From the NCBI RefSeq assembly GCF_002201895.1, contig NZ_CP019436.1, forward strand, positions 853,619-917,618: a stretch of 64,000 nucleotides of DNA, in the 5' to 3' direction. The notes below the pieces were generated by a model. It did no database searches. It saw nothing but the letters and a program-made list of their open reading frames with translations, and was not told the DNA's origin. Position numbers and translations under genes: made by a program. Source of the DNA: Methanopyrus sp. SNP6. Its GTDB lineage: Archaea; JAADCQ01; Methanopyri; Methanopyrales; Methanopyraceae. Within the stretch, counting starts at the first letter, position 1. Each line of letters opens with the position of its first letter. Shown here one piece after another: positions 1 to 64,000 of this stretch.

Positions 1-1
1 A

Positions 2-814
2 GCTTCTGAGCGGCTTCCGGCCCTCCGTCGCTGCTACACGGCATCGCCCAGCTCCAGTACGTTCCTTTCCGGGGACGTACCCGGTATCCGACTGTTAGAT
101 GAGTTCAGACTCGGTGAACTCCTGGAAGAGGTCCTCTCGGAGACTGTATCGGGTGAGCTCGGCCGCCGACTTTGGGGCTCGCTGGTAGTCAGCGTGGTAG
201 AGCGAGGAGACGTAGCCGGTCTGGAAGTCATGAGGAGGTCGATCGAAGCCCTGAGAGCTGTCGACGTGACGCCCTGGTTGGACGTGCTCGCGCTGGACGT
301 GCTGGTGGCACTGGTGGAGGACGTCGGTGAGGACGTCCTCGTGGATTCACTCCATCTGGTCGCGGAGAGACTGGACGTCGACGAGGATAGGATGCTTCGT
401 GTCTCCCCGTTGGCGTTGGAGTTTGCAGGGTATTGCTTCGAGATGATCCTGCTGGGCTACGTGGTGGCGTATCGGAAACCCGAGGAAATCGAGGTGGTCT
501 CCTGTGACGTCTTCACGGTAGAGGACGTACGGCGGGATATCGAGAGGAGGATTTCGGAGGTTAAGTCCGGAGACCTGGAGCTAGCGGCTGAGGTGATCGA
601 AAAGGTATTGGCGCCGTATCTGCGAGTGGTTACCGACGTTAGGGGTTACCTGGAGGAGGTCCGGTCGATGGATCCTTCCATCGTGCTTGAGGTCGACGGG
701 TTCTCGGTGTCGATCGCTCCCGAAGAGCTAGATCCTGAGTGGGACAGACACGTTCATGAGGCGATCGAGAAGCTGACGGGTTCGGATGGCAAGGCCCGAA
801 GGGTTTTTAATTAA
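2..814 (+). CDS. Hypothetical protein, 5'-truncated by the window edge
   Basis: The reading frame ending at the TAA of 812-814 is open back to base 2, so the GTG at 194 is probably internal and the gene begins before the window. The visible part is about 270 residues, rich in Leu, Val, Glu and Asp, with helical stretches and one hydrophobic segment (FAGYCFEMILLGYVVAY, around residues 75-92 counted from the GTG). There is no signal peptide and no catalytic motif that I recognise. The stop codon lies inside the TATA-like box of the tRNA gene that follows. The frame looks real because its codon use resembles the neighbours; the function is unknown. Confidence 0.6.
   Translation, partial: ASERLPALRRCYTASPSSSTFLSGDVPGIRLLDEFRLGELLEEVLSETVSGELGRRLWGSLVVSVVERGDVAGLEVMRRSIEALRAVDVTPWLDVLALDVLVALVEDVGEDVLVDSLHLVAERLDVDEDRMLRVSPLALEFAGYCFEMILLGYVVAYRKPEEIEVVSCDVFTVEDVRRDIERRISEVKSGDLELAAEVIEKVLAPYLRVVTDVRGYLEEVRSMDPSIVLEVDGFSVSIAPEELDPEWDRHVHEAIEKLTGSDGKARRVFN
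804..814 (+). promoter_or_regulatory. TATA box of the tRNA-Leu gene
   Basis: The T/A-only run TTTTTAATTAA sits 28 bases before the first base of the tRNA, the usual archaeal box A distance. It overlaps the stop codon of the upstream protein gene. Inferred from position and composition only. Confidence 0.5.
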
Positions 815-841
815 GCCAGGGTCGCCGGTCATTGGGAGCTT

Positions 842-931
842 GCGGGGGCGCCCGAGCCTGGTCAAAGGGGCGGGAATGAGGATCCCGTGGCCGTAGGGCC
901 GTCCCGGGTTCAAATCCCGGCCCCCGCACCA
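842..931 (+). tRNA. tRNA-Leu (anticodon GAG), CCA encoded, C at position 8
   Basis: A full class II cloverleaf can be drawn. The acceptor GCGGGGG (842-848) pairs with CCCCCGC (921-927), with discriminator A928 and CCA at 929-931. The D arm has CCC (851-853) pairing with GGG (867-869). The anticodon stem CGGGA/TCCCG holds loop ATGAGGA, giving anticodon GAG (878-880). A long variable arm with GGCC/GGCC stem (889-900) and a T arm with loop TTCAAAT (909-915) complete it. The long variable arm and anticodon assign leucine. Position 8 (base 849) is C rather than the near-universal T, the known M. kandleri feature repaired by C-to-U editing of the tRNA. Confidence 0.95.
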
Positions 932-979
932 CCCTGGAACGTTACGGGGGTGATAACGTTCTCCCGACGGCGGCTCGGA

Positions 980-1014
980 CCCGGGGGTCCCCTCCTTGCG
1001 GGGTTCCCCCCGGG
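980..1014 (-). promoter_or_regulatory. Archaeal SECIS element in the vhuD 3' UTR
   Basis: Read on the minus strand this is an 8-bp helix CCCGGGGG/CCCCCGGG, an internal loop with GAA on the 5' side and a single A on the 3' side, a 4-bp CCCC/GGGG helix, and a 7-base apical loop GCAAGGA. The asymmetric GAA/A bulge between two GC-rich helices is the hallmark of archaeal SECIS elements, which lie in the 3' untranslated region. It starts about 20 bases after the stop codon of the adjacent gene, which has two in-frame UGA codons. The helices are perfect on direct reading. Confidence 0.9.
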
Positions 1015-1033
1015 CGTCATCCCGCCGGCACGT

Positions 1034-1432
1034 TCAGGCGAGTGGTCCTAGTTCCTTCGCCCGCTCGTGCATCTCCTTAACGGCGGCGACGAACTTGTCG
1101 GCCTCAGCTGAGCTCATGAAGTACATCTCGACGCGCTCCGGCTCGATGCCGAGCTCCTCTAGTAGCTTCTTGGCCGCTTGCACTCGACGCTCGCACTTCA
1201 GGTTCCCGTCCTCGTAGCTGCACTCTTCCTTCTTTCATCCGGCTACGAAGACCGTCCACGCGCCCTTAGCGAGCGCTGTCAGGATGTGCTCGATGCCGAC
1301 TCGACCAGTGCACGGCACCCTCACGATCCTGACACTGCTGGGGTACTGTGACCTTCCAGTACCCGCTAGGTCGGCGGCACCGTAACCTCACTCGTAGCAG
1401 CAGAAGGCTACGACGACCGGCTCCTCGGACAT
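1034..1432 (-). CDS. vhuD: Selenocysteine-containing F420-non-reducing hydrogenase delta subunit (VhuD/MvhD)
   Basis: A 132-residue protein is obtained only by reading two in-frame UGA codons (1388-1390 and 1235-1237) as selenocysteine, at residues 15 and 66. The N-terminus FCCYE-Sec-GYGAADLAG aligns with the FCCNWCTYGGADTAG motif of MvhD, so Sec replaces the second cysteine. The second Sec replaces the cysteine in VAGCHIGDC (here VAG-Sec-KKEEC). VhuD carries the iron-sulfur centre that passes electrons from the hydrogenase to heterodisulfide reductase. The end, HERAKELGPLA, matches the natural C-terminus of the family, so the third UGA (1034-1036) is a true stop. GGGTGAT precedes ATG1432; ATG1438 is an in-frame alternative. 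An automatic gene caller would miss this gene. Confidence 0.93.
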
Positions 1433-1463
1433 TGTCATCACCCGATTGTCACCGCTCCGCCCG

Positions 1464-1473
1464 TTTTAAATCG
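1464..1473 (-). promoter_or_regulatory. TATA box of vhuD
   Basis: The minus strand reads GATTTAAAAC, ending 32 bases before the vhuD start. That places transcription initiation a few bases upstream of the GGGTGAT ribosome site. Assigned by composition and distance. Confidence 0.5.
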
Positions 1474-1508
1474 GTTACCATCCCGAGGGGTCGATCGGGG
1501 AGATCCAC

Positions 1509-2795
1509 GTGAGAAGAGTAGAGATGGAGGGTGTCCCGGAAGTTCTGGGAACCGTCTGTCCACCTCCATCGAAGAGCGGGTCACACCGGGTATTGACCGC
1601 CGCCGCGTTATGTGAAGGGAGTACCGAGCTCCGGAACGTGTTGAATGCGGAAGACGTGCGCGCGACGCTTCGACTTTGTCGAAAATTGGGGGCTGAAATA
1701 GACGTCGACGGTGGGGAGCGGCTCGAGGTGACGGTTTCCGGGTTCGGGGATTCTCCGCGTGTGCCCGAGGACGTCGTAGACTGCGGGAACTCGGGGACTA
1801 CGTTAAGGTTTGGGTGTGGGCTGGCGGGGCTCGTCGGTGGAATAGTGGTCCTGACAGGGGACGATTCCCTCAGGTCCCGTCCCGTCGGGGACCTCCTGGC
1901 GGCGCTCCGCTCCCTGGGTGTGGACGCACGTGGGAGGGTCTGGCGGGGTGAGGAGTATCCTCCGGTGGTGATCTCGGGGCACCCGCTTCGGGAACGCGTC
2001 GCGGTGTACGGGGACGTCAGCTCCCAGTTCGTGAGCGCGCTCCTCTTCCTGGGCGCCGGGCTCGGTACGCTCCGCGTGGACGTGGTGGGGGGCCTGCGCT
2101 CCCGCCCATACGTGGACATGACCGTCGAGACGCTGGAACGGTTCGGGGTCTCGGTGGTACGGGAAGGTCCCTCGTTCGAGGTGGAAGGGCGGCCTCGCTC
2201 ACCCGGGGAGCTGCGGGTCGAGAACGATTGGAGTTCCGCGGGGTACTTCGTCGCGCTCGGCGCGATAGGTGGCGAGGTGAGAATCGAGGGGGTGGACCTC
2301 GGCTCTTCGCACCCGGATTGCAGGATCGTGGAGATCGCGCGCGAGATGGGGGCCGAGGTCCGTAGGATCGATGGCGGGATCGTCGTGCGTTCGACAGGTC
2401 GACTGGAAGGGGTCGAGGTGGATCTCTCCAACTCGCCCGACCTAGTCCCGACTGTGGCGGCTATGGCGTGCTTTGCGGATGGAGTCACGAGGATCGAGAA
2501 CGTGGGTCATCTGCGGTACAAAGAAGTGGATAGACTTCGGGCGCTCGCAGCGGAGCTACCTAAGTTCGGGGTGGAGGTCAGGGAGGGGGAGGACTGGCTG
2601 GAGATCGTGGGTGGAGAGCCGGTCGGAGCACGGGTCGATTCCAGGGGTGATCATCGGATGGCGATGGCACTGGCGGTGGTGGGTGCTTTCGCACGTGGTA
2701 AAACGGTCGTCGAGCGCGCGGACGCGGTGTCCATCTCCTACCCGAGGTTCTGGGAGGATCTGGCGTCGATCGGGGTGCCGGTTCGCTCAGTGTAG
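1509..2795 (+). CDS. aroA: 3-phosphoshikimate 1-carboxyvinyltransferase (EPSP synthase)
   Basis: At 428 residues this has the normal length for EPSP synthase, which joins shikimate-3-phosphate and phosphoenolpyruvate in the shikimate pathway. The phosphate-binding NSGTTLRF lies near residue 96 and DSLRSRPV near 118. YGDVSSQFVSALL and KEVDRLRAL carry substrate-binding residues, and GDHRMAMALAV is the C-terminal family signature. A GTG at 1509 gives the start; ATG1524 is an alternative five codons in. It is divergent from vhuD. It is followed after the V4R gene by aroC, the next pathway step. Its last 9 bases overlap the tail of the convergent V4R gene. Confidence 0.95.
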   Translation: MRRVEMEGVPEVLGTVCPPPSKSGSHRVLTAAALCEGSTELRNVLNAEDVRATLRLCRKLGAEIDVDGGERLEVTVSGFGDSPRVPEDVVDCGNSGTTLRFGCGLAGLVGGIVVLTGDDSLRSRPVGDLLAALRSLGVDARGRVWRGEEYPPVVISGHPLRERVAVYGDVSSQFVSALLFLGAGLGTLRVDVVGGLRSRPYVDMTVETLERFGVSVVREGPSFEVEGRPRSPGELRVENDWSSAGYFVALGAIGGEVRIEGVDLGSSHPDCRIVEIAREMGAEVRRIDGGIVVRSTGRLEGVEVDLSNSPDLVPTVAAMACFADGVTRIENVGHLRYKEVDRLRALAAELPKFGVEVREGEDWLEIVGGEPVGARVDSRGDHRMAMALAVVGAFARGKTVVERADAVSISYPRFWEDLASIGVPVRSV

Positions 2796-3704
2796 GTTCG
2801 AGTGTCGGATCTCGAAGGCGCACGCGTTCACCAGCTCGCCGGCGCGAACCGCGCACTTGGTCTCCCTCACCTTGTGCGGCTCTCGACCGAAGGCTGTGAG
2901 CGTCTCGTGGATGAATCCTCTGGTGACATCGCACATGGGCTCGTAGCCGCGTGGGAAGCCGGCGCACTCCGGACAGGGGGCCGCGACCACCACGTCCTCG
3001 TTCAGGTCGTAGTTGGTTCCTAACACCCCTTCGACGCACGTTAGGAATTCTCGGATCGACAGTACGTGGTACACGCGGAGGAGGGCACGGGCGTACGTCC
3101 TGCCAGCCCAGAACAGTATTGCGGGTGCCTCGAAGTCGAGAGACTTCCGGACTGGGTACCATGTCGCGATCTTGAGCGCCGCGATCTCCTCGGGCTCGTA
3201 CCTAGTCGCTGCGCGGGCTATTTCCGCCAGCGCGTCCTCGTCCAGCCATCTGAGGTCCGGGACAACGAGTTTGGGCTCATGCCTAACGACGAAAGTGCAG
3301 ACCCCGTCACCGGCAGCCCTACACCGGGTCTCGGCCACGGTGACCGGACGACCGATCTCGAGGTGGTAAGCTTCGGTGATGAATCCCCTGGTCAAGTGAC
3401 ACACCGGCCCGTCGATCCCGCGGAGTCCCGCGCACTCCGGGCACTCCCGAACTGTGACGGTGTCCCTCTCCACCTCGACCTCCGCCCCGAAGACCTCGGC
3501 GAACGCGCACAGAACCGACTCCAGATCGTCTCCTCCTAGGATCCTGACCAGACGACGTCCCGCCTCGAAGAGGACGGCGGCTCCGGTCTCCCTGGCGACC
3601 TCGAGGAGAGCGGTGAGCCGGTCGTAGGTGAGGAACTCGTAAGGTGCGAACGCTTCGGCTGTCGCCTCAGCTCCTCGGAGCAAGGTTTCCTCGGTGAGGT
3701 CCAC
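2787..3704 (-). CDS. Tandem V4R-domain protein
   Basis: This 305-residue protein has two copies of a V4R (4-vinyl reductase) small-molecule-binding domain. Copy one carries CPECAG, then CHLTRGFI and CRAAGDGVCTF. Copy two carries CPECAGF, then CDVTRGFI and CAVRAGELVNACAF. Each copy has the four cysteines that may bind metal. About 85 residues of helical sequence precede each cysteine block. In other archaea V4R domains are sensory or ligand-binding, often beside metabolic genes; the ligand here is unknown. It is transcribed toward aroA (9-base overlap) and away from aroC, so it sits between two shikimate genes. A decayed paralogue lies just past aroC. Confidence 0.8.
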   Translation of the reverse strand: MDLTEETLLRGAEATAEAFAPYEFLTYDRLTALLEVARETGAAVLFEAGRRLVRILGGDDLESVLCAFAEVFGAEVEVERDTVTVRECPECAGLRGIDGPVCHLTRGFITEAYHLEIGRPVTVAETRCRAAGDGVCTFVVRHEPKLVVPDLRWLDEDALAEIARAATRYEPEEIAALKIATWYPVRKSLDFEAPAILFWAGRTYARALLRVYHVLSIREFLTCVEGVLGTNYDLNEDVVVAAPCPECAGFPRGYEPMCDVTRGFIHETLTAFGREPHKVRETKCAVRAGELVNACAFEIRHSNLH

Positions 3705-3761
3705 CTCGACTCCCCGGAAACTGTATTCCGGAATCCTTTACCTGGGTTTCGCCCGTCCCGA

Positions 3762-3769
3762 TTTTTAAG
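3762..3769 (+). promoter_or_regulatory. TATA box of aroC
   Basis: TTTTTAAG lies 32 bases upstream of the aroC GTG start and is followed by a GGGGAG ribosome site (3793-3798). Confidence 0.55.
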
Positions 3770-3801
3770 TGGTAGACGCGGTGCCGACGTAGGGGAGTCC
3801 C

Positions 3802-4962
3802 GTGAACACGTTCGGCCATCTGTTTCGAGTCACGACCTGGGGCGAGTCCCACGGCCCGGCACTGGGCACGGTCGTGGACGGGTGTCCCGCGGGACTACCG
3901 CTCTCCGAGGACGACGTGCAGCGTGAGCTGGATCGGAGGCGCCCCGGACAGTCGGAGGTCTCGACACCGCGCTCGGAGCGGGATAGGGTGGAGATACTGT
4001 CGGGCGTCCACGAGGGGCGCACTCTCGGGACTCCGATCAGCATGATCGTGTGGAACGAGGACGTGGATTACTCGAAGTACGAGCCGATCCGAACCCGGCC
4101 GCGTCCGGGCCACGCCGACGTCACGTACCGGTGGAAGTACGGGCACGTGGACTACCGGGGCGGTGGGAGGGCTTCGGGCCGCACGACTGTGGGCGTCGTG
4201 ATGGGTGGCGCTGTGGCCAAGAAGTTGCTCCGTGAGGCGCCCTCGGATGACCCTCTGGGTATCGAGATCGTGGGTCACGTGGTGAGGGTAGGCTCCGTCG
4301 AGGCGGATCCCGGTGACCTATCCGCGGAGGAGATCATGGAGTACGCCGAGTCGAACCCGATTAGATGCGCGGATCCGGACGCCGCCGAGGAGATGCTCGG
4401 AGAGATCGAAAGTGCGCGCGAGAACGGGGACTCCGTCGGCGGGACGATCGAGGTGATCGCGGAGAACGTGCCGCCGGGCCTGGGTGACCCGGTCTTCGGG
4501 CGGCTGGATGGGGAGCTGGCGGGGGCTCTGATGAACGTACCCGCGGTGAAGGCGGTGGAGGTAGGGTCCGGTGTTCGATGCTCTAGGATGCACGGATCCG
4601 AGCACAACGACCCGATCCGGTGGGACGGACATCCCGTCGTGGATGGCGACAACTCGGGAGGAGTACTCGGGGGGATCTCCCACGGCGGTAGACTGGTCGT
4701 CCGGGTGCACGTTAAACCCACTCCGTCCGTGTCCGTTTCCCAGCGCACCGTCGATCTGGAGTCCGAGGAGGAAGTAGAAATAGAGGTGGAGGGTCGACAC
4801 GACCCCTGCATATGTCCGAGGGCTGTACCAGTTGTGGAGTCTGTCGTGGCGATCGTGCTGGCCGACGCCGTCCTCAGGGCAGGGTACGTGAACCCGGACA
4901 GTGTTGAGCTCCCGGCTGCGTCCGTGGGAGATCGATGGAAGATGATGAAACGACACCTATAG
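3802..4962 (+). CDS. aroC: Chorismate synthase
   Basis: This 386-residue enzyme converts EPSP to chorismate using reduced flavin, the last common step of aromatic synthesis. Signatures are [20 protein letters not shown] near the N-terminus, [51 protein letters not shown] and the C-terminal [13 protein letters not shown]. The GTG start at 3802 is supported by a GGGGAG site and a well-placed TATA box. It belongs with aroA upstream, although the V4R gene on the other strand lies between them, so the two are not one operon. Confidence 0.96.
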
Positions 4963-5634
4963 CCCCCTGAGCTCGAACTGGAACTCGCACCGACCGAATA
5001 GCTCACCGGTCACGGCCGCATACTCGGTCTCCCCACGCGCTCGACCTCATTGCTGAAGGCACCCAAGGTCTCGTTGAGTGCGATCATGATCGGGGCGGCG
5101 TCCGCGAGGTGAAACTTGAGCGTGTACTTACGCTAATTTGAAGGCCCTCCTCCGGCCCGTGCTCCGACGCCGCGCGGGTCGTCCCCCGGAGTGCCCTCTC
5201 ATCCGGCCTGTCGGGCTACGGAACCGCCAGCCCTCAAGGTTCCGTCCCGATCCGGAACTCGCAGACGTCGTCACATGTGACGCGGCGTCGGACCCTGTCT
5301 ACCAGTCTCGAGCTCATAGGCGCCAGCAATCAGGCCTCTGAAATGACAAAATGGCCCGCGGAGCTTTCGGGCCACCGGCGTGCTCCGGTCAGTCCTTCAC
5401 GGTCACTACATCCTAATCCTAGTCCACTTCGCATCCTGTGAGGTCCGCGAACGTGGTCAGCGTCGACCTCAGGTCGTCACTGAGCTCCCGCCCCAGTAGG
5501 CGCTCTGCCCCCGAAAAACGTCACTGCACCCTGACCCCGGCTACTTCCATCAGCGCTATCATGAACATGACTAGCCAGTCACGGCCAGACCGTTTTATCG
5601 GATAGTCTCCGTGGCCGATTCCGCACCCCGACAT
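4957..5634 (-). pseudogene. Decayed V4R-domain gene, paralogue of the intact V4R gene at 2787-3704
   Basis: Minus-strand fragments in different frames follow the order of the intact V4R protein. From ATG5634, with a GGAGGAG site, the frame runs through a UGA (5521-5523) to AERLLGRELSDDLRSTL and FADLTGCEVD, like GDDLESVLCAFAEVFGAEVE. After two TAGs comes DVVTVKD-stop-PEHAG, like DTVTVRECPECAG. A fragment at 5317-5234 reads CDDVCEFRIGTEP, like GDGVCTFVVRHEP. A fragment from about 5129 reads TLKFHLADAAPIMIAL. The last, ETEYAAVTGELFGRCEFQFE, ends at 4957 and matches ETKCAVRAGELVNACAFEIR. Several stops, frameshifts and deletions make function unlikely. Confidence 0.7.
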
Positions 5635-5753
5635 AGCTTCTCCTCCGTCGGCAACTCCGACCTCACGGAAATTGGTTTCCGGTTAGGATTTAACAGGGTC
5701 TGGTCCGCCGGAAGAGCCTACAAACCTGTCGCTGTGTGAACGGGGTGTAGATC

Positions 5754-6902
5754 TTGGAGAAGCTCGTCCTGCTACCGGGTCCGGTGATGGTGCACGAGGA
5801 CGTCCTCCTCAGATCGGCGAAACAGGTCATGAACCACCGTAGCGAGGAGTTCGAAGAGATACTCGCGGAGTGCGTGGAGCTGTCCAGGTACCTGTTCCAG
5901 ACGAATGGCAACGTTGCCATCATCACAGGTTCTGGCACTGCGGCCATGGAGGCAGCGATCTACAGCCTCCTCGAGCCCGGTGAGGAAGTCGTCGCGGTGG
6001 TCAACGGAAAGTTCGGCGAGCGGTTCGCGGACATCGCCGAGCGTCGTGGCGTCGAGGTGCATCGGGTGGAGTTCGAGTGGGGCGAAGCCGCGGACCCCGA
6101 GCGCGTGGAGGAAGTCCTCGCGGACTCGCAAGCAGAGGTCGTCACCCTCGTACACAACGAGACCTCGACAACAGTGCTCAACCCGGCCGAGGAGATCGCT
6201 AGGATCTGCCGCGAGTACGATGCGCTGTTCGTCGTGGACGCGATATCATCGTTGGGCGGCGTCGAGTTCAGAATGGACGACTGGGGCGTCGACGTCTGCA
6301 TCACCGGTTCGCAAAAGGTCCTGGGTTGCCCACCGGGTCTTGCCCTCGTGGCCGTCAACGACAGGGCTCTGGAGGTCATGGAGGAGAAGGACGCGGGCAG
6401 CTACTACCTGGATATCCCCAAGTACCTCGAGTACTTCGAGAAGGATCCGAAGCAGACTCCGTACACGCCCGCCGTGAACGCCTTCTACGCCCTGCACGAG
6501 GCCCTGAAGAGGCTGAAAGAGGAGGGGCTCGAGGTCCGTTGGAAGCGCTACCGTCTCATGCAAAGGATCGTCCGGGAGGGGATCCGGGCACTCGGGCTCG
6601 AGCTGTTCGTCGAGGACGACGAGATATCCTCACCGACCGTGACTGGAGTCACTTACCCCGAGGGCGTGGACGATAGAGAGTTCAGGGGTATCTTACGGGA
6701 CCGCTACGACGTGGTCGTCGCTGGCGGACAGGACCACTTGGCGGGTAAGATATTCAGGATCGGACACATGGGCGAAGTCCGGATCCGTGACATGATCACA
6801 GCGGTGACTTGTATCGGCCTCGGTATGCGCGAGCTCGGCGTCGATGTGGACGTAGGTGCCGCCGCCGAGGCCATGGCCGACGTGTTGTCAGAAGTATCGT
6901 AA
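5754..6902 (+). CDS. Class V aminotransferase (serine-pyruvate / aspartate type)
   Basis: This 382-residue fold-type I pyridoxal phosphate enzyme resembles alanine-glyoxylate and serine-pyruvate aminotransferases. The N-terminus LLPGPVMVHEDVL and the phosphate loop TGSGTAAMEAA near residue 62 are typical. VDAISSLGG precedes the Schiff-base lysine in TGSQKVLGCPPG, near residue 190. The C-terminal FRIGHMGEVR is a family signature. In methanogens such enzymes serve aspartate or phosphoserine transamination; the substrate cannot be read from sequence. The start is TTG5754 after a GGGGTG site, with GATTTAAC at 5687-5694 as a plausible TATA box. Its 3' end overlaps the convergent gene by 15 bases. 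Confidence 0.88.
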   Translation: MEKLVLLPGPVMVHEDVLLRSAKQVMNHRSEEFEEILAECVELSRYLFQTNGNVAIITGSGTAAMEAAIYSLLEPGEEVVAVVNGKFGERFADIAERRGVEVHRVEFEWGEAADPERVEEVLADSQAEVVTLVHNETSTTVLNPAEEIARICREYDALFVVDAISSLGGVEFRMDDWGVDVCITGSQKVLGCPPGLALVAVNDRALEVMEEKDAGSYYLDIPKYLEYFEKDPKQTPYTPAVNAFYALHEALKRLKEEGLEVRWKRYRLMQRIVREGIRALGLELFVEDDEISSPTVTGVTYPEGVDDREFRGILRDRYDVVVAGGQDHLAGKIFRIGHMGEVRIRDMITAVTCIGLGMRELGVDVDVGAAAEAMADVLSEVS

Positions 6903-7640
6903 CGGCCACCGCTCGGTGCCGGTGTCCTCCTCCAGCGCCCTCACACCGTCTATTACATTCCCGTTCAACACTATCGTTACAGAGAATATCACCGTCCCCG
7001 GGAGTACCTCGGCCGGTGCGCCTCGACGTACCGGTCTCGCTCCCGCACCTCTTCCGGCTCCTAAGATGGCTCCGGCTGTCGGTCCCACCTGATCCAACCG
7101 CTCGGTTGTGGCTATCAGGATGGGATCGTCCGTCTCCGGTCCAACGTAGCCCACGCCCGGAATCTCCACAGGCTCTTGAACGGGTCCCCCGCCGACGTCG
7201 TAGCACAGACCCTCCGCGGCTCTTCGACACACTTCGGCAACCTCGGCCACTCGGTTCTCCGCAGCGTACGTATCGAACAGCGTCACGACCACGTCCTGGT
7301 ACTCGGACTCCGGACAGGCCGCCTCGGCGTAGGACGGCCCCTCACCTGCGCCCTCTGGGGACTCCGAAACCCCCATAACGTCCTTGCCACCGTACCCCTT
7401 AAAGAGGTCGAAAACGGCGGCATTCACGTCCTCCAGTGCTTCCTCCTCGACGACGTACACGACCGCGAGATCGTCCCCACACACCGGACCCAGAACCACG
7501 TACATCAGCTCGTCCCGGAACCTCAGCTGTAGTTCCTCCAGATCGCGCTCAACGCGCCGCACCAGTCCTCGGGACACGCGTACGTCGTCCTCGGAAAGAT
7601 CCGCGGAGAACGCGACGGCCCGGAGTCCCACGCACAGCAC
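6888..7640 (-). CDS. Conserved-looking protein of unknown function
   Basis: About 250 residues from a GTG at 7638-7640, preceded by GGGGGAG. A longer open frame reaches upstream to 7754, but that extension overlaps the divergent gene and looks non-coding. Visible features are an acidic N-terminal half with VVLGPVCGDDLAVVYVVEEE, an Ala/Glu-rich middle, and a Gly-rich segment GPTAGAILGAGRGAGARPVR followed by VIFSVTIVLNGNVIDGV. There are no membrane helices. It is divergent from the sua5-like gene, with only 28 bases between starts, and convergent with the aminotransferase. I do not recognise the family. Confidence 0.6.
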   Translation of the reverse strand: MLCVGLRAVAFSADLSEDDVRVSRGLVRRVERDLEELQLRFRDELMYVVLGPVCGDDLAVVYVVEEEALEDVNAAVFDLFKGYGGKDVMGVSESPEGAGEGPSYAEAACPESEYQDVVVTLFDTYAAENRVAEVAEVCRRAAEGLCYDVGGGPVQEPVEIPGVGYVGPETDDPILIATTERLDQVGPTAGAILGAGRGAGARPVRRGAPAEVLPGTVIFSVTIVLNGNVIDGVRALEEDTGTERWPLRYF

Positions 7641-7668
7641 CCCCGGGGGAAGCTCCCCCTTGGTTACC

Positions 7669-8298
7669 GTGCTCGAGGAGGATGATCCCCACGCGGTTAA
7701 ACACGTCGTCCGCGCTCTCCGCGCCGGGAAACTCGTCGCCATCCCGTGTGACACCGTCTACTCTCTGAGCTGTGACGCTACGAACTCCGAGGCCGTTCGC
7801 CGTCTCTACACAGCGAAGGAGCGTCCCATGGATAAGCCCGTCAGCGTCGCCGTTCACTCGCCCGAGAAGGCCTTGGAGCTCCTGGAGCCCGTACCCAGAC
7901 TCGAAGCAGCCTTGGAGACGCTGACCCCGGGTCCGATCACCATCGTTGCGCCCAGAAAACCCGGCGTGGTCGCGCCCGAGGTCGCGGCGGGTAAGCGTAC
8001 CCTCGGGGTTAGGATCCCGGACCACCCTTTCTTCCTGCGCGTAGTCCGAAGGTTCGGAGAACCGATCGTCACCACTTCCGCCAACATCTCCGGTCGGCCC
8101 GCCCCGACCGATCCTGACGAGGTCTTCGAACAGCTCGGCGACCGCTTGGACGTCCTGGTCGAGGGCGAGTGCCGCTTCGGAGAACCATCCACCGTGGTCG
8201 AACTCACGCCCGAGGGTAATATCGACATACTCCGGGAGGGCGCCATGCCTAAAGAGGAGGTACTGGAGACACTCAGGGGGACGACCTCAGGTGCCTGA
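7669..8298 (+). CDS. Sua5/YrdC-type threonylcarbamoyl-AMP synthase
   Basis: The product makes threonylcarbamoyl-AMP from threonine, bicarbonate and ATP for t6A37 of tRNAs. IPCDTVYSLSCDA near the N-terminus, KERPMDKPVSV, the long TPGPITIVAPRK segment, LGVRIPDHPF and the signature TTSANISG are all present. About 209 residues is the size of the single-domain (TsaC-like) form without a C-terminal Sua5 domain. GTG7669 is preferred and TTG7660 is possible. A longer open frame back to 7384 overlaps the divergent gene and is rejected. The next gene starts 8 bases before this stop, so the run 7669-9929 is probably one operon. Confidence 0.9.
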   Translation: MLEEDDPHAVKHVVRALRAGKLVAIPCDTVYSLSCDATNSEAVRRLYTAKERPMDKPVSVAVHSPEKALELLEPVPRLEAALETLTPGPITIVAPRKPGVVAPEVAAGKRTLGVRIPDHPFFLRVVRRFGEPIVTTSANISGRPAPTDPDEVFEQLGDRLDVLVEGECRFGEPSTVVELTPEGNIDILREGAMPKEEVLETLRGTTSGA

Positions 8299-8749
8299 GA
8301 AAGGCCTCAAACCCCTCCTCACAGGCTTCCGCGAGGCCGTTCTCGACTTGACCGACGGTGAGGGCGTCCTCGTGTATTCCGGATGTGCCGGCACGTGCAC
8401 ACCGTTCGCGGAACTTCTCGCGTTCACGCTGCGGGAGACCGACCTCGAGCAGTACTACTCGATAGATCTCCGCCGCGAGTACCTGCGAATGGAGCTGCGC
8501 GACCACGGCTACACCGTCACCGACGAGCGGGAGGAGCTCGAGAGCGCGGACGTCGTCGTCCTCCTCGGCGGCCTCGCTATGCCGATATCCGATGCCACAC
8601 CTAACGACGCTCGGGAGTTCATCGAGGAGCTCGGGAACCCCCCCGTCGTCGGCGTGTGCTTCATGAACATGTTCGAGCGCGCCGGCTGGACCGACGAGCT
8701 CGACTTCCACACGATCATCGACGGATACCTGGAGGTCGCGGTCAAGTGA
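8291..8749 (+). CDS. DUF2124-like methanogen protein
   Basis: This 152-residue soluble protein starts at GTG8291 inside the end of the sua5 gene. It contains VYSGCAGTCTPFAELLAFTL near residue 28 and ADVVVLLGGLAMP followed by VVGVCFMNMFE, with conserved-looking cysteines. The pattern resembles the small DUF2124 family of methanogens, which has no known function. I recall this family only moderately well. It is translationally coupled on both sides (8-base overlap upstream, GTGA overlap downstream), which points to co-expression with the RNA-modification genes around it. Confidence 0.65.
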   Translation: MPEKGLKPLLTGFREAVLDLTDGEGVLVYSGCAGTCTPFAELLAFTLRETDLEQYYSIDLRREYLRMELRDHGYTVTDEREELESADVVVLLGGLAMPISDATPNDAREFIEELGNPPVVGVCFMNMFERAGWTDELDFHTIIDGYLEVAVK

Positions 8750-9423
8750 TCGGGAAGGAACCGGTACCCCTTGGGGTAGGCGACTACCTCCTGTACTTCC
8801 GCCCCTGGGCCCTCGGCGATGCGGACGCCGTCTCGGACGTATTGTACAGGGAACTGTATCCCCACGAGTGGCTCGAGGGATCCCGCGAGGTAGTCGACGT
8901 GGGCGCTCACGTTGGTGCTTTCACGGTCCTCGCGGCCGCTCACGGTGCCAGTGAGATCCTCGCGATCGAACCCCACCCCGACAACGCAGAGCTCCTCCGA
9001 CGTAACGTAGAGGAGAACGACCTCAACGTCGAAGTCGTCGAGGCCGCCGCTTACGACCGTGAGGACGTCGTCAAGATGTACCTCAGCCCCTCTACCGTCG
9101 CCTACTCCGTCGAGCTCGTCCGCTCCCGGGAGACAATCGACGTCGAGACAGTCGTCATCGACGACTTGGGGGTTTCTCCCGATCTGATCAAGATCGACGC
9201 CGAAGGGGCCGAAGAACGCGTCCTCCGCGGGTCCGAGCGGACACTCGAGGAACACGCCCCCGTCCTCCTGATCTCCGCCTACCACTATCCGGGGCAGGAG
9301 GAGGACGTCCGACGATGGCTCGAGGACAGGAACTACAGGGTCGAGGTGATCGTCCGGGAGACGAGCCCGTACAGGAGCCCCGCCCTACGCGTACCGGTGA
9401 TAGTGGGCGAGCCCCGCGCCTGA
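8746..9423 (+). CDS. FkbM-family SAM-dependent methyltransferase
   Basis: About 225 residues from GTG8746, which overlaps the previous stop as GTGA; a longer frame from 8656 is rejected for that reason. The SAM-binding motif I is VDVGAHVGAFTVLAA, followed by the acidic loop IEPHPDNAELLRRNV. DLIKIDAEGAEERVLRG is the FkbM family signature. FkbM enzymes usually O-methylate sugars or small molecules; some archaeal members of this shape act on RNA or protein. The substrate is unknown. It is the third gene of the run that ends with tsr3. Confidence 0.85.
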   Translation: MIGKEPVPLGVGDYLLYFRPWALGDADAVSDVLYRELYPHEWLEGSREVVDVGAHVGAFTVLAAAHGASEILAIEPHPDNAELLRRNVEENDLNVEVVEAAAYDREDVVKMYLSPSTVAYSVELVRSRETIDVETVVIDDLGVSPDLIKIDAEGAEERVLRGSERTLEEHAPVLLISAYHYPGQEEDVRRWLEDRNYRVEVIVRETSPYRSPALRVPVIVGEPRA

Positions 9424-9929
9424 TCGTCCTCCACACCCGCGACTGCGACCCGAAAGCCTGCACGGCCCTACGGGCCCATCGTATGGGTCTCGTCGAGCTC
9501 GTGAGACGTCCATCGGACGTGCCCACCGGTGCCGTCGTCCTGGATCCTACCGTGGGGAAGGCCCTCTCCCGCGAGGATCGCGACGCCGTCCTAGGGAGCG
9601 GACTCGTTGCCGTGGACTGCTCCTGGGAACACGTCCACAGGTACTTCGGACCGCTCAGACGACGCTGCCGGCGCAGGATCCTCCCCTACCTGATCGCGGC
9701 CAACCCCGTCAATTACGGTAAACCCTGCAAGCTGAGCACCGTGGAGGCGCTTGCCGCCGCCCTGTACATCCTAGGGTTCAGGCGGGAGGCCGAGAGGTTC
9801 ATTTCGCGGTTCAAGTGGGGTCCCGCCTTCCTGGAGCTCAACCGTGAGCGGCTCGAAGCGTACCGACAGGCCGAGACGAGCGCCGAGATCGTGCGCGCTC
9901 AGGAAGAGTTTCTTCCGGACGGCCCGTGA
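9315..9929 (+). CDS. Tsr3-type rRNA aminocarboxypropyltransferase
   Basis: Tsr3 transfers the 3-amino-3-carboxypropyl group of SAM to a methylated pseudouridine in small-subunit rRNA. The conserved part begins at RLIVLHTRDCDPKACTAL (from about 9417) and includes VAVDCSWEH, RILPYLIAANPVNYGKPCKL and STVEALAAALYILGF, all family signatures. The ATG at 9315 has a GGAGGAGG site but adds a 35-residue Arg/Pro-rich leader overlapping the FkbM gene. No ATG, GTG or TTG occurs nearer the conserved start; a CTG at 9420 overlaps the FkbM stop. The true start is therefore uncertain, the family is not. Confidence 0.85.
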   Translation: MARGQELQGRGDRPGDEPVQEPRPTRTGDSGRAPRLIVLHTRDCDPKACTALRAHRMGLVELVRRPSDVPTGAVVLDPTVGKALSREDRDAVLGSGLVAVDCSWEHVHRYFGPLRRRCRRRILPYLIAANPVNYGKPCKLSTVEALAAALYILGFRREAERFISRFKWGPAFLELNRERLEAYRQAETSAEIVRAQEEFLPDGP

Positions 9930-10511
9930 CGATCTCCCGCGAATCGTTACGTAATCAGTGACGATACGGTGCTGGTATCCCGGAGGTTCTCGAGATCTCG
10001 CTGCCCGGTGACCACTTGCGAGGACTTCGGTTCATAGCACTACCGTGCGCGAACTCTGATAGCGAACGATAGTTCCAACGAGCCACCGGCCCCCCGGGCC
10101 GCCAGTTACGGCCCCGTACCGGATTGCGAGTGATCGCGTCACTACCCTGGTTGATGGCCGACACTTTAACCCGGATACAATCTCCCGGTGCTCGCTCGGG
10201 ACGAGTTCCCCCAGACCTCGTACGGTACCTCCTAGGACCCGACAAGTCTCAGCCACGTCGTGATTGGAAGTAAGGTACGGCCGCTTACCCGAAGGATCTC
10301 ACGTCGGTGGATGCCACGCCAGCCGCGCCGTCGAGTGCTCGCTTTCCGGTACATCCTTCGGATGAAGCAAACCCTCCTCCCCATCACCGACGTTGACGGT
10401 CACCTGTGATAACTAAGCACAGTCTTCAAACACGTGAATCGGAGGCGTTCACTCGAGCCAGCGGCGTCACTCAATTAGCCTATGAGTGCAAGGTCGTACG
10501 GGGGTGTTCGG
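9930..10511 (+). other. 580-bp gap without a convincing gene
   Basis: No frame on either strand has both a start with a ribosome site and protein-like codon use throughout. Minus-strand frames at 10032-10256 and 9955-10245 are open. One contains the protein-like stretch GDCIRVKVSAINQGSDAITR (near 10130-10190) but loses character on both sides. It may be a gene remnant. No tRNA or strong hairpin was seen. Confidence 0.4.
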
Positions 10512-10661
10512 ATGGCGAAGTTCCCGGAGGCGGAGGCTCGGATCTTCAACAAACTGATCTGTATGAAGTGTAACGCGAGGAACCCACCGGACGCCACGAA
10601 GTGCAGGAAGTGCGGGTACAAGGGACTACGACCAAAGGCCAGGGAGCCGAGAGGCGGTTAG
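10512..10661 (+). CDS. rpl40e: Ribosomal protein L40e
   Basis: This 49-residue basic protein has a zinc ribbon [19 protein letters not shown] (C-x2-C, then C-x2-C), followed by [14 protein letters not shown], the canonical archaeal L40e. It starts at ATG10512. It ends four bases before the GGGP synthase gene, a pairing also found in other archaea. It is a structural component of the 50S subunit. Confidence 0.93.
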
Positions 10662-10664
10662 ACC

Positions 10665-11387
10665 ATGGGCGTGTTCGGATACCTGCGGGAGCGCGCCCCC
10701 TGTCACCTTACACTACTCGATCCCGTGGACGTTGGTCCGGAGGATGTCCCAGAGGTTCTGGAGCCGCTGGTGGAGGCGGGCACGGATGCGGTGATGGTCG
10801 GCGGTTCGACCGCGCACACATCACAGGTAGAGGCGGTGGTGGAGGCGATCCGGAAGGTCGCGGACGTCCCGGTGATACTGTTTCCGAACGGTCCGGAAGG
10901 TCTCGCGCCGAACGCGGACGCGGTGCTGTTCATGAGCCTCCTCAACTCGCGGAGCACGTACTACCTGATCGAGGCGCAGGTGAAGGGCGCGCCGTTGGTG
11001 GAACGGTTCGGGCTGGAATCGATCCCGACTGGCTACCTGATCGTGGGCGAGTGGGGAACGACCGTCTCAGTGGTCGGTGACGCTCGAGTGATCCCGTTCG
11101 ACCGGACCGAAATCATCGTCGCGCACGCACTGGCGGCGAAGCACTTGGGCATGAAGGCGGTGTACCTGGAGGCGGGAAGCGGCGCGCCGGAACCAGTGCC
11201 CCCCGAAGTGGTACGGAGAGTCTCGGGAACCGGGGTGTTCACGATCGTGGGCGGTGGTATCCGGAATCCCGAGACTGCCTTAGAGATCGTCGAGGCGGGT
11301 GCGGATGCTGTCGTCACCGGGACCGCCGTAGAACGTGACCCGGATCTGGCCTCTGAGATCGTCGAGGCGGTTAAACGAGGTGCCTGA
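10665..11387 (+). CDS. Geranylgeranylglyceryl phosphate synthase
   Basis: A 240-residue TIM-barrel enzyme that forms the first ether bond of archaeal lipids from sn-glycerol-1-phosphate and geranylgeranyl diphosphate. HLTLLDPVDV near the N-terminus, TDAVMVGGST, ILFPNGPEGL, KAVYLEAGSGAPEPV and the phosphate-binding IVGGGIRNPETA and DAVVTGTAVE are the expected motifs. ATG10665 follows rpl40e by three bases, so the two are co-transcribed. Its length is normal for the archaeal group. Confidence 0.92.
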   Translation: MGVFGYLRERAPCHLTLLDPVDVGPEDVPEVLEPLVEAGTDAVMVGGSTAHTSQVEAVVEAIRKVADVPVILFPNGPEGLAPNADAVLFMSLLNSRSTYYLIEAQVKGAPLVERFGLESIPTGYLIVGEWGTTVSVVGDARVIPFDRTEIIVAHALAAKHLGMKAVYLEAGSGAPEPVPPEVVRRVSGTGVFTIVGGGIRNPETALEIVEAGADAVVTGTAVERDPDLASEIVEAVKRGA

Positions 11388-11445
11388 ACGTCGAGGATCC
11401 CGATTCCCATTTTAGCTTTTAGTCTTGCATAAAATATAACATGCA

Positions 11446-12834
11446 TTGAGCCGCGATCATCGCATTGGGGGTCATCCGGACGTCGGTCCGGTCAAATGGC
11501 CCGTCCTGGCCTGCGTAGCCTTTCTCGCTGCTGTAACAGTGCACGTTCCACTTCTCAGCCTACCACCAGGTGATGCAGTTCATGTTTACCTTCGGTCTTC
11601 AGGTATCGACCCTCTAGTTTATAACACTCCTGAAGGGCTGATTCCTATTTATTACCAGCACTACAACGGTATCGTACCGTACTGTGATTACATATTCGAA
11701 TACCCACCGATACCGGCCGCCACTTTCACTCTCTCAATGATCGCAGCTCTTATTCTCAAATCCGTACATCCTGTAAACCAGAAAGCTCTTGTCATACTGC
11801 TATTACCGTTGCTCGGAGCAATCTACTTATCCTTCCTATATTGGATCATTTTACGGAACAAAAATCTATCGATCCTAACGCTAGTGACAACTTCGATTTA
11901 CATAATTTTAATAATAGTATTTGGATTACCATTATACAAATTCTATTTTACTTTTGTTCTGTTCTGCGCCATCGCTCACGCTACGTTAATGTATCAATTT
12001 TGGAGATTAGTTCGCACTTTAGGCAAAGAAGAGTCTCTCCTTTTAATGTTATCATCACCAACTGTAATAACATATTCAACAGCGAATTGGGACTTACTCT
12101 CTGCAGCTTTTATGACCAAAGGCGTCAGAGAGATACTCTCTGGAAGGGTTAAAGGATTACACTGGTTCGCGCTAGCCGTTCCAGTAAAGTTAATACCGAT
12201 ATTCCCAACCGTAGCATTAACAGTTACATTACTTAAAAGGAAAGAGTTGATAACAGAAGGTCCGAAAGTCATCACCTTAGCCATCCTACCATATATGTTA
12301 ATCCCGATAATTTCATGGAAAGGATTCTTGAGGTTCATTAAGTTTCATTCCAACTGGTACTGTGAATATGGAATTTGGACACTCCTCTTCAAGGACCTTG
12401 ACCTAATCAAGATATCCTACTTAGCGTCCGTAGCTGTAACTTATTTAGTCATTGTTATTATACTAAAGAAACGCCACTTCGTGTACGATAGTCTAGATTG
12501 TTTACTCAAAGTTACGTACATAATGGTCGCAGCACCTTTCGTATTTTCTTACATTTTTACACCTCAAATGTTAATAAATATACTTCCATTTATAATCCCT
12601 CTCTACCCCCGACTTGCACCCCTAGTTGACACACTTAATTTCCCTATTGCTTTCACACTTAAGTTCGATTATTTACATAATTTGAATCCGTTTTCGGCAC
12701 CGTCCCTAACGTATTTCCTGGCTCAATCGCGAAACGTCCTCCTCATGGTCACCCTGCTTTTGTCCTTTCATCGGCTTAAGGGCTGCCGCTCGTCAAAAGG
12801 GTCCATCAGGACCCCCCGGGGGACGGGTGGTTGA
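11446..12834 (+). CDS. Multi-pass membrane protein, probable GT-C type glycosyltransferase
   Basis: This 462-residue protein has roughly ten hydrophobic segments. It carries features of lipid-linked-sugar mannosyltransferases of the GT-C/DUF2029 kind: the loop motif FEYPPIPAA after the first helices, WDLLSAAFMTKG and AVPVKLIPIFPT. Such enzymes move sugars from polyprenyl phosphate on the outer membrane face. The catalytic assignment is inference. The gene is strikingly AT-rich with Ile/Lys/Tyr codons unlike its neighbours, which suggests recent transfer. TTG11446 is the only upstream start that keeps the N-terminus; an AAAATATAA run lies just before it. The stop overlaps the dph6 start as TTGA. 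Confidence 0.7.
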   Translation: MSRDHRIGGHPDVGPVKWPVLACVAFLAAVTVHVPLLSLPPGDAVHVYLRSSGIDPLVYNTPEGLIPIYYQHYNGIVPYCDYIFEYPPIPAATFTLSMIAALILKSVHPVNQKALVILLLPLLGAIYLSFLYWIILRNKNLSILTLVTTSIYIILIIVFGLPLYKFYFTFVLFCAIAHATLMYQFWRLVRTLGKEESLLLMLSSPTVITYSTANWDLLSAAFMTKGVREILSGRVKGLHWFALAVPVKLIPIFPTVALTVTLLKRKELITEGPKVITLAILPYMLIPIISWKGFLRFIKFHSNWYCEYGIWTLLFKDLDLIKISYLASVAVTYLVIVIILKKRHFVYDSLDCLLKVTYIMVAAPFVFSYIFTPQMLINILPFIIPLYPRLAPLVDTLNFPIAFTLKFDYLHNLNPFSAPSLTYFLAQSRNVLLMVTLLLSFHRLKGCRSSKGSIRTPRGTGG

Positions 12835-13508
12835 GGGCGGTAGCGCTGCTCAGCGGTGGTAAGGACTCTACGCTGGCCGCACACCTGGCGGTTGAGGACG
12901 GTTACGAACTGGTATACGGGCTCACCGTTATACCGTCTGACTCAGAGAGCATGATGTTCCACGTGCCGAACGCGGGCCTCGGTACGCTGGTGGCGCGGGC
13001 GTTAGGACTCGAGCCTTTGGAAGTACGGTCTGGACGGGACGATGAGGCCGATATCGAGGAGATGGCCCTCGTCCTCGATGAGCTCGACGTGGACGCGCTG
13101 GTCTCCGGGGCCATCGCGTCCAGGTATCAGAAGGAACGGCTCGATAGGTTGTGCGAGGAACTCGAGATCGAACACGTGCATCCGTTGTGGGGTATGGACC
13201 CGTTCGAGGAGCTCGAGATCCTGGTGGAATGCGGTTTCGAGGTGGTCGTGATCGGAGTATCGGCGGCCGGTATGGACGAGTCCTGGTTAGGCCGTAGGAT
13301 CGATCGGAACTTCATCGAGGACGTCCGACGGTTGTACGAGGATTACCGGGTCCATCCGGCTGGTGAAGGGGGTGAATACGAGACTCTAGTCTTGGATGCC
13401 CCCCTTTTCGAACGTAGGATAGTCCTAGAACGCGTTGAAAAGCAATGGGATGGTTTCTCGGGCGAGTTAATCGTGAAAGAGGCCAGGCTAGTGCCTAAGC
13501 GGCGATGA
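12831..13508 (+). CDS. Diphthine-ammonia ligase (Dph6 family ATP-PPase)
   Basis: This 225-residue enzyme of the adenine nucleotide alpha-hydrolase fold has the PP-loop LLSGGKDSTLA at its N-terminus, and GEGGEYETLVLDAPLF near residue 178 as the Dph6 signature. It performs the last amidation of diphthamide on the histidine of EF-2, whose gene is also in this window (46564-48771). The start is TTG12831, overlapping the upstream stop. Codon use is normal for the genome, in contrast to the AT-rich gene it overlaps. Confidence 0.88.
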   Translation: MRAVALLSGGKDSTLAAHLAVEDGYELVYGLTVIPSDSESMMFHVPNAGLGTLVARALGLEPLEVRSGRDDEADIEEMALVLDELDVDALVSGAIASRYQKERLDRLCEELEIEHVHPLWGMDPFEELEILVECGFEVVVIGVSAAGMDESWLGRRIDRNFIEDVRRLYEDYRVHPAGEGGEYETLVLDAPLFERRIVLERVEKQWDGFSGELIVKEARLVPKRR

Positions 13509-13606
13509 TCGGACTGAGCTATGGCAGAGCGCCGTCGGGGCGCGATGAGCGGGGACACGGGGGTGAGCGCGCCTCGAACCGAGGACGAGCGGGACCGGAA
13601 ACAGTT

Positions 13607-13618
13607 ACATTTATTTTT
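13607..13618 (+). promoter_or_regulatory. TATA-like box before the acidic-protein gene
   Basis: ACATTTATTTTT is an isolated AT-only run in GC-rich DNA. It lies 39 bases before a GTG (13658) that has a GGGGGCGATC ribosome site. It favours that GTG over the upstream ATG13505. Confidence 0.5.
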
Positions 13619-13657
13619 CTTGAGGTTATACCACTGTCGGGGGCGATCGACTCCGAC

Positions 13658-14791
13658 GTGCCGTATGTTGGGGGTCTCCCGTTGGGTGGCGACGACGGTG
13701 GCAAATTCCACGACGTGAACGACGACGGTAAAGGCGATGATCTTTTCGACCTGTCCGAAATAGACGACGGATCGGATGATGGGCTCGAAGTACCCGACAT
13801 CGAACTTGACGGAGAGTCGGACGGTTCCGATCAGCACTCCGGAGGATCCGATCCTGACCATCAGACTGACCATGCTGACCATGAGAATGGTATTGAGAAC
13901 ATCCTGTCCTACGACGATACAGACGTCGACGTGTCCAACACGAACGTTAGTACGGCTAAGTCCGGCTTGGACGCCGATCTGGATTCGAACAGTGAATCGT
14001 TCAGCGAGTCGAGTAGTGAATCGAACGCGACACAGTACAACGATCAACACCAGGATCTCGACTTCGATCAGAGCACAGAGCAGGTCCAGGATTCGACGTC
14101 TGAGTCGGTTTCTGATGTGGAGAACGTCTCGGAATCCAACCCTGACGTCGACATGAACGTTGTTGATGACGACCCGAGTGGTAACGTGAATATCGAAGAT
14201 ATAGACGTCAGCGAAGAAAACGAAGTCATAAACGAGATCGTGAACGATAACGACAGTTACTACTACGTGGATGAGGATCACTACCTGGACGACCCTTCCT
14301 CGGGTTCCCCAACGTCGGACGCCTGGAACTTCGGGTCAGTCGATCCGCCGTCGGATCCGAGCGCTTCTGACCTTACAACTCTGGTATTAGGTCCGGAAGA
14401 CGATCCGTACATGGTCGTGGACACTCAGGAAGGTCAGGTGGACCTTCTCGTTGGTGATGATCCGACGACTATCGACATGGATCAATCGGAACTCTCACAG
14501 CTACTGGACCTCGTGAACTGGCTCGACGGGAACGTACCGTCCGATATACTGGACCTACTGTATCAGATCCTAGCGTACCTGCTGGAGATATTCTACGGGA
14601 TCCTTCCGTTAGACCAGATCTTGGGTTGGGTCCAACAGATCTCGGAGTACGCGCTCAGCGGCGAGCTCGACTCCGACGCGCTGGGCCAGATGTTGGACGT
14701 ACTAGAGACCGCCACCAGCCCGTTACAAGCGGTCACCGGTCTCACGAGTTTCCTAGGGGACCTCGGCTCGTCCCTACTGGATATTTTCTGA
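13658..14791 (+). CDS. Very acidic Asp/Ser/Asn-rich low-complexity protein
   Basis: About 377 residues from GTG13658; the same frame is open back to ATG13505, but the TATA box and ribosome site favour the later start. Residues 15-35 contain DVNDDGKGDDLFD, which resembles a calcium-binding Asp loop. The next 200 residues are almost all Asp, Ser, Glu, Asn, Val and Gln, with very few basic residues. The last 130 residues are different: amphipathic or hydrophobic helices such as SDILDLLYQILAYLLEIFYG, ending GSSLLDIF. There is no clear signal peptide. It may be a surface or cation-binding protein. No family is recognised. Confidence 0.7.
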   Translation: MPYVGGLPLGGDDGGKFHDVNDDGKGDDLFDLSEIDDGSDDGLEVPDIELDGESDGSDQHSGGSDPDHQTDHADHENGIENILSYDDTDVDVSNTNVSTAKSGLDADLDSNSESFSESSSESNATQYNDQHQDLDFDQSTEQVQDSTSESVSDVENVSESNPDVDMNVVDDDPSGNVNIEDIDVSEENEVINEIVNDNDSYYYVDEDHYLDDPSSGSPTSDAWNFGSVDPPSDPSASDLTTLVLGPEDDPYMVVDTQEGQVDLLVGDDPTTIDMDQSELSQLLDLVNWLDGNVPSDILDLLYQILAYLLEIFYGILPLDQILGWVQQISEYALSGELDSDALGQMLDVLETATSPLQAVTGLTSFLGDLGSSLLDIF

Positions 14792-15114
14792 GTATTCTCT
14801 AACCTCATCTCTCGACACTCTCGTTCGATGTCTCGTTAATTTGGAAACATAATCGTATTTTCATGATCATACGATTTACGTATCATCCGTGCATGAAAAT
14901 TGCAATATAGTACATAGATAACACGATATTAGTGCGTAAGTCACATGAATATTATCGCATGATCTACGCAAATACAGCGTATTATCGTCAAAAATTTATA
15001 ATATCGTCTATGCATGGCTCTCCGACGATCATGCATAAACCGTAATATCCAACATCGAGTTAACGTCCGTGGGAAGTTCAAAAGCTCGATTTACTTGCGG
15101 GAAAAACAATTCGG
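14792..15114 (+). other. AT-rich spacer with recurring short motifs
   Basis: About 320 bases without a gene. From roughly 14830 to 15020 the DNA is far more AT-rich than its surroundings. ATGATCAT/CATGATC-like words recur (near 14870, 14957, 15028) and ATTATCG/CGATATTA words recur (near 14925, 14950, 14980). It lies between the stop of the acidic-protein gene and the stop of the convergent pilin-like gene, so it should not be needed as a promoter for either. Its role is unknown. Confidence 0.5.
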
Positions 15115-15336
15115 TCACGTGATGGCGCTGGCGTATTTCTCGGCCATCTCAATACCTTTTTGTCGTGCCATCTCAGCAGCCATCCTGGCGGCCTCCTGAG
15201 CCGCACGACCCGCGTCTTTGGCCATTACCCACCAGAGGACTGATATCTCCAAGAAGGCCCACACACAGATAGCGGCGGCCAGTAATAAGTACTCGACTAC
15301 TCCTTGGCCTCGGTCCCGAAGCACGTTTTTCGACAA
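15115..15336 (-). CDS. Type IV pilin-like protein with class III signal peptide
   Basis: This 73-residue protein reads RDRGQGVVEYLLLAAAICV at its N-terminus: a short basic leader, then Gly-Gln with Glu at +5 of the mature form, then a hydrophobic helix. This is the EppA-processed class III signal of archaeal pilins. Cleavage before Gln is expected. The rest is a helix with Trp-rich FLEISVLWWVMAKDAG and an Ala/Arg/Glu tail, shorter than major pilins. TTG15336 is the longest start; GTG15324, giving MLRDRGQG, is closer to the usual leader length. It stands alone, without visible pilus assembly genes. Confidence 0.8.
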   Translation of the reverse strand: MSKNVLRDRGQGVVEYLLLAAAICVWAFLEISVLWWVMAKDAGRAAQEAARMAAEMARQKGIEMAEKYASAIT

Positions 15337-15360
15337 CTAAGATCCGCCCCACCGATTTAT

Positions 15361-15480
15361 GGAAACCCGACCCGCGACGCCGAGCGTGTCGGGTATCCCA
15401 CCAACTCGCACGTCAAAAGGTTGACGGAACTAGCTTAGGCGCCGGGAAGGTGGGTGGAAGCCAGATAAGGTTGGGTTTCC
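15361..15480 (+). ncRNA. Candidate structured RNA, about 120 nt
   Basis: GGAAACCC (15361-15368) is perfectly complementary to GGGTTTCC (15473-15480). Inside it are a hairpin CGACGC/GTGTCG (15375-15391, one G-T pair), a helix CCCACC/GGTGGG (15397-15402 with 15449-15454), and within that a perfect hairpin GTCAA-AAGG-TTGAC (15412-15425). The nested arrangement occupies a gene-free stretch. I could not match it to 5S rRNA, SRP RNA, RNase P RNA or a known riboswitch. Strand is unproven, since most pairs work on both strands. Confidence 0.35.
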
Positions 15481-15705
15481 TGAGACGAATCTTAGTACGT
15501 GGGTGGGTAAATATCCCGTAAAACCTGGGATGAGGAGCGCTCCCGATACGGTTTCCCGCAGATCGGTGACGAGTGCGGGACCCAACCGACCGCTTCCGTT
15601 CTGTTTCCTTCCTAGACTATCTGTTTAGATCTGGAGATGAGCGGTCGCACAACTCTGTGGCAGAGCCGGTCGCACTCCCACTGTTTGTGCGTCTGTAACG
15701 CAAAG

Positions 15706-15713
15706 AATTTAAC
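15706..15713 (+). promoter_or_regulatory. TATA-like box before the gene at 15723
   Basis: AATTTAAC lies 37 bases upstream of ATG15750 but only 10 bases from GTG15723. The spacing favours the ATG as the true start of the next gene. Confidence 0.4.
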
Positions 15714-15722
15714 CGACCGCGC

Positions 15723-16448
15723 GTGGAGCGGCACGTGGGGGAACGGCCGATGGCCGGATCACCCACAGCCCGTCCCGACGCCACGCCCGTCCGGGCGCCG
15801 GAACGTATCCGAGTCCCCAAGCCGCCTCGGGATCCCGTCGAACAAGCCCGGGTCTTACGCGTGCTCCTCGAAACCGTGAGACGCGGAGTGCTCCCGTTCT
15901 TGGGTGCGTCGTACCGGTCGGTGAACGGGAAGGTGTATGGGCCGTACTACGAGGCCAGGTGGAAGCCGCGGAAGGGCGAGCGTGGCCGCACCATCTACCT
16001 GGGCAAGTCCGAGAACGAGAGTGTTCGGTTCCTTGAAGCGTGGCTGTGGGAGGTACGCAGGGCCGCCCCACGGCTGGCCGAACACCGGAAGGCCAAATGG
16101 TTCGTCGCGCGTGCCGTTCGGAGGGCGCTCGCGGCGCTCCTGACCCGGTTCGAGGGCGACCTCGAGGAAGCCCTCGAACTAGCGGGTGAGATCCTCCGCA
16201 AGGTTGGTAGGATACTGACGGGAACGCCGTTCGACCCACTGCGGACGTACTCCAGGCCGAGGGGTGGTAGAAAGCTCCTCAGGATGCTTCTCGGGCGGTC
16301 CACCGGCGAGTTCCGCGACGTTCTCCTGGAGATGCTCAGCCCGTGGCCACCATGGTACTGTTTGACACTGCTCGAACGTCTTCAGGGGAGAACAGCGGCG
16401 TGCGAATACCATCGGGCGAGGGTTCCTCGGCCTGGACCGGCGGTGTAA
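15723..16448 (+). CDS. Hypothetical basic protein with a GPYYEARW...IYLGK motif
   Basis: 241 residues from GTG15723, or 232 from ATG15750, which fits the TATA box better. Residues 60-100 contain VNGKVYGPYYEARW followed by GRTIYLGKSENE. This is the kind of short beta-hairpin motif seen in small nucleic-acid-binding or recombinase-associated proteins. The remainder is strongly basic and helical, with many Arg and Lys. Codon use is GC-rich like the core genome. No partner genes are near. The function is unknown and the motif resemblance is only suggestive. Confidence 0.55.
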   Translation: MERHVGERPMAGSPTARPDATPVRAPERIRVPKPPRDPVEQARVLRVLLETVRRGVLPFLGASYRSVNGKVYGPYYEARWKPRKGERGRTIYLGKSENESVRFLEAWLWEVRRAAPRLAEHRKAKWFVARAVRRALAALLTRFEGDLEEALELAGEILRKVGRILTGTPFDPLRTYSRPRGGRKLLRMLLGRSTGEFRDVLLEMLSPWPPWYCLTLLERLQGRTAACEYHRARVPRPGPAV

Positions 16449-16482
16449 TTCGGGAGGGGTGCCGGGTGAAACCGTCGAGGAA

Positions 16483-18768
16483 TCATCGGAGTTCCAGGAC
16501 CGCGGCCACGACCTGTCCCAGGGAAACGCCCCCGTCACCCGAGGGAACCTCGTGGTGTTCCAGGAGGTCCGCCCCGTAAAGCTCCCGGAACCCTCTGGTG
16601 ATCAATTCGTTGTTGAATACTCCTCCCGTGATCGTGATGGGTTCCCGGTCCCGGTGCTCACTTATCACTTCGGCGAATCCCTTGACCAGAGCGCGGTGTG
16701 CGGTGAGGGCGTATCGTCGGTCCCCGGTTTCCGCGGCCCGGGCCACGACGCTCGAGACGCGCACAATCCCGTCTCGGATGTCGACGTCCGGTTCGGGCGC
16801 GTGATCGACATGAACCGCGACGGCCTCGAGCTTCATCGCGGGCTCTCCCTCGTAGGTCCGTTCGTGACAGATCCCTAGAGCCGCGCTGACGGCGTCGAGG
16901 AACCGACCGGCGCTCGTCGTCTCGATCGTCGGGTACTCTATCTGGTGCAGGATCACTTCGACCTCCCGCTCGCCGTGTTTCAGGGCTTGAGGCCATTCCT
17001 CGAGCTTCCGGAGTAGGAACTCGTGGATATCTTCCTCCGACCACCCTGCCGCTCGTAAGTGCGCGACCGTCATTCTGAGAGGCCGGTACGTGGAGGCGTC
17101 CCCTCCAGGCATGGGCACGGGTTCCAAGTGCCCTATCCGCTCGTACCCGTTCCCGTCCACGTACAGGATCTCGCCGCCCCATGCACTTCCGTCGTCTCCG
17201 TACCCGTACCCGTCCATCACGGCGGCGATCGCGGGTTCCTCGGTCGGGTCGAACCCGTGCTCCGCGAGGCATGCGAGGGCGTGCGCGTGGTGATGCTGTA
17301 CGCGGACCAGTTCCAGGTCGTGCTCCTCGGACCATCGTTTTGCGAGTCCCGTGGTGGCGAACGACGGATGCAGATCGCACGCAACCGCGTCGACGTCGTT
17401 CCAGTCCAATCGGAGCAGTCGCAGGAACCGTTCGACCGTCTCCTGGAGGAAATCGATCGTCTGTGCCTTAGACGTGTTCCCGATGTGCTGGGTTAGGTAT
17501 GCCTTCCCTCGATGCAACACGCAGGCAGTCACGTCGAGCTCGGGCCCGACCGCTACGACGGTGAGGTCGTCCGGCGCCCAGTCGATCTCGATCGGCTCTG
17601 GTACGTACCCACGGGAGCGTCGCAGGGGTCGTGGTCCGTCTAGGACGCGCACCACGGAGTCGTCGCATCGTGCGGCGATACGTCGGTCGTGGATCAGGTA
17701 GTAATCTGCGATCCCGCGGAGGCGCTTCAGGGCGTCGGAGTTGCGGATCGCCATGGGTTCGCCCGGTGGGTTAGCTGAGGTCATGATGATCGCCGGCTCG
17801 TCCAGGAACCGTTCGAACATGATGTGGTGTAGACCCGTGTAAGGGAGCATGACACCGACCGTGTGCAGGCCGGGTGCCACCAGTTCGGAGAGGGGGAAAG
17901 GTTCCCTCTTATGTAGGACGACGATGGGCCGGGACGGTCCGGTCAGGAGGTCCTCCGCGGTCCCGTCCACTTCGGCGAAGGTGCGGACGTCGTCTAAGGA
18001 TCCGGACATGACGGCGAAAGGCTGTTGAGGACGTCCTAATCTCTCACGTAGCTCGGCGACGGGTTCGTCTTCGGTGGTCTTGCAGGCGAGATGGAACCCA
18101 CCGATCCCCTTGATGGCGACTATCTTCCCCTCTTCGATGAGCCTACAAGCCTCGCGGATCGCCTCGAGCTCCTCCCACTCGACGACTTCACCGTCCGAGT
18201 TGAGGAGTCGGTACCTAGGACCGCAGCGAGGGCAGCAGACCACCTGAGCGTGGTACCGTCGGTCCTCCGGGTCTTCGAACTCGCGGCGGCACTTCTCGCA
18301 GAGCGGGAAATCCACCATCGTCGTGTTCTCGCGGTCGTACGGGATTCCTTCAATGATAGTGAACCGGGGGCCGCAGTTGGTGCATCCAGTGAACGGGTAG
18401 AGGTACCTGCGGCTTTTCGGGTCGAAAATTTCCTCCAGGCATTCCTCGCACACCGGCGCGTCCGGGGGGATCTGCAGCTCGACGTCCTCGGATTCTTCGC
18501 TCTCGACGATTCGGAAGCCCGGACCTACGTTCTCTTCCGTTTCCTCCGCGTGTATCTCGCGTACCCGGGCGAGCGGTGGGTGTTCCTCCTTAAGCCTGTG
18601 GATCAGTTCCTCGAGTTCGCTGCGCGTCGCCCTGACCACGATCTCCACCTCGGATCCCAAGTTGCGCACGTGGCCGTCGAGCTCCATCTCCGTGCAGAGA
18701 CGGTACACGAAGGGGCGGAAGCCGACGCCCTGAACGATACCGCGGACTCGGATCTTCCAGGTTCTCAT
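16483..18768 (-). CDS. hypF: Carbamoyltransferase HypF ([NiFe]-hydrogenase maturation)
   Basis: At 761 residues this is full length for HypF, which makes the thiocarboxamide on HypE that becomes the cyanide ligands of [NiFe]-hydrogenases. Domains in order: acylphosphatase (VRGIVQGVGFRPFVYRL at residues 8-24); a zinc-finger pair (CEECLEEIFDP, then CTNCGPR, CEKCRREFEDP and CCPRCGPRYRL); a YrdC-like domain (IVAIKGIGGFHLACKT, IIMTSANPPGEP); and a Kae1-like carbamoyltransferase domain (QHHHAHALACLAEHG, ITGGVFNNELI). It serves the hydrogenase to which VhuD belongs. Its start overlaps the upstream gene by 4 bases (ATGA). Confidence 0.96.
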   Translation of the reverse strand: MRTWKIRVRGIVQGVGFRPFVYRLCTEMELDGHVRNLGSEVEIVVRATRSELEELIHRLKEEHPPLARVREIHAEETEENVGPGFRIVESEESEDVELQIPPDAPVCEECLEEIFDPKSRRYLYPFTGCTNCGPRFTIIEGIPYDRENTTMVDFPLCEKCRREFEDPEDRRYHAQVVCCPRCGPRYRLLNSDGEVVEWEELEAIREACRLIEEGKIVAIKGIGGFHLACKTTEDEPVAELRERLGRPQQPFAVMSGSLDDVRTFAEVDGTAEDLLTGPSRPIVVLHKREPFPLSELVAPGLHTVGVMLPYTGLHHIMFERFLDEPAIIMTSANPPGEPMAIRNSDALKRLRGIADYYLIHDRRIAARCDDSVVRVLDGPRPLRRSRGYVPEPIEIDWAPDDLTVVAVGPELDVTACVLHRGKAYLTQHIGNTSKAQTIDFLQETVERFLRLLRLDWNDVDAVACDLHPSFATTGLAKRWSEEHDLELVRVQHHHAHALACLAEHGFDPTEEPAIAAVMDGYGYGDDGSAWGGEILYVDGNGYERIGHLEPVPMPGGDASTYRPLRMTVAHLRAAGWSEEDIHEFLLRKLEEWPQALKHGEREVEVILHQIEYPTIETTSAGRFLDAVSAALGICHERTYEGEPAMKLEAVAVHVDHAPEPDVDIRDGIVRVSSVVARAAETGDRRYALTAHRALVKGFAEVISEHRDREPITITGGVFNNELITRGFRELYGADLLEHHEVPSGDGGVSLGQVVAAVLELR

Positions 18769-19889
18769 AGCCCGAACCGCTCTCCTTCCCAGTCCTGATC
18801 CGGGAAATGCTCGTAGAGCACCTCCGCCGCGACTCCGGTCGAGACCCCGGCCCTGGCCGCCAGATGGACCGTCGAGAGTTCCTTGGCGTGTATGGCTAGG
18901 ACCATAGGGAGCTCGGCTTCAGCCCGATCGACGTCGGACGCGGCGTCCACAAGGAGACTAATGTCGACTTCGTCCTTCCATTTCATCTTCCGATTCACGA
19001 CGCTCCGCTTGGCCAGCTTCTCGGCCACGGAGCCACCGTTCGGGTGCTTGCTGAGAATCGCCCAGAAACCACGCTTCAACACTATCTCCGCTAGCACCTC
19101 CTCGTCGTCCAACGCCCGCTCGCCTAGTTCGGTCGGCTCGCAGATCTCGTGATCGGGATGTACCAACAGGTACCGGACCAGCGTCTTGTAGTAACGTAGG
19201 AACGTGTTCTCCGAGACGTCCAGTTCGGACATCACGAGCTCCGGGTCACGTAACTCGTCCACGAGCTCCAACATGCGCATCAGCGAGGGAGGGGACAACG
19301 GGTTCGTCACGTAAGGTTCGAGGGAGAGCCTCACGCGCCACTGATGGGATGGGAGTAACCTCGCGTACGCGAACGCGTGGACGGAGTTCTCCACGAACTC
19401 GGCGTAGTCTCGCGGCGTGGTGTTCAGGGTGTAGCCGACCGTGCGGCCTAGCAGGTGGTTGGAGATCGCCCCGTCCGTGGCCCGGAGGTACGACATGTCC
19501 GGACCGGGTTGGCGCCGCACTTCACCTTCACCTACTAGGCACTCGTCCAGCTTCTTCAAGGCCTCGTCGAACGAGCCCACTCCGTCCACGACTAGTTCGG
19601 CTGGTTCTACGGTATGCTTTCCCAGGATCTCGTCCAGCAAGCTGGCCTCCCGCAGGGCGGCCATGGTGAGCATCGCACCTTCCCGCGGGTTCTTCAGACC
19701 CGAAAGCACCTCCCGAGCCTTCTCGTACTTGTCGTGCACCAATAGCGCAGCTGCCGTCGAGATGATGTATTCGTAATCGTTCGTGAGGCCCGCCTGCCGA
19801 ATGATCCTGGCGAGTCGCTGGTACAGCGCCTTTACTTCCTTTAGATCAGCCCGCACTTCCATAAGCATCGCTACTGCGTCGTGGTCCAA
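18765..19889 (-). CDS. Unknown helical protein between mmp10 and hypF
   Basis: This 374-residue soluble protein has a predominantly helical N-terminal region (YEYIISTAAALLVHDKYEKA looks like a TPR- or HEAT-like hairpin) and a middle part with VRLSLEPYVTNPLSPPSLMR. The C-terminal region contains VSENTFLRYYKTLVRYLL and VHLAARAGVSTGVAAEVLYE, which look like helix-turn-helix-like segments. No enzymatic motif is visible. It starts 3 bases after the mmp10 stop and overlaps hypF by 4 bases, so the three genes form one transcript. That suggests a role in maturation of methanogenesis enzymes, but this is inference from position. Confidence 0.6.
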   Translation of the reverse strand: MDHDAVAMLMEVRADLKEVKALYQRLARIIRQAGLTNDYEYIISTAAALLVHDKYEKAREVLSGLKNPREGAMLTMAALREASLLDEILGKHTVEPAELVVDGVGSFDEALKKLDECLVGEGEVRRQPGPDMSYLRATDGAISNHLLGRTVGYTLNTTPRDYAEFVENSVHAFAYARLLPSHQWRVRLSLEPYVTNPLSPPSLMRMLELVDELRDPELVMSELDVSENTFLRYYKTLVRYLLVHPDHEICEPTELGERALDDEEVLAEIVLKRGFWAILSKHPNGGSVAEKLAKRSVVNRKMKWKDEVDISLLVDAASDVDRAEAELPMVLAIHAKELSTVHLAARAGVSTGVAAEVLYEHFPDQDWEGERFGL

Positions 19890-19892
19890 GTT

Positions 19893-21092
19893 TCACTCCC
19901 CCAGAATGTTAACAGTGTTGATGAGGTCGCGGAACGCGTTCAACTCGAACTCCAGCACCTCCTCCCTATCCACCTCACAGCTCGCTTCGCCGTCGAGCGT
20001 GAGACGGTCGGGACCCCGCAACACGACCCTCCCGAAACCGTCACGTTTTAACAATTCCTCCGCCCGTGCGTCGTGAACGAGCGCCCTTCCGGGAAGTACT
20101 ACGGTTCGCTTTAACGAGGAGACGTCCAACCGTTCCAGGTCCTTCTCCGTGATTAGGCACGCCACGTCCTTCTCGACCGGGACTACGTCTACCCTCTCCC
20201 CACCCTCCACGTGTCGGAATACCTCGCGGATCAGGGGGGCCGCAATCCTTCCGGTAATCAACGAACACTCGACTTCGACAGGTGGGAGCAGCTCCCGGAG
20301 CTCCTCTCCCAGCGTCCTGAGCGCGAACGGGGCGCCCGTTTCTGGATCCCACAACGGCGTCCCCGTGACCCGGAACGGGAACTCCTCGTGTATTTCCGTC
20401 ACGATCCGCTTGAACTCGTCCAAGGAGTGAGGTTCTACGTTCAGTACTGGGGAGTTTCCCAGAATGATTCCGTGTTCCTCCCTCGTTCCTAACCGCATCA
20501 GGAGGAGCGCGTCGATCCCGAGCTCTTCCAGTCGCTCACACGTCTCCCACAGGACGTCCCCGTCGTTCACACCCGGGATCAGGACGGCCGCCACCATCAC
20601 CTCCTCGCACCGATCCGCGAACACCTCAAGGCACGCGAGCGAGGCCTCGGGAGACCGATCTCCCATCCACTCCCGCCGGAGCTCCGGATCCCACGCGAAT
20701 ACGGTGTACGAGACGGACCGCACCCCTAGACCGCACAGCTCTTCAACTTCCTCCGGGTCCTTGAACCCTTTCCCGCTCGTATACCCGAGCTGCACGCTCC
20801 GAATCCCGAGGTCCCTCAAGCTCGCCACGAGCTCCCGCAGCCACGGATAGTTGCTGATGTCTCCACCGCCGCTCACGGTCACCTCCCGCTCCCGGCGGAA
20901 CCCGAGGGTCATTCCCACCTCCTGTAGCACGATCCCGGGAGGGCGGAAGGGTCCGTTGTCCTCCCACACGCTTCGACCGCAGTAGTCACACCCGGGGGAT
21001 CCGGGTGGACAGTTCTTGCAGCCGAAAGGGCGTCTCTCCTCCCAGTTCACCCCACGGAAGTAACAGTACCGGCAGAACCCACCACAGTCCAC
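19893..21092 (-). CDS. Mmp10, radical SAM methyltransferase for McrA arginine
   Basis: 399 residues from GTG21092. The radical SAM cysteines are in GGFCRYCYFRG, followed by the extra cysteine cluster FGCKNCPPGSPGCDYCGR, typical of methanogenesis marker 10. VTVSGGGDISNYP is the GGE-like motif of the radical SAM barrel, and a cobalamin-linked C-terminal part follows. Mmp10 is known to install 5-C-methylarginine in McrA, whose gene starts 3.8 kb away on the other strand. The conserved N-terminal strand (ADVGGRPGVDCGGFC) is encoded upstream of the GTG, in an open frame with no ATG, GTG or TTG, so the real start lies near 21115-21130 at a non-standard codon. Confidence 0.9.
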   Translation of the reverse strand: MDCGGFCRYCYFRGVNWEERRPFGCKNCPPGSPGCDYCGRSVWEDNGPFRPPGIVLQEVGMTLGFRREREVTVSGGGDISNYPWLRELVASLRDLGIRSVQLGYTSGKGFKDPEEVEELCGLGVRSVSYTVFAWDPELRREWMGDRSPEASLACLEVFADRCEEVMVAAVLIPGVNDGDVLWETCERLEELGIDALLLMRLGTREEHGIILGNSPVLNVEPHSLDEFKRIVTEIHEEFPFRVTGTPLWDPETGAPFALRTLGEELRELLPPVEVECSLITGRIAAPLIREVFRHVEGGERVDVVPVEKDVACLITEKDLERLDVSSLKRTVVLPGRALVHDARAEELLKRDGFGRVVLRGPDRLTLDGEASCEVDREEVLEFELNAFRDLINTVNILGE

Positions 21093-21242
21093 CCCAGGTC
21101 GTCCACCAACGTCCGCGAGGGCGGGCGAGGTCTCACCCCCGGTCGTGACCGACCTACCTGAGGGTTAATTAGGTGGCCCCGGGTGCGCGCCCCCGCGCTC
21201 CCACTTGATAACACGGTCGGCGGTCCGGTGAATAAGGAAACC

Positions 21243-21250
21243 CTTTAAAG
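21243..21250 (+). promoter_or_regulatory. TATA box of the mcr operon
   Basis: CTTTAAAG lies 33 bases before the mcrB ATG. It is followed by a long purine-rich ribosome site AGGGGGGG (21270-21277). The intergenic DNA is shared with the divergent mmp10 operon. Confidence 0.65.
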
Positions 21251-21283
21251 CTGCAGTCCTGCAAAGTTAGGGGGGGCCTGCTT

Positions 21284-22618
21284 ATGGCGCTCGAGAATAG
21301 GGACACGGTCGATTTGTACGACGATCGAGGTAACTGCGTAGCCGAAGAAGTTCCCATTGAGGTTCTATCCCCGATGCGCAACGAGGCCATTCAGAGTATC
21401 GTGAACGATATCAAGCGTACCGTCGCGATCGACCTCGAGGGTGTCGAGAACGCCCTACAGAACGCGACCGTCGGCGGCAAGGGGATGAAGATCCCGGGCC
21501 GCGAGATGGACGTTGACGTCGTGGACAACGCCGAGGCGATCGCGGACGAAGTCGAAAAGATGATCCGCGTGTACGAGGACGACGACACGAACGTGGAGCC
21601 CATGTACGACGGTAAGCGTCTCCTCGTGCAGCTCCCGTCCGAGCGTGTGAAGGTCATGGCCGACCCGTACTCCGGTACCCTGCAGGCTGGTATGGCGGTC
21701 GTGCACGCGATCATCGACGTCTGCGAGGTCGACATGTGGGACGCTAACATGGTCAAGGCGGCCGTCTTCGGTCGCTACCCGCAGACGATCGACTACTTCG
21801 GCGGCAACGTCGCCTCGATGCTGGACGTGCCGATGAAGCAGGAGGGTGTCGGCTACGCCCTACGTAACATCATGGTGAACCACGTCGTGGCCGCGACCAG
21901 GAAGAACGCCATGCAGGCCGTGTGTCTGGCCGCGACGCTCGAGCAGACCGCGATGTTCGAGATGGGTGACGCCCTCGGTCCGTTCGAGCGCCTGCACCTG
22001 CTAGGTTACGCTTACCAGGGTCTGAACGCGGACAACATGGTGTACGACATCGTGAAGAAGCACGGTAAGGAGGGTACGGTGGGTACCGTCGTCCGCGAAG
22101 TCGTCGAGCGCGCACTCGAGGACGGCGTGATCGAGGTTAAGGAGGAGCTCCCGTCCGGGTTCAAGGTGTACAAGGCCAACGACATGGATCTCTGGAACGC
22201 CTACGCCGCCGCCGGACTCGTGGCTGCGACCATGGTCAACCAGGGTGCCGCCCGAGCGGCTCAGGGTGTCAGCGCGACGATCTTGTACTACAACGACCTG
22301 CTCGAGTACGAGACCGGATTACCCGGTGTCGACTTCGGACGAGCCGAGGGTACCGCGGTTGGATTCAGCTTCTTCAGCCACTCGATCTACGGGGGAGGTG
22401 GTCCGGGTATCTTCCACGGTAACCACATCGTGACCAGGCACTCCAAGGGCTTCGCGATTCCGCCCGTGGCGGCGGCGATGGCCCTGGACGCCGGTACTCA
22501 AATGTTCAGTCCGGAGGTCACCAGCAAGCTGATCGGTGACGTGTTCGGTGAGATCGACGAGTTCCGGGAACCGATGAAGTACATCATTGAGGCCGCCGCG
22601 GAGGAGGCGAAGCGTTAA
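21284..22618 (+). CDS. mcrB: Methyl-coenzyme M reductase subunit beta
   Basis: This 444-residue McrB is one of two large subunits of the (alpha-beta-gamma)2 enzyme that releases methane from methyl-CoM and coenzyme B. The active-site tyrosine region is [20 protein letters not shown], near residues 360-380, and [15 protein letters not shown] contacts coenzyme B. The N-terminus [20 protein letters not shown] is typical of the family. ATG21284 is supported by the operon TATA box and a strong ribosome site. First gene of mcrBDCGA. Confidence 0.98.
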
Positions 22619-22688
22619 GCTCCTCCCTTCAGAACAACGCCCCGCCCGCGATATCGTTTCGTAACCCATAACGAAAGGGGGAACGGCC

Positions 22689-23234
22689 TTGTCGGAGAAG
22701 GAGCGTCCACGCATGTTGGAGCGCAAGATCCCTGAAGGAGCAAAGCCCGAGGTGCAGATATTCCCGCAACGCCTGCTCAGCGCGGCTACCACGGAGAAGC
22801 TCCTGAACGGACTGCTGGAGAGTGTCGAGGGTATCGGACGCATCGTGATCCACGGTCCGGGACTCCCCAAGGCGGTCCCCTTCGGACCCGCTCGCGGTAA
22901 ACCGGTCAAGCACCCGGAAAGACGCCCGATCGAAGTTCACGGCGAGAAGGTCCCAATGAAGATCCAGACGGGACAGATCATCGTCGAGATCGAGGACGAA
23001 GACCGACTCGATGACATCGTCGAAGAGATTGAGGAGATCTGTCGTGAGATCCTGCCCTGCGACTTCGAGGTTCAGGTTGGGAGGTTCACCCGACACAGAC
23101 CCACCGTCACCGACTACCTGAAGTTCGGCGAGGAGGGTGTCAAGAAGCTCGACAAACGTCTCCTGGGACTCGTCGAGCCTCGAGCCCGGCTGGCCGACAG
23201 GGTCTCCGTCCTCAAGAAGAAGGGGGAGGACTAA
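22689..23234 (+). CDS. mcrD: McrD, accessory protein of methyl-coenzyme M reductase
   Basis: 181 residues from TTG22689, preceded by AAGGGGG. McrD is not part of purified enzyme but is conserved in mcr operons and thought to act in F430 loading or assembly. Recognisable parts are [39 protein letters not shown] and [20 protein letters not shown]. The C-terminus is basic and acidic, as in other McrD proteins. It lies between mcrB and mcrC with short spacers. Confidence 0.95.
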
Positions 23235-23242
23235 CCTCGCGA

Positions 23243-23851
23243 GTGGGCCGCGAGACCTACGCCGTCGACTGCCGAGCCGCTATGGGGATGGGCAAAGGTG
23301 GTAGTCTGGCGCAGCGGGGCACCATCGCCGAGACAGAGATCACCGAGGTCGTCGCCGTCGCGATGTCGCCCGGCTCCCGACACATCACCAAACCCGTGTG
23401 CGAGATCACCTACGCCCTCCGAGAGGCCGGGATTCATACGAGCGTCCTGGTACTCAACGCTGGATCCGGCGTCCCGGCCGAAGCTCCCGTTCGGACGGGT
23501 GCCACGATGGGGATAGAACCTGAGGAGATCGAGCGCATTAACCGGCACGAGGTCGCCGTGATTCACCTCGGTAACGTCAAACAACACATCGTGTGGAAAG
23601 CCCGGCTAATCCTCAAACACTGCGACATCCCCGCGGTCATAGTGTGTCAGACCCCCGTGGACTTTGAGGACTTCGCCGAGGTAGGGTGCCGTACCCGCAT
23701 CGTGGAACCACCGGAGCCCGAAACGGTAGGGGAGGTGGTCGAGATCGTCACCGGTGTGATCCGCGGAGAGACCGTCCCCTCGGACAAGATCAACGAGATC
23801 GTCCGCAAGGTCAGACGCGCCTTACGTTACGCCCGTCGGAAGTCTCGGTGA
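23243..23851 (+). CDS. mcrC: McrC, accessory protein for MCR activation
   Basis: 202 residues from GTG23243, 8 bases after mcrD. McrC is part of the ATP-dependent complex that activates nickel in coenzyme F430. The N-terminal Cys/Gly-rich stretch [18 protein letters not shown] and the segments [28 protein letters not shown] and [15 protein letters not shown] are family signatures. The C-terminus is strongly basic ([14 protein letters not shown]). After its stop comes a 124-base gap with a second promoter-like element before mcrG. Confidence 0.95.
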
Positions 23852-23934
23852 CACTATTACTTCTTACGGTCATCGTGTTATTGCGTCCTCTCCTGAGTAC
23901 CGCTCGTGGATAACCCAGCCTCGGTCGAAATTCC

Positions 23935-23942
23935 TTTAAAAT
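23935..23942 (+). promoter_or_regulatory. Internal TATA-like box before mcrG
   Basis: TTTAAAAT lies 33 bases before the mcrG ATG, in the only sizeable gap of the mcr operon. It would allow extra transcription of mcrGA independent of mcrBDC. Its sequence and distance match the promoter in front of mcrB. Confidence 0.55.
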
Positions 23943-23975
23943 GACCCGGTACTCACACCCCGGGGGACCGACATC

Positions 23976-24767
23976 ATGGGTTTGAAGGAGGAGATGGCTG
24001 AGAAGGCTCAGTTCTACCCAGGTGAGACCGACGTGGCCGAAAACCGTCGCAAGTACATGAACCCGAATTATGAATTGAAGAAGCTCCGTGAGATCCCGGA
24101 CGAGGACATCGTCCGGCTGATGGGTCACCGCGAGCCAGGTGAAGAGTATCCGAGTGTGCACCCGCCGCTGGAGGAGATGGAGGAGCCCGAGTGTCCGATC
24201 CGCGAGCTCGTCGAGCCGACGGAGGGCGCCAAGGCCGGCGACCGAATCCGATACATCCAGTTCGCAGACTCCGTCTACTTCGCACCTATCCACCCGTACA
24301 TCCGCGCCCGTATGTACATGTGGCGCTACCGCGGAGTCGACACCGGAACCCTGTCCGGTCGACAGATCATCGAGGTCCGTGAGCGCGACCTTGAGAAGAT
24401 CGCCAAGGAGCTCCTCGAGACCGAGATCTTCGACCCGGCCAGGTCCGGCATTCGAGGAGCGACCGTGCACGGACACTCCCTCCGACTGGACGAGAACGGC
24501 CTCATGTTCGACGCCCTACGTCGTTACCGCTTGAACGAGGAGACGGGCGAGGTCGAGTACGTCAAGGATCAAGTTGGTATCGAGCTCGACGAGCCGATTC
24601 CCGTAGGTGCGCCGGCCGATGAGGACGACCTGAAGGAGCGCACGACGATCTACCGTATCGACGGTACCCCGTACAGGGAAGACGAAGAACTCTTACAGGT
24701 CGTCCAGCGGATCCACGAGCTGCGCACACTGGCAGGTTATCGGCCAGAAGAGGCAGAAGGTAAGTAA
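23976..24767 (+). CDS. mcrG: Methyl-coenzyme M reductase subunit gamma
   Basis: This 263-residue McrG is the small structural subunit of MCR and contributes residues that close the F430 pocket. [20 protein letters not shown] at the N-terminus, [38 protein letters not shown] and [19 protein letters not shown] are characteristic. It is followed after 95 bases by mcrA. Long runs of acidic residues fit a hyperthermophile with high internal salt. Confidence 0.97.
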
Positions 24768-24862
24768 TTCCCACTCACACATGCTCATACGGAACAACCA
24801 TGAAGTATTTTGGAAACGCTTATAACGTTCTCGACCTACCATCCGGTCGGGGGAGGATCACG

Positions 24863-26524
24863 ATGTCCTCGGCTGAGGAGAAGCTCTTCATGAAGGCGCT
24901 CAAGGAGAAGTTCGAGGAGAGTCCCGAGGAGAAGTACACTAAGTTCTACATCTTCGGCGGTTGGGAGCAGTCCGAACGTAAGAAGGAGTTCAAGGAGTGG
25001 GCCGACAAGATCGCCGAGGAGCGTGGAGTTCCGCACTACAACCCGGACATCGGTGTTCCACTCGGCCAGCGCAAGCTCATGTCGTACCAGGTCTCCGGCA
25101 CGGACGTGTTCGTTGAGGGTGATGACCTGCACTTCGTGAACAATGCCGCAATGCAGCAGATGTGGGACGACATCCGCCGTACCATCATCGTCGGAATGGA
25201 CACCGCTCACCGCGTGCTGGAGCGCCGACTGGGTAAGGAGGTAACCCCGGAGACCATCAACGAGTATATGGAGACCCTTAACCACGCGCTACCTGGTGGC
25301 GCGGTCGTTCAAGAGCACATGGTGGAGATCCACCCGGGCTTGACCTGGGACTGTTACGCTAAGATCATCACGGGTGACCTCGAGCTCGCCGACGAGATCG
25401 ACGACAAGTTCCTGATCGACATCGAGAAGCTGTTCCCGGAGGAGCAGGCCGAACAGTTGATCAAGGCGATCGGCAACCGGACGTACCAGGTCTGCCGCAT
25501 GCCGACGATCGTGGGTCACATCTGTGACGGAGCGACAATGTACCGATGGGCCGCGATGCAGATCGCGATGTCGTTCATCTGTGCGTACAAGATCGCGGCC
25601 GGAGAAGCTGCCGTGTCGGACTTCGCGTTCGCGAGCAAGCACGCTGAAGTGATCAACATGGGTGAGATGTTGCCTGCGCGGCGGGCTCGTGGTGAGAACG
25701 AGCCTGGTGGCATCCCGTTCGGCGTGCTGGCTGATTGTGTACAGACTATGAGGAAGTACCCGGATGATCCCGCCAAGGTCGCTCTCGAGGTGATTGCCGC
25801 CGGAGCGATGCTTTATGACCAGATCTGGCTAGGATCCTACATGTCGGGAGGAGTCGGCTTCACACAGTATGCGACGGCCGTGTACACGGATAATATCCTT
25901 GACGATTACGTGTACTACGGTCTCGAGTACGTCGAGGACAAGTACGGGCTCGCCGAGGCTGACCCGAGTATGGACGTGGTGAAGGACGTCGCGACCGAGG
26001 TGACTTTGTACGGTTTGGAGCAGTACGAGAGGTACCCGGCGGCTATGGAGACGCACTTCGGTGGTTCACAGCGGGCTGCGGTCTGTGCTGCGGCCGCGGG
26101 TTGTAGTGTATCGTTCGCGACAGGTCACGCGCAGGCTGGCCTCAACGGTTGGTACCTATCGCAGATCATGCACAAGGAGGGTCATGGTCGTCTAGGGTTC
26201 TACGGGTACGACTTGCAGGACCAGTGCGGTGCCGCCAACACCCTGAGCGTGAGGAGCGACGAGGGACTGCCGCTCGAACTGCGTGGTCCGAACTACCCGA
26301 ACTACGCTATGAACGTGGGTCACCTGGGCGAGTACACCGGTATCGTGCAAGCAGCGCACGCGGCACGAGGCGACGCGTTCTGCGCCCATCCGGTGATCAA
26401 GGTAGCGTTCGCCGACGAGAACCTAGTCTTCGACTTCACAGAACCGAGAAAAGAGTTCGCGAAGGGCGCACTACGGGAATTCGAACCCGCAGGCGAGCGA
26501 GACCTCATCATACCAGCGGAGTAA
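24863..26524 (+). CDS. mcrA: Methyl-coenzyme M reductase subunit alpha
   Basis: 553 residues from ATG24863 with a GGGAGGATCA ribosome site; the longer frame from 24800 adds a leader absent from other McrA proteins. Residue numbers run three higher than in the M. marburgensis structure. Gln150 (F430 ligand) lies in GGAVVQEHM, His260 in FASKHAEVI, Arg274 in LPARRARG, Tyr336 in GFTQYA, Gln403 in GGSQRA, Tyr447 and Gly448 (thioglycine) in [12 protein letters not shown], and Cys455 at its end. All known modified positions are conserved. Arg274 is the expected target of Mmp10, encoded just upstream. The C-terminus [14 protein letters not shown] is typical. Confidence 0.98.
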
Positions 26525-26554
26525 CGCCCACACCCCCGTCCTATTTCACAACAC

Positions 26555-26560
26555 TTTTTT
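26555..26560 (+). terminator. T-run after mcrA
   Basis: TTTTTT lies 31 bases past the mcrA stop in GC-rich DNA. It is the usual form of an archaeal intrinsic terminator and separates the mcr and mtr transcription units, at least in part. Confidence 0.5.
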
Positions 26561-26648
26561 AGACCGAGAACCCATGCGAAATCGTTTCGGCACCCTTAAC
26601 GTGAGTTCATTTCCGTGGCTCTCAACTCGAGTTTAGGGGGTTACGTCC

Positions 26649-27545
26649 TTGGTAGGGTTCACCGAGATCGGTTTAGCGGCCGCGATGGGCGCGCTGGCCA
26701 CCGTAGCCGGAGCGTTCGAGGACGCCGAGTCGGACGTGGGGTCCCAGTCCAACCCGAACTCGCAGGTCCAGCTAGCTCCGCAGATGATGAACTTCCACAG
26801 ATACTTCAACAAGGCGATCTCGGGAGAACCTGTTTCCTACATGCTGTACGGAGCGATCGCCGGTACGGTGACCTGGGTAATGATGACAAAGTTCGGTCTT
26901 CCGTTCCTGGCCGCCGCGGCGGTAGGTGTTGGTGTGAACGCGCTAATTCACATGGTGTTCGCGACTACGTCCCACTTGGGTAGAATGGCGAGCGCGGCCG
27001 AGTTCGGACACCCAATCTACCTGGACGTCGTACTCTCACACCTCGGGCCAATCGCGGGTTTCGGAGGTATCGCGACCTTCGCGATAGTATCGCTGGCTTA
27101 CATCCAATGGGTGCTCCTAAAACATCCGTTCCCACTTCCACTACTGGCCGCACTGTGGGGTGTAACGGTCGGCGCGATCGGGTCTTCTACGGGAGACGTC
27201 CACTACGGTGCCGAGCGCTTATACCAGCACTACCCGTTCGGAGGCGGAGTCCCCGTAGCCGCTCACGGTAACATCACACGGAAGGCCGAGACCGGGATCC
27301 GGAACTCGATGGACAGCGTCTACTTCTGCGCCAAGTTCGGTAACCCGCTCACCGGCCTGTGTTTCGGTCTGGTGGTATTCTTCAGCACCTGGGCTGGCCT
27401 ATTCGGACAGTGGGGCGCCGTGATCGCTATGGGTCTAGTCACGCTCAGCTGCCTGATCGTGAGTAACCGCGTGGAGAAGAAGGCCCGCGAGAGCTACGGT
27501 ACCTACGAGGATGTCGAGATGGACGAAATCTGCGACCCAGTGTAA
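26649..27545 (+). CDS. mtrE: H4MPT:CoM methyltransferase subunit E
   Basis: This 298-residue integral membrane protein with about six helices is the first gene of the mtr operon, whose complex transfers methyl from tetrahydromethanopterin to coenzyme M and pumps sodium ions. [36 protein letters not shown] and [20 protein letters not shown] are family signatures. It starts at TTG26649 after AGGGGG. The C-terminal soluble tail is acidic ([16 protein letters not shown]). Confidence 0.96.
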
Positions 27546-27558
27546 GGGGGACCCCGCG

Positions 27559-28338
27559 TTGGGTGAGTCCGCCAAGCTGAACGCTCGAGGGTTCGGGATC
27601 GCCCTATCCCTGATCGCCGTGGCGACGATACTGGCGGCCTTCGGACACTTCTGGACGTCCGTGAACAAGTTGTTCGCGGTGCTGGTCCTGATCACGTTGG
27701 GTAGTATCATGGTGAACGTCGGTGTACACTACGTGCCGGTGGGAGGCGCTCCGGCCGCGATGGCGACGGCGACTGGAGTTGGTACGGGTACCACCCAGCT
27801 GGCGGCGGGATCCGGACTGACCGGACTCATCACGGCGGCGGCTATGAGCCAGAAGCCGTTCCTAGTGATCCTGTGGAACGGTGCCCTCGGAGCCGCCACG
27901 ATGATGGCCATCACTATGATGGTGGGTAACTTCATCTACGTCTACGGCGTCGGCTGTCCACCGTGCTCCGCCAAGGTCGACAAGGACCCGATCACCGGCT
28001 GGGACCAGGAGGCGTACGTCACGCCAGGTACGGAGGGTCATGGAATCCCGACGGTCAGCTTCGTGAGCGGGATCTTCGGAGGACTGCTCGGAGGTTCCGG
28101 CGGTGCGATGGTGTACTACGCACTCTACAAGGTGCTCGGGATGAGCGCGGCGCTGGCCGGAGTACTGGCTATGGGCTTCTTCTACGCGAACGCGGTGCTG
28201 GCGTCGTACAACATCGGAGGTACGATCGAGGGTTACCATGACCCGAAGTTCACTAGGCTTCCGAAGGCGGTCGTATGTTCCTTAGTGTTCGGTATAGTGG
28301 CGTCCTTGATCGCGTATTACCTCTCGACTGTTATGTAA
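27559..28338 (+). CDS. mtrD: H4MPT:CoM methyltransferase subunit D
   Basis: 259 residues from TTG27559, preceded by AAGGGGG; an in-frame start at 27511 lies inside mtrE and is rejected. The protein is multi-pass. [20 protein letters not shown] is a conserved MtrD stretch. [19 protein letters not shown] forms the hydrophilic loop, and [18 protein letters not shown] follows. With MtrC and MtrE it forms the membrane part of the sodium-translocating complex. Confidence 0.95.
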
Positions 28339-28357
28339 TGGGGGAGTGTGAGGGACC

Positions 28358-29170
28358 TTGATCCTGCGCACACTCCTGATCTCCGCCGTAGCACCGGGCG
28401 GTGAGGAGGAAGAGGCCGAGGTCGCCGTGGCAATCTCGCCCTTGAAACTGATGACGGCCGGTCTGATCTGCGGAATACTCGGTGCCGCTTTCGCTTGGGT
28501 CCACCCGTTGATTCCGGCGTTGGCAGTGATTCCGGTGGTGGCCTGGGGTGCCGACGCGGTTAGGAGGGTCGCGGGCTACGGACTGGGTACCGGAGTGCCT
28601 TCTATCGGTTTCATGGGACTCGGTGGCGGATCCGTCGCCGCGATCCTGGCGGCGGCGCTATCCGGTAACATCGTGCCCGCATGGGCGGCGGCCATAATCG
28701 GAACCGTCATCGGTGCCGGTGTTGGAGCGCTGCTCGGCATCCTGGACCGCCGCGTGATCAAGATGAAGATCCCGGTGATGGAGCGCTGTAGCACCGAGAT
28801 CGTAGCGTCCGGAACGCTGGCGCTGATCTGTCTCATGGCAGCCGTCGCCGGTGACTTCACGTGGTCCGCGGTGTACTCCAAGGTGATCACGACAGGTCTT
28901 ATCGCCGTCCTCTGGGTGATCTGCGCTATCTCGCTGTTGCACCCGTTCAACGCGTGTCTCGGACCCAGCGAGACGCAGGATCGAACGCTGTGGTTGGGCG
29001 CGGAGTGCGGATCTCTCTGCACGGTCGTGGCGGGACTAGCGACGGCCAACCCGGTGGTATTACTGGCAGGTGCGGCCGCTTGGTTGATCACCTTCTGGAA
29101 GTTCTGGGAACTGACGAAGCGTGACGCTGCGGACGTAGTGTGGACCGGAATCGTACCCAAGGGTGAGTAA
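28358..29170 (+). CDS. mtrC: H4MPT:CoM methyltransferase subunit C
   Basis: This 270-residue membrane protein starts at TTG28358. After a short hydrophobic N-terminus and an acidic stretch come about seven helices, with GVPSIGFMGLGGGSVAAILA, DRRVIKMKIPVMERCSTEIV and LLHPFNACLGPSETQDRTL as MtrC signatures. It lies between mtrD and mtrB with 13-19 base spacers. It is part of the sodium channel module of the Mtr complex. Confidence 0.95.
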   Translation: MILRTLLISAVAPGGEEEEAEVAVAISPLKLMTAGLICGILGAAFAWVHPLIPALAVIPVVAWGADAVRRVAGYGLGTGVPSIGFMGLGGGSVAAILAAALSGNIVPAWAAAIIGTVIGAGVGALLGILDRRVIKMKIPVMERCSTEIVASGTLALICLMAAVAGDFTWSAVYSKVITTGLIAVLWVICAISLLHPFNACLGPSETQDRTLWLGAECGSLCTVVAGLATANPVVLLAGAAAWLITFWKFWELTKRDAADVVWTGIVPKGE

Positions 29171-29183
29171 GGGGTGAGGTACC

Positions 29184-29522
29184 TTGGCGATCGTGCTCAT
29201 CGACCCAGAGAGCCAGATCGCGATGGATGCCGTGACCGGGGCCGTAGCGGAGTGGAGCGAGGACGTGGTGACGCTGGACGTCATGCCGCTGTACGAGAAG
29301 GTTGAGGAGCTCGATCAATACGTTAACGACATGATGCGTGCCATGGACCCATCCACCACGACTTGGGGCACGCTGCCCGGTCGCGAGGGTACACATGAGA
29401 CGGCCAGCTTCCTTACCAACTTCACCCACGGTTTCGTCATAGGTACGATGATAGTGGCGCTCGTAGCTTTCACCCTCGCGGCCGTGTACAAGCTCCACGC
29501 CCTGCGCCTTCTCGGCCTTTAA
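29184..29522 (+). CDS. mtrB: H4MPT:CoM methyltransferase subunit B
   Basis: 112 residues from TTG29184 with ribosome site GGGGTGAGG. A soluble N-terminal part containing VVTLDVMPLYEKVEELDQYV is followed by a single C-terminal membrane helix HGFVIGTMIVALVAFTLAAV, the usual MtrB layout. It is a small accessory subunit of the Mtr complex, between mtrC and mtrA. Confidence 0.93.
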   Translation: MAIVLIDPESQIAMDAVTGAVAEWSEDVVTLDVMPLYEKVEELDQYVNDMMRAMDPSTTTWGTLPGREGTHETASFLTNFTHGFVIGTMIVALVAFTLAAVYKLHALRLLGL

Positions 29523-29545
29523 CCCCTTCGTAGGGGGTGCTTGAG

Positions 29546-30295
29546 GTGCCCGAGAAAGCCGAACCGGCCGAGGGTTGGCCCGTAGTCGAGGGAGACTACG
29601 TCGTAGGTGATCCTGAAGCTCCTGTCCATGTAGTCACGCTCGGATCCCACATCGAGGAAGACATCCTGAAGGCTGCCGGTGAGGACAAGGTAGCCATCGC
29701 CGGTCCCTGCAAGACCGAGAACATCGGAATTGAGAAGGTCGTAGCCAACGTCATCTCCAACCCGAACATCAGGTTTTGCGTGCTCTGTGGTGCTGAGGTA
29801 ACCGGCCACCTCACGGGTCAGTGCTTCAAGGCTATGTACGAGAACGGTGTCGATCCGAATTCCGGAGAGATCATCGGGGCAGAGGGTGCCATCCCGTACC
29901 TGGAGAACCTCCCGGAGGAGGCCGTTGAGCGTTACCGGGACCAGATCGTGGAGCTCGTCGACCTCATCGACGTTGAGGACGTTGACGAGATCGTCAAGGC
30001 GATCGAGGAGTGCGTGGAGAAGGATCCAGGAGCATACGAGGAGGGTCCGATGACAATCTCACTCGAGGAGGAGGAAGAGGAGGAACTCGCGGAAGTCGTC
30101 GGGATGCCTGTATCCGCGGAGACCGTGACCGTGGAGTACCGCATCAACGACGTGCGAGTCGGAGTGAAGAGTATCGGCGCCATGCAGCGGTACATGGCAG
30201 GCTACCTGTCGGGACGCACGATGGGATTGTTGATAGGTATCATCTCAGGTACGATCTTCCTGTTCCTGCCGATGGTCGTCCTGGGAGGCGTCTGA
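29546..30295 (+). CDS. mtrA: H4MPT:CoM methyltransferase corrinoid subunit A
   Basis: 249 residues from GTG29546, whose GGGGGTG site is well spaced; GTG29537 is inside that site. MPEKAEPAEGWPVVEGDY is the typical MtrA start. His88 in CGAEVTGHLTGQ corresponds to the histidine that binds the cobamide which carries the methyl group. An acidic linker (SLEEEEEEELAEV) leads to a C-terminal region NDVRVGVKSIGAMQRYMAGY ending in one membrane helix. That tail resembles MtrF, and no separate mtrF gene follows: mtrG begins 10 bases later. Confidence 0.95.
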   Translation: MPEKAEPAEGWPVVEGDYVVGDPEAPVHVVTLGSHIEEDILKAAGEDKVAIAGPCKTENIGIEKVVANVISNPNIRFCVLCGAEVTGHLTGQCFKAMYENGVDPNSGEIIGAEGAIPYLENLPEEAVERYRDQIVELVDLIDVEDVDEIVKAIEECVEKDPGAYEEGPMTISLEEEEEEELAEVVGMPVSAETVTVEYRINDVRVGVKSIGAMQRYMAGYLSGRTMGLLIGIISGTIFLFLPMVVLGGV

Positions 30296-30305
30296 GGGGG
30301 CAGTC

Positions 30306-30533
30306 ATGTTGGCGGAAGAGGAATCCGTCCCCAAAATGGTCGCACCGGAAGACGACATCCGCGAGATCCACTCACGCTTGGACGAGATCGAGCGTCGCCT
30401 GGACTTCGTGTGGGGTGAAGTTTACCAGCGCTTCGGCAAGAGGATCGGTCGAGACGTGGGGATCCTTTACGGTCTGGTGATCGGGCTGTACCTGTGTATG
30501 CTTTACATCCTGCTGGGAGTAGCGTTCAGGTGA
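30306..30533 (+). CDS. mtrG: H4MPT:CoM methyltransferase subunit G
   Basis: 75 residues from ATG30306. VPKMVAPEDDIREIHSRLDE begins a helical stalk, RRLDFVWGEVYQRFGKRIGR is conserved in MtrG, and one C-terminal membrane helix ILYGLVIGLYLCMLYILLG follows. It is a single-span stalk subunit of the Mtr complex. In other methanogens mtrF lies between mtrA and mtrG; here there is no room for it. Confidence 0.93.
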   Translation: MLAEEESVPKMVAPEDDIREIHSRLDEIERRLDFVWGEVYQRFGKRIGRDVGILYGLVIGLYLCMLYILLGVAFR

Positions 30534-30555
30534 TAACCTTGGGGGTGTTGGACCG

Positions 30556-31524
30556 TTGTTCTACTACCCTGGTAAGGAGCAGAAAGTGTGCGACATTTGC
30601 GGTGTGAAGGTCGGTGGCCAGCCCGGTGAGTACCCGACTGTGCTGGCCGGAACCATCTTCTACGCCGGACACAAGATCGTGAAGGACGAGGACAAGGGGA
30701 TCTTCGACGAGGAGGCTGCCGAGGATCTCATCAAGATGGAGGAGGAGCTCGCCGATGAGACCGGTAACCCGATGATGGCCCACATCATGGGTGAGTCGGA
30801 AGAGGCCATTATCCGATACCTAGATTGGGTAGCCGACGTCACCGACGCACCCATTATCGTGGACTCCACCGAAGCCGATGTTAAGGTCGCGGCGGTAAAG
30901 CACGCTCAGGAAGTCGGTCTCGCCGAGCGGGTCATCTACAACTCGATCAACGCCTCCGTTGAGGACGAAGAGATCCAGGCCATCAAGGAGTCCGACTGCA
31001 ACTCTGCGATCGTCCTGGCCTTCAACCCGATGGACGCTTCCGTCGAGGGTCGTATGAAGATCCTCACCGAGGGCGAGGAAGGAGTGTCCGAGAAGGGCAT
31101 GATGGAGATCTCCGATGAGTGCGGCATCGAGAACCCGCTGATCGACACAGCCTACACACCGTTCGGTTCCGGTGCGGGTACCGCTTACAAGGTGACGCTT
31201 GCGGTGAAGGCCAAACTGGGACTGCCGGTGGGTGGTGCGCCCCACAACGTACCGTCAGCTTGGGACTGGCTACGTGACTTCTTGAAGAAGCTCAAGGAGG
31301 AAGGCAAGGAAGAGTGGGCCAAACTGGCTCACGAGTCATCCGACTGGGGCTCCAACGTAGTAGCGGCGACGCTGTGCTGTGATTACCTGCTGTTCGGTCC
31401 GATCGAGAACGCACCGGCGATCTGGCCGGTCGTCGCCATGGTCGACGCGCTGATCGTCGAGGCCAACGAGGATGTCGGAGTCGAGCCGCAGGTGGAAGAG
31501 CACCCCGCCAACATCGTCCGCTAA
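30556..31524 (+). CDS. mtrH: H4MPT:CoM methyltransferase subunit H
   Basis: This 322-residue soluble TIM-barrel subunit demethylates methyl-tetrahydromethanopterin and methylates the cobamide on MtrA. KVCDICGVKVGGQPGEYPTV at the N-terminus, DAPIIVDSTEADV, ERVIYNSINASV and GGAPHNVPSAWDWL are typical. It starts at TTG30556 after GGGGGTG. It is the last gene of the mtr operon; its stop overlaps the stop of the convergent CobN fragment by three bases. Confidence 0.96.
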   Translation: MFYYPGKEQKVCDICGVKVGGQPGEYPTVLAGTIFYAGHKIVKDEDKGIFDEEAAEDLIKMEEELADETGNPMMAHIMGESEEAIIRYLDWVADVTDAPIIVDSTEADVKVAAVKHAQEVGLAERVIYNSINASVEDEEIQAIKESDCNSAIVLAFNPMDASVEGRMKILTEGEEGVSEKGMMEISDECGIENPLIDTAYTPFGSGAGTAYKVTLAVKAKLGLPVGGAPHNVPSAWDWLRDFLKKLKEEGKEEWAKLAHESSDWGSNVVAATLCCDYLLFGPIENAPAIWPVVAMVDALIVEANEDVGVEPQVEEHPANIVR

Positions 31525-31976
31525 CGCCATAGATCCCGTTTTTTCGCTTCCAACAACCTCTCCCGGGCGTACTCGACTGCGTACGGATTCTCGTCCGAGA
31601 ATCTCGGACCATACCGCTCCAGAACCTCACTGATCTTCTCGTAGCACTCGTTCGGGACGCGACCCGTGGTCGCATCCCAGCCGAACAGATTTTCCACACG
31701 CTTAAGCCACTCGCCCACGCCCCTAGCTCCGTGCTCCAGCATGGATTCGACCCACTCGTCGTTCGCCAGCTTCTGCTCCACGAGTCGTACCAGTTCCTCT
31801 TCGATTGATCTCGTTATCACCCTGTGCGGATCGGTCGTATCGTGATGATAGCACTCCACACGTTTACCCGAGTGGCGCTCGGCGGCCACCACCATTCCCC
31901 CGTGAAACGCGAAATGGCAGCAGCAGCTCAACACGTCCCACTCGTGTGAGGACTGGTTGACGGAGACCGCTCTCAC
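31521..31976 (-). CDS. CobN/ChlH-like chelatase, C-terminal fragment
   Basis: 151 residues from GTG31976. SVNQSSHEWDVLSCCCHFAFHGGM corresponds to the SREHDLLDSDDYYQYHGGM region of CobN; this is followed by TRSIEEELVRLVEQKL, RVENLFGWDATTGRVPNE and a typical C-terminus. The frame upstream of its start (STVRAVSV, before it EFRRAL) also matches CobN, so this is the continuation of the gene above, separated by a frameshift near 32010. Its start overlaps the upstream stop as GTGA, so coupled re-initiation could make a separate chain. CobN inserts cobalt in cobamide synthesis, relevant to the corrinoid MtrA next door. Confidence 0.75.
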   Translation of the reverse strand: MRAVSVNQSSHEWDVLSCCCHFAFHGGMVVAAERHSGKRVECYHHDTTDPHRVITRSIEEELVRLVEQKLANDEWVESMLEHGARGVGEWLKRVENLFGWDATTGRVPNECYEKISEVLERYGPRFSDENPYAVEYARERLLEAKKRDLWR

Positions 31977-32794
31977 GGTCGAGAGAGCCCGTCGGAACTC
32001 GGAGCTTCCTCACCGTTCACGTCGCTGCCGTAGGCGTAACCTCCCCACCGCACGTACACGTCCGCGAGATAGGATCTGTCGTCCCACGCGGAGGCGTGTA
32101 CGGCGTAGTTCACACCGGCCCCGTACGCTCCCGGTGGATCCCCAAAGATGTGGTGGTCGAAGGCGTGCTTCCTGACGAAGTTCCGCCCTTCCGGTTCGTC
32201 CAACTCCTTCACGGTTTCGAACACATCGTTGAGGAACTTCACCAGGTTCGGAAACGCATCACGAAACATTCCGCTTATCCTCACCACCACGTCGATTCGA
32301 GGCCGTCCCAGCTCCTCCAATGGCACCACCTCGAAGCCGCTCACGATACCGGATTCGTCCCACTCGGGTCTCACGCCAAGGAGCCACATCACTTGAGATA
32401 GAACCTCTCCGCCGGTCCGCATCACGTCCGACGCCCACAGCACGATGCCGACGGACTCAGGATAGTGACCGTGCTCTTCCAGGTACCTCTCTATGGTGTT
32501 CTCGGCCAGCTTCTTCCCGACCTTCCACGCCCTGCGGGTCGGGACCTTCCGCGGGTCTACTGAGTAGAAGTTCTTGCCCGTAGGAAGGACGTCGACGTCC
32601 CCGCGGGTCGGGTTACCGGACGGTCCAGGCTCGACGTAGCACCCGTCCAGGACCTTCATTGTACGGTCGATCTCCCGTTCGCACGCGAGCAACCGATTCA
32701 ACACGCTTCGCACGAACTCCTTCGCCTCGTCTGGGACGTGTTTCCGGAGTTCCTCTTCGAGCTCCAACCTCGGCACCCCGGGCGCTGGTAGCAC
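31973..32794 (-). CDS. CobN/ChlH-like chelatase, middle fragment
   Basis: 273 residues from GTG32794. It carries the conserved CobN block VEPGPSGNPTRGDVDVLPTG, NFYSVDPRKVPTRRAW, SVGIVLWASDVMRTGGE, RPRIDVVVRISGMFRDAFPN and GGYAYGSDVNGEE. The last nine residues (APSSDGLSRP) are unrelated to CobN. The family sequence continues in another frame from SSEFRRALSTV, so a single-base-type frameshift ends this chain. The gene is head-to-head with the N-terminal fragment, 45 bases apart, which means an inversion separated the two parts. Whether the three chains assemble into an active enzyme is unknown. Confidence 0.8.
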   Translation of the reverse strand: MLPAPGVPRLELEEELRKHVPDEAKEFVRSVLNRLLACEREIDRTMKVLDGCYVEPGPSGNPTRGDVDVLPTGKNFYSVDPRKVPTRRAWKVGKKLAENTIERYLEEHGHYPESVGIVLWASDVMRTGGEVLSQVMWLLGVRPEWDESGIVSGFEVVPLEELGRPRIDVVVRISGMFRDAFPNLVKFLNDVFETVKELDEPEGRNFVRKHAFDHHIFGDPPGAYGAGVNYAVHASAWDDRSYLADVYVRWGGYAYGSDVNGEEAPSSDGLSRP

Positions 32795-32839
32795 GAAAAC
32801 GATTCAAGGTAATACCGAATAAGTGTTTGGGGATCACCG

Positions 32840-34858
32840 TTGCGAGTCCTGTGCGTGTGTCCCGGCACGATGTTGAGAGCCGCACGAGACGTCGCGGAGC
32901 GGTTCTCCGAGCTGGAAATCGACGTAGCCTACCAGGACGATCCGATCGACCCGAACCGGTACGATCTCATCGTGCTACTGAAGGCGACTAACGTGAACCT
33001 CCCGACGGATCACGACGCCGAGGTCGTCGCCGTACCACTCGACGGTTCCACCGGGATACAGCGTTTGAACACCGTTCCGTCGAGCGTCGTCGAGCGGGCC
33101 GCGGAGTACCTTGAGAAGGGCGGGAAGGAAAACCTCGAGAACATGCTCCGCCTCTTGGCAAGTGAAGTGTTGGGGATTCAGACCAGTTACGACCCGCCGG
33201 AGGAGAAACCGTGGGACGGCGTTTACCACCCGGATCTCGGTTACGCCGAACACGCCTCCGAGCTCCTGGGTGAGATGGACGGTGAGCCCGTGATCGGTGT
33301 CTACACAAGCCGCGAGTCCTGGATCTGGGAAAACACGGAGATCCCGAATGCGATCCGTGCGGTCGAGGACGAGGGTGCGGCCGCGATCGGGGTCTTCACG
33401 AAGCCCGGTCGTGGTCGTCCGATCCACGAGCTGCTGTCCGAGGACGGTGATGCGATCGTGGACGCCCTACTGGTCACGAAGAAACCCTCCCTGAAGCGCG
33501 GTTACGAGCGCGGGTTCGAGTCGTTCGAGAAGCTCGGTGTACCCGTCCTGAACGCCGTGGTGTCGTGGTACACCGACCGGAAGAGTTGGCGGGAGTCAGA
33601 GCGAGGACTCTCGCCGGCCGACGTTGCGTACGGAGTATCCCTATCGGAGCTCCAGGGTAGGATCGATCCGGTGCTAGTCGGGACCAAGCGCGATCGTGGA
33701 GGGTTCGAACCCTTACCCGAGCGGTGCCGGCTCGCCGCACGACGTGCTATTCGGTGGGCTCAACTCAGACGCAAGGACCCCTCCGAGCGTCGCGTCGCCG
33801 TGGTGCTCAACAACGGAATATGTTCCGGAGGGGAGGCGAAGATAGGTGCGGCCATGGGGTTGGACACGTTCGAGAGTCTCGCTCAACTGCTGCAGCGCAT
33901 GGCTGAGGAGGGGTACCGACTCGATTGGGTACCCAAGGACGGTCGGGAGCTGGAGCGTGAATTCTTTCGAAGGAAGGCCTTTAACGAGTTCAAGCGCACG
34001 CACGTGGAGGATATCGTCGCGTCCGGCGGAGTCGTTGACCTCGTTCCCCTCGATAAGTACCTAGAGTGGTTCGAAGAGCTCCCGGAGGAGCTCCAGGAGC
34101 GTATGGTCGAAACCTGGGGTGAACCTCCGGGCGACTCCATGGTGCTCGACGACCACCTCATTATCGCCGGGATCCGAACGGGAAACGTGTTCCTGGCCGT
34201 TCAACCGAAGCGCGGCTGCGCCGGCACCGAGTGCAACGGACGCGTTTGCAAGATCCTTCACGATCCACACTGCCCGCCGACTCACCATTATTACGCATTC
34301 TACCGGTGGATCAGGGACGAGTTCCGGGCCGACGTGTTACTCCACTCCGGCACTCACGGAACCCTTGAATGGTTACCTGGGAAGTCCGTGGGACTGTCCT
34401 GGGAGTGTTGGCCCGAGGTGTGTTTGGGTGACCTACCGGTGGTATACTGGTACATCGTCAGCAACCCCTCGGAGGGCGTCCAGGCCAAACGCCGCGGGTA
34501 CTCGACGCTCGTGGATCACTGCCCTCCCCCGATGGGGACCACTGAGGCCGGCATCGAGGAGTTCGAGGAGCGGCTCGAAGAGACGCTGCGCGACCCGAAC
34601 TGCAAGGACCGGAGGCTCTTTGAGGAATGGGAGGTCCGCTCCGGAGCCTTCATCGAAAAGGGTTTACACGTGATAGGCGAACCCGCGTACGACCCGGAGC
34701 GTCTCTCGGAGTTCCTGTTCGCCCTCTGTAGAAACAGACTCCGAGAGATGATCGCGGGGTCGGTTGGTCTGGATCTGGAGGAGCTGACCGAACGTCCAGA
34801 GGCTGAGAACGATCTGTTCGGCGCCACGAACGCCGAGGTGCTGCTCTCGACGCGGTAA
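32840..34858 (+). CDS. CobN/ChlH-like chelatase, N-terminal fragment
   Basis: 672 residues from TTG32840 with a GGGATCACC ribosome site. The conserved CobN features are YLEKGGKENLENMLRLLA, PWDGVYHPDLGY, IGVYTSRESWIWENTEIPNA, NNGICSGGEAKIGAAMGLDT and DVLLHSGTHGTLEWLPGKSV, then CWPEVCLGDLPVVYWYIVSN and EGVQAKRRGYSTLVDH. The chain stops after GLDLEELTERPEAEND, where the intact family continues into the block found on the opposite strand at 31973-32794. Together the three pieces total about 1,100 residues, near a full CobN. The cut falls between conserved blocks, so nothing essential appears lost here. Confidence 0.85.
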   Translation: MRVLCVCPGTMLRAARDVAERFSELEIDVAYQDDPIDPNRYDLIVLLKATNVNLPTDHDAEVVAVPLDGSTGIQRLNTVPSSVVERAAEYLEKGGKENLENMLRLLASEVLGIQTSYDPPEEKPWDGVYHPDLGYAEHASELLGEMDGEPVIGVYTSRESWIWENTEIPNAIRAVEDEGAAAIGVFTKPGRGRPIHELLSEDGDAIVDALLVTKKPSLKRGYERGFESFEKLGVPVLNAVVSWYTDRKSWRESERGLSPADVAYGVSLSELQGRIDPVLVGTKRDRGGFEPLPERCRLAARRAIRWAQLRRKDPSERRVAVVLNNGICSGGEAKIGAAMGLDTFESLAQLLQRMAEEGYRLDWVPKDGRELEREFFRRKAFNEFKRTHVEDIVASGGVVDLVPLDKYLEWFEELPEELQERMVETWGEPPGDSMVLDDHLIIAGIRTGNVFLAVQPKRGCAGTECNGRVCKILHDPHCPPTHHYYAFYRWIRDEFRADVLLHSGTHGTLEWLPGKSVGLSWECWPEVCLGDLPVVYWYIVSNPSEGVQAKRRGYSTLVDHCPPPMGTTEAGIEEFEERLEETLRDPNCKDRRLFEEWEVRSGAFIEKGLHVIGEPAYDPERLSEFLFALCRNRLREMIAGSVGLDLEELTERPEAENDLFGATNAEVLLSTR

Positions 34859-34955
34859 TCCGAGAACTGTGTGAGGCCGCCGTCTCGGAGGTACACCACG
34901 GATCTGACCGAAAAGGATAACCTCTCCGGATCTCGGAACCCGCATGGGCTAACCC

Positions 34956-36383
34956 ATGGGATTACTCTCCAAGCTCTTCCGACGCGGACCCAAGCCTCAG
35001 ATCGCCGAGAGCGAGCGGATCACGGGTCCCATGGCCGTCAGCCGAAACTACTACATCGTGGCCTCCGTCGAGCTGGGCAATACGACCACTAAATGCATTC
35101 TCACAGCTACCGACTTGAAGGAAGGTGTCACGTACCTGGTTCATAAGGAGGTACGAATGACCAGGGACGTGCGCCCACCTAGGTCCGGAGAGGAAGTGTT
35201 CGGGAAGACCGTGTGGGGTGTAGAGCTCACGCGGAACTCCGTAGCCGAGATGGTGGCTGACACGCTCAAGTCGGCGGTCAGGAACGCCAACATCCGGGTT
35301 GAGGACGTCCACTTTGTCGTACGCTCTACGGGTGTGACAGCAGGGTTCGCGTCCCCGGAGGAGGTCGGCGAGATGATCAAGGCGCTCGCTGATGGATGCT
35401 TGAAGGCCGGAGTGCCTCCCAACAGGATGACGGCGGCCATGAGTAAGGAGCAGATCCCAGAGCCCTTCAGGGAGTACTCTCTCATCGACAAGGTGTACTT
35501 CGACGGTGCTGTCACCGGCGTGAAGCCGCCGGCCGGGAAGGAGGTCGTGGCCAACGAGATGGAAGGAGAGCTGGTGATGGCCGGCATCAAGGTCGGCGCC
35601 AAGTCCACGAAGGTGGATTTCCGTAACCCTTGCGTGGCCATAGATTACGGGACCACCCTAGCAGGCAGGATCACCAACGACGAGCTCCCCTACGCGGATA
35701 CGATCGGGAACCTTTGCGGTCTCGCCGGTGCGATCATGGACGCGATCGCCAGAGGATGCGGGGAGATCGACGAGGAGACAGGATGCGCCCTAGACTTACC
35801 CTCTGACGTCGAGCCCGACGTAGGTGAGAAGGCCCGCGAGCTGGCGGAGGAGGCGCACGAGTACATCGACATCCGTGAGGTACCTTCTAATCGGGAGCGT
35901 TTCGGTACGGTTCCGGTGAACCCTAGGGCCGCGAAGAAGGCGGGTCTCAAACTCCTCGGCTGTGACGTCGGCGAGAACGGTAGCGACCTACCCCGGCTCA
36001 CCGAGATCGGTCGTGAGGCGTACGAGGAGGGGGGTTACGAGCTACTCTTCGGCGTCCTAGACTGGACCGCGACGCTGATCGCCAAACGTCTGATCGAGAC
36101 GGCCCTCGACCTCGATTTGATCGACGAAAACACAGCGATCGGGATCACCGGACGCGCCGGCACTACCGGAAAGAAGCCGGAGCTGATCTGTCGGATGATC
36201 GCTGAGGATTTCGGGGATTACTGGGACCCTGAGAAAGACCTCGTCTTCGTCGATGACGGACTCGCCCGAGGCGCTGCCACGATGGCACGATGCATGAACT
36301 GTCTCGGGACCCCGGAGAACCCGTTGGGAGGGAACCGGGGCGGGGGTTGTATCCTCGGTCTCAGGATCAAACACCAGCAGTAG
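34956..36383 (+). CDS. Methanogenesis marker protein 14
   Basis: This 475-residue protein contains YIVASVELGNTTTKCILTAT and EVRMTRDVRPPRSGEEVFGK, then VRSTGVTAGFASPEEVGEMI, which I recognise as methanogenesis marker 14. VELGNTTTK resembles the first phosphate loop of the actin/HSP70-like ATPase fold, and VAIDYGTTLAGRI a second. A role as a reductive activator of corrinoid or MCR proteins is possible but unproven. ATG34956 is the start. It lies downstream of the mcr-mtr region, as would suit a maturation role. Confidence 0.85.
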   Translation: MGLLSKLFRRGPKPQIAESERITGPMAVSRNYYIVASVELGNTTTKCILTATDLKEGVTYLVHKEVRMTRDVRPPRSGEEVFGKTVWGVELTRNSVAEMVADTLKSAVRNANIRVEDVHFVVRSTGVTAGFASPEEVGEMIKALADGCLKAGVPPNRMTAAMSKEQIPEPFREYSLIDKVYFDGAVTGVKPPAGKEVVANEMEGELVMAGIKVGAKSTKVDFRNPCVAIDYGTTLAGRITNDELPYADTIGNLCGLAGAIMDAIARGCGEIDEETGCALDLPSDVEPDVGEKARELAEEAHEYIDIREVPSNRERFGTVPVNPRAAKKAGLKLLGCDVGENGSDLPRLTEIGREAYEEGGYELLFGVLDWTATLIAKRLIETALDLDLIDENTAIGITGRAGTTGKKPELICRMIAEDFGDYWDPEKDLVFVDDGLARGAATMARCMNCLGTPENPLGGNRGGGCILGLRIKHQQ

Positions 36384-36429
36384 GGTTCCTGACGTACCGC
36401 CCTCTGGCTTCCAGGAAGTCCTCGAGAGT

Positions 36430-36939
36430 TTGGAGTCGGTGGAAACGTATCGAGATCTCGCCCACTTATGTCGCGAGGTCGCCCGCCGTGCCGATCCCAG
36501 GGTCCTAGCTTTGCTCCGAAGAGACGCGTGGCGGCAGGCCCGGTTCGTCCATCCTAAGAGCTACCGTGATGGGATCCTACGTTCCCTATTTCTCGCATTG
36601 ACCTCGAGGATCAACCAGATGCGGCGACTAGACCTCGAGGAATATCCGAGGGGGCCCATCGAGGGTTACGGTAGATTCTTGGAGATCGTACGCGAGTACG
36701 CCGAAGACCCGGACTACGACTCTCCCTCACTCCTCCTGTACGAGTCCCTCTCGGCCGCCTACGCAATCTTCCTACGCGGCGAGCCGGTCCACCCGCCCGG
36801 TACGGAGTTCCCAGGAGTAGGGAAAGTCCGTCGGACGGACGACCGTTACTACTGTCCTATCAAGGAGCGACGTGGGGATCAGCCGGGATCGTTCTGCACC
36901 CTATGCCCGGCAGAACAGGATCCGGAGGTGGTATCGTGA
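36430..36939 (+). CDS. DUF2115 (UPF0305) family protein
   Basis: 169 residues from TTG36430. The helical N-terminal part (YRDLAHLCREVARRADPRVL) is followed by HPKSYRDGILRSLFLALTSR and the C-terminal YYCPIKERRGDQPGSFCTLC, ending AEQDPEVVS. The C-terminal cysteines (C-x(n)-C-x2-C) are a DUF2115 feature and may bind metal. The family is confined to methanogens and unstudied. Its stop overlaps the start of metE as GTGA, so the two are co-translated. Confidence 0.8.
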   Translation: MESVETYRDLAHLCREVARRADPRVLALLRRDAWRQARFVHPKSYRDGILRSLFLALTSRINQMRRLDLEEYPRGPIEGYGRFLEIVREYAEDPDYDSPSLLLYESLSAAYAIFLRGEPVHPPGTEFPGVGKVRRTDDRYYCPIKERRGDQPGSFCTLCPAEQDPEVVS

Positions 36940-37850
36940 GGCCTGTGGTGACGGTCGTGGGCAGCCACCCGGTCGACCACGAGCCCACGCTTAAAGATCG
37001 TCTCCTCGAGAAACTCAGAAGGAGGTCCGCCTACGCCCCCGCCATACACAAAGCCGTCCGCGACCAGACGGAGGCTGGTGTGGAGCTGATCTCTGATGGC
37101 CAGGTTCGTGGGGACATGATCGAGATCTTCGTCTCTCACATTCCCGGGATGACCGTCGAAGACGGTCCCGCGGTGATAGGTCGAGTGGAGCCACCCAGGT
37201 TCTCGCCCCTAGTGCTCGATTACCGCGAGGCTATTCGGGTCGCGGGGGAGGTCGAAGTCAAGGCGGTCCTCACCGGCCCGGTCACGCTGTGTTACTCCCT
37301 CGAGGTGCGTACGGATCTTTATCCTTCCAACGACCATCCCAGTCTCTTGAAGGACGTGGCGCGGGTCCTGGCGGCGGAGGCTCGGTTACTCCGGCGCGAA
37401 GGAGCGAGCGTACTGCAGGTGGATGAGCCGATACTGTCGGCCGGTGTGACCTCCGTCGAGAAGGTGGCTCGATACGTGAACACCGTCCTGAGGGCGTTTA
37501 AGGGTGGTACTAGAGTCCTACACGTGTGTGGAGACGTTACCGAAGTATACTACGATCTCGAGGAGAACATCGACGCCGACGTGTTCGACCACGAATTCGC
37601 CGGTCACCCCGAGAACCTCGAGGTCGTCGCCGAAGGAGACAGCCCAGTTGGTGTCGGAGTGGTGCGCTCAGATACCGATCGCGTCGAGAGTTTGGACGAG
37701 GCGGTAAGGATTCTGGAGGAGGTGCGGGAGGCGATGGGGGACCGTATCGAGTTCGTGGACCCCGACTGTGGTCTCCGGAAGCTACCCCGTGAGGTAGCCA
37801 AGAAGAAGCTCGAAGTGGTCCGTAAGGCTAGGGACCGTGTATTCCGTTAA
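36936..37850 (+). CDS. Archaeal MetE-like methionine synthase (methylcobalamin-dependent core)
   Basis: 304 residues from GTG36936, which overlaps the preceding TGA; a longer frame from 36903 is rejected. The protein is the catalytic half of cobalamin-independent methionine synthase. VVTVVGSHPV begins the barrel, then DQTEAGVELISDGQVRGDMI, LTGPVTLCYSLEV and VLQVDEPILSAGV. The zinc ligands are His and Cys in VLHVCGDVTE and Cys in VDPDCGLRKLPRE. Methanogen members lack the N-terminal folate-binding half and use a methylcorrinoid donor. Confidence 0.88.
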   Translation: MRPVVTVVGSHPVDHEPTLKDRLLEKLRRRSAYAPAIHKAVRDQTEAGVELISDGQVRGDMIEIFVSHIPGMTVEDGPAVIGRVEPPRFSPLVLDYREAIRVAGEVEVKAVLTGPVTLCYSLEVRTDLYPSNDHPSLLKDVARVLAAEARLLRREGASVLQVDEPILSAGVTSVEKVARYVNTVLRAFKGGTRVLHVCGDVTEVYYDLEENIDADVFDHEFAGHPENLEVVAEGDSPVGVGVVRSDTDRVESLDEAVRILEEVREAMGDRIEFVDPDCGLRKLPREVAKKKLEVVRKARDRVFR

Positions 37851-37878
37851 ATCTTGTGAGGTCATGCCGACGAAAGAC

Positions 37879-37892
37879 AATATTAATAATAT
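37879..37892 (+). promoter_or_regulatory. AT-only promoter element before the gene at 37917
   Basis: AATATTAATAATAT is a 14-base AT-only run in the short spacer after metE, 24-34 bases before the possible GTG starts. It has the right place for box A. Overlapping TATA words make the exact position uncertain. Confidence 0.5.
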
Positions 37893-37916
37893 CTAGCCTC
37901 GCGGTAGTAATATGGG

Positions 37917-38321
37917 GTGCCAATAGTGACGAACATTGTTGAGAAAATAGCAGAAATCCTGAAGCGTGGTGACGGTAGGTATCTGATCATGGGGATGGTT
38001 CAGGCTCACGGGTTAGGTCTGCGCTCCCTTGCTGACTCGGTAGACGTCCCGGTCGAGGCACTGGCCACGATCGAGATCGATGGGTTCGGGAAGGTCCCTC
38101 ACAAATCGCTCGTCCGCAAGCTCGCGGAGTGGATCGAAGAGAGGAACCTGGACCCGGAGGATCTAGTCAAGGCCGGTCGGGCCCGCTTCGAGCTAGAGTA
38201 TTTCGAGTCGGAAGCTCTTGAGAAGATAGAAGACGACGAACTCCGAGCGGAAATCGAGCGTAAATCCCCAACTGGGCTGGATCTGAGCACCCTCCTTCGG
38301 GTCGCGGAAGCCCTTTCGTAA
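37917..38321 (+). CDS. Small unknown protein, possibly a regulator
   Basis: 134 residues from GTG37917, or 131 from GTG37926, which is better placed behind GGGGTG. DGRYLIMGMVQAHGLGLRSL, then ADSVDVPVEALATIEIDG, look like an N-terminal helix-turn-helix-like segment. KSLVRKLAEWIEERNLDPED adds another helical pair. The C-terminal third is highly charged. It has its own promoter and stands alone. No family is recognised; a DNA-binding role is only a guess from the helix pattern. Confidence 0.55.
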   Translation: MPIVTNIVEKIAEILKRGDGRYLIMGMVQAHGLGLRSLADSVDVPVEALATIEIDGFGKVPHKSLVRKLAEWIEERNLDPEDLVKAGRARFELEYFESEALEKIEDDELRAEIERKSPTGLDLSTLLRVAEALS

Positions 38322-38325
38322 GTAA

Positions 38326-38386
38326 CCCCCTCAGACCGTATGCCCCTCTTCACACTCTCCGCCACTCTACGGTTCCTCATCGGGGG
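38326..38386 (-). ncRNA. Candidate C/D box guide RNA
   Basis: On the minus strand CCCCC (38386-38382) and GGGGG (38330-38326) form a terminal stem. They enclose a C-box-like GATGA (38381-38377), a D'-like CGGA (38361-38358), a C'-like TGTGAAG (about 38354-38348) and a perfect D box CTGA (38334-38331). The two guide regions are about 15 and 13 bases, normal for archaeal C/D RNAs of about 60 nt. The C box contains the stop codon of the PAP2-like gene. The C and D' boxes deviate from consensus, so this is tentative. Confidence 0.4.
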
Positions 38387-38925
38387 ATTAAGGTACTCAT
38401 CAGCACGTACGTTAGTAACGCCCCGCCCGTGACACCAACCGCCACTTGATAACCCGTGTGGGCGTTCAACTTCAGCCTCGCCCAACAGATGACCGCCGTC
38501 ACGATCGACCAAGGTATCCCCGCCCACCATTCTCCCAACCATGCGATAGCGCCCATGACGGTGCCCATCGAAGCCGCGTGAATGCTGATTTTCCAGAACT
38601 TGGTCACTCCGGCCACTGTCAGCGCAGCTATCGCGTAAGTTAACATCAGACGAACCATGGGGCTCGTGACTCCTGCCTTGCACATCACTAGGGCGCCGAT
38701 GGCGTGGTAGACAGCACTAGCCGTCAGGAGTGGTAGCCGGTCCCTCCTCCTAGAGACGAACACGTCGGTGCCCTTCACCCGTATGTAAACCGCCGCCGTG
38801 AGTATCACCAACACTACTCCGAAGAACAGTCCCAGCGCCGTACCCGCCACGTCCCCGTACCTCTTGCCTACGAGGATGACGGCGGCCGCCTCAGCGGTCG
38901 ACGGGTTCACGACCAGAGAGACCAT
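38377..38925 (-). CDS. PAP2-like membrane protein
   Basis: About 182 residues from ATG38925; a longer frame to TTG38988 overlaps the upstream gene. Five or six hydrophobic segments are visible. KFWKISIHAASMGTVMGAIA and RLKLNAHTGYQVAVGVTGG resemble the second and third motifs of PAP2-type phosphatases (Ser-x-His, then a later His), as in archaeal polyprenyl-phosphate phosphatases. The first motif is weak (VYIRVKGTDVF). It may recycle lipid carriers. It is the last gene of a minus-strand run that begins with spcS. Confidence 0.65.
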   Translation of the reverse strand: MVSLVVNPSTAEAAAVILVGKRYGDVAGTALGLFFGVVLVILTAAVYIRVKGTDVFVSRRRDRLPLLTASAVYHAIGALVMCKAGVTSPMVRLMLTYAIAALTVAGVTKFWKISIHAASMGTVMGAIAWLGEWWAGIPWSIVTAVICWARLKLNAHTGYQVAVGVTGGALLTYVLMSTLIPR

Positions 38926-38959
38926 CCTGGCGACCCGCTCGATCGCGCCAGCACCCCCG

Positions 38960-39373
38960 TCACTCCCTGCTGACCAGGACCGCTCCAACCACTATCAGTA
39001 CGCATCCGATCACCGTCTCGACACTAGGCCGCTCCCTCAGGACCAGCATGGAAAACAATGTTGCGAACAGCGGATACGTGCTCGACAACGGTACGATTCT
39101 GGAGGCCTGCCCGGAGCTGAGGGCCATATAATAAAGGTACAGTCCCAACCCTCCGGCCAATATCCCGCCGACGATCATGTAGCCGACGTACTTCATGCCA
39201 TCCATCTGCGACCTACCGACGGCCGGACACACTACCGCGAGGAACGCTACCGCCGCCAGGCTCCGGATCAGGGTGGCTGTCATGGGGTCCATTCCACGTA
39301 GTCCAACCTTCTCGATCACCGGCGCTAGGCCCCACAGTAACGCCGCCAACAGTGCGTACGTCTCTGCCTTCAT
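38960..39373 (-). CDS. EamA/DMT-type single-domain transporter
   Basis: 137 residues from ATG39373 with about five helices. ALLAALLWGLAPVIEKVGLR near the N-terminus, LGLYLYYMALSSGQASRIVP, LSSTYPLFATLFSMLVLRER and TVIGCVLIVVGAVLVSRE are the classical EamA half. A single domain implies it works as a dimer. Its start overlaps the upstream stop by 4 bases. The substrate is unknown. Confidence 0.82.
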   Translation of the reverse strand: MKAETYALLAALLWGLAPVIEKVGLRGMDPMTATLIRSLAAVAFLAVVCPAVGRSQMDGMKYVGYMIVGGILAGGLGLYLYYMALSSGQASRIVPLSSTYPLFATLFSMLVLRERPSVETVIGCVLIVVGAVLVSRE

Positions 39374-39615
39374 CCCACGAACTCCACCCTTTTCACCCGT
39401 AGTACCTTCAGCCGCTCGGTCGGGACACCTTCTTCTGGCTCCTCGTAACCCGCCAGCACCTCGACCTCTTCATGCGGCTCCAGCTCTCGACGATCCTCGA
39501 GCACGAGGTCGCCTTCCCGGATCAGCATTGCGAGCTTTCGCTTCACATCCGCGCTCCCTGTCCTGATCTCCAGCTCCTCACGCTCCACCTCCAGCCTGAC
39601 TCGGTTGAACTGCAA
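39370..39615 (-). CDS. Small unknown charged protein after spcS
   Basis: 81 residues from ATG39615, immediately after the spcS stop. RVRLEVEREELEIRTGSADV, then KRKLAMLIREGDLVLEDRRE, and a tail VLRVKRVEFVG look like a small beta-rich protein with many Glu and Arg. No cysteines or motif are recognised. It is coupled to spcS on one side and to the EamA gene on the other (ATGA overlap). A link to selenium metabolism is only positional. Confidence 0.6.
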   Translation of the reverse strand: MQFNRVRLEVEREELEIRTGSADVKRKLAMLIREGDLVLEDRRELEPHEEVEVLAGYEEPEEGVPTERLKVLRVKRVEFVG

Positions 39616-40938
39616 TCATCCACCCTCCAGCTCCCGCTCAAGCCTTTCGACGGCCGTTTCGACGTCCTCCTCTCGAACACCGATGGCAGCGTTGATTGTG
39701 ATGTAGTTCGAATGGTACCCTCGGAGCCGGCTGGTTCCGAACGGATCGTCCGCGCGAACACCCCTCGGTCCCGTGACCCTTCTCACGTACAGCCTGGCTG
39801 CGAGGTCCACGGGATCGTGCCCTTCTACGGCGACCGCCGAGGCTATCGGATTATCCACGTCGAGCACGCGGACGTCGTCTCGACGAGCCTCAAGATCCTC
39901 CAACAGCTCATCCAAAAGCGCTTTGCACTCCTTCTGCCTCCGCATCAGGCGCCGGTATCCCTTCATCCCCAAGGAGAGCATCGAGATTAACGCGTGGACC
40001 ACCGGTGCCGCGCTGGCGCGGCCCGGATAAGCCCTGGAAACCTTCTGGAGTGTCTCCTCGTCCGGCGCGTACACGATCCCCCCACCCACAGGTGTCAGGA
40101 GGTTCTTGTCCGTCGAGCTCACGACCACGTCCACGCGCCCCCGCTTGATCGCTCGGTTCAATAGATCCCGGTACTGCTCGTGCTGGATCCCGTAAGCGGA
40201 ATTCACGACGTGAGGGACCCCGTACTCCTCGCAGAGTTCTGCGATCTCGGGTAGCGGATCGCTGCTTCGCGGTGGGAAGAACGTCAGCGTGCTCAGTACG
40301 GCAGCCGGGGACTCCGAGCGCTCCAATGCTTTCTCCACGTCCCCTGGATTCACCACGATCCTGTCGCCCTCGATCTCCGTGTCCACCACCCTCATCCCGA
40401 AGCCAGCCAGTCGCACGGCTTTAATGGGGCTCTTGTGAGCAGCGTACGGGTAAATCACCTCTTCACCTTCGCCCAACGCCGACAGACACAGAGCTATCGA
40501 CAACCCCGTAGCACCGGGTACCACGAATGCGCCTTCAATACGGAACCCGAGCTTTCGGAGGAAGTCTGTGACCAGTCTGTTCGTCAGCGCGTACATAACG
40601 GAAGCGCCAGGAGCCTTCGGCTGTGGATCCACGAGCGTCCCACTCCTACCCACACCGTGGCAGAACCCGAACACGGACTCCTCAGCGAGCTTTGAGGCTA
40701 CCCGGGCTTCCCTCTCCCCGATGCGTGCCGCCTTAGGGTCTTTATCGGTATCCATCCTCGACAGCTCCCACAGGAACGCCGCGATTACGTCGTCCGGCCA
40801 GCCCTCCTCCGGCATCCTACGCTCACTGAGGAGTTGTTCTACGGGCTCCCTGTAAGAGTCGAGCACGATACGCCCACGCTCCAGCATATGGTCTGGGATG
40901 AGCCCTCGCATGTCCTCCGGGTCTAGCAAGGTCGACAC
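39616..40938 (-). CDS. spcS: O-phosphoseryl-tRNA(Sec) selenium transferase (SepSecS)
   Basis: This 440-residue fold-type I PLP enzyme converts phosphoseryl-tRNA(Sec) to selenocysteinyl-tRNA(Sec) using selenophosphate. GFCHGVGRSGTLVDPQPKAP is the P-loop-like SepSecS signature, YALTNRLVTDFLRKLG follows, and the PLP lysine is in SSTDKNLLTPVGGG. ITINAAIGVREEDVETAVER ends the protein. It supplies Sec for selenoproteins such as VhuD at 1034-1432. It is the first gene of a compact minus-strand run of four. Confidence 0.95.
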   Translation of the reverse strand: MSTLLDPEDMRGLIPDHMLERGRIVLDSYREPVEQLLSERRMPEEGWPDDVIAAFLWELSRMDTDKDPKAARIGEREARVASKLAEESVFGFCHGVGRSGTLVDPQPKAPGASVMYALTNRLVTDFLRKLGFRIEGAFVVPGATGLSIALCLSALGEGEEVIYPYAAHKSPIKAVRLAGFGMRVVDTEIEGDRIVVNPGDVEKALERSESPAAVLSTLTFFPPRSSDPLPEIAELCEEYGVPHVVNSAYGIQHEQYRDLLNRAIKRGRVDVVVSSTDKNLLTPVGGGIVYAPDEETLQKVSRAYPGRASAAPVVHALISMLSLGMKGYRRLMRRQKECKALLDELLEDLEARRDDVRVLDVDNPIASAVAVEGHDPVDLAARLYVRRVTGPRGVRADDPFGTSRLRGYHSNYITINAAIGVREEDVETAVERLERELEGG

Positions 40939-41236
40939 CCCGGTCGCCGAGCTACGTGGAAGGTCGAGACACGTCTCCTGTGAGATGCTTCTGGCGCTCT
41001 AGGAACTTGAAGAACTGAACGTTAAAGTCGTGAGCGCCGGGATCGACCTCGGCGAGGAAGACCGACCCGTTCTACGCGCTCGATTCCTGGACCCGCCGAG
41101 TTCGAGGTCGACCGGAGAACTGCCGTCCGGTTGCCCATGGAGGAAATCCCTGTGGACTCGAAGCCGTGTCATTGTCGAGTGGTCGTCTGAAACGTGATCC
41201 TGGGTATGGGAAAGTCGGTCATAAAGGAAAACTCTG
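40939..41236 (+). other. Gap upstream of the decayed NSUN gene
   Basis: About 300 bases without an intact gene. A plus-strand stretch from about 41007 reads ELEELNVKVVSAGIDLGEED, followed by RPVLRARFLDPP, which is protein-like. It has a TAG just before it and no ribosome site, so it may be another gene remnant. It also holds the upstream region of spcS, where no clear TATA box was found. Confidence 0.35.
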
Positions 41237-42043
41237 ATGCCGTGCACCGAGGAAGTACGCGAGATTCAAGTTGCGGTGAGCGATGGAAGCGCATGGAAGT
41301 TCCGCGAGCGTTTGAAGTTAGTCTCCTGCGACCGTACCGAGGACGTGACCCGTTAGAGGATAGTCTACCGACTTGCGTCCGGATGAACACACTGAAGGCG
41401 GACGTCGAGGAGGTGGTGGAAAAACCTCGAAACGGCGGGAGTCGAACTCACCGAGACTCCACTACCGTACGACTTCCGTGTCATAAGCAGTCCCGTGCCA
41501 CTTGGTTCCTCGCTGAAACACGTGGTCGGCTGCCTTTACCTTCAGGACCTGACGATCGTCCCCTCGGAGCTCTTCGATCCAACCTTCGAGCTCCGTGATA
41601 AGCCTGTGCGCGGTCTACGGAGCTCAGTTAGCGCGGCTGCTCGGCGGTGAGGGCGCTGTACTGGCCGTCGATGCCGACTCTCGGCGTGTCCGTGTCCTGG
41701 TTCACGGTGTGAACAGGCCGAGTTGCGTCACCGTAGCACTACGGCGTGTCTGAGAATCAGCACCCCTTTCCTCCCGATGGATTCCTAAGTGCTCGGGTGG
41801 GGGCGCCGTAGCCCACCACGCCCTACGTACCTAAGAAACCCGGAAAGGTTCGTTCGGACGCAGCCGCACCTCTTGAAGACTGTTGAAGATACTCGGTCGT
41901 CTGGTCTCAGTACGTTCTCCGTCGAGGAGAACGAGTTGGTGATCCACGAAGCTCTAGGGAACGACGACAGGCGCCGGCTAATACCCATTCCCTTGAACAC
42001 CGTACCCGGATTGGAAGGGAGGGAACTCCGAGATGACGATTGA
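41237..42043 (+). pseudogene. Decayed NOL1/NOP2/Sun-type RNA m5C methyltransferase
   Basis: Plus-strand fragments in several frames follow the order of an archaeal NSUN protein. From ATG41237: AWKFRERLKLV; then, shifted, LPTCVRMNTLKADVEEVVEK. Shifted again come GVELTETPLPYDFRVISSP and LGSSLKHVVGCLYLQDLTIV. Near 41605 the SAM site reads CAVYGAQLARLLGGEGAVLA, then VDADSRRVRVLVH, where CAAPGGKT is expected. The last fragment (41789-42043) has LSTFSVEENELVIHEAL, like YSTCS-x-EENE. At least four frame changes are needed, and both catalytic Cys regions (PCS and TCS) are damaged or missing. Confidence 0.8.
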
Positions 42044-42193
42044 GATAAACCCGCAGGATCGATCCGGCCAGCCTGGAATCCGACGGTTTTTCGTCGAGGT
42101 CATCGAGCATCGCAACTGACGTTAAGTGTGTACAACCGTCGCCCTCCGAGTGGGACTTAATCACGTCTACCTCCACTCTCTTCGGGTGGTCAC

Positions 42194-43300
42194 GTGACGG
42201 GTGACAACGAAGCGACCGAAGTCGACAAGCGCGATATCGCCTTACTCCGTGCCTTAGAGGGCCTGAGTAGGGCCTTCGAGTGGGTTCCCGAGGACAAGCT
42301 GCTGGAACGGTTGCCGATGGATTACTCGGAGCTGGCAACCCGGCTGGAGAAGCTGGATTCCCTTGGGCTAATCGATTACCGGTACATACCGACGTACCAG
42401 ACCTACGCCGCCAGGATGAAGGAGCGGGCCTACGACACCCTCGCTCTGTGGGACATGAAGAAACACCACGTCTACGAGCGGCTTGGAACGATCATAGGTG
42501 AGGGCAAAGAGGCGACAATCGTGAACGCGAAGGACCATGAGGACGAGTGGGTGGCTATCAAACTGCACAGATACCACGCTCCGGAGTTCAGGAGGATCAA
42601 GAAGACGCTCGCGTACGCCGCTGTGAAAGTTCGTGGGGAAGAACTCCGAGTGGACGACCACCGCATCGACGTACCGCGCGCCAAGGCCCAGGTTGAGATG
42701 AAGGTACTCCAGCACCTTCACTCCAAGGGGTTCCCCGTACCGGAACCCCGGGCCATCAACCGTCACGCGGTCGCCATGGACATGATCGAGGGGCACGCCC
42801 CTGGTATACCTGCCCCACTGCTCGCAAAGATCAAGGTTAAGAACCCTGAAGAGGCCCTCGAAGTCATCCTGGAAGACTACCGGGAGATCGTCTTGGATGG
42901 TCACTACGTTCACGGCGACTTCAGCGAGCATAACATTTTGGTCACACCTGATGGTGAACTGTACTACGTCGACTGGCCTCAGGCCGTGCCGATCGAGCAC
43001 CCCTCAGCACCGAAGCTCTGCTACCGCGACCTCAAGAACGTAATCGAGCATTTCAGACGTAAGTACAGGATACGCGTTCCCGACCCGAAAGAGGTGTACG
43101 ACGAGATAGCGGATGATCTCCAGTCGCTGATGGAGGAGAAGAAAGAGGAGTACGAACGGCACAAGAAAGCCGCCGAGAGAACACTCGAGAGGTTCGAGGA
43201 GAGCGTCGAGCGGGTGGAGAGTAAGCGTGAAGGTCGTAAGATCAGACAGGAGGAGGATGAAGAGGACAGGGTTCCCAGAGATAGTGATGGCGGAGGGTAA
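42194..43300 (+). CDS. rio2: Rio2-type atypical serine kinase
   Basis: 368 residues from GTG42194. An N-terminal winged-helix domain (DIALLRALEGLSRAFEWVPE, then LEKLDSLGLIDYRYIPTYQT) is specific to Rio2. The kinase part has the P-loop IIGEGKEATIVNAK, lysine in VAIKLHRY, the catalytic loop YVHGDFSEHNILV and the metal-binding YYVDWPQAV. Rio2 acts in maturation of the small ribosomal subunit. The C-terminal tail is highly charged (EEKKEEYERHKKAAERTLER). The next gene starts 74 bases before its stop. Confidence 0.93.
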   Translation: MTGDNEATEVDKRDIALLRALEGLSRAFEWVPEDKLLERLPMDYSELATRLEKLDSLGLIDYRYIPTYQTYAARMKERAYDTLALWDMKKHHVYERLGTIIGEGKEATIVNAKDHEDEWVAIKLHRYHAPEFRRIKKTLAYAAVKVRGEELRVDDHRIDVPRAKAQVEMKVLQHLHSKGFPVPEPRAINRHAVAMDMIEGHAPGIPAPLLAKIKVKNPEEALEVILEDYREIVLDGHYVHGDFSEHNILVTPDGELYYVDWPQAVPIEHPSAPKLCYRDLKNVIEHFRRKYRIRVPDPKEVYDEIADDLQSLMEEKKEEYERHKKAAERTLERFEESVERVESKREGRKIRQEEDEEDRVPRDSDGGG

Positions 43301-43925
43301 GACCCCCGAGCAGATCTCGGAAGCCCTGGAGGCGCTACTCAGGATCGATGGGATCGCGATAGCGTCTCGCGTCGATTCGGAGCTCCTCGACGACCTGAAG
43401 ATACCAGAGGACGCGGACGTGGAGTACGACGAGATCGGTCGCGTCCTAGTGCTTAAGGATCCGAAGTACGAACCACCGTACCGGGGCGGACGAGTGGGGG
43501 CCGTCGCAGCGGGAACTTCCGACCTGCCCTACCTCTCCGAGTGCGTCACAGTGCTGGAAGCACTGGGAATCGATGTGCACACGGAGATCGACGTAGGAGT
43601 GGCCGGTCCTCACCGACTCCTGGCCGCGGTTCGGAGGTTGCGGGAGTTCAAACCGCACGCGGTCGTGGCGGCGGCCGGAATGGACGGGACGATGCCGGTC
43701 GCCCTCAACGCGATGTTAGACGTCCCCGTCATCGGCTTACCCACCCCGATCGGTTACGGGCTCGGGGGCTCCGGAAAAGCGGCGCTGCTCGGTATGCTAC
43801 AGTCCTGCTCTCCCGGACTCGCCGTCGTGAACGTAGCCAACGGAGTCGGAGCGGCGGCTGCCGCGGTTAAAATCGTCAGGGTATGTCTGGAGGGGGAGAG
43901 ACCATCGAAGAAACCCAGAAACTAA
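43227..43925 (+). CDS. larB: LarB-like (AIR carboxylase-related) protein
   Basis: 232 residues from GTG43227; ATG43257 is an internal alternative. RTGFPEIVMAEGKTPEQISE, PPYRGGRVGAVAAGTSDLPY, AVVAAAGMDGTMPVALNAML and IGLPTPIGYGLGGSGKAALL, with SPGLAVVNVANGVGAAAAA, are typical of LarB. LarB carboxylates and hydrolyses NaAD in synthesis of the nickel-pincer nucleotide; the archaeal role is not established. It overlaps rio2 by 74 bases and truD by 43 bases, so all three are coupled. Confidence 0.85.
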   Translation: MKVVRSDRRRMKRTGFPEIVMAEGKTPEQISEALEALLRIDGIAIASRVDSELLDDLKIPEDADVEYDEIGRVLVLKDPKYEPPYRGGRVGAVAAGTSDLPYLSECVTVLEALGIDVHTEIDVGVAGPHRLLAAVRRLREFKPHAVVAAAGMDGTMPVALNAMLDVPVIGLPTPIGYGLGGSGKAALLGMLQSCSPGLAVVNVANGVGAAAAAVKIVRVCLEGERPSKKPRN

Positions 43926-45229
43926 CGACGCTGAGGGACGTCGAGGAATACGTCGGTATACGGGAGCAGATGATCGATCGAGGTGTCGGAGGGTCGTGCA
44001 GGAGGAAGGTGGAGGATTTCCTGGTTATGGAAAAGCCCTCGAGGAACACCTACATTCCCATAACCATCGTCGGTGAATGCCCCGAGTGCCGCGAATACCA
44101 CCGAGGGATGGAGTGTCCCGAGTGCGGACAGGATCTACGCCGACCGCGGGTTCGACCTCAGTTCGGAGGTCGTGGTCCACACACGCTGTTCTATTTAGAG
44201 AAGTACGACTGGGACACCATGAAGGCAGTACGTAGGATCGCACGGGCTTTGAAGAAACACCATCGTCACTTCGGGATCGCCGGAATGAAGGACAAGCGGG
44301 CCGTAACCTCCCAGAGAGTAACCGTGCGGGGAGTACCTCCAGCGGTCTTGACCCGGCTCAGGATCCGCGACCTCAAGATAATACCTATGGGTCGTGCTCG
44401 GCGCAAGTTACGTCCCGGGGATCTCTGGGGGAACAGGTTCGTAATCACTGTGCGGGGCGCGAAGATACGTAGACTATCCGAAGCTCTGGAGACCGTTCGG
44501 GAGCTCGGAGGCGTACCTAACTACTACGGTCTCCAGCGGTTCGGCAGTCGACGTCCCGTCACCCACGTCGTCGGAAAGTACGTGGTACTCAATGACTGGG
44601 AGAAAGCCGTCAAGACATTTTTGACCCTCGAATACCCCCGCGAATCGCCTGAAGCCCTCGAGGCTCGACGGTGGTTGAAGGAACATTGGGGTGAGTTCAA
44701 GGAAGCATTACGGAGGTTCCCCAAGTTTCTCGATTACGAGCGTCATATCCTCGAGCATTTGGCCAGACATCCGCACGACTACATCAACGCTTTCCGACGC
44801 CTACCGATGTGGATACGTAGAATGTTCGTGCACGCTTACCAGTCGTACCTGTTCAACCGCATCCTCTCGGAGAGGATAGCCCAGGGTCTCCCGGTCCACC
44901 GGCCCGTCGAAGGGGACGTGACCCAGGACGGCCTTCCCACAATTCCCCTTCCCGGGTTCCGCACGGAGTTCAGCGACGGTCCACAGGGCGAAATAGAGCG
45001 TGAGGTGTTGGAGGAGGAAGGCGTGAGGTTGGAGGATTTCGAAATAAAGAGCATGCCGGAACTCTCGGCCGGCGGAGACCGAAAGCCGGCGTTGCTCCGA
45101 GTGTACGGACTGCATGCCGAGGCGATCGGTGACGATACCGTACGGTTCACGTTCTCGCTGCCTCGTGGTGGTTACGCGACCACCGTACTACGGGAGCTCC
45201 TAGGGCCGGAAGGAGTGTACGCCGACTAG
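43883..45229 (+). CDS. truD: tRNA pseudouridine synthase TruD with zinc-ribbon insertion
   Basis: 448 residues from ATG43883. TruD/Pus7 makes pseudouridine 13 in tRNA. The catalytic Asp is in FGIAGMKDKRAVTSQ, near residue 139. NYYGLQRFGSRRPVTHVVGK and FSLPRGGYATTVLRELLG are family signatures. Between VEDFLVMEKPSRNTYIPITI and the core lies CPECREYHRGMECPECG (residues 65-81), a four-cysteine ribbon absent from bacterial TruD. Start overlaps larB; the stop overlaps the convergent zinc-ribbon gene. Confidence 0.93.
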   Translation: MSGGGETIEETQKLTTLRDVEEYVGIREQMIDRGVGGSCRRKVEDFLVMEKPSRNTYIPITIVGECPECREYHRGMECPECGQDLRRPRVRPQFGGRGPHTLFYLEKYDWDTMKAVRRIARALKKHHRHFGIAGMKDKRAVTSQRVTVRGVPPAVLTRLRIRDLKIIPMGRARRKLRPGDLWGNRFVITVRGAKIRRLSEALETVRELGGVPNYYGLQRFGSRRPVTHVVGKYVVLNDWEKAVKTFLTLEYPRESPEALEARRWLKEHWGEFKEALRRFPKFLDYERHILEHLARHPHDYINAFRRLPMWIRRMFVHAYQSYLFNRILSERIAQGLPVHRPVEGDVTQDGLPTIPLPGFRTEFSDGPQGEIEREVLEEEGVRLEDFEIKSMPELSAGGDRKPALLRVYGLHAEAIGDDTVRFTFSLPRGGYATTVLRELLGPEGVYAD

Positions 45230-45390
45230 TACTCGTAGAAGGCGGCGCTACCGCACTCCTCGCACAACCCCGCGAATCGGAGCTTTCCACGCTCCCGCTT
45301 GGCTCTCTTGTACTCCTCCTTCGTGCAGTTCGGACAGACCACAGCGGGGTCGTTGGGCGACACGATCGGTACGTGAGAGCTCTTCACCAT
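45226..45390 (-). CDS. 54-residue zinc-ribbon protein
   Basis: From ATG45390 with a GGTGAT ribosome site 6 bases upstream. Cysteines occur as CPNC (residues 19-22) and CEEC (43-46), a four-cysteine ribbon with a basic linker EEYKRAKRERGKLRF. It ends SAAFYEY. The protein is short enough to be missed by most gene callers. Its stop TAG overlaps the truD stop on the other strand. It may be an RNA- or protein-binding ribbon; the function is unknown. Confidence 0.75.
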   Translation of the reverse strand: MVKSSHVPIVSPNDPAVVCPNCTKEEYKRAKRERGKLRFAGLCEECGSAAFYEY

Positions 45391-45482
45391 CCGGTATCAC
45401 CCCCTACGTCGCCGTACCGTCCCACAACGCCGCAGGTAAGGTAAAAAGAAAACCGCCGCAGCCTGCGGTGGGGCGGCGCGGC

Positions 45483-46502
45483 TTGAGCGTCCTCGAGAAG
45501 ATCATCCGCGGGTCGGATTTGGATCGGGAAGAAGCCCGCGATCTGATGTGCCAAATCGTCGGCGGTGAGCTTTCCGACGTCGAAATAGCCGGCATCTTGG
45601 TGGCACTGCGCTGTAAGGGGTACACTCCGGAGGAACTCGCCGGTTTCGTCGACGGGATGATGGAGCATGCGATGAAGGTGGATCCGGACGTCGAGAGACT
45701 CGTGGATACTGCCGGCACCGGTGGGGACGAATTGGATACCTTCAACGCCAGTACGCTGGCGGGGCTCACCGCGGCTGCGGCCGGTGTACCCGTCGCGAAG
45801 CACGGGAACCGCAGCGTCACCAGCGAGTGCGGCAGTGCCGACATTCTGGAGGCCCTCGGTGTGAACATCGAGGCGGGCCCAGATACGGTCAAGCGTTGCA
45901 TCGAAGAAGCCGGATTCGGGTTCATGTTCGCTCCGAAGTTTCATCCCGCTATGAAAAACGTCATGCCGATACGCCGTAGGCTGGGGATCAGGACGGTCTT
46001 CAACGTCCTTGGTCCGCTCACCAACCCCGCCCGGGAACGCATTACCGGGCAGGTTATCGGTGTGTACTCAGAAAACCTGCTGGACCTCGTGGCCGGTGCC
46101 CTTGCGGAACTCGGGGTTCGAAGGGGACTCGTGGTCTACGGTTTAGACGGCGTCGACGAGCTGAGCGTCACCTGCGAGAACGAGGTAGTGTACGTGGACG
46201 ACGGGGAGGTAACGGATAGGGATACGGTAGCTCCCGAGGACGTCGGACTGGACCGAGTCGATCCTGTGGATGTCGTGGGTGCGGATCCTGAGACCTCGGC
46301 CGAAGAGGCCCGGAAGATCCTGGGTGGCGAGTTATCCGTCGACCACCCGAAGGTTCAGATGACGGCGTTCAACGCGGGTGCGGCTCTATACGTCGGGGAA
46401 GCAGTCGGTTCGTTGGAAGATGGAGTTCAGCGCGCACTGGACGTCCTAGAGGAGGGGAGGGCCCTAGAAGTCCTGGAGAAGGTAGTCGACCTCTCTTCCT
46501 GA
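45483..46502 (+). CDS. trpD: Anthranilate phosphoribosyltransferase
   Basis: 339 residues from TTG45483, which has GGGGCGGCG upstream; GTG45468 is five codons longer. The enzyme joins anthranilate and PRPP in tryptophan synthesis. DTAGTGGDELDTFNAST is the PRPP loop, then VPVAKHGNRSVTSECGSADI, FAPKFHPAMKNVMPIRRRLG and RTVFNVLGPLTNPA. VDELS follows, and a C-terminal helix. No other trp gene is nearby. It is convergent with EF-2, separated by 61 bases that hold no clear hairpin. Confidence 0.95.
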   Translation: MSVLEKIIRGSDLDREEARDLMCQIVGGELSDVEIAGILVALRCKGYTPEELAGFVDGMMEHAMKVDPDVERLVDTAGTGGDELDTFNASTLAGLTAAAAGVPVAKHGNRSVTSECGSADILEALGVNIEAGPDTVKRCIEEAGFGFMFAPKFHPAMKNVMPIRRRLGIRTVFNVLGPLTNPARERITGQVIGVYSENLLDLVAGALAELGVRRGLVVYGLDGVDELSVTCENEVVYVDDGEVTDRDTVAPEDVGLDRVDPVDVVGADPETSAEEARKILGGELSVDHPKVQMTAFNAGAALYVGEAVGSLEDGVQRALDVLEEGRALEVLEKVVDLSS

Positions 46503-46563
46503 CACCCCATATCCCGGACGGTACGTTTCGGACTCTATAACGATTGGTACGAGCGGGGGGCGC

Positions 46564-48771
46564 TTATCCGCCGTAGTCCTCGATGTAGTCCTCCGGCTTC
46601 GGGGGCTCCGGCTTCATACCCTTCCTCTCACGAATCTCCCGAATGATCTGCTCCTCCAACTCCTCGGGCACGCGCTCGTAGCCGGCGTGCTCGGTGGTCC
46701 AGATCGCGCGACCTTCCGTGGCCGATCGGATGTCGTTCGCGAATCCGAACATCTCGGCTACGGGTGCCTTACCCTTGACGATGACAGTGTCTCCCTCCTG
46801 CTGTATCTCCTCGATGGTGCCTCTACGCCCCTGTATCTCTTTGGTTACGGATCCCATGTAGTCCTGCGGTACGGTCACGTAAATGTACTGCATAGGCTCT
46901 AGCAGGTGCGTGTCTGCCAGCAGCATACCGCCGTAGATCGCACGCTTAATAGCCGGGATCACCTGAGCCGGACCTCGATGTACGGGATCCTCGTGGATCT
47001 CGGCGTCTACGAGGCTAACCTTCACTCCTCGGCACGGCTCCTTCGCCAGCGGACCCTCCTCCATGGCCTCCTCGAAGCCTTCGATCAGTAGCTCCATCAC
47101 CTCGTTCAGGTACTGCAGACCAACGGTCTTGTCCAGGAAGAAGTTCGTACCCTTGACGGCTTCGACGGCCTTCGCGTCGTCACGGTCCATGCCGTACTCC
47201 ATCAGAGTCTCCTCGAGCTCTTTCTTGCTCATATCCTCCGGGTTGAACTTGCCCTCTTCGATAGCCTCCACGATCTCCTTCTCTACGGGCTCCACGGTCA
47301 CGTAGAACTTGTTGTGCTTGTTCGGGGACTTGCCCTCGACCTCGTCGTCACAGACGCCGAACACGCCTTCCCGGTACACCACGATCGGCTCCGAGACTTT
47401 GATGTCCACACCGCGCTCCTTGATCCTGTGGGCGATAATCTCCAGGTGAAGCTCACCCATACCGGAGACCAGGTGCTGTCCGGTTTCCTCGTTGATCTCG
47501 ACCTTGACTGTCGGATCCTCCTTCGCGATCTGGTGCAGGATCTCGATCAGCTTGGGTAGATCCTGCGTGTTCTTAGCCTCGACGGCCACGGTGACCACGG
47601 GCTCGGCGAAGTGCTGCAACTCCTCGAACGGCTCGATCGGGTCCTCCGGGTCGGTCATGGTCTCACCGGCCCACACGTCGCGCAGGCCGGTCACTGCCGC
47701 TATGTTACCCGCAGGTACCTCGTCCGTGCGGATACGATCCGGTCCCATGTAGATACCCACCTGCTGCACCCGGGTCTCCTTCTTGGAGCTCGCCAAGTAC
47801 ACCTTCTGACCCTCGCGAATCGTGCCGGAGTACACCCGGCCCGTCGCCACCTCGCCCGCGTGCTCGTCGATCCGGACGTCCGTCACAACCATTGCCAACT
47901 TTCCGTTCGGGTCGCACTTCCTCAGCATCTCACCGTCTTCGCTCTCCGGATCGCCCGGCCAGATCTGCTCGATACGGTATTTCTGCGCCGTAATCGGGTC
48001 CGGAAGGTGCTTTACTACCATATCCAGCACTACTTGGTACACGGGAGCCTCCTGAGCTAGCTCCTTCTGTTTGTCCTGCTGACAATACTCGATGATGTCC
48101 TTGAACGTGATTCCGGTCTTCTCCATGAACGGGAAGCTGATACCCCAACCATAGTACGCGCTTCCGAACGCCACGGAACCGTCCTCGACACTCACCTTCC
48201 ACTCGTCCTTGAACTCCTCGGGCGCCATCTGCTCGATCATCTTGTTAACTTCGGATATGATCTCCAGGAACCGGTTCTGCATATCTTCAGGGCTCAACTT
48301 CAGCTCGTTGATCAACCTGTCCACCTTGTTAATATACAATACTGGCTTCACACGCTCTCGGAGAGCCTGCCGGAGCACGGTTTCCGTTTGTGGCATCACA
48401 CCTTCGACCGCGCATACGACCACAATCGCGCCGTCCACAGCTCGCATGGCCCGGGTTACGTCACCTGAGAAGTCCACGTGACCTGGGGTATCGATGAGGT
48501 TGATCAGGTATTCCTCTCCCTCGTACTCGTGCACCATGCTGACGTTCGCGGCGTCGATCGTGATACCTCGCTCCTGCTCCATCTCGTCGAAGTCCAGCAC
48601 GAGTTGATCTCCGGCCAGATCCTCCGAGATCATTCCGGCACCGGCTAACAACTGATCGGAGAGCGTGGTTTTTCCGTGGTCGATATGGGCGATGATGCCG
48701 ATGTTGCGGATCCTCTCCGGCTCGGTCATTAGCTCACGGCACTTCTCGGCCATCTTCTCCTTACGTCCCAA
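46564..48771 (-). CDS. fusA: Translation elongation factor 2
   Basis: 735 residues from ATG48771. The GTPase motifs are [31 protein letters not shown] and [23 protein letters not shown] is the switch region. In domain [22 protein letters not shown] holds the histidine that becomes diphthamide; the Dph6-like ligase is at 12831-13508. It is the last gene of the rpo-ribosomal cluster read here, 14 bases after rps7. Confidence 0.98.
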
Positions 48772-48785
48772 AACCCACGACCCCC

Positions 48786-49466
48786 TTATCGGGCTGCCTC
48801 AGCGATGCGCTCGATCTCCTCTTTACGACGGATGGAGTAACACTCCGTATCGTATCTCGCGGCCGCGATGATTTCCTCAGCCAAGCACTCCTCTATCGGC
48901 TTCGGATTGCGGAACGCCCGCTGCTGAGCGCCCTCCGTAATTAGCCGGAGGGCGATGTCCAGCCGCCGCTGCGGCGAGGAGTCGACGGCTTCGTGGTAAG
49001 AAATACCCCCGTAAATGATCGTGGTGGTTTCCTCCCTCGGAGCGGCGTTCTCCAGGGCCTGCACCAGAACCTGGATCGGGTTCTCACCGGTCCGCTCGTG
49101 GATAATGTCGAACGCCTTCTTGACTATGTTGTATGCGAGGTGCTTCTTGCCGGTGTTCTTTTCAGTCCTCATCACACGGTTGATCAGCCTCTCTACAATC
49201 GGCACGTCAGCCTTCCCGAACCGCTTCTTGGCGTGACGACCGCCGGTGTGTGGTAGGTACATCGGTTTCAGACAGATGTAGTCCTTCAGACCTGGGTCCC
49301 GAACCTCGACCTCCGTGGGGTCCCACTTGCCGAACACTTTCATCTCGTAGAGTCTGTCCAGGTACGGGTTGCCTTCCAGCTCGGAATACACCACTCGGCG
49401 CTCTTTGGTTTCCGCTACTCCTTCTGTCACATCTTCCCTCTCCATCTCTTCGACTTCCTCGGCCAA
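48786..49466 (-). CDS. rps7: Ribosomal protein S7
   Basis: 226 residues from TTG49466, with an acidic N-terminal extension ([20 protein letters not shown]) before the conserved core. [40 protein letters not shown] and [20 protein letters not shown], with [19 protein letters not shown], are the S7 signatures. It binds the 3' domain of 16S rRNA. It sits between rps12 and EF-2 as in most archaea. Confidence 0.97.
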
Positions 49467-49479
49467 CTCGAACGTCCCC

Positions 49480-49923
49480 TTAACGCATCGGCTTCTCGAT
49501 TTTACCTTTCAGTAGCTCGGACAGAGCTACGTCGTTCACCTTCACAACCTTGTATCGGACGCCCGGGATATCTCCCTTAGCTCGACCCTTGGGACCTCCG
49601 ATACCCTCGATAACTACCTCATCGTGCTCGTCGATGTAGTCGATCGCACCGTCGCCGGGACAGAACGCGGTGACCTGCTTACCGTTCTTGATCAACTGGA
49701 CGCGCACGCACTTACGGATCGCGGAGTTGGGCTGCTTCGCCTCGACCCCGACCTTCTCTAGCACGATTCCACGCGCCTGAGGTGCGCCCTCCAGCGGGTC
49801 CGCCTTCTCGTCGAGCTTCAACATCCTACGTTTGTACTTCTCGTCCTTCCACCTGAACTTCTTACGCTTCTCCCTGAGCTTACGGGCCGCGAACTCCCCA
49901 GCTGGACTCTTCTTGCCCGGCAT
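49480..49923 (-). CDS. rps12: Ribosomal protein S12
   Basis: 147 residues from ATG49923. [20 protein letters not shown] and the [19 protein letters not shown] block are invariant S12 features near the decoding site. The N-terminus [16 protein letters not shown] is the archaeal form. 13 bases separate it from rps7. Confidence 0.98.
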
Positions 49924-49941
49924 GAGCGTGAACCCCCAGGA

Positions 49942-50370
49942 TCACGTGACGACGATATCGTGGATTCCATGGTGTCTCCTCGCGAGGATCCGTGCCTTCT
50001 TTATGTTCCTTCCCCCTTTACCGATAACCCGGCCTCTCTCGGACTCCGGCACGTCCACTATCGCTACTTTCTTGTTCCCGCGCTCCGTCACCCGAACGCT
50101 CTTCACGCGCGCCGGAAACAGGGCGTTTCGGATGAACTTCTCCGGATCCTCGGAGTGCTCCACGACTTCTACATCCATCCCGAGCTGTTCCTGAACTCGA
50201 CGTACGTTCTGACCCTTCTTACCGATCGCCAATCCTATCTGTCCTTCCTTTACCACGAAGATCGCTCTGTTGTGCTCGTCGTCGATCACGCAGTCCAACA
50301 CGTGCGCCCCGGTTAGGCTCTCGAAGAGCGCAATCATACGGATCTGTTCGGTTTCCAGTTTAACCGCCAA
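49942..50370 (-). CDS. nusA: NusA-like transcription factor (two KH domains)
   Basis: 142 residues from ATG50370. Two KH motifs are present: GLAIGKKGQNVRRVQEQLG and GRVIGKGGRNIKKARILA. Archaeal NusA lacks the N-terminal RNA polymerase-binding and S1 domains of the bacterial protein, and this length fits. It sits between rpl30e and rps12, the normal archaeal order, and probably binds nascent RNA. Confidence 0.95.
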   Translation of the reverse strand: MAVKLETEQIRMIALFESLTGAHVLDCVIDDEHNRAIFVVKEGQIGLAIGKKGQNVRRVQEQLGMDVEVVEHSEDPEKFIRNALFPARVKSVRVTERGNKKVAIVDVPESERGRVIGKGGRNIKKARILARRHHGIHDIVVT

Positions 50371-50385
50371 GGTTTTTCACCCCTT

Positions 50386-50724
50386 TTAACTCGGTGCGGC
50401 TCCCTCTTCCATAGCCTTACGGACCGTAGCGATAAGGTCCGACTCACCGTCGTCCAGGACAGCCATTGAAGCTACCACGTGTGGCCTACCGCATACGTCA
50501 CCCAGATCTATGCTCGTGCCCGGGTACACGAACACCGGTACGTCGGCTAGCTCCGCATAATACTCGATGTCTTCACGGATTTCGGCCGGACAGTTCGCCG
50601 CTACGATCACTAGCTTGGGCTTTCCTAGCTTCAGCAGCTTGATGGTCTGGTTGGATCCTAACACGACGTCTCCAGTCTCGACAGCCATTCGGATCTGACG
50701 CTCAATCTCCTGCAGCTCCACCAA
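50386..50724 (-). CDS. rpl30e: Ribosomal protein L30e
   Basis: 112 residues from GTG50724. LGSNQTIKLLKLGKPKLVIV, ANCPAEIREDIEYYAELADV and PVFVYPGTSIDLGDVCGRPH are the L30e/L7Ae-fold signatures. In most archaea it directly follows rpoA2; here 484 bases lie between them. Confidence 0.96.
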   Translation of the reverse strand: MVELQEIERQIRMAVETGDVVLGSNQTIKLLKLGKPKLVIVAANCPAEIREDIEYYAELADVPVFVYPGTSIDLGDVCGRPHVVASMAVLDDGESDLIATVRKAMEEGAAPS

Positions 50725-51208
50725 GTTACAACACCCCGGAATGAGAACTAGCTCTTACTCTCGATGGTGTACAACGAGTCATTCCTCCCCGCTCACGTTT
50801 CACCCCGCGCGGCACGGTTTCCCCATAAAAGCCTTACTCCTTGACCTGGTCTACTCAAGAGCTCATTTCGAGAAACAGGAAACGCTCCTCAAACATCTGT
50901 ATACGAAGATACGCGGGCTAACAGCTATGAAGCACTACCGAACTCCTCGTGTCGAAGTACCTGGACTGATCCTTCGAAACGCCCCTGTCCCTACGCGTGC
51001 TCACTGTCACGACGGTTCAGCGGCGGAGCTGTGGCCACGTTCACTTACCGGGGCGAAAACACCGCGAACATGTACTGTGAAACCGGGACGGTGGCGGACT
51101 TCGGACGGGCTCGGGTACCGGGGTCCTCCACGAGCACTTACCGGCGTCCAATGCAGATAGCGGGTGTGATGAGTTCCGTGAGGTTATGGTGAGGAAAGGG
51201 GGTTATGT
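50725..51208 (-). other. 484-bp interruption between rpoA2 and rpl30e
   Basis: No gene is convincing. A plus-strand frame (50741-51160) is open but has odd composition. In another plus frame, about 51020-51190, the translation AVATFTYRGENTANMYCETG, followed by TVADFGRARVP, is protein-like yet has no start or ribosome site. It looks like a gene remnant lying antisense inside the operon. A GTGATGA word near 51167 resembles a C box, but no well-spaced D box follows. Confidence 0.4.
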
Positions 51209-52495
51209 TCAACTCTCTTCTTCCTCTCCTTCCCTGAACTTGGAATAATCCACTGTGAGTTCCACCGTACCGGTACCCACAGGTACCGGTTTACCCACGA
51301 TGATGTTCTCGAGCACTCCGCGTAGCTCCTCGACGTCGCCCGACGTCGCCGTCTCGGTGAGGACCCTCGATACGTACTCGAAGGCGGCTTTCGTGATCGG
51401 GCTACCCTTCAGCTCCATCACCGAGTAACCGCCGACGGACCGTACGCTACGCAGCTCGCCCCAGAATGACATCATGTCGCTGATGAGCATGAAGTGGCGT
51501 AGGTCTACGGAGATCCCCTGGCTTTCATACACCTCTTCGAGCTGTTCTATGATCGCGTTCCTCCCGGCTTCCACCCCGAGAATCACGTCCACGATCTTCG
51601 GGTCGTTGGTGTTCACCCGCGTAGCGTCTACTTCGTCTAGCTGCATCAGCTGCAGCATCAGGTAGGCGCGCTTCGCCACCTTGCTATTCCTAGCGCGCTG
51701 GGAGATCCACCTAGGAGGCCGTTCCGGGGCTCCCTCCGGACTACCTCTGACCAGTATGTAGTACTCATCCTCGTCCTCGTCGTACTGAACTGAGGCATGG
51801 AGTACTCCTTCGATCCCCTTAACTACGGCCTCGCGTAGGTCGTTCGCGATCTCGGCCAACTCCGATGTCGACTCCACATCCGCGAGCGTCACCTTGAGGA
51901 CATCTCCATCGAGGTGACACGCCCCGCCTGTGTGCTCACGGACAAAGGCGACGAGTTGGTCCTCGTCGATCCCGTGTTCTTCAATCCGCTCCTCATCCAG
52001 ACCGATCTCGATGGCGCACTCGTCCGGGTTCACCTCTATGTACTCCGTAAGCTCCTCGAACCGCGTCTCCTCGATCTTCCGTGCCACTCCTTCGGCTTTC
52101 TCCCGATCGCTACGGTACGGTTCCTTGAGCCTTAGCTCGATGACCCACGTCGGGGGACCGTGATAGGGAAGAGAAAGGACACGCTCCAACGCCGGCATAC
52201 CGGTGGTGATATCGATCTCCGCCACACCGGCCAAGTGGAACGTACGCATGGTCATCTGCGTTGCCGGCTCACACATCGACTGAGCCGCCAGGACGCCCAC
52301 TGCGTCTCCTCGTTCGATCTGCCGGCACTTGTAGTTGCGTACGAGTGCCCGGAGGATCTTCCGCACGGTTTCTTCGTCCGCATCCTTGAGCCCTTCGTCC
52401 TCCGACACCTTCTCGACTATCTCTCGGTGTACCGAGTCCGGGAGCTCCACGTCCTCCTCCTTACAGACCTCTTCGAGCAGCTCTTCCACGTTCAT
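51209..52495 (-). CDS. rpoA2: RNA polymerase subunit A''
   Basis: 428 residues from ATG52495. This is the C-terminal part of the largest subunit, as split in archaea. The trigger-loop region is [20 protein letters not shown], then [20 protein letters not shown]. Later, [19 protein letters not shown] and [20 protein letters not shown] are conserved. It is separated from rpoA1 by 12 bases. Confidence 0.97.
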
Positions 52496-52507
52496 CCTCG
52501 CCTCACC

Positions 52508-55354
52508 CTACTCTTCTTCCTCTTCTTCCAGTACCACTTCCTTCACTACCTCCAGCGCCTTCCCGACGTCTAGATTCAAGCCCCACTTCTTGGCGGGATC
52601 GATGCCGTCTTCACCGTACGTCAGCTGGATGACGTTGTTGGCGCTGTCGCGCACGCGCCCTTCTGAGTCCACGATCAGGTCCAGAGCGGTAGTCACATAG
52701 CGTCGGTGTAGATAGCCCGAGTCCGCCGTTCTGAAGCCCTTGTCTATGAGTCCCTCCCGACCGCTCATCGCGTGTAGGAAATATTCGACCATGTCAAGAC
52801 CTTCGAAGAAGCCGGAACGGACGAATCCTCCCTCCTTCACACCCGGGATGAGGCTCTTCTCGAAGTGCGGTGTAACGCGATCCGTGTACGAGTAGTTCAC
52901 GATCTTCTCCATGATGTGCTCCGTGTTGTGCTTCGCCCGATGTGGACGCTCACCCATCACGGCCTGCTGACCGCCGATCAGGGCCATCCTCGCGATGTTA
53001 GTGATACTTCCACGCGCACCTGACTCCGGCATGATGTACGCCGGGTTGAACAGGTCACGGTGCTTCTCCAGTAGTCTCTCGGTTTCCACTCGCGGCTGGT
53101 TTAGGATGGCCATGACTTCACTCTCGACATTTCTCTCTAACATCTCGCCGCGCTCGATCCGGCTCCGGTTGCAGGTCTCGTACTCCTCGAGCTCCCGGAG
53201 TCTCCGCTCGCCCCGCTCGATGATCTCCTTCGCCTCCTTAGCAGCTTCGTCGCACAGCCGCTCCACCTTGTCCCGGAACCTCTCGTAGATATCCTCGAAC
53301 TCGTCTATACCTAGCGTGAACCCGTATCTCGTCACGAACCGGAGACCGAGTCGACCGATCTTATCCATTATCCTCAGTGTGATCTCAGCGGCCTCGAACC
53401 ACGGGTACGACTCACCCTTCGCTATCTTCCTAGTCGCGTAACGGTGGACGATCTCGGTCATGATACCGTGGACGGTCTTCTCGTCCAGGAACCCACGCAC
53501 GATGCGCCCCTTCTCAATCACTACTTTACCGTGCTCCTCGTCGTCCGGACAGACAGCATTCTCCAGCTCCACTCCGTCCATCCAGTCCGGCAGGAAAACA
53601 CTCAGCAGCTGTCGTCCGGTTACGAGCGGCTCACCTTTCCTGGGCTGCCCGCAAACGAACTCTAGCTCGTGTATCTCCTCCTCAAACCCGCGCCGGTACT
53701 TCGCCTCTGGCTTTAGCTTCACCTCCGTGGGCTTGAACCAGTCACCCTCCTTCTTCACCTCTTCCAGGAGCTGGTAGGCCTCCCTTAGCGGTATCCACGC
53801 CCTCGACAGCAGGTGGATACCGACGATCGCCTCGTGGATGGGACTGTTACGGACGTCCTCGTGCCCGTTCTTAGGTGGCCATAGGTGGTACACGTAGCAA
53901 CCCATCAACTCTCTGACCTCGGCTCGGGCCTCCTCGGACTGTGGCACGTGCAGGTTCATCTCGTCGCCGTCGAAATCCGCGTTGAACCCCACCCCCATAT
54001 AACACGCCGCTGGAAGTCTGAACGTCCTGCCGGGCATCACCTTCACGCGGAAGCCGAGCTCCGACTGGATGTGCAGCGTCGGTTGTCGGTTGAACATCAC
54101 TGGATCTCCGTCCATTAGGTGGCGCTCGACGACGTCTCCAGGCTCTAACTCTTCCGCGAGCTTCTCCTTGTTTTCATCAGTAACTCTGATCCGGCTCCCA
54201 TCCCGCTTGACCACATAGTTGGCTCCCGGGTGCTTGTTCGGACCGTTGAGTACCAACTTCCGGAGTCTGTCGATGTTCCACTCGGTGACCCGCTCCGGGA
54301 CTGTGAGCTCCTTGGCGATGGCTTCGGGAACACCCAGTGTAAACGGATCGAGCTCAGGATCTGGTGTGATGACGGATCTAGCCGAGAAGTTGACACGTTT
54401 ACCTGCCAGATTCTGCCTGAACCGACCTTCCTTACCCTTCAATCGCTGCACAATACCCTTCAGCGGCTTGCCGCCGGTCCGGTGCCTGGCGACTGGTACT
54501 CCTCCGATCTCGTTATCGATGTACGTGGTAACGTGATACTGTAGCAGATCCCATTGGTCCTCGATAATCGGCTCGGGGGCACCCGCCTCGAGTGACTCCT
54601 TCAGCCTAAGGTTTACCCGGACGATATCCACGAGCTTATGCGTCAGGTCGTCCTCGGCACGTTCGCCAGTTTCCAGGATGATCGAAGGCCTCATGGTCAC
54701 AGGCGGTACCGGCAGGACAGTCAGGACTGCCCACTCCGGTCTAGCCCGTTCCGGATGGAAACCGAGGATTTCGACGTCCCCATCCGGGATCTTCTCTAGC
54801 CACGCTCGTATGTCTACGGGCCACAGCCGTTCGTCGTCCATCATGATCGTCGTGGGTTTCTGATACGTGATCTTCCTGGACTCGGCGCCGCAGTGCGGGC
54901 ACGATTCACGCTTTTCGGCCCGGTCTACCACCTCCGCCGCAACCGACTTGACGGGCCTGATCCCCTCCCTGACCTCCCGGAGGTAACTTTCGATCTCGTC
55001 CTCCGGTAGCTTAACCCTCCCACACTCCGGGCATGTGGCCCGCAGTACGTCCTTAATCCTCTCCGCGTACCTGGGGTGCAGGACCGGGCGGGCGAGTTCT
55101 ATATGACCGAAATGACCTGGGCAGCGACCGGCCGGCTGACCGCACGTCCGACACCTGAGGCCGGGATCGATGACGCCCATCCTGGTGTCCATCACGCCTC
55201 CCTCGATCGGGTACCCGTCCTCGTCGTACGTCTCCGGGCTCGTTACCTCGACCTTGGACATCTTACGGATTTTGTCGGGCGGTAGAATTCCGAACAGGAT
55301 GCGCTTCACGTACTTGGGTGGATCTTGAACTCGAGGTCCTTCCACATGGGTCAT
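52508..55354 (-). CDS. rpoA1: RNA polymerase subunit A'
   Basis: 948 residues from ATG55354. The N-terminal zinc sites are CRTCGQPAGRCPGHFGH (near residue 68) and CPECGRVKLPEDE, then CPHCGAESRK. GRFRQNLAGKRVNFSARSVI and the catalytic NADFDGDEMNLHVPQSEEA, with the three magnesium-binding aspartates, are complete. It overlaps rpoB1 by 4 bases. The C-terminus is an unusual run of glutamates (VVLEEEEEE). Confidence 0.97.
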   Translation of the reverse strand: MTHVEGPRVQDPPKYVKRILFGILPPDKIRKMSKVEVTSPETYDEDGYPIEGGVMDTRMGVIDPGLRCRTCGQPAGRCPGHFGHIELARPVLHPRYAERIKDVLRATCPECGRVKLPEDEIESYLREVREGIRPVKSVAAEVVDRAEKRESCPHCGAESRKITYQKPTTIMMDDERLWPVDIRAWLEKIPDGDVEILGFHPERARPEWAVLTVLPVPPVTMRPSIILETGERAEDDLTHKLVDIVRVNLRLKESLEAGAPEPIIEDQWDLLQYHVTTYIDNEIGGVPVARHRTGGKPLKGIVQRLKGKEGRFRQNLAGKRVNFSARSVITPDPELDPFTLGVPEAIAKELTVPERVTEWNIDRLRKLVLNGPNKHPGANYVVKRDGSRIRVTDENKEKLAEELEPGDVVERHLMDGDPVMFNRQPTLHIQSELGFRVKVMPGRTFRLPAACYMGVGFNADFDGDEMNLHVPQSEEARAEVRELMGCYVYHLWPPKNGHEDVRNSPIHEAIVGIHLLSRAWIPLREAYQLLEEVKKEGDWFKPTEVKLKPEAKYRRGFEEEIHELEFVCGQPRKGEPLVTGRQLLSVFLPDWMDGVELENAVCPDDEEHGKVVIEKGRIVRGFLDEKTVHGIMTEIVHRYATRKIAKGESYPWFEAAEITLRIMDKIGRLGLRFVTRYGFTLGIDEFEDIYERFRDKVERLCDEAAKEAKEIIERGERRLRELEEYETCNRSRIERGEMLERNVESEVMAILNQPRVETERLLEKHRDLFNPAYIMPESGARGSITNIARMALIGGQQAVMGERPHRAKHNTEHIMEKIVNYSYTDRVTPHFEKSLIPGVKEGGFVRSGFFEGLDMVEYFLHAMSGREGLIDKGFRTADSGYLHRRYVTTALDLIVDSEGRVRDSANNVIQLTYGEDGIDPAKKWGLNLDVGKALEVVKEVVLEEEEEE

Positions 55355-57306
55355 TCCTCCTCACCCTCCTCCCGTTCGGACAGCGAGCCGACCTCCAGCA
55401 CGGCGTCCATGCAGAACGACTTCAGCTCGTCGAGTAGTATTTTGAACGCGTACGACATCTCGACGCGGTCGGCCCGCACCTCGCCGCATATTGGACAGAT
55501 CGTCTTGCCCGTCGCGGCGTGCACGTAGCACAGCTCGCCGCAGTTTGGGCAGATATACGCCTCGTACTTGTCGGACTCGTCGAGCAGTCTCTCTTTCAGG
55601 AACAATGAGGTGCCCCAAGCCACGAGGTCATCGCGCTCCATCTCTCCGAATCTGAGACCACCCTCTCGGGCCCTTCCTTCCGTCGGCTGCCTAGTGAGTA
55701 CCTGCACCGGACCGCGCGATCTCGCGTGGTACTTGTCCTTCACCATGTGATACAGCTTCCGGTACAGACACACCCCGATGAAGACCTCTGCCTCGAGCTT
55801 CTGTCCAGTACGACCGTCGTACATTACCTCCTTGCCGGTGGGCTCGAACCCCAACTCTCGGAGCATCTTCTTGATTTCCTCGTAAGCCTCCTTCGGGTTC
55901 GAGGTGAACGCGGAACCGTCGATCCTCTTCCCGCTCAGTGCAGCCGCCTTACCCGCGAGCGTCTCCAGGATATGTGCCATGGTCTCACGTGACGGTAGCG
56001 CGTGCGGGTTGAGTATCAGGTCCGGCGTGATTCCGTCCTCGGTGAACGGCATGTCCTCCTCCGGGACGATCATCCCGATGACTCCTTTCTGACCGTGCCG
56101 TGAGGAGAACTTGTCACCTAGTTCCGGTACCCGTTCGTCCCTGATCCTCACCTTTACCAGCTTGTGCCCGTCGCTGGTCTCGGTGATAATCACAGAGTCT
56201 ACGATACCGGAGTCGGTGTGCCGGATGGCCGTGGAGGACTCACGCCGTTCCTCGGCTGGTAATTCCTCCGGTCGGAACTCCTCGAGGAAGCGCGGCGGGC
56301 TCGTCTTTCCGATGATCACGTCGCGACCCTCGACGCGCTCCCCTACCTCAGCTAATCCATCCTCTCCCAAGTGCTTGTACGCGTCCTCGGACCGGTATCC
56401 TCGCACTTCCTTCTCCGGGATGCAGAACTTGTCTTTCATCCCACCCGGATACGTCCGTGCTTCGTCCTCGAACGTCTTGAAGAAGAACGACCTCGCTAGA
56501 CCGCGCTCGATCGCGGATTTGTTCATGATGATGGCGTCCTCCATGTTGTAACCCTCGTACGTAAGCACGGCGACAATCATGTTCTGACCGGCCGGCCGCT
56601 CGTCGTAGTCGAAAGCTTCCGTGCCCCTGGTCTTCACGAGCGGTCGGTGCGGGTAGTACAGCAGGTGACCTCGGGACTCCATCCGGAGTGGGTGGTTCGC
56701 GGCGTAGAAGCCCAGCGCCTGCCGTGTCATATTCGTACCCATCGTGTTACGCGGCGCCGAGTTAGACTCCGGCCATGGGATACAGCTGCAGCACGTCCCG
56801 AATATCGCGGCCGGATCCAATTCCACGTGCGTGTACTTCTTCCGCTCCTCCTTAGGCATCGAGTAGAACTCCTCCAGAGACTGAGCGATGAGCGCGTTCT
56901 CCTCCTCTTCGGCGTCCAAGAACTCGATGACGCCTTCCTCCTCTAGGTCCTTCCACGAGATTTCTCCTTCTCGGAGCTTCTCCAGGTGCTCCTCAGTGAG
57001 CTTGACCTCGCCGTCTTCCACCACCAGTAGCGGACGGACCACGCGTCCACGGTCACAGTTTACGTGCACCTCGTTCAGGTCCTCGTGGTAGGCGATGTTA
57101 ACCCTCGGATGCAATACACCTTCCCGTCGCAACTCCCGGACTTTCTCCACGAACTCCTCCGGGTCCTCCACGTATCCGATCAGTCGTCCATTTAGGTACA
57201 CCTGGGTCATCTCTTCCTCGCGTTCGGGGCCCTTGAGAACGTGCTCAACGGCCTTATCCACACGGGTCTCCACGTCGTCCCGCACGCCACCCTCCTCGTT
57301 CGACAC
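55351..57306 (-). CDS. rpoB1: RNA polymerase subunit B'
   Basis: 651 residues from GTG57306, the C-terminal half of the second-largest subunit, which is split in methanogens. AEEEENALIAQSLEEFYSMP, GTCCSCIPWPESNSAPRNTM, GYNMEDAIIMNKSAIERGLA and KFSSRHGQKGVIGMIVPEED mark the hybrid-binding core. A C-terminal zinc site CPNCGELCYVHAATGKTICP completes it. It follows rpoB2 by 16 bases. Confidence 0.97.
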   Translation of the reverse strand: MSNEEGGVRDDVETRVDKAVEHVLKGPEREEEMTQVYLNGRLIGYVEDPEEFVEKVRELRREGVLHPRVNIAYHEDLNEVHVNCDRGRVVRPLLVVEDGEVKLTEEHLEKLREGEISWKDLEEEGVIEFLDAEEEENALIAQSLEEFYSMPKEERKKYTHVELDPAAIFGTCCSCIPWPESNSAPRNTMGTNMTRQALGFYAANHPLRMESRGHLLYYPHRPLVKTRGTEAFDYDERPAGQNMIVAVLTYEGYNMEDAIIMNKSAIERGLARSFFFKTFEDEARTYPGGMKDKFCIPEKEVRGYRSEDAYKHLGEDGLAEVGERVEGRDVIIGKTSPPRFLEEFRPEELPAEERRESSTAIRHTDSGIVDSVIITETSDGHKLVKVRIRDERVPELGDKFSSRHGQKGVIGMIVPEEDMPFTEDGITPDLILNPHALPSRETMAHILETLAGKAAALSGKRIDGSAFTSNPKEAYEEIKKMLRELGFEPTGKEVMYDGRTGQKLEAEVFIGVCLYRKLYHMVKDKYHARSRGPVQVLTRQPTEGRAREGGLRFGEMERDDLVAWGTSLFLKERLLDESDKYEAYICPNCGELCYVHAATGKTICPICGEVRADRVEMSYAFKILLDELKSFCMDAVLEVGSLSEREEGEEE

Positions 57307-57322
57307 GGGTTCGGGATCCCCC

Positions 57323-58921
57323 TTACTCGGTTTCGAGCCCGATTTCCTCCAAGATCTCGATCACCTCATCCTCATCCGCGTCTTCATGGACGACCTCGGC
57401 GTACAGGGCCAGGTTTTTGATCGCACCACAATTGGCTCCCTCTGGGGTCTCGTTCGGGCACAACCGACCCATGTGTGTCGGGTGCAGGTAACGGGCCTCC
57501 TTCGGGATCGACCACTTACCCACACCTAGCTCCGTAGCGGCTCTGATCCTCCGCAGGTGCGACATGGTGGACATCCAGGTATGTCGTTCGAGAATCTGTG
57601 AGACTCCGGTTCTTGGCCGGTAGTGGCCCGTCCTCCAGGTGCCGGTCGACATACAGCTGCGGATGTGGTCCGTGACCTTGTCCGGACGCACGATGTACCG
57701 GATGGTGGGCTCGCGACCCCGGGAGTACGCGCGTTCGAACTGGTACCTCATCTCGCGGGCCAGCTGCTGGAACGCGTATTCGTAAGCCTCGTACAGGAGG
57801 TCTCCCGCCAGCTTGATCCGTTTGTTCGCGTAGTGGTCGCGGTCGCGTACGCTCTTCACCTTGACCTTCCGGTACTTCAGCTCTAGCACCTCACGTACCA
57901 TCTTGAGTACTTCGTCGGCTTTCTTCCGGAAGACCTCCTTCAGCTTCTCATCGTCGTCCAGGTCGTCGACCTCGGCGATGTGCGGTAGGAAGTATTTAGC
58001 CAGTACCTCCTTACCCCGCTGGATCCTCTCCTTACGACTCTCGTCCGGTCTCGACAACCTGCCGATGTACTCCAGTGCGTCCTCTTGACTGCCGATCTCC
58101 TCCTTCACGAGTACTCTCATCTGCTCCGCCATGATCGTGGCGAACTCGGGACCGACGCCCTCCATGATCTCCTCTTCGGTCAGCCCCAGCGCCCGCAGCA
58201 GGATCACCACTGGGAATTTCCGGTACACGGCCGGCATGTCAACGACCAAGTGACCTTTCCGGTCGATGACGTCTACGGGACCTCGGTACCGCTCACCCCG
58301 AGAGTATACCCGGGAGCGAACCTCATCCAGCACACCACGCTCCCTGATCTTCTCGTTCACCAACCGGTTCGGTGCGATATCTTCCAGGGACACCAACACG
58401 CGTTCCGACCCGTTGATGATGAAGTAACCGCCAGGGTCCTTCGGATCCTCGCCGACCTCGATCAGCTCCTCCTCCGACAGGTCGTAGGTGTTACATACCT
58501 TCGACCGGACCATTACAGGTAGCTCGCCGACGTAGACGCTGTCCCGCTCGACCTCCTCCCCGTCCTCGTACATCACGATCTCCGTGTACAGTGGCGCTGA
58601 GTAGAGCATGTTTCTCAGGCGAGCTTCCATGGGGTAGATCTTCCGGCGCGCGCCGTCTGGCTCTATCGAGGAGGGTTCTCCCACCTCAATCCTCTCGAAC
58701 TCGATCCGATAGCTGGCTCCCTCCACCTCCGGTTCGATCGGTTCCATCTGCTCAATCAGCTGTTGTAGACCCTCGTCTATCAGCCAGTGATAAGACATGA
58801 AGTGATGGGCGATGAGAGGGTGTGTCTTTACATCACCAAGGAGTTCCTCGTTCCTACGTAAATAGCCTTCCAATAACGCCAGATAATCCTCCTCACTCAG
58901 AGACTTGACGGGCTCGGCCAT
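57323..58921 (-). CDS. rpoB2: RNA polymerase subunit B''
   Basis: 532 residues from ATG58921, the N-terminal half of the split B subunit. GELPVMVRSKVCNTYDLSEE, GGYFIINGSERVLVSLEDIA and ARYLHPTHMGRLCPNETPEG, then NCGAIKNLALYAEV, are conserved lobe and protrusion sequences. It follows rpoH by 10 bases. Confidence 0.97.
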   Translation of the reverse strand: MAEPVKSLSEEDYLALLEGYLRRNEELLGDVKTHPLIAHHFMSYHWLIDEGLQQLIEQMEPIEPEVEGASYRIEFERIEVGEPSSIEPDGARRKIYPMEARLRNMLYSAPLYTEIVMYEDGEEVERDSVYVGELPVMVRSKVCNTYDLSEEELIEVGEDPKDPGGYFIINGSERVLVSLEDIAPNRLVNEKIRERGVLDEVRSRVYSRGERYRGPVDVIDRKGHLVVDMPAVYRKFPVVILLRALGLTEEEIMEGVGPEFATIMAEQMRVLVKEEIGSQEDALEYIGRLSRPDESRKERIQRGKEVLAKYFLPHIAEVDDLDDDEKLKEVFRKKADEVLKMVREVLELKYRKVKVKSVRDRDHYANKRIKLAGDLLYEAYEYAFQQLAREMRYQFERAYSRGREPTIRYIVRPDKVTDHIRSCMSTGTWRTGHYRPRTGVSQILERHTWMSTMSHLRRIRAATELGVGKWSIPKEARYLHPTHMGRLCPNETPEGANCGAIKNLALYAEVVHEDADEDEVIEILEEIGLETE

Positions 58922-58931
58922 CGGACTCCCC

Positions 58932-59210
58932 CTATTCGGGTGGGTTGATCACGACCCGGTACACCACGGTCTTACCGGCGGTCGGACTGTCCCGGACGAT
59001 TTTGATCAGACTCCCAGGCTTGATCCGCTTGCCGAGTTTCTCGCTTAGCGCCACGACCACTGGGTCGTTCGTGTGGATCCTCGGCAAGTCGTCTTTCTCC
59101 ACTCCGAGCTCCTCCAGTATCTTCTCGATCTCCTCCTCGTCGTCGATGACCTCGTGCTTCGGCACGAGCACGTGATTCAACACCACGTCCGGATCCAACC
59201 GCTCCGCCAT
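58932..59210 (-). CDS. rpoH: RNA polymerase subunit H
   Basis: 92 residues from ATG59210; the longer open frame adds a leader not seen in RpoH. LVPKHEVIDDEEEIEKILEE, then LGVEKDDLPRIHTNDPVV and GKRIKPGSLIKIVRDSPTAG, with VVYRVV at the end, are the RpoH signatures. It is the first rpo gene of the cluster. The polyferredoxin frame runs 239 bases into it in another frame. Confidence 0.94.
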   Translation of the reverse strand: MAERLDPDVVLNHVLVPKHEVIDDEEEIEKILEELGVEKDDLPRIHTNDPVVVALSEKLGKRIKPGSLIKIVRDSPTAGKTVVYRVVINPPE

Positions 59211-59718
59211 GCTTCTTCCCCCACCCAAAGGGGCACGTTTCCACGCACAGACCGCAGTCCACACACGATGCCTCCGAGAACCCCAGGAAGATCTCCCGCA
59301 CGGCGGCCACCGGCGGTATTATACAGTCCACCACGGGGCAGATCTCCCAGCAAGTTCCGCAGAGCTCGCAGTCCTCCCCCACGACCGCGCGTCCCTCTTC
59401 CAACCGCAGAGCCCCTTCCGGGCAGTGCTCTAAGCACAGACCGCACCCCGTACACCTGGACTCTCTGATCCACGGATATGGCATGAGGTGCTCCGCGACG
59501 CGCTGAACGAAGGCGATAGGACACAGCATCGAGGCCACATCGGAAGGCAACCGAGACACCTCGACGTCCTCACACAGCCTACAGGTCGCGCAGAAGGCCT
59601 CAACAGGCCCTTTCCGAATCTCCAGTGAACCAGCTGGACACATCGCGGCGCACTCACCGCAGGCTACGCATGCCCGGAACTTCAGGCCCGGCCGGAACTC
59701 ACGGAAATCCCGATACAA
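58972..59718 (-). CDS. Polyferredoxin-type protein with a tail overlapping rpoH
   Basis: Open frame of 248 residues from TTG59718. The first 170 residues carry cysteine sets for several [4Fe-4S] clusters: CVACGECAAMCP, CATCRLC, CTGCGLCLEHCP, CELCGTCWEICPVVDC and CVDCGLCVETCPFG. It would carry electrons; the partner is unknown. The remaining 78 residues are Arg/Gly-rich and lie over rpoH in another frame, unlike a ferredoxin. A genuine stop may have been lost, or a frameshift near 59225 would change the end. It begins 7 bases after rad50. Confidence 0.75.
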   Translation of the reverse strand: MYRDFREFRPGLKFRACVACGECAAMCPAGSLEIRKGPVEAFCATCRLCEDVEVSRLPSDVASMLCPIAFVQRVAEHLMPYPWIRESRCTGCGLCLEHCPEGALRLEEGRAVVGEDCELCGTCWEICPVVDCIIPPVAAVREIFLGFSEASCVDCGLCVETCPFGWGKKHGGAVGSGRGVESRARAEARGHRRRGGDREDTGGARSGERRLAEDPHERPSGRGAKRETRQADQAWESDQNRPGQSDRR

Positions 59719-59725
59719 AGTCAGA

Positions 59726-62380
59726 TTACCCGGAGTACCGTTCTACTCGGGATTCACCGGCCCGGTTCTCTATCCTCCAAAGCTCGTCCGCGGCGTCCTC
59801 GAGCTCTTCGTCGTGGGTGACGACGATGGCCTGGCGTACGCGCCCCTCACCTAGCTCCAACTCTCTTAAGGCTTGCGCTAATCGCTCCCGGTGTTCCGCG
59901 TCCAAGTGCACCGTCGGTTCGTCTAACATTATGAATGGAGCGAAGCTCGATCCCACCATGGCGAGCGCCAGGCGCAGCGCCAGCCCGATTATAATTTTTT
60001 CCCCACCACTCATTCGGTCGGCCTCTATGAAATGACCACCTGGCACGGAGACACGTATCACGGCCCCGTCATCCTCGATCCTCAACGATCCATACCGGTC
60101 CGAGAGATCCTGCAAGATCTTCGAAGCCTCCCGCTCTACGGCGGGTAGCACCCTCTCTCTGGCGACGTCACGGGAATGTCTGAACACCTCCTTGCAGAGA
60201 CTGAGCACCTCCACGACTCGCTCCAACCTCTCCTTGCGCTCCTTCGCCTCTCGGTACCTCCGCACCTGTTTCTCCAACTCTTTCTTACGTTTTTCCATCT
60301 CATTCAACCTTCCTCTGACCTCACTGAGTTCATCCCTGGCTCTTTCGTACTCCTTTTCCACCCTCTCGATCTCCTCTTCCAATCTATCCCGGGACCCGTA
60401 TCGCCTCCGTAGCTCCTCCAGATCACGCTTCACTTTCTTCAACTTTTCCTCGGCGTCTTCGATCTCCTGTTCGATCCTCTCTAACCTCTTTCCGGCTTCT
60501 TTGGCCTTCTTCACCTTCTCTTCCAGATTACGGTAACGTTCGAGCTCCCTCTCCGCCTCTCGACGTCTCCGCTCCACGTCATCCTTCTTCTCTTCGAGGC
60601 TCCGTAACTCCCCTTCGACGTCTTCCAAATCGCTCGGCGTTCTTCCGATTACCTCTCTGAAACGGTCCAGTATACGTTCCAATTTACCTTCCAGTTGGAG
60701 AACCTTCTCGCGCCGACGCTCTCGGTCCTCCAGAAGACTTTCAGCTCTCACGGCCAGATCGCGCAACTCGGGTAGCAACTCGGGTAGTCGATCTCTTTTC
60801 ACACCCAGATCGTGCGACAAGTTTGATAGTTCGCCTTTGATTTCCTCTGTCTTCTCCAACTCCCTTACTAGCTCCTCACGACGCTCCTCCCAACGACCCA
60901 GTTCCTCCTTTGTGCTCTCCAACTCCTTCTTCACCGATTCGAGCTTTTCCTCCAGTTTCCTCCGTTCCTTACGTAGATTTCCCTCACGTTCCCGAAGACG
61001 TTCGAGCTCCCTCTCCGCATCGTGCAGCAACTTCTCGGCCCGCTCTCGTGGCAGTTTCCTGAGGCAGACTGGACACTCGCCCTCGGCTTCCCTGAGACTC
61101 TCGATACGCTCCTGTAGTTCCTCTCTTTTCACCTCGATTTCCTTCAGCTCCTCTCGAATCTCGTCGAGACGCTCTTGGATTTTCTCATACTCGCTCCGCA
61201 GCGCTTCCTCCTGATCTTTCAACTCTTCCAACTCGTCGTGTATCTTCTCCAACTCCTCCCTGAGATCCTCCTCACTCTTAATGTCGCGTAACCGTTCCGA
61301 GACCTCCACGATCTCCTTTTTGAACTCCACCAGACTCTCCGGGTCGATCCCGGTCTCCTCCCTTAACTCCTTGAGCTCCCGTTCCACACTTTCCAGTTCC
61401 TTCTCGGCGGATTCCAACTTGTTCTTGACACTGCGGTAATCATCACTGAGGTTCCTCAGCTCCTCGATGCGTCTCCGTAGTTCCGCCTCCTCTTCCTCGA
61501 GCTCACGTATTTTGGACGGGATGTCACCCAGTCTCCGAAGCTCCCTTTCGGCTTCCCTCCCCTCTTCGACCTCCTTCCGTAGATCGTCACGTCTCTCCTC
61601 CAGGCTCCTGATCTTGTCTTCCAGTCGCCGTCGTTCGTGCTCCAGCTTTTCGAAATCATCCTTCGCCTCTCGCAGTTCGTCCAACCGCTCCTTCAGCTCC
61701 TCGACCTCGGGCTTCAACTCCTTCTCCTTCCGTTCCAGCTCTTCGAGCTCCCGCTTCACTTTCTCGAGCTCGTCCTCCGACCCTTTTAATTCCTGGACCC
61801 GCTCTCTGAAGTACTCGAGACTCCTCTCTGCCTCCCGGAGTAAGTCGTGTGCCCGATCACGGGCCTTCTTGAACTCCGCTAACCCGAGCGTCCTGTCGAC
61901 GATCTTCTTCCTTTCCTCTCTCGTCGCTTCCACGAGCTTCGCGATCTCTCCCTGACCGATGTGCACTGCCTCCCGAAATACGTCCCGGTTCACTCCGCCC
62001 AACGCGTTCATGACCTCACGGTCGACGTCCTCAACACGCCCCGAGGCGATGACTTTCCACCCGTCGCCCTCATCCCTGTACAGTCTTGGGTTCCTCTGCC
62101 CACCGCCACGGTAGAACTCTCGTCGCACCCTGTACCGATACCCGTCCACTCCCCAGAACACGACCTCCACCACAGCCCTGCGCTCTCCTTCCCTTATTAG
62201 ATGGTCGTAACTCCGGAACGTACGCGGGAAAAGCGCTAGAGTGATGGCCTCCAGTACAGTAGTCTTACCTGCGCCGTTCGGACCTACGAGTACGTTGATT
62301 CCTTCACGGAACTCGATCTCGGTGCTACTGTGGGACCTGAGGTTTTCTATCCTCACACGCTCGATCATTACGATCATCAC
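59726..62380 (-). CDS. rad50: DNA double-strand break repair ATPase Rad50
   Basis: 884 residues from ATG62380. Walker A is VGPNGAGKTTVLEAIT. Long coiled coils rich in Glu, Arg and Leu follow on both sides of the zinc hook GECPVCLRKLPRE, near the middle. The ABC signature DRMSGGEKIIIGLALRLALA and Walker B FIMLDEPTVHLDAEHRERLA are near the C-terminus. It works with Mre11, whose gene overlaps its start by 4 bases. Confidence 0.97.
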   Translation of the reverse strand: MMIVMIERVRIENLRSHSSTEIEFREGINVLVGPNGAGKTTVLEAITLALFPRTFRSYDHLIREGERRAVVEVVFWGVDGYRYRVRREFYRGGGQRNPRLYRDEGDGWKVIASGRVEDVDREVMNALGGVNRDVFREAVHIGQGEIAKLVEATREERKKIVDRTLGLAEFKKARDRAHDLLREAERSLEYFRERVQELKGSEDELEKVKRELEELERKEKELKPEVEELKERLDELREAKDDFEKLEHERRRLEDKIRSLEERRDDLRKEVEEGREAERELRRLGDIPSKIRELEEEEAELRRRIEELRNLSDDYRSVKNKLESAEKELESVERELKELREETGIDPESLVEFKKEIVEVSERLRDIKSEEDLREELEKIHDELEELKDQEEALRSEYEKIQERLDEIREELKEIEVKREELQERIESLREAEGECPVCLRKLPRERAEKLLHDAERELERLREREGNLRKERRKLEEKLESVKKELESTKEELGRWEERREELVRELEKTEEIKGELSNLSHDLGVKRDRLPELLPELRDLAVRAESLLEDRERRREKVLQLEGKLERILDRFREVIGRTPSDLEDVEGELRSLEEKKDDVERRRREAERELERYRNLEEKVKKAKEAGKRLERIEQEIEDAEEKLKKVKRDLEELRRRYGSRDRLEEEIERVEKEYERARDELSEVRGRLNEMEKRKKELEKQVRRYREAKERKERLERVVEVLSLCKEVFRHSRDVARERVLPAVEREASKILQDLSDRYGSLRIEDDGAVIRVSVPGGHFIEADRMSGGEKIIIGLALRLALAMVGSSFAPFIMLDEPTVHLDAEHRERLAQALRELELGEGRVRQAIVVTHDEELEDAADELWRIENRAGESRVERYSG

Positions 62381-63732
62381 CCGATCCAGCGGTCCAGTGA
62401 GGGCCGGCCGGAGGACCCGAGCTTAGATCCCGTAGTGCGACTCATCCCTTCGGACGACGTCCCACGTCCCCCGACGTTCACCTCCTCACTACCCACCTCG
62501 GAGCGCTCCTCTTCCCCTGATCCTTTCGGTTCCTCCGAGGACCCCTCCGAACCCTCCGACCCCGGTTCTCTCGCGACGATACTTTCGACGTCCTCCAGAT
62601 CGGGAGGGTTGTCCTCCCGGACGCCCCTCAGTATCTCCAGCGCCACCTCGACCACGACGTCGTCCGGCACGTCCACGCGGTTCAGGGTCGCGGCCTTGGC
62701 CTTCTTAACACCCTCTCGGATTATGCCCTCGAGGTTAATCGGTCCTCGGGTCTCGTCTCCTCCCTCGACCTCGCGCCTCCGCTCATGTAGCTCCACCACG
62801 CATCGATCGGCCCCAGCTTCGATAGCGACCTTCTCGACATCTTCCGGGGATGCGTTCGTATCCTTGGCTATCACCTTAACGATCTGCCCACGCTTGATCT
62901 TCCTACGTAGTTCCTCTTCCCAGTGTTCTCCCCTGACTTCCACTACGGATAGTCCTCGACTCCACTCTACCTCAACGAACTCGTGTTCGGCGAGTCCGTC
63001 TCGGTCGAACTCCACGAGGAAGAAACCGCGACGCCCGTGCGTGCCCCTCTCGTCCCTGATCTCCCGGAACGTCAGCGGCTCGGGGCTCCCGGGGTAAGGG
63101 GCCGGATTCCCGTGGATCTTCTCCTCACGACTCGGGACGTGGACGTGGCCCATCGCGTAGTAATCGTGTCCCTCAGGGAAGTACGCGGGTTCCACGACCT
63201 CGGACTCGTCTGGGATAGTCCCAGGGAGGGCTTGGTGGAAGATCGCCACGTTGACGTCCGCCTCAGGGTCAGGTCTGTACTTGGATCTGATGACCTTAGC
63301 CTTCTCAACGAACGAGTTCTTCGGCAGGTACTGGAGCCCGTGGAACGTCACACGTACACCGTCGAAGGTGGCCGTATACCGATGTCTCTCAGGACGTCGC
63401 TCCGAGTAGTAGAGGTGCCGGACCAGTCCCATCCGCTCCAGCACGGAGATCGGAGAAACGGCACCTTTCCTCCGGCGGATCTCGTGGTTACCCGCTGTCG
63501 CGATGGTTTCGATACCGTCTTCCTTCAGCTTCGAGAGCTCCTCCACGGCCAAATACAGTGCCTCAGTCTTGGGCCGTGCGTGCTCGAAGAGATCACCCGC
63601 GATCACGAGTACATCCACGGAACACTCGCGGACCTCCTCCATCAGCCGCTCGAACGTCTCCATCACGGCCTCTTCTCGGGAACGTAAGTTCATTAGGGCG
63701 TGACCGAGGTGGACGTCTGCCACGTGGGCCAT
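62377..63732 (-). CDS. mre11: DNA double-strand break repair nuclease Mre11
   Basis: 451 residues from ATG63732; the frame is open to 63786, but that part overlaps herA. Phosphoesterase motifs are HVADVHLGHALMNLRSREEA, VIAGDLFEHARPKT, TIATAGNHEIRRRKG, VAIFHQALPG and YAMGHVHVPSREEK. The last 90 residues are low-complexity Glu/Ser/Gly-rich (EGSEGSSEEPKGSGEEERSE) and probably flexible. It lies between herA and rad50 in the usual archaeal repair operon. Confidence 0.96.
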   Translation of the reverse strand: MAHVADVHLGHALMNLRSREEAVMETFERLMEEVRECSVDVLVIAGDLFEHARPKTEALYLAVEELSKLKEDGIETIATAGNHEIRRRKGAVSPISVLERMGLVRHLYYSERRPERHRYTATFDGVRVTFHGLQYLPKNSFVEKAKVIRSKYRPDPEADVNVAIFHQALPGTIPDESEVVEPAYFPEGHDYYAMGHVHVPSREEKIHGNPAPYPGSPEPLTFREIRDERGTHGRRGFFLVEFDRDGLAEHEFVEVEWSRGLSVVEVRGEHWEEELRRKIKRGQIVKVIAKDTNASPEDVEKVAIEAGADRCVVELHERRREVEGGDETRGPINLEGIIREGVKKAKAATLNRVDVPDDVVVEVALEILRGVREDNPPDLEDVESIVAREPGSEGSEGSSEEPKGSGEEERSEVGSEEVNVGGRGTSSEGMSRTTGSKLGSSGRPSLDRWIG

Positions 63733-63740
63733 CCTCAAGG

Positions 63741-64000
63741 TCAGATCCCCAAGTCCAGGTCCTCTTCCGCATCGGTCTCCTCCCACCGCTCCACGATCTC
63801 GAGAACGTCCGGTGTCTCGCCGCCATGACGGGTCTTCCTCGGCCTGACGTCCACGAACGCCGGGATCCGGATCGCACTACCAGTCACGAACGCCGTGCCG
63901 GTGGGTAACCCCTTGATTCGCTCAAGAGCCTCCTTAGTGATCCCTTCACCGCTCTTCCGGATGTTCTCCAGATCGTCCGGGTTGGCCGTACGGAGGACGA
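63741..64000 (-). CDS. herA: HerA-type DNA helicase, C-terminal part (cut by window end)
   Basis: The minus-strand frame is open from 64000 to a TGA at 63741-63743, giving about 85 residues. VLRTANPDDLENIRKSGEGI, then ALERIKGLPTGTAFVTGSAI and DVRPRKTRHGGETPDVLEIV match the C-terminus of HerA. HerA is a hexameric translocase that works with NurA, Mre11 and Rad50 in end resection. The following mre11 gene starts 8 bases later. Confidence 0.82.
   Translation of the reverse strand, partial: VLRTANPDDLENIRKSGEGITKEALERIKGLPTGTAFVTGSAIRIPAFVDVRPRKTRHGGETPDVLEIVERWEETDAEEDLDLGI

Follow-up and report, generated by a model that had tools for sequence, protein, structure and literature searches.

What kind of protein is encoded by an extremely acidic reading frame in Methanopyrus, and does it act at the cell surface, as a preliminary description of the locus proposed? 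The frame lies in Methanopyrus sp. SNP6, in a stretch of 64,000 nucleotides (hereafter the window) which corresponds to bases 853,619–917,618 of a 1,421,521-bp single contig. Genomes of Methanopyrus strains KOL6 and SNP6 have been published at about 1.43 Mb (PMC5504354). Five Methanopyrus genomes were compared, i.e. the window genome and four relatives including M. kandleri AV19 and a MAG, which together are all that the collection used holds for this phylum. On present evidence, the product is a true orphan, in which a new domain is predicted, and not a surface protein.

Gene extent and start codon

The preliminary description placed the gene at 13607–14791. The open frame stands, since orthologues and substitution rates bear it out (see below), and it extends from well upstream of 13607 up to a stop codon at 14789–14791. 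The start does not: base 13607 belongs to an ACA codon, and the surrounding stretch is T-rich and TATA-like. A putative promoter element, TTTATTTTT, is located there on the + strand (13610–13618; consensus reading only), and the same T-rich stretch occurs at the same place in AV19. A Shine-Dalgarno-like GGGGGT (13670–13675, + strand) precedes a TTG codon at 13682 by 6 nt and has counterparts at similar spacing in the two orthologues: GGAGGG ahead of a GTG in AV19 (position 8359 of locus L006) and GGGGGTG ahead of a TTG in the MAG (9948 of locus L007). All three proteins begin with MG[GRK]. Because AV19 and the MAG share both this Shine-Dalgarno/start arrangement and the ‘MG’ N-terminus, TTG 13682 is most likely the true start. 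The gene thus delimited (13682–14791, + strand) encodes a 369-amino acid protein with a pI of 4.05, a net charge of about −91, no cysteine and 3 Lys/Arg.

An upstream ATG at 13505 was dropped as a start candidate, being situated in a conserved block (13500–13572) that changes to the far side of the gene in the MAG. This block shares ~90% identity with its counterparts in AV19 and in the MAG; it precedes the acidic gene in the window and follows it in the MAG. Another block, at 15527–15594, shows the same ~90% identity, and both are better conserved than the DNA around them. They possibly correspond to small RNA genes, as C/D-box-like motifs would suggest; no Rfam match was obtained for either block.

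Selection, distribution and gene neighbourhood

Compared with AV19, the dN/dS ratio is 0.24 overall (0.22 for the N-terminal arm and 0.24 for the C-terminal domain described below), at a dS of about 1.0; the gene is therefore real, coding, under selection and maintained. It evolves faster than housekeeping genes, the neighbouring conserved genes having ratios of 0.09–0.16.

In AV19 and in the MAG, the orthologues adjoin a diphthamide-synthesis gene; conservation amounts to 64% over the protein for AV19 and to 44–45% in the C-terminal domain for the MAG. The fourth genome (94% complete) retains the genes for diphthamide synthesis and for the membrane protein upstream, and the acidic gene is absent from the site, its place being taken by a gene which we take to be CofH. 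In the fifth, the contig ends at hypF, before the syntenic site can be read. A search for eroded copies in other strains therefore found the gene, which is single copy, intact in three of the five genomes and missing from its site in one. No relative outside Methanopyrus was detected in a scan of 84,980 species genomes or among viral contigs, phages and plasmids, and a mobile or viral origin was rejected on the latter ground. The accessory character attributed to the locus is thus upheld, as the gene is restricted to the genus and missing from its syntenic position in one member. A lineage-specific origin and fast divergence would fit the five-genome sample of the phylum equally.

Flanked by the diphthamide-synthesis gene and a gene on the opposite strand, the acidic gene is preceded by a promoter-like stretch of its own, and no functional neighbourhood is apparent. 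Two observations concern the wider surroundings. A 462-amino acid, membrane-protein-like reading frame without family match lies in an AT-rich stretch at 11446–12834 (~48% GC versus 58%), and a GC-richer, 466-amino acid counterpart adjoins the diphthamide gene in locus L016. A gene of the DUF1678 family (a Pfam family without known function) is found at 15723–16448; further copies exist in the window genome (G000:C1:810246–810962) and beside a box array in the MAG (L007; arrays are described below).

An acidic arm conserved in composition

Residues 1–230 (13682–14371, + strand) form an Asp/Ser/Glu/Asn-rich arm predicted to be disordered from its composition and from its AlphaFold pLDDT, mostly 32–47 as means per 10-residue block. 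The compositional bias that had first drawn attention to the locus is real, extends over ~230 residues and is an outlier at the scale of the genome. Among 1,421 non-overlapping ORFs, the acidic protein has the highest Asp fraction and the highest D+S+N+E fraction. Its best 150-amino acid window reaches 56.7% D/S/N/E (rank 1), the next being a coiled-coil protein with 45.3%. In net negative density it ranks second (0.215, genome median 0.029), after a 122-amino acid ORF with a poly-Glu tail, presumably the acidic ribosomal stalk protein; since the ranking used the long reading from ATG 13505, these values understate its acidity. Given this outlier status, the acidic composition is neither due to chance nor a reflection of the proteome background.

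The arm is hardly alignable with that of the MAG copy. Its net charge is nevertheless about −67 in the window, −59 and −65 in the other two orthologues, and an acidic, disorder-promoting composition is kept as the sequence drifts; the alignments thus show conservation of composition rather than of sequence.

Histidine content differs between arms: 23 residues in the MAG (with runs such as HDDHHDHHERE), 7 in the window and 4 in AV19. These histidines raise the question of a metal-ion buffer or store, in which an Asp/His-rich arm would chelate divalent ions (Ni, Zn, Ca, Mg) and the C-terminal domain would serve as assembly platform. The His/Asp-rich MAG arm, a small His/Asp cluster retained in the window and AV19 arms, and the presence of hypF (nickel-hydrogenase maturation) 1.7–2.6 kb downstream in all three genomes with the acidic gene are consistent with such a role. 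However, the window and AV19 arms have just 7 and 4 histidines, neither cysteine nor a conserved chelating motif is present, the stretch resembling an EF loop is not conserved, and hypF is on the other strand, outside any operon with the acidic gene. We consider such a metal store unlikely.

A predicted C-terminal domain without detectable relatives

Residues 233–367 (14378–14782, + strand) constitute a folded C-terminal domain, delimited by AlphaFold prediction and conservation, and are the best conserved part of the protein across the three species. Modelled alone from two orthologue sequences, the C-terminal 146 amino acids gave a pLDDT of 89.3 and a pTM of 0.86, the predicted fold being compact, with four short strands and five main helices. 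The last 130 residues are devoid of Lys and Arg. The description of a hydrophobic helical tail was accurate as to the helices; a membrane helix is not seen, since the helices are amphipathic and not membrane-spanning, with a best 19-residue Kyte-Doolittle window of 1.67, and belong to a compact strand-plus-helix-bundle model.

The design of the protein had been judged to resemble no known family, and this holds. Profile and sequence searches with the C-terminal 135 residues (Pfam, NCBIfam, PHROGs, PDB sequences) and fold searches (PDB and viral folds) gave no significant match; Foldseek with the domain alone against the PDB returned nothing below an E-value of 0.1, a search with the full-length model being meaningless because of the disordered arm. 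We regard it as a new predicted domain for which these searches found no relative. Another Methanopyrus genome contains a 146-amino acid ORF with the segment GPRVYPYMVVDRETGRVWVY (YPYMVVD), beside a GH114-like gene (L008, 6517–6954). It resembles the start of the domain over only 22 columns (hhalign probability 23%), and its status as a paralogue or homologue of the acidic protein is unproven.

Cellular location

A surface or matrix protein, exported and then anchored or assembled outside the cell, would suit the composition, which is like that of extracellular acidic repeat regions. Weak matches of the AV19 copy to Sdr/Clf adhesin models (E 0.004–0.3, in the low-complexity stretch only) and a class III-type pilin-like gene ~0.3 kb downstream, with a Pfam score under the cut-off, point the same way. 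However, no signal peptide or membrane anchor is present in any of the three orthologues: from the 13682 start, the protein begins MGGDDGGKFHD, with no hydrophobic segment and no match to a Pfam signal model. A longer N-terminus read from ATG 13505 would cross the block that is conserved outside the gene, downstream of it in the MAG. The pilin-like gene is read from the opposite strand, is separated from the acidic gene by a conserved AT-rich element, and was not found beside the MAG orthologue. The surface role initially proposed is therefore unsupported, because the conserved start leaves neither signal peptide nor membrane helix. The sequence indicates that the protein is probably not secreted; it may be exported by an unrecognised route, and we regard an extracellular function as improbable.

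An AT-rich element with repeated boxes

Downstream of the acidic gene lies an intergenic element of ~280 bp (14835–15112) with 36% GC in a 58% GC genome. The window genome has a second copy at 389,677–389,956 (G000:C1; locus L037), between convergent genes which we take to encode a ribosome-recycling-type ABC protein and a YfcE-like phosphodiesterase. In AV19, copies occupy the same pair of sites (L006, 9454–9732; L038, 9305–9584). Two Methanopyrus genomes thus carry the element twice each, with 34–36% GC and always between convergent genes. Since the AV19 copies are closer to each other (92% identity) than to their window-genome counterparts (77–80%), their alignment suggests concerted evolution or gene conversion.

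The element is characterized by ATYYRYGYAT boxes; as this pattern was chosen after the sequences had been seen, the following counts describe rather than test. Allowing at most 1 mismatch, there are 8 boxes in each of the window and second copies, where dinucleotide shuffles predict 1.2 and 0.75. In the MAG, an intergenic region that follows the orthologue at a distance of ~0.8 kb (L007, 11990–12295), otherwise diverged, contains 9 boxes where 0.9 are expected, several in exact 11-bp tandem. With at most 2 mismatches, the tandem pattern occurs at six places in the window genome (the element, four other intergenic and one coding) and its reversed control 0–1 times. Other arrays of the window genome (G000:C1) are near 532019–532147, 606284 and 1345545.

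A structured RNA was rejected (folding z-scores of −0.4 and −1.7, no Rfam match), and a DNA-level element is more likely. No Orc1/Cdc6 homologue has been detected in M. kandleri (PMC2643942), and the Cdc6_C profile found nothing above cut-off in any of the five Methanopyrus genomes. A replication origin is a tempting reading for that reason. It is unsupported by our analysis: for both copies, the GC, TA and purine skews and the gene-strand jumps are within background or of opposite sign. Archaeal skews are often weak, so that an origin may have escaped this analysis. The element is a candidate origin, operator for a regulator or segregation site, and the last two fit as well as the first.

Its proximity bears on whether the acidic protein is a histone or nucleic-acid-mimic chaperone, whose arm would bind basic DNA-binding proteins, perhaps at the element itself. 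Acidic chaperones are generally built in this way, with a folded core that bears a disordered acidic arm, and a box array lies within ~1 kb of the acidic gene in the three genomes that have it. However, Foldseek against the PDB matched the fold to neither nucleoplasmin nor NAP1 nor any other chaperone core, and the second copy of the element, ~479 kb away, is without an acidic gene. We think this analogy rather unlikely to hold. Less likely by far would be a Methanopyrus-specific functional pair, in which the element, its 11-bp boxes being helically phased, would be a chromosome-maintenance site (origin or segregation) and the acidic protein the chaperone or assembly factor for its proteins; we mention it as a long shot.

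Proposed role

We tentatively favour a Methanopyrus-specific, probably cytoplasmic polyanion, to which we assign a probability of roughly 0.4. The C-terminal domain would self-associate or dock on one partner. The arm would act as a flexible polyelectrolyte gathering cations and/or holding basic macromolecules, for example histone or ribosomal proteins, the whole forming an ‘anchor domain plus acidic arm’ working in a hot, salt-rich cytoplasm. A start codon and Shine-Dalgarno kept in three species, an N-terminus that is not hydrophobic, the preserved charge of the arm, selection on both parts, a disordered arm joined to a confidently modelled domain, and the single copy all argue for this polyanion. 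The two-sequence model and the lack of a functional gene neighbourhood argue against it. A high cytoplasmic salt concentration is reported for M. kandleri and would weaken purely electrostatic binding.

With this locus comes a predicted domain family that has no detectable relatives, is confined to one deep-branching hyperthermophile genus and carries a disordered arm among the most acidic in the genome. It offers a test case for how disordered polyanions function at temperatures close to the upper limit for life. The AT-rich element may matter more than the protein, as a concrete DNA site bearing on replication start in Methanopyrus, although the skews give an origin no support.

Comparison with known systems

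The calcium-loop-like DVNDDGKGDD of the preliminary description recalls EF-hand, dockerin and FG-GAP-like loops by the DxNDDG that opens it in the window protein. A loop of the EF-hand or dockerin type would be expected to persist among orthologues and to have DxDxDG, a hydrophobic residue at position 8 and D/E at position 12, whereas DVNDDGKGDDLFD has Gly at 8 and Phe at 12, and the loop is absent from both the AV19 and MAG orthologues. The protein may still bind cations in the general manner of a polyelectrolyte.

MSCRAMM adhesins of the Sdr/Clf type share an Asp/Ser-rich low-complexity stretch with the AV19 orthologue (E 0.004). The score is 14.6 bits for a curated cut-off of 2500, and signal peptide, adhesin domains and a strict SD repeat are all absent; we therefore dismissed the adhesin identity as a low-complexity artefact.

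Closer in architecture are the nucleoplasmin/NAP1-type histone chaperones and prothymosin-like polyanions, which likewise have a long Asp/Glu/Ser disordered segment with few basic residues on a compact domain. The Methanopyrus arm differs in being Asp/Ser/Asn- rather than Glu-rich and N-terminal, in an archaeal, genus-restricted protein; no nucleoplasmin/NAP-type core was matched by sequence or by Foldseek against the PDB at E ≤ 0.001.

With the salt-adapted acidic proteomes of other archaea, finally, the protein has in common an acidic surface in a salt-rich cytoplasm. There, however, the likeness ends: with a net negative density of 0.215 against a median of 0.029, it is an extreme outlier in its own genome.
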